In this document: one piece after another, positions 1 to 10,548 of the stretch
Position numbering within the stretch: the first letter of the stretch is position 1
Layout: every line of letters begins with the position of its first letter
Assembly (NCBI GenBank): GCA_900555605.1
Contig: USLW01000048.1
Location: 1-10,548 of the forward strand
From: an uncultured Clostridium sp.
GTDB taxonomy: Bacteria; Bacillota; Clostridia; UBA1212; UBA1255
Length of the DNA stretch: 10,548 nucleotides
Direction: 5' to 3'
Notes under the pieces: generated by a model
Told to the model about the DNA's origin: nothing
The model's database searches: none
What the model saw: only the letters and a program-made list of their open reading frames with translations
Translations under genes and position numbers: made by a program

Positions 1-191
1 GGATGTGCCGGCTTCTGAGAAAAGCGGATACGCCTCTGATCGGAGCGGCCGCGGGACATGTACATTTTAATCATGAGGATTATCTGACTTACGGCGTATG
101 TCCGCTGCTGAAAAATAGAGGCAGAAAGCAGTATGTAACGGATGTCGGCGCATTCGGCACGGTGCGCATATTCGACGTGGTTCCGGCTTGA
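1..191 (+). CDS. Metallophosphoesterase family protein, C-terminal end (5' truncated by window)
   Basis: The window opens inside a reading frame that ends at a TGA at 189-191. The visible tail of about 62 residues contains a GHVH motif followed by a tyrosine-, glycine- and valine-rich stretch (QYVTDVGAFGTVRIFDV). This is the layout at the end of calcineurin-like phosphoesterases, where the final GHxH supplies metal ligands and the last beta strands close the sandwich. The Met at position 3 is probably internal, because the upstream catalytic blocks (DxH, GD, GNH) would lie before the window. Substrate and subfamily cannot be told from this fragment. The stop codon overlaps the -35 hexamer of the likely thrS promoter, so this gene seems to belong to a different transcription unit from thrS. 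Family assignment is fairly secure; function is unknown. Confidence 0.6.
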   Translation, partial: MCRLLRKADTPLIGAAAGHVHFNHEDYLTYGVCPLLKNRGRKQYVTDVGAFGTVRIFDVVPA

Positions 192-216
192 TTTTTCATC
201 TTAATCAGCGTATGAT
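188..216 (+). promoter_or_regulatory. Predicted sigma-A promoter of the thrS-thyA-folA operon
   Basis: A TTGATT hexamer at 188-193 and TATGAT at 211-216 are separated by 17 nt, close to the vegetative consensus TTGACA-17-TATAAT. The -35 box overlaps the stop codon of the upstream phosphoesterase. Transcription would begin near 223, so the mRNA would start almost exactly at the base of the hairpin at 225-265. This is a prediction from sequence only. Confidence 0.55.
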
Positions 217-224
217 TAATCGGA

Positions 225-265
225 TCCGTACAGGCGGCAGCAGAGGCGTGAAGCGTCTGTACGGA
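225..265 (+). promoter_or_regulatory. Hairpin at the 5' end of the predicted thrS mRNA
   Basis: Positions 225-236 can pair with 254-265 as a 12-bp stem containing one G-U pair, with a 17-nt loop at 237-253. No T-run follows, so it is not an intrinsic terminator. It sits just after the predicted transcription start and ends about 24 nt before the Shine-Dalgarno sequence of thrS. It could stabilise the message, or act as an operator bound by the synthetase, as the tRNA-like thrS leader does in E. coli. The loop includes a CGU triplet, which is one threonine anticodon, but this is weak evidence. The stem is seen directly; the role is inferred. Confidence 0.45.
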
Positions 266-304
266 GAACGCACGACAGCATTATAAAAAGAGAGGTAGGT
301 TTGT

Positions 305-2248
305 ATGGTGAAGATTACTTTGAAGGACGGATCGGTGATTGAGGCTGCGGAAGGCGCCACCGTTTTGGAAATCGCGGAGCAGATCAGCCAGGGTTTAGCA
401 CGGGCTGCCGCTGCCGGTGAACTTGACGGGGAGGTGGTTGAACTGACAACGCCTGTCACACAAAGCGCACGGCTGAATATCCTGACCTTTGACAGTGAGG
501 CGGGGCAGCACGTTTACCGTCATACCACCTCTCATATTATGGCGCAGGCAGTGAAGCGCTTGATGCCGGAGGCAAAGCTGGCCATCGGGCCGGCAATTGA
601 CAGCGGGTTTTATTATGACTTTGATATAGAGGGAACCTTTACGGCAGAAGTGATTGCGCAGATCGAAGAGGAAATGAAAAAGATTATCAAAGAGAAGCTG
701 CCGATTGAAAAATTCGAGCTGAGCCGGCCGGAGGCACTGAAGCTGATGGAGGAACGGAAAGAACCGTATAAAATGGAGCTGATCAGAGATTTGCCCGAAG
801 ATGCACGGATTACATTTTACCGACAGGGTGAATTCGTGGATCTATGCGCAGGACCGCACCTGGATAACACCGGCAGAGTGAAGGCGTTTAAGCTGATTCA
901 GACAGCGGGCGCATACTGGCGCGGAAATGAAAAAAATAAAATGCTGCAGCGGATTTACGGTACAAGCTATCCGGACAAGAAGCTTTTGGCAGAGCATTTA
1001 GAGCGTCTTGAAGAGGCAAAGCGGCGGGATCATAATAAGTTAGGCAGAGAGCTGGAGATCTTTACGACAACGGACTATATCGGCCAAGGGCTGCCCATCA
1101 TGCTGCCCAAGGGGGCAAAAATGATGCAGATTCTTCAGCGCTTTGTGGAGGATGAAGAGGAACGCAGAGGGTATCTGCTCACCAAAACGCCGTATATGGC
1201 CAAATCAGACCTCTATAAGATATCCGGGCATTGGTATCATTACCGGGAAGGCATGTTCATTTTAGGCGATCCTGAAAAGGCAGAGGAAGAGGAGGTCATG
1301 GCGCTGCGTCCGATGACATGTCCCTTTCAGTTTCAGGCGTATTTAACCAGAACGAGAAGCTACCGCGATCTGCCGCTGCGCTACGGCGAGACCTCCACCT
1401 TGTTCCGCAATGAGTCCTCCGGTGAAATGCACGGCTTGATCCGTGTGCGGCAGTTTACCATCTCCGAAGGGCACCTGATGTGTACGCCTGAGCAGCTGGA
1501 GGAGGAATTCCGCGGCTGCCTGGATCTGGCAAACTATATGCTTTCCACATTGGGACTGGATGAGGATGTTTCTTACCGCTTTTCCAAATGGGATCCGAAT
1601 GACCGTGAGAAATATATCGGCAGCGATGAAGAATGGAACGCAGCGCAGTCCACTATGAAGCAGATTCTGGATCATATGGGGCTTGTGTATACGGAGGCTG
1701 AGGGGGAAGCGGCATTTTACGGGCCGAAGCTTGACATCCAGATCCGGAATGTACACGGCAAAGAGGATACGCTGATTACGATTCAGATCGACTTTCAGCT
1801 GGCTTCTAAATTCGATATGACTTATGTGGATCGCGATGGAAGCAAAAAGAATCCCTATATCATCCACAGAACTTCAATCGGCTGCTATGAGCGGACCTTG
1901 GCGCTGCTGATTGAGAAATACGCCGGCGCTTTTCCGGCTTGGCTTGCGCCGGTGCAGGTAAAGGTCATGCCGATTATTGAGAAACAGGCGGACTATTGTG
2001 CGGAGCTTTGCAGAAAATTAAAGGCTATGGGCTTCCGGGCCGTGCTGGACGACCGCAATGAAAAAATCGGCTACCGCATCCGCGAGGCACAGATGGAGAA
2101 GGTGCCTTATATGCTGGTGGCCGGGGACCGTGAAATGGAGGAGGGCATGGTCAATGTGCGCTCCAGAAAGGAAGGCACGTCGGAAAGCATGCCTTTTGAT
2201 GACTTTGCTGCAAAGCTGAAGGCGGAAGTGGAAAATAAAATCAGATAA
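305..2248 (+). CDS. thrS: Threonine--tRNA ligase (ThrRS)
   Basis: This cytosolic class II synthetase charges tRNA-Thr with threonine. At 647 residues it has full bacterial length and architecture: a TGS domain (about 1-60); an editing domain with the HxxxH pair H73/H77 and the C181/H185 pair (DLCAGPH), which clears mischarged serine; a catalytic core (about 250-545); and an anticodon-binding domain (about 550-647). Probable zinc ligands of the active site are C339, H390 and H521. The core is divergent: MTCPFQ replaces the usual MNCPGH, and SEGH replaces DDAH ahead of the histidine ligand. This points to a separate ThrRS lineage, which I believe is common in Clostridia. The start at 305 is supported by AGAGAGG at 289-295, 9 nt upstream. 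It is first in an operon, with thyA following after 42 nt. No T-box precedes it, although thrS is often T-box controlled in Bacillota. Confidence 0.96.
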   Translation: MVKITLKDGSVIEAAEGATVLEIAEQISQGLARAAAAGELDGEVVELTTPVTQSARLNILTFDSEAGQHVYRHTTSHIMAQAVKRLMPEAKLAIGPAIDSGFYYDFDIEGTFTAEVIAQIEEEMKKIIKEKLPIEKFELSRPEALKLMEERKEPYKMELIRDLPEDARITFYRQGEFVDLCAGPHLDNTGRVKAFKLIQTAGAYWRGNEKNKMLQRIYGTSYPDKKLLAEHLERLEEAKRRDHNKLGRELEIFTTTDYIGQGLPIMLPKGAKMMQILQRFVEDEEERRGYLLTKTPYMAKSDLYKISGHWYHYREGMFILGDPEKAEEEEVMALRPMTCPFQFQAYLTRTRSYRDLPLRYGETSTLFRNESSGEMHGLIRVRQFTISEGHLMCTPEQLEEEFRGCLDLANYMLSTLGLDEDVSYRFSKWDPNDREKYIGSDEEWNAAQSTMKQILDHMGLVYTEAEGEAAFYGPKLDIQIRNVHGKEDTLITIQIDFQLASKFDMTYVDRDGSKKNPYIIHRTSIGCYERTLALLIEKYAGAFPAWLAPVQVKVMPIIEKQADYCAELCRKLKAMGFRAVLDDRNEKIGYRIREAQMEKVPYMLVAGDREMEEGMVNVRSRKEGTSESMPFDDFAAKLKAEVENKIR

Positions 2249-2290
2249 AACCGCGGAGCAGGGAACGGCTGCGGAAAGGACGGGAAATGC

Positions 2291-3121
2291 ATGAGTTCGG
2301 CAGATATTGCGTTTATTCATACCTGCAGGGATATTTTACAGAACGGTACCTATGTGAAGGACGAGGGCGTCCGGGCCAAGTGGGAAGACGGTACGCCTGC
2401 GTATACCATCAAAAAATTCGGCGTGGTGAACCGCTATCAGCTGGATGAGGAATTTCCGCTGATTACGCTCCGTCCCATCAAGCTGTCTGTGGCAGTGGAT
2501 GAAATCTTGTGGATCTGGCAGAAAAAATCAAATAATGTTCATGATTTAAACAGCCATATCTGGGACAGCTGGGCAGATGAAAACGGTTCCATCGGAAAGG
2601 CCTATGGATACCAGCTCGGCATCAAGCATCAGTATAAAGAAGGCGCATTCGATATGGTAGACCGTGTGCTTTACGATCTCAAGCACAATCCGTACAGCAG
2701 GCGGATCATGACCAATCTTTATAATTTTCAGGACCTGCATGAGATGGCGCTTTATCCGTGTGCCTACAGCATGACGTTTAATGTTACGGACGGACGCCTT
2801 TGCGGGATTCTGAACCAACGTTCCCAGGACATGCTGACGGCCAATGCCTTCAATGTCGCGCAATATGCGGCGCTGCTGATGATGTTTGCCCAGGTTTCGG
2901 GCCTAAAGCCCGGGGAGCTGGTGCATGTAATTGCAGATGCGCATATCTACGATCGGCATATTCCCATTGTGGAATCCCTGCTTGCGCGTGAAGTCCATCC
3001 GGCGCCCCGGGTTACGTTGGATCCGAGTATTACGGATTTTTATGACTTTACGCCGGAGAGCTTTACGGTTGAAAATTATGTGCATGGCGAAAAAATCGGA
3101 AAGTTTCCGGTTGCGATCTGA
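2291..3121 (+). CDS. thyA: Thymidylate synthase (ThyA type)
   Basis: This enzyme converts dUMP to dTMP using 5,10-methylenetetrahydrofolate and yields dihydrofolate, which the DHFR encoded next regenerates. Its 276 residues match the family length. Visible motifs are the dUMP-phosphate arginines in SRRIM (137-138), the nucleophile C157 in LYPCAY, the QRSQD phosphate/pyrimidine block (176-180), N188 in AFNVAQY, and HIYDRH (218-223). The C-terminus is the typical PVAI, which closes over the active site. Two features depart from the E. coli type: the residue after the catalytic Cys is Ala rather than His, and the LGxPFN loop reads TANAFN. Both look typical of a clostridial ThyA branch, and all core catalytic residues are present, so activity is expected. 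The start is supported by AAAGGA about 10 nt upstream. It lies 42 nt after thrS and 39 nt before folA. Confidence 0.95.
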   Translation: MSSADIAFIHTCRDILQNGTYVKDEGVRAKWEDGTPAYTIKKFGVVNRYQLDEEFPLITLRPIKLSVAVDEILWIWQKKSNNVHDLNSHIWDSWADENGSIGKAYGYQLGIKHQYKEGAFDMVDRVLYDLKHNPYSRRIMTNLYNFQDLHEMALYPCAYSMTFNVTDGRLCGILNQRSQDMLTANAFNVAQYAALLMMFAQVSGLKPGELVHVIADAHIYDRHIPIVESLLAREVHPAPRVTLDPSITDFYDFTPESFTVENYVHGEKIGKFPVAI

Positions 3122-3160
3122 CGGGAATCTGAAAATGGGCGGACAGGAGCGGAGGCAGGC

Positions 3161-3679
3161 ATGAATCTAATTGTAGCAGTAGATCAGGAATGGGGAATCG
3201 GATACCGGGGGGATCTGCTGGCGCGGATCCGAGGAGATCTGCAGAACCTGGCAGGCTTAACCACCGGAAAGGTGGTGGTGCTCGGTTCTAATACGCTGGC
3301 GACCTTTCCAGGGGGCCGCGTGCTGAAGAACCGTACCAATATTGTACTCTGTCCGGATCCCGCGTACGGGCCGGAGGGGGCGACAGTGGCGCATTCTTTA
3401 GCGGAACTGTTTGAAATCCTGAAACAGTTCCGCAGCGAAGAGATCTATGTGCTGGGTGGGGCCAGCGTCTACCGGCAGCTTCTGCCCCACTGTCAGAAGG
3501 CCTATGTCACAAAATTTGACTGGACCTATGAGAAGGATGTTTCGATTCCGGATTTGGACGCGGATCCGGCGTGGAAGCTGACGTTTGTAAGCGCACCGCA
3601 GTACAGCATGCCGGAGGATCGGATCGGCTGCGCGGATGCACCGCTGAAATATTATTTTACCGAATACGAGCGTGTATAA
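3161..3679 (+). CDS. folA: Dihydrofolate reductase
   Basis: This enzyme reduces dihydrofolate to tetrahydrofolate with NADPH, completing the thymidylate cycle with the neighbouring ThyA. Its 172 residues are normal for the family. It begins NLIVAVDQEWGIG, the first strand and Met20-loop region. D26 matches the catalytic acid, R58 in KNRTNIVL matches the arginine that grips the folate glutamate, and VLGGASVYRQLL (97-108) is the NADPH-binding glycine turn and helix. The block that is usually PW before the catalytic Asp reads LLARIRGD. The GRxT motif reads GSNT, so the usual arginine contacting the cofactor 2'-phosphate is missing. Related clostridial DHFRs share the first change; the second is less expected. 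The start follows a GGAGCGGAGG-type ribosome site. No clear terminator follows, so transcription may run on towards the T-box unit. Confidence 0.92.
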   Translation: MNLIVAVDQEWGIGYRGDLLARIRGDLQNLAGLTTGKVVVLGSNTLATFPGGRVLKNRTNIVLCPDPAYGPEGATVAHSLAELFEILKQFRSEEIYVLGGASVYRQLLPHCQKAYVTKFDWTYEKDVSIPDLDADPAWKLTFVSAPQYSMPEDRIGCADAPLKYYFTEYERV

Positions 3680-3721
3680 GTGCTCTGTACGGAATGCTGC
3701 GCCGCGCCGGAAAATTTCGTC

Positions 3722-3750
3722 TTGACAAGCGCAGGCTTTCCATCTATAAT
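3722..3750 (+). promoter_or_regulatory. Near-perfect sigma-A promoter driving the T-box leader
   Basis: TTGACA at 3722-3727 and TATAAT at 3745-3750 are both exact consensus hexamers with the optimal 17-nt spacer. Transcription should start near 3757. A strong constitutive promoter placed before an attenuator is the expected design for riboswitch control, where output is set by termination rather than initiation. It lies 42 nt after the folA stop codon. Confidence 0.85.
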
Positions 3751-3756
3751 CTTAAC

Positions 3757-4090
3757 ATTCGCCTTCGGCATCCCACAGCGGGGACGCGGAGCGCGGAGAA
3801 CAAGGGAATCATTGTGAAATGCGCAGATGAAAAGTAGTAACCTATCGGAGGCTTTCAGAGAGTTCTGGGATGGTGGGACAGAACAGCGGACTGACAGGCG
3901 AACTCGTTTCGGAGCACCTGAGGATGAACAGGGGGGAAGCCCTCCAATTAGTTTCAGGCGTTGGGCGGGCGTTAACCGCGCTTTGAGAGAGCGGATAAAA
4001 GGGGTGTTTGACCGGAGTCGGCTAATTAGAGTGGTACCGCGGAGTAAATTGGATCTTCGTCTCTATTTATACAGAGACGAGGATTTTTTT
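3757..4090 (+). promoter_or_regulatory. T-box riboswitch, leucine (CUC) specifier
   Basis: All main T-box parts are visible. The Stem I base has helix 3829-3832/3907-3910 next to tandem G-A pairs (3826-3827/3912-3913), the kink-turn element. It is followed by the AGTA motif (3833-3836) in the specifier loop. The distal part has CAGAGAG (3856-3862) and a 6-bp apical helix 3862-3867/3879-3884 closing a GGATGGTGGGA loop. On the 3' side GAA (3900-3902) precedes the specifier CTC (3903-3905), then G and the conserved TCGGAGCA block. A Stem III-like hairpin uses 3976-3979/3991-3994. The T-box proper, AGAGTGGTACCGCGG, spans 4028-4042. The antiterminator pairs AGAG (4028-4031) with CTCT (4061-4064) and AC with GT (4059-4060), leaving UGGU (4032-4035) as the tRNA-acceptor bulge; its U matches an A73 discriminator as in tRNA-Leu. 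Uncharged tRNA-Leu(GAG) would stabilise the antiterminator and turn on the genes from 4125. The T-box call is firm; the leucine register is inferred from spacing to the conserved flanks. Confidence 0.9.
4053..4090 (+). terminator. Intrinsic terminator of the T-box leader
   Basis: Positions 4053-4064 pair with 4073-4084 as a 12-bp stem with one G-U pair and an 8-nt loop (4065-4072). A seven-T run at 4084-4090 follows. The 5' arm (4059-4064) is shared with the antiterminator helix, so the two structures exclude each other. It lies 34 nt before the acyl-CoA synthetase start codon. Confidence 0.92.
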
Positions 4091-4124
4091 ATTATATTTT
4101 ATTATAATTAAGAGAGGTAAGGAA

Positions 4125-5825
4125 ATGGAAACGTACAAGATTTTTGGCGAAGCGGAGCATTCATTGATCGAAATGACCTTGGGAGATTTGCTGGAAAAAG
4201 TGGCTTCTGTCTATCCTGACGTTGATTGCGTCGTTTACAACGATCGTCCGTTTCGTATGAGCTATGCCGCTTTCAACCGGGAGTGCGACAGAATCGCAAA
4301 GGGGATGATGGCGCTGGGCGTAAAAAAAGGCTCTCATGTGGCGATCTGGGCGACAAATTATCCGGAATGGATACTTACCATGTTTGCCTCGGCTAAAATC
4401 GGCGCAACGCTGGTAACGGTTAATACCAATTATAAAGTGTTTGAAGCGGAATATCTGCTGAAACAGTCGGATACGGATACGCTGGTGATGATGCACGGCC
4501 TGAAGGATACCTGTTATGTAGATATTATCAATGAATTATGTCCTGAGCTGAAGGACAGCAAGCCGGGCGCACTGCAGTCGTCAAATCTGCCATACCTGAA
4601 GCGTGTCATTTATATTGATAAAGAAGAGGATACCCCGGCGGGCATGCTGCACTGGTCGGCGTTAAGCGCTTTAGGAGAATCCGTTTCAGAGGATGCCTTC
4701 GAGGAGGCAAAGCGCGCGGTCAGCTGCTTTGATGTGGTAAATATGCAGTATACGTCAGGTACCACGGGCTTTCCCAAGGGCGTTATGCTTACCCATTATA
4801 ATATTTTAAATAACGGAAAATGCATCGGCGACAATCAGAATCTATCCTATGTGGACCGGGTCTGCCTTCCGGTGCCGTTTTTTCACTGCTTCGGCTGTGT
4901 GCTGGGGATTATGGCTTGTATTACGCATGGCTCTACCATCGTACCTGTAGAGCGCTACCATCCGGTGCGGGTAATGACAACCGTGCAGGAGGAGCACTGT
5001 ACGGCTGTTTACGGCGTGCCCACGATGTATATTGCGATGCTGGAGCATCCGGACTTTGAAAAATATGATTTTTCCTCTCTGCGCACCGGCATTATGTCCG
5101 GCTCTCCATGCCCTGTAAAGGTCATGGAAAAGGTGGTTAATGCCATGAATATGCGGGAGATTACAATTCCCTACGGCTTGACAGAGGTATCTCCGGTATG
5201 CACCATGACAAATATCAGCGACAGCATTGAAAAGCGCGTGGCTACGGTTGGGCGTAAAATGCCGTTCGTTGAAGTAAAGGTGGTGGACCCGGAAACCTAT
5301 GAGGATCTTCCGCCGAACACGCCGGGCGAGGTTGTGGTGCGCGGATATTCCGTGATGAAGGGATATTATAAAATGCCGGAGGCTACGGCACAGGCCATTG
5401 ACGGAGATGGCTGGCTCCATTCGGGGGATCTGGCGGTAATAGATGAAGAGGGATATTTCCATATTACCGGCCGGATTAAGGATATGATCATCCGGGGCGG
5501 CGAGAATATCTATCCGAAGGAGCTGGAGGAATTCCTATACACGCATCCGCAGGTTCGGGATGTTCAGGTTATCGGCGTGCCGGACAAAAATTACGGAGAG
5601 GAGGTCTGTGCCTGTGTCATTCTGAAAGAAGGCGAGACCGTATCCGAAGACGCGCTTAAAGAGTACATCCGCAGTCATCTCTCCAGACATAAAATGCCCA
5701 AGTACATTTGGTTTATGGATGCGTTTCCCATGACGGCCAGCGGCAAAATCCAGAAGTATAAAATGCGGGAACAGGCTGTCGTACATCTGAATCTTCATGA
5801 GGCGGCAGGCATTGAAACTGCGTAA
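4125..5825 (+). CDS. AMP-forming acyl-CoA synthetase (fatty acid--CoA ligase family)
   Basis: This member of the adenylate-forming (ANL) superfamily activates a carboxylic acid with ATP and joins it to coenzyme A, in the cytoplasm or at the inner membrane face. Its 566 residues are typical. Motifs in order: ATP-phosphate loop YTSGTTGFPKG (209-219); YGLTE (350-354); GWLHSGDLA (429-437), whose Asp binds ribose; the hinge TGRIKDMIIRGGENIYP (448-464); and the C-terminal PMTASGKIQ with catalytic lysine K541. Overall it resembles FadD/YngI/ACSF2-type medium- or branched-chain enzymes more than acetyl-CoA synthetase, but the acyl substrate cannot be read from sequence. The start follows AGAGAGG with a 7-nt gap, just past the T-box terminator, so expression should depend on uncharged tRNA-Leu. 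That context suggests a leucine-related acid such as isovalerate, which is inference. It is first of three genes; the thioesterase starts 26 nt later. Confidence 0.9.
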   Translation: METYKIFGEAEHSLIEMTLGDLLEKVASVYPDVDCVVYNDRPFRMSYAAFNRECDRIAKGMMALGVKKGSHVAIWATNYPEWILTMFASAKIGATLVTVNTNYKVFEAEYLLKQSDTDTLVMMHGLKDTCYVDIINELCPELKDSKPGALQSSNLPYLKRVIYIDKEEDTPAGMLHWSALSALGESVSEDAFEEAKRAVSCFDVVNMQYTSGTTGFPKGVMLTHYNILNNGKCIGDNQNLSYVDRVCLPVPFFHCFGCVLGIMACITHGSTIVPVERYHPVRVMTTVQEEHCTAVYGVPTMYIAMLEHPDFEKYDFSSLRTGIMSGSPCPVKVMEKVVNAMNMREITIPYGLTEVSPVCTMTNISDSIEKRVATVGRKMPFVEVKVVDPETYEDLPPNTPGEVVVRGYSVMKGYYKMPEATAQAIDGDGWLHSGDLAVIDEEGYFHITGRIKDMIIRGGENIYPKELEEFLYTHPQVRDVQVIGVPDKNYGEEVCACVILKEGETVSEDALKEYIRSHLSRHKMPKYIWFMDAFPMTASGKIQKYKMREQAVVHLNLHEAAGIETA

Positions 5826-5851
5826 ATTGTTTTGAAAGGATGATTGCGGCA

Positions 5852-6658
5852 ATGGAAAGAACAGGACAGCTGCCCGACGGGCGGTACTGTGAACAGATTG
5901 AATTGGTCGCACATGACGTGGACTTGAATAACCGGCTGAAGGTATCATCCGTATTTTCCCATGTACAGGAGGTTGCAAACGCGCAGTGCGTACATTTTCA
6001 TGTGGGGCATGAGGAATTAATGGAACGATTTGGACTGTGCTACGTGCTGACCCGGATGCGTTTTGTTATGGAGTCGTATCCGACGGTGGGAGAAAAGGTG
6101 TGGGTTTGCACGTGGCCGGACAATAAATTGCGGGTGGTATTCACACGGTATTTTACCTTGCATGGAGCAGATGACCGCCTGATCGGCAGCGCTGTCTCAA
6201 ATTGGGTTCTGTTCGATACCCGCAGACGCGCCTTGGCAAAGCCTCAGGATTACGGCGTATATATTCCGGTGGATACCTCCGGCGTTACGCCGCCGCAAGT
6301 TATGCCTAAGGGAACGAAGTTTGACTTTGTACCGGCGCATACCGCTTTGCGGCAGCCGGTATACAGCGATTTTGATTATAACCGCCATGTAAATAATGCC
6401 CGGTATGTGGAGTGGATCTGCGATGTACTGCCGCTGGAATTGCTGAAGAGGCAGCCAATCCGGGAAATTGATATCAAGTATGATCATGAAATCGGATTAG
6501 AGGCTTTTCTGGAACAGCCTGAGGCGGCACGCGCGCTTCGGATTGATTCCGCTTATGATAAAAACGAGTTTTCCGTCCGGGGAACGGGCTGGGATCAAAT
6601 TGTATTTTTTGAATGCAAAGGTACTTTTTTTCAAGAGGGAAAGGAGAAAACAATATGA
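5852..6658 (+). CDS. Acyl-ACP thioesterase (FatA/FatB family)
   Basis: This enzyme hydrolyses acyl-acyl carrier protein to free fatty acid, ending chain growth in type II fatty acid synthesis. The 268-residue protein has the double-hotdog layout: an N-terminal hotdog (about 10-135) and a C-terminal one (about 160-262). The family signature DFDYNRHVNNARYVEW (173-188) carries the catalytic D175, N177 and H179. A downstream glutamate, E213 in YDHEIGLE, fits the position of the catalytic Glu in plant FatB; the adjacent Cys of the plant enzymes is Ile here. I chose ATG 5852 because GAAAGGA (5834-5840) lies 11 nt before it. An in-frame ATG at 5840 overlaps that site and would add four residues. The gene shares the T-box-controlled message with the acyl-CoA synthetase, so the pair could pass acyl groups from ACP to CoA by way of the free acid. 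Chain-length preference is unknown. Confidence 0.88.
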   Translation: MERTGQLPDGRYCEQIELVAHDVDLNNRLKVSSVFSHVQEVANAQCVHFHVGHEELMERFGLCYVLTRMRFVMESYPTVGEKVWVCTWPDNKLRVVFTRYFTLHGADDRLIGSAVSNWVLFDTRRRALAKPQDYGVYIPVDTSGVTPPQVMPKGTKFDFVPAHTALRQPVYSDFDYNRHVNNARYVEWICDVLPLELLKRQPIREIDIKYDHEIGLEAFLEQPEAARALRIDSAYDKNEFSVRGTGWDQIVFFECKGTFFQEGKEKTI

Positions 6659-7494
6659 AGCTGAAATATTTCGGTACAGCGGCCGCGGAGGGCTGGCCCG
6701 GCCTGTTTTGTGACTGCGATGCCTGCCGGCGGGCGCGTGCTGCCGGAGGCCGCAATATCCGCACCCGGTCGCAGGCGATCATAGACGACTGCCTGCTGAT
6801 TGATTTTCCTGCCGATACATATATGCATGTGCTTTACGGCGGCTTGGATTTGACAAAGGTTTCGTCTTGTCTTATTACGCATACCCATGAGGATCATTTT
6901 TATCCGCTGGATTTCGGAAACCGCAGAGAGGGATTTGCCTATCTGCGGCCGGATAAACCGTTTTTTACCGTATACGGATCGGAGACCGTGGGACATGAAA
7001 TGAAATCCGTCATCGAGACCGTGGGCACGGCGCGCGTGAATTTTGCGCCGATGCAAAAATTTGAAACAGCTGTGATCGACGGCTATGAGGTCACCGCGCT
7101 GGCGGCAGATCATGATCCGAACAGCGGATGCGTGATTTACATGATCGGCGATGGGAACAAAACTATGCTGTACGCAAATGATACGGGCTACTTTCCAGAG
7201 GAGACCTGGACGTATCTGATTGATCGCACAAAAGAAGGCCGCCTGCGGTTTGATTATGTATCAATTGATTGTACCGGGGGCTTGGGCGCACAATACCAAA
7301 GGGGCCATATGGGAACAGAAGCAGCTGCCTCTGTTCGTGAAAGACTGCTGACCGCAGGCTGTGCAGACCGCGATACGGTTTTCTGCCTGCATCATTTCTC
7401 TCATAACGGAAAAGCCATTTATGACGAGCTTGTAGGCCCTGCCGCCGAAATGGGCTTCCTTGTGTCCTATGACGGAATGGAAGTTGAGATATAA
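6655..7494 (+). CDS. Metallo-beta-lactamase-fold hydrolase, PhnP/PqqB-like
   Basis: The 279-residue protein shows the metal-binding set of the metallo-beta-lactamase fold: HTHEDH (76-81), H153 in ADHD, D176 in ANDTG, and a late histidine cluster HHFSH (246-250). Near the N-terminus, CDCDAC provides C19, C21 and C24. This CxCxxC structural-zinc motif is found in PhnP phosphodiesterase and relatives, within the same GTG-like opening (FGTAAAEG). No phn or pqq genes are nearby, so the substrate is unknown; an ester, thioester or phosphodiester is possible. I chose ATG 6655, with AAGGAG 8 nt upstream, over an in-frame ATG at 6613 that lies inside the thioesterase gene. The start overlaps the thioesterase stop as ATGA, which implies translational coupling and a role tied to the acyl module. 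It ends 20 nt before the convergent phosphatase gene with no visible terminator. Confidence 0.82.
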   Translation: MKLKYFGTAAAEGWPGLFCDCDACRRARAAGGRNIRTRSQAIIDDCLLIDFPADTYMHVLYGGLDLTKVSSCLITHTHEDHFYPLDFGNRREGFAYLRPDKPFFTVYGSETVGHEMKSVIETVGTARVNFAPMQKFETAVIDGYEVTALAADHDPNSGCVIYMIGDGNKTMLYANDTGYFPEETWTYLIDRTKEGRLRFDYVSIDCTGGLGAQYQRGHMGTEAAASVRERLLTAGCADRDTVFCLHHFSHNGKAIYDELVGPAAEMGFLVSYDGMEVEI

Positions 7495-7514
7495 GATATA
7501 TATAGATCAGGCGT

Positions 7515-8156
7515 TCAGATTTCGTCCGGCAGCGCGGTTCTGCTGCCCTCTAAATGGCTGTCTGCTCCGTAGCAGAGGATTCGGAACGCGCCGCGCTCCC
7601 GGTATTCTACTATGCTGACGGAAGCGTTGCTGACCCACGGAATGTTTGCGATTTCAGATAAGCTCCAGCCTTCCCATATGCATTTCATGACCCGGATCGG
7701 CGTAGCGTGTGTGGCGAGACAAATCATTTTACCGGGGTTCTGGGCTACGAGCATTTCAATTGTATGACGAATCCGTGACAGGAGCTCCGCAATACTTTCT
7801 CCTCCGGGACATCTGCAGGCGGCGAGATTGCTACACCAGTGAGCATAGTCTTCCGGAAATCGTTCCGCCAGCGCCCGGAAGGGAACTGCTTCCCATTTTC
7901 CGCCGTTGATTTCCCGCAGACCCGGCTCGGAAATCACGGGGAGATCCTTTTTGGCCGCGATATGCTCTGCGGTGCAATAAGCGCGCCGCAGGTCGCTGGC
8001 GTAGATTTTGTCAATGGGATACTGTGACAGAAAGCGCGCGGTAGCCTCTGCCTGCGCATGCCCCTTTTCTGTTAGAGGAATATTGTAATGACCCGCAAAT
8101 ACCCCCTGGATATTTGCTTCACTTTCTCCGTGCCGGACCAATATTACTGTTGTCAT
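7515..8156 (-). CDS. Histidine phosphatase family protein (phosphoglycerate mutase-like)
   Basis: The 213-residue protein belongs to the acid-phosphatase/phosphoglycerate mutase superfamily, which works through a phosphohistidine intermediate. It begins MTTVILVRHGESEAN, with the RHG motif and nucleophile H9. LTEKGHAQA (28-36), SDLRRAYCTAE (54-64) with a phosphate-binding Arg, the general-acid region LREINGGKWE (80-89) with E82, GGES (118-121) and the second catalytic H150 in ATHATPIR follow in order. Sequence does not separate a GpmB-like, CobC-like or broad phosphatase activity. The start at 8156 is chosen because the RHG motif must lie near the N-terminus. An in-frame ATG at 8306 would add 50 residues of unrelated sequence and cross both the terminator and the end of uraA. 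The ribosome site is weak. It lies downstream of uraA on the same strand but after a terminator. Confidence 0.88.
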   Translation of the reverse strand: MTTVILVRHGESEANIQGVFAGHYNIPLTEKGHAQAEATARFLSQYPIDKIYASDLRRAYCTAEHIAAKKDLPVISEPGLREINGGKWEAVPFRALAERFPEDYAHWCSNLAACRCPGGESIAELLSRIRHTIEMLVAQNPGKMICLATHATPIRVMKCIWEGWSLSEIANIPWVSNASVSIVEYRERGAFRILCYGADSHLEGSRTALPDEI

Positions 8157-8194
8157 TCTAAACCCGCTTTCTTCTTTTCTCTGAACCGATTTAA

Positions 8195-8243
8195 CGAAAT
8201 AAAAAGGACATCTCAGCCGGAATGCCGGACAAAGATGCCCTTT
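8195..8243 (-). terminator. Intrinsic terminator after uraA
   Basis: On the minus strand, 8243-8233 pairs with 8213-8203 as an 11-bp stem with one G-U pair. Inside it a second small CCGG/CCGG helix closes a 4-nt loop. It is followed by T5-A-T3 (8205-8197). The wobble pair becomes an A-C mismatch on the plus strand, so it reads best as a minus-strand terminator. It starts 20 nt past the uraA stop codon and lies 47 nt before the phosphatase start. Confidence 0.8.
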
Positions 8244-8262
8244 CTTTATTCCGTCTCGACAG

Positions 8263-9615
8263 TTATTCGTTTTTATCCTCTGCTGAAGCCGAGGACTTCT
8301 CTGCATCTTTTTCCTTGGGCAGTATCAGGTTTAAGAGAATTCCTGCAATGATGCCCAATCCGATGCCTGATATGCTGAAGACCTCAACGCCCCATACCGC
8401 GCCGCCGATTGCAAGCACCAGCATAACGGCTGCAATGGAGAGATTCCGATTGCTCTTAAAGTCAACTTTGTTTTCTACCAGCGTCCGCAGTCCCACGGAG
8501 GCGATCATGCCGTAGAGCACGATACATGCGCCGCCTAATACAAAGTTGGGAACCGTTTCAATGGCGCCGATGGCTTTCCCGAAAAAGCTGACGGCAATTG
8601 CGACAAATGCCGCAAACCGCAGAGCCCCGGGATTATAGTTCCCGGTGACGGCAAGGACCGCAGTATTTTCGGAATACGTTGTATTCGCAGGACCGCCTAC
8701 GCAGCCTGCCGCAATTGTTGCCAGACCGTCCCCGAGCATGGTCCGGTGCAGGCCCGGATTTTTTGCAAAATCACGGCCAACCACTTCACTGTTGGCATAT
8801 ACGTCTCCGACATGCTCTACACAGGTGACAATAGCGATGGGGGCAATGGTGCCGATGGCTTTCCATGTAAAGGTGGGAAGTACGAAATCAGGCACCTCAA
8901 ACCAGCTGTGCTGTGCCATTTTACTCATATCCATCAGACCGTCAGGGGCGATCCCGAAGACTTTTACGCAAAGATATGTAACCAGATACCCTGCCGCAAG
9001 GGCGATGACGATAGAGGAGAGCTTGAGCATTCCCTTCCCGTAGCAGGAAAGGATGATGGCCAGCAGACATACAAACAAGGCGATTCCCCAGCTCCAGTAA
9101 TATTCTGTTGTAAAATTGGCGAACCCTTGGATATTATTAATTGCCGCAGAGGAGAGGTTCAGACCGATAATCGCGATTCCGACGCCTCTTACCACAGGAG
9201 GAAATAATTTATCAATAAAGCCCTTGCCTAAAAGTTTGATCAGCAGCGCAAACAACAAATAGATCATGCCTGCCACAATAATACCGCCCATGGCCTCCGA
9301 AATTTTTGCATTCTCCGCTTTGACGCCGGGACCTCCGCCGGTAATGGCAGCGATTGCCGTGGTAAAAGCGAAGGAGATGCCTAAAAAGGTCGGCATCCGA
9401 CCGCCGGTGCAGATGTGAAAAATAATCGTGCCCAGGCCGGCTGCAAAAAGTGCCACCCCAACGTCCAAACCCGTTAAAAGTGGCACTAAAATAGTCGCGC
9501 AGGCCATTGCGAATGCATGCTGGAATCCCAGTGCAATGGTTTTTCCCGCGCCGATCTTTGGATAATCTTTCACGCCGGGAAAGATGCGCTGCCAGATCTT
9601 GCTGAAAATGTTCAT
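8263..9615 (-). CDS. uraA: Uracil permease (NCS2/nucleobase:cation symporter-2 family)
   Basis: This inner-membrane carrier imports uracil with protons for pyrimidine salvage. The 450-residue protein is strongly hydrophobic, with segments fitting the family's 14-helix fold. It carries the uracil-permease signature: EHVGDVYANSEVVGRD (267-282), with E267 as the probable substrate-binding glutamate, and GGPANTTYSENTAVLAVTG (307-325), with E316 matching the second uracil-binding glutamate. The C-terminal tail (434-450) is charged and serine-rich, probably cytoplasmic. The start at 9615 is well supported by AGGAGG (9628-9623 on the minus strand) with a 7-nt gap. It has its own promoter and a short leader of about 55 nt in which I see no PyrR-type attenuator. 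A terminator follows. Uracil is preferred over xanthine or uric acid as substrate because of the signature; confidence in the family is very high. Confidence 0.94.
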   Translation of the reverse strand: MNIFSKIWQRIFPGVKDYPKIGAGKTIALGFQHAFAMACATILVPLLTGLDVGVALFAAGLGTIIFHICTGGRMPTFLGISFAFTTAIAAITGGGPGVKAENAKISEAMGGIIVAGMIYLLFALLIKLLGKGFIDKLFPPVVRGVGIAIIGLNLSSAAINNIQGFANFTTEYYWSWGIALFVCLLAIILSCYGKGMLKLSSIVIALAAGYLVTYLCVKVFGIAPDGLMDMSKMAQHSWFEVPDFVLPTFTWKAIGTIAPIAIVTCVEHVGDVYANSEVVGRDFAKNPGLHRTMLGDGLATIAAGCVGGPANTTYSENTAVLAVTGNYNPGALRFAAFVAIAVSFFGKAIGAIETVPNFVLGGACIVLYGMIASVGLRTLVENKVDFKSNRNLSIAAVMLVLAIGGAVWGVEVFSISGIGLGIIAGILLNLILPKEKDAEKSSASAEDKNE

Positions 9616-9675
9616 GTGACTTCCTCCTCATATGATTGCTGTAAACCGAAAATGACAGTTGTCCAAACCTTTGAA

Positions 9676-9704
9676 ATTGTATCAGAAAGACCAGGGGTTG
9701 TAAA
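9676..9704 (-). promoter_or_regulatory. Predicted sigma-A promoter of uraA
   Basis: Read on the minus strand, TTTACA (9704-9699) and TACAAT (9681-9676) are separated by 17 nt. Transcription would start near 9669, giving a leader of about 55 nt before the uraA start codon. The -35 hexamer is part of the left arm of the inverted repeat at 9698-9740. Confidence 0.7.
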
Positions 9705-9740
9705 TACATGTGTGTAAAAAATCGTTTTTTCTATTTACAA
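9698..9740. repeat. 9-bp inverted repeat covering both divergent -35 boxes
   Basis: TTGTAAATA at 9698-9706 is the exact reverse complement of TATTTACAA at 9732-9740, with 25 nt between the arms. Each arm contains the -35 hexamer TTTACA of one of two divergent promoters (uraA leftwards, the mannosidase gene rightwards). The spacer holds an A6-TCG-T6 tract (9716-9730), likely bent DNA. The arms could be operator half-sites for a shared regulator, or simply reflect two similar promoters back to back. Confidence 0.55.
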
Positions 9741-9762
9741 AATCTGTGCCGTATGGTATACT
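9734..9762 (+). promoter_or_regulatory. Predicted sigma-A promoter of the GH38 mannosidase gene
   Basis: TTTACA (9734-9739) and TATACT (9757-9762) are separated by 17 nt and preceded by a T-rich stretch resembling an UP element. Transcription would start near 9769, leaving a leader of about 69 nt before the start codon at 9838. Confidence 0.7.
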
Positions 9763-9837
9763 GCGCAAAATGGTAAAATGCTTTTACTTAATAAGCGGGA
9801 TAATTTAAAATTTGTTGAAAGGCAGGCGCATTTTAGA

Positions 9838-10548
9838 ATGAAAAGACGGATTCATTTGATCAGCAACGCGCATATCGACCCGACCTGGCAGTGGGAATGG
9901 GAGGAGGGTGCGGCTGCAGCGGTTTCCACCTTTCGGACAGCTGCGGATTTCTGTGAGGAATATGGGGATTATGTATTTAATCACAATGAGGTTCTGCTGT
10001 ACCGTTGGGTAGAAGAATATGAGCCGGTGCTGTTTGCTCGGATCCAAAAGCTGGTTCAGGCAGGAAAATGGCATATCATGGGGGGCTGGTATCTGCAGCC
10101 GGACTGCAATATGCCCTCCGGAGAAGGCTTTATACGGCAGATCTCTGTGGGAAGAGCTTATTTCCAGGAAAAATTCGGCGTTACCCCTACCACGGCAGTC
10201 AACTTTGACTCCTTTGGACATAGCCGCGGGCTGGTACAGATTTTAACAAAAAACGGCTTTGACAGCTACATTCATACGAGACCGGATCCGAACTTCCTGA
10301 CGCTGCCGGGCGTGGTTTATGAATGGGTGGGTTATGACGGTTCTTCCGTGACTGCCTTCCGTGCGGACTGCTACGGCAATGGATACGGGCAGCTGGAGGG
10401 GCGGATCCGCCGTTTGCTTGAGCAGTTTCCGGAAGATGATTTTACCCTGCTGCTGTGGGGGATGGGAGATCACGGCGGCGGCGCGTCCCGGCCGGATCTT
10501 GAGGCGATTGCACGTCTGCGCACAGAGTTTCCGCCGAGGGAGCTGCTG
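9838..10548 (+). CDS. Glycoside hydrolase family 38 alpha-mannosidase, N-terminal part (3' truncated by window)
   Basis: The enzyme hydrolyses alpha-linked mannose from oligosaccharides with retention of configuration. The first 237 codons cover the start of the zinc-dependent catalytic domain. NAHIDPTWQWEW (10-21) supplies H12 and D14 as zinc ligands. GGWYLQPDCNMPSGE (82-96) is the conserved block after it. NFDSFGHS (122-129) holds the nucleophile D124, which also binds zinc. GDHGGGAS (210-217) carries the likely fourth ligand H212. Family proteins usually run to 800-1,050 residues, so most of the gene lies beyond the window. No signal peptide is visible, which suggests a cytoplasmic enzyme acting on imported glycans. 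The start ATG has only a loosely spaced AAAGGCAGG upstream, but no alternative in-frame start is better. It is transcribed away from uraA. Confidence 0.93.
   Translation, partial: MKRRIHLISNAHIDPTWQWEWEEGAAAAVSTFRTAADFCEEYGDYVFNHNEVLLYRWVEEYEPVLFARIQKLVQAGKWHIMGGWYLQPDCNMPSGEGFIRQISVGRAYFQEKFGVTPTTAVNFDSFGHSRGLVQILTKNGFDSYIHTRPDPNFLTLPGVVYEWVGYDGSSVTAFRADCYGNGYGQLEGRIRRLLEQFPEDDFTLLLWGMGDHGGGASRPDLEAIARLRTEFPPRELL

Follow-up and report, generated by a model that had tools for sequence, protein, structure and literature searches.

A leucine T-box upstream of an acyl-CoA synthetase gene in gut Clostridia suggests tRNA-controlled activation of a branched acid for leucine synthesis

The window (the whole analysed stretch of 10,548 nucleotides) contains a leucine-class T-box leader directly upstream of a gene encoding an AMP-forming acyl-CoA synthetase (ACS), and the same pair is found in related genomes. 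We consider it probable that this T-box controls a synthetase activating an exogenous branched acid, isovalerate being the likeliest, which would feed a route to leucine via a VorBAC-type 2-oxoacid:ferredoxin oxidoreductase (VOR) and the transaminase IlvE. The locus provides a specific candidate for the gene behind isovalerate activation, together with the way in which the cell would switch this gene on.

The features of the locus are listed in Table 1. RF00230 (T-box) is the only Rfam family reaching its own cut-off within the window: the match covers positions 3815-4067 and the full model (1-219), with 106.3 bits against the gathering cut-off of 93 (E = 3e-23). As judged from the promoter, transcription is expected to start close to position 3757. 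The Rfam alignment places GAA-CUC-G (3900-3906) at the 3' side of the Stem I internal loop, and hence the specifier is CUC, that is, leucine; in the relatives this triplet is CUC or CUG wherever it is readable. A UGGU bulge for the ACCA end of the tRNA lies within the antiterminator (4032-4035) and fits tRNA-Leu, whose discriminator base we take to be A. The terminator hairpin (4051-4086) with the T-run folds with -18.8 kcal/mol, none of 200 shuffled sequences being as good, and shares ten bases (4055-4064) with the antiterminator, so that the two structures are mutually exclusive. The antiterminator taken alone (-8.0 kcal/mol) is no better than shuffles (73 of 200 were as good), and the T-box architecture is not seen in the minimum-energy fold of the whole leader (z = -2.0). 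Still, given the score and the conservation described below, a chance origin of the T-box match is very unlikely. An earlier note, made from the letters of the window, had claimed a complete T-box leader with exclusive antiterminator and terminator directly ahead of the ACS gene and had read CTC after GAA at 3903-3905; both the covariance score above the cut-off, which that note had proposed to obtain, and the folds bear this out, the leader having a leucine specifier in the Stem I internal loop, a UGGN bulge and an exclusive terminator. Readthrough would be controlled by uncharged cognate tRNA-Leu.

Table 1. Features of the leader and of the genes downstream of it (positions in the window)
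Feature	Position	Strand	Basis or remark
Promoter, sigma-70, TTGACA-N17-TATAAT	3722..3750	+	consensus match 12/12
T-box leader transcript	3757..4090	+	RF00230 match; terminator and T-run reach 4090; start inferred from promoter
Stem I: specifier loop, AGAGAG and apical elements	3821..3915	+	Rfam alignment
Specifier codon CUC (Leu)	3903..3905	+	GAA 5', G 3'; Rfam alignment
Antiterminator with T-box sequence	4027..4065	+	fold, Rfam alignment
Intrinsic terminator, 14 pairs and T-run	4051..4090	+	fold, z -6.6
AMP-forming acyl-CoA synthetase (ACS), 566 aa, PRK12583-like	4125..5825	+	PF00501 and PF13193
Acyl-ACP thioesterase-like protein	5852..6658	+	PF01643/PF20791; next gene after ACS
MBL-fold hydrolase	6655..7494	+	PF12706; third gene on strand

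The ACS gene is the first one directly after the T-box, its reading frame starting at 4125, and its product belongs to the ANL superfamily by both Pfam domains, the conserved motifs and the C-terminal lysine. The TSGTTGFPKG and SGK541 motifs are invariant across alignment A1 (13 sequences, the window ACS included), and the lysine of the C-terminal SGK motif is presumably the catalytic one. The best NCBIfam match is PRK12583 ('fatty acid CoA ligase'; 773.6 bits, under the cut-off of 832), and MbcS (NF047394, cut-off 850 bits) is absent from the 25 listed of 109 NCBIfam matches (the weakest listed having 256 bits). The family assignment does not fix the substrate chain length; nevertheless, from the combined evidence of the specifier and of the gene neighbourhoods considered below, we propose the enzyme to be an isovaleryl-CoA synthetase, with isovalerate as its most likely substrate.

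The NCBIfam neighbours of the ACS are mostly fatty-acid ligases, and the gene after it encodes an acyl-ACP thioesterase or its relative in three cases, namely the window, L001 and G055 (a PF12706 protein is also located downstream in G055). Both observations would suit a lipid link, in which leucine shortage would make the ACS activate medium, long or iso-branched acids destined for membrane lipids or for the priming of iso-fatty acids. However, an AP_endonuc_2 protein is found beside the ACS in L007, L013 and L018 and fused to it in L055 and L141, and in G047 and G048 it is TatD that follows; the acyl-ACP thioesterase is not a conserved partner, and its candidacy as the key one was rejected. 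As, in addition, the vor/ilvE clusters and the parallel isoleucine, valine and phenylalanine pairs described below indicate amino acids, we regard the lipid link as improbable. The earlier note had included iso-fatty-acid priming in its proposal; the adjoining thioesterase is the sole hint of it, and this part found no support.

To follow the pair in other genomes, we used a search profile made of the window ACS and 12 relatives (66-84% identity) and considered the best 80 of at least 592 confirmed candidate loci; since some of these begin at a contig end, an absent T-box is uninformative there. A T-box motif (at most two mismatches) was observed upstream of the ACS in 28 of these best 80 loci. 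The distance between the motif and the ACS match is within approximately 280 bases in 18 cases, 1-1.3 kb in six and 2.3 kb in four; in the latter two groups other coding sequence intervenes before the ACS. The Rfam cut-off was passed by 22 of the 28 loci, the exceptions being L015, L017, L018, L042, L057 and L061, and no T-box reached it in the ten of the 52 motif-less loci that were scanned. The specifier was readable in 26 of the 28 loci, all but L017 and L018, and invariably denotes leucine (CUC, n = 23; CUG, n = 3), although the reading is less certain in L021, with seven instead of six bases from the triplet to GAGC, and in L042, where CUG lacks the preceding GAA.

The nearest named genome (L001), a Clostridia MAG, comes from the colon of water deer, and its ACS shows 80% identity. 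In its family, 10 of the 16 genomes have an ACS match (E 1e-150): seven carry a free ACS (78-80% identity), in each case with the T-box directly upstream, and three carry a fused form (53% identity) with the T-box approximately 2.3 kb upstream. In the order as a whole the ACS is present in 26 of the 31 genomes (in G057 as two pieces on two contigs, counted as one gene) and is accompanied by the T-box in 21 of the 26, the specifiers being leucine in all 21 (CUC, n = 17; CUG, n = 4). No T-box motif was found upstream of the fused ACS in G056 and G063, and in G045, G059 and G064, where the ACS lies at contig ends, no T-box is shown. Hence the leader-gene pairing recurs in relatives, as the earlier note had proposed to check, and all 47 specifiers read before the ACS, including those of G058 (CUC) and of the window, denote leucine.

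In a number of loci a xylose-isomerase-like TIM-barrel protein follows the ACS or is fused at its N-terminus; PF01261 (AP_endonuc_2) was confirmed in separate proteins from L007, L013 and L018 and in the fusions from L055 and L141. In L042, L055, L069, L076, G042, G043 and G046 the T-box and the ACS fusion are separated by the gene of a LeuA-like protein (approximately 460-480 aa). All eight full-length copies aligned with one real LeuA as the reference lack the RDGxQ, HxHND and GNGERTGN motifs (the L048 copy is too short to judge), and the loss of the first two is also seen in comparison of the L141 copy with its PDB relatives; the LeuA_dimer domain is retained in both copies tested (L055, L141). 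These copies (for example, L055:3714-5132 and L141:5675-7060) are located behind a leucine T-box in seven of the eight cases and ahead of the ACS fusion in all eight. The protein probably represents an isopropylmalate synthase that has lost its activity and been retained for leucine binding, and possibly a leucine-sensing subunit.

The proposed mechanism is as follows. Leucine shortage would yield uncharged tRNA-Leu with the anticodon GAG, which would pair with the CUC specifier, its ACCA end pairing with UGGU; the antiterminator would be stabilised, and transcription would proceed into the ACS gene. The synthetase would then convert isovalerate from the surroundings, that is, the gut, to isovaleryl-CoA; provided that the organism of the window has VOR and IlvE, a VorBAC-type enzyme working in the carboxylating direction would reductively carboxylate it to 2-oxoisocaproate, and IlvE would transaminate the latter to leucine. 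In genomes with leuABCD, such a salvage route would provide a second source of leucine.

We annotated 20 VorB neighbourhoods and then checked them by tblastn. In three of them (G026, L261; G028, L263; G040, L264) genes for ACS, VOR and IlvE form a cluster on one strand, in the order MbcS-like ligase, ATPase, vorB, vorA, vorC, ilvE, LeuA-like gene, TIM/ACS fusion. IlvE and VorB pass their NCBIfam cut-offs, and the beta and gamma subunits match their own families below the cut-off. A leucine T-box precedes the LeuA-like gene in the G026 and G028 clusters; in G040, ilvE ends approximately 25 bases before this gene, leaving no room for a T-box. The clustered ACS is in all three cases of the fused, more distant type (55-57% identity), and none of the clusters lies beside the free type of the window. 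In G021 (L262) there is an isoleucine T-box with a ligase, then a valine T-box followed by a ligase, ATPase, vorBAC and ilvE, and the leucine T-box with the fusion is on another contig. An MbcS-like ligase follows vorBAC in G024 (L272), PaaK and an ACT protein are situated near the vor genes in G020 (L279), and the remaining 14 of the 20 neighbourhoods contain no such ligase or IlvE match within the stretch.

Such a route also accords with the joint loss of ilvC and ilvD in most genomes of the order. Of its 31 genomes, 26 lack ilvC, and precisely these 26 lack ilvD as well, while both genes are present in 14 of 14 control genomes; the exact coincidence of the two sets led us to reject incomplete assemblies as the cause of the ilvC absence. 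VorB is above the cut-off in 25 of the 31 genomes. In the family, all ten ACS-bearing genomes lack ilvC and ilvD, and eight of them have VorB over the cut-off; G047 and G048, which are among the seven closest relatives, do not. The 2-oxoacid:ferredoxin oxidoreductase genes that the earlier note had suggested looking for are thus found in most genomes of the order and, clustered with an ACS gene, in three of them. We rejected a link between the loss of ilvC and the T-box ACS, as the two do not go together: ilvC occurs in 10 of the 28 motif-bearing genomes versus 6 of the 12 that lack the motif, and among order genomes in 4 of the 26 with the ACS versus 1 of the 5 others. VorB, in turn, occurs both with and without ilvC. 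In G046 (L156:370-2543) and G027 (L196), where ilvC and ilvD were not found, ilvB is situated behind a probable valine T-box (GUC), and an ilvN-like gene follows it in G046; these two genomes have therefore not lost acetolactate chemistry altogether.

The main rival explanation is that the ACS activates isobutyrate or several branched acids, leucine gaining indirectly through isobutyryl-CoA, 2-oxoisovalerate and LeuABCD. Without ilvC and ilvD, the ten family genomes with the T-box ACS would need 2-oxoisovalerate from elsewhere, as this explanation supposes; five of them keep leuB over the cut-off, and G047 has leuA-leuC-leuD-leuB under a leucine T-box of its own. (The same retention, in these five genomes and in the G047 operon, made us reject the view of the ACS as a plain replacement of LeuABCD.) On the other hand, the other five genomes have no leuB match, and isobutyrate would call for a valine signal, whereas the valine T-boxes are instead found on MbcS-like ligases. 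We therefore consider this explanation unlikely and retain isovalerate as the preferred substrate.

Yet another possibility is that the ACS belongs to leucine breakdown or to an unrelated acid pathway, the T-box being an accident of gene order. 2-Oxoacid:ferredoxin oxidoreductases do act in amino-acid fermentation as well, but T-boxes of the transcriptional kind respond to starvation by opening, a misfit with catabolism, and an accident is at odds with the leucine specifier before the ACS in 47 of 47 cases read; this explanation appears highly improbable. The reading of the earlier note, in which leucine shortage leads to activation of a branched acid for leucine synthesis, is much strengthened by the conservation of the leucine specifier, the vor/ilvE clusters, the loss of ilvC and ilvD and the parallel pairs, the substrate itself remaining a prediction. 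The same note had contrasted the ACS with an amino acid gene; this contrast appears not to hold, as the ACS is most likely an amino-acid biosynthesis gene itself.

We further considered the targets of T-boxes among the matches listed, 39 from the 10 family genomes and 102 from 21 other genomes of our choice (the T-boxes of G002, G003, G005 and G018 are mostly outside this census). Leucine T-boxes precede the ACS, its form with the LeuA-like protein and fusion, or leuA-type genes. Isoleucine (AUC) T-boxes are located before MbcS-like ligases in G049, G050, G051 and G055, and before HTH-cupin-ligase genes in G001, G047, G048, G042, G043, G046, G062, G017 and G024, with further cases in G014, G015, G019 and G021; in the first three of these four, separate reading frames encode the HTH-cupin and ligase halves. 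Behind valine T-boxes (GUC or GUA), G017 and G019 have MbcS-like ligases, whereas the genes found there in G021 and G026 are of the HTH-cupin-ligase type. Phenylalanine T-boxes precede PaaK (phenylacetate-CoA ligase) and an ACT-pair protein in G001, G042, G043 and G046, and probable tyrosine T-boxes precede an AMP-binding ligase of 544-550 aa in G057, G058, G062 and G063. As a separate observation, in L122, L144 and their relatives HTH and cupin domains are fused to an MbcS-like synthetase under an isoleucine or valine T-box.

The association between ligase type and specifier is complete in the 74 pairs compiled (ACS-Leu, n = 45; MbcS-like-Ile, n = 17; MbcS-like-Val, n = 4; PaaK-Phe, n = 4; fourth ligase-Tyr, n = 4; no exceptions; L017, L018, G058 and the window were left out), and none of 20000 permutations of this hand-compiled table reached it, shared ancestry being uncorrected. 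The four phenylalanine and four tyrosine leaders depart from the spacing expected of a specifier (triplet, six bases, GAG); here, seven specifiers were read by eye as GAA-NNN-A, and the G046 leader, with AUUCA lacking GAA, was assigned because it resembles the neighbouring ones. Followed strictly, this spacing would yield ACA (threonine) in the tyrosine leaders, and tyrosine is the weakest of the five specificities. The fourth ligase (L165:385-2022, L167, L174, L175) is PRK06187-like, below the cut-off, and is possibly a 4-hydroxyphenylacetate-CoA ligase.

For the four ligases tested from under isoleucine or valine T-boxes, the best NCBIfam family is MbcS (416-473 bits, under the 850 cut-off). 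The best PDB match of the MbcS-like enzymes is 3etc (755.7 and 574.5 bits), named 'AMP-binding protein' in PDB, which we take to be a 2-methylbutyryl-CoA synthetase. According to excerpts of the MbcS study in Staphylococcus aureus (PMC10026030), the enzyme acts selectively on 2-methylbutyrate and isobutyrate, the acids related to isoleucine and valine, whereas isovalerate, the one related to leucine, is a poor substrate; this preference fits the isoleucine and valine T-boxes on its relatives and a different enzyme under leucine T-boxes. MbcS, like the proposed function of the window ACS, is an AMP-forming ligase for exogenous branched acids and is the closest named family of the ligases under isoleucine and valine T-boxes in the relatives; in the same excerpts it serves branched fatty acids, and the window ACS belongs to another, PRK12583-like subfamily. 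Hence the specifiers seem to agree with the known biochemistry where it is available, and leucine appears to have a distinct ligase of its own.

Generalizing, we lean towards a rule by which, in gut Clostridia, many of them without KARI and DHAD, specifier-matched T-boxes control CoA ligases, each of them activating the acid from which the amino acid in question can be made: isovalerate for leucine, 2-methylbutyrate for isoleucine, isobutyrate for valine, phenylacetate for phenylalanine and, perhaps, 4-hydroxyphenylacetate for tyrosine. It would be a reductive-carboxylation regulon controlled by tRNA charging, with feedback modules on the ligases, the candidates being the LeuA homologue for the leucine ligase, the ACT-pair protein for the phenylalanine one and the HTH-cupin fusions for the isoleucine and valine ones. 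As each specifier denotes a particular amino acid, substrates can be predicted from it for acyl-CoA ligases that are uninformative by themselves, and this simple rule can be tested enzyme by enzyme.

The underlying metabolism has been known for sixty years: in rumen and gut anaerobes, isoacids and phenylacetate serve as precursors of branched and aromatic amino acids, and cattle are given isoacids in their feed. The isovalerate carboxylation route to leucine in rumen bacteria was reportedly described by Allison and co-workers in the 1960s. Leucine from isovalerate, isoleucine from 2-methylbutyrate, valine from isobutyrate and phenylalanine from phenylacetate are all listed for rumen bacteria in excerpts of PMC7356843; the chemistry proposed here is the same, and the window locus adds a candidate gene and a regulator. 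With leucine-class T-boxes (RF00230) the window leader shares the promoter, Stem I, CUC specifier, UGGU bulge and exclusive antiterminator and terminator, CUC accounting for 74% of leucine specifiers in TBDB as given in excerpts of PMC7778990; its target, however, is the ACS rather than an aminoacyl-tRNA synthetase, a transporter or a classical leu/ilv gene. In Geobacter a T-box before leuA is described in excerpts of PMC2700814 and PMC2494555, likewise a leucine T-box on a leucine-synthesis gene, but leuA belongs to the classical isopropylmalate route, while the window gene would activate a preformed acid. In the open-access papers searched we found no mention of T-boxes on acid-CoA ligases and no paper combining 'T-box' with 'phenylacetate-CoA ligase'; the main text of the TBDB paper (PMC7778990) contains no word beginning with 'CoA' or 'ligase', and PMC2494555 none beginning with 'acyl-CoA' or 'fatty'. 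Thus, within the literature searched, T-boxes, the leucine specifier and the rumen pathway are already known, and T-boxes on acid-CoA ligases are apparently new.

Some other T-boxes were noticed in passing. On the 5' side of the leader the window contains thrS, thyA and a gene for dihydrofolate reductase. The 304 bases upstream of thrS (window 1-305) hold no T-box reaching the Rfam cut-off, whereas in several relatives thrS is preceded by a T-box with an ACU or ACC (threonine) triplet. In Desulfofundulus thermosubterraneus (L032:5571-5860) the leucine T-box leader of the ACS gene harbours a tRNA-Ala(GGC) gene with an encoded CCA (5740-5814), situated after Stem I and before the antiterminator. 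Finally, tryptophan (UGG) T-boxes are located directly before trpB or a TrpB-like gene in L123, L145, L149, L154, L182 and other loci, which suggests indole salvage under the control of tRNA-Trp.
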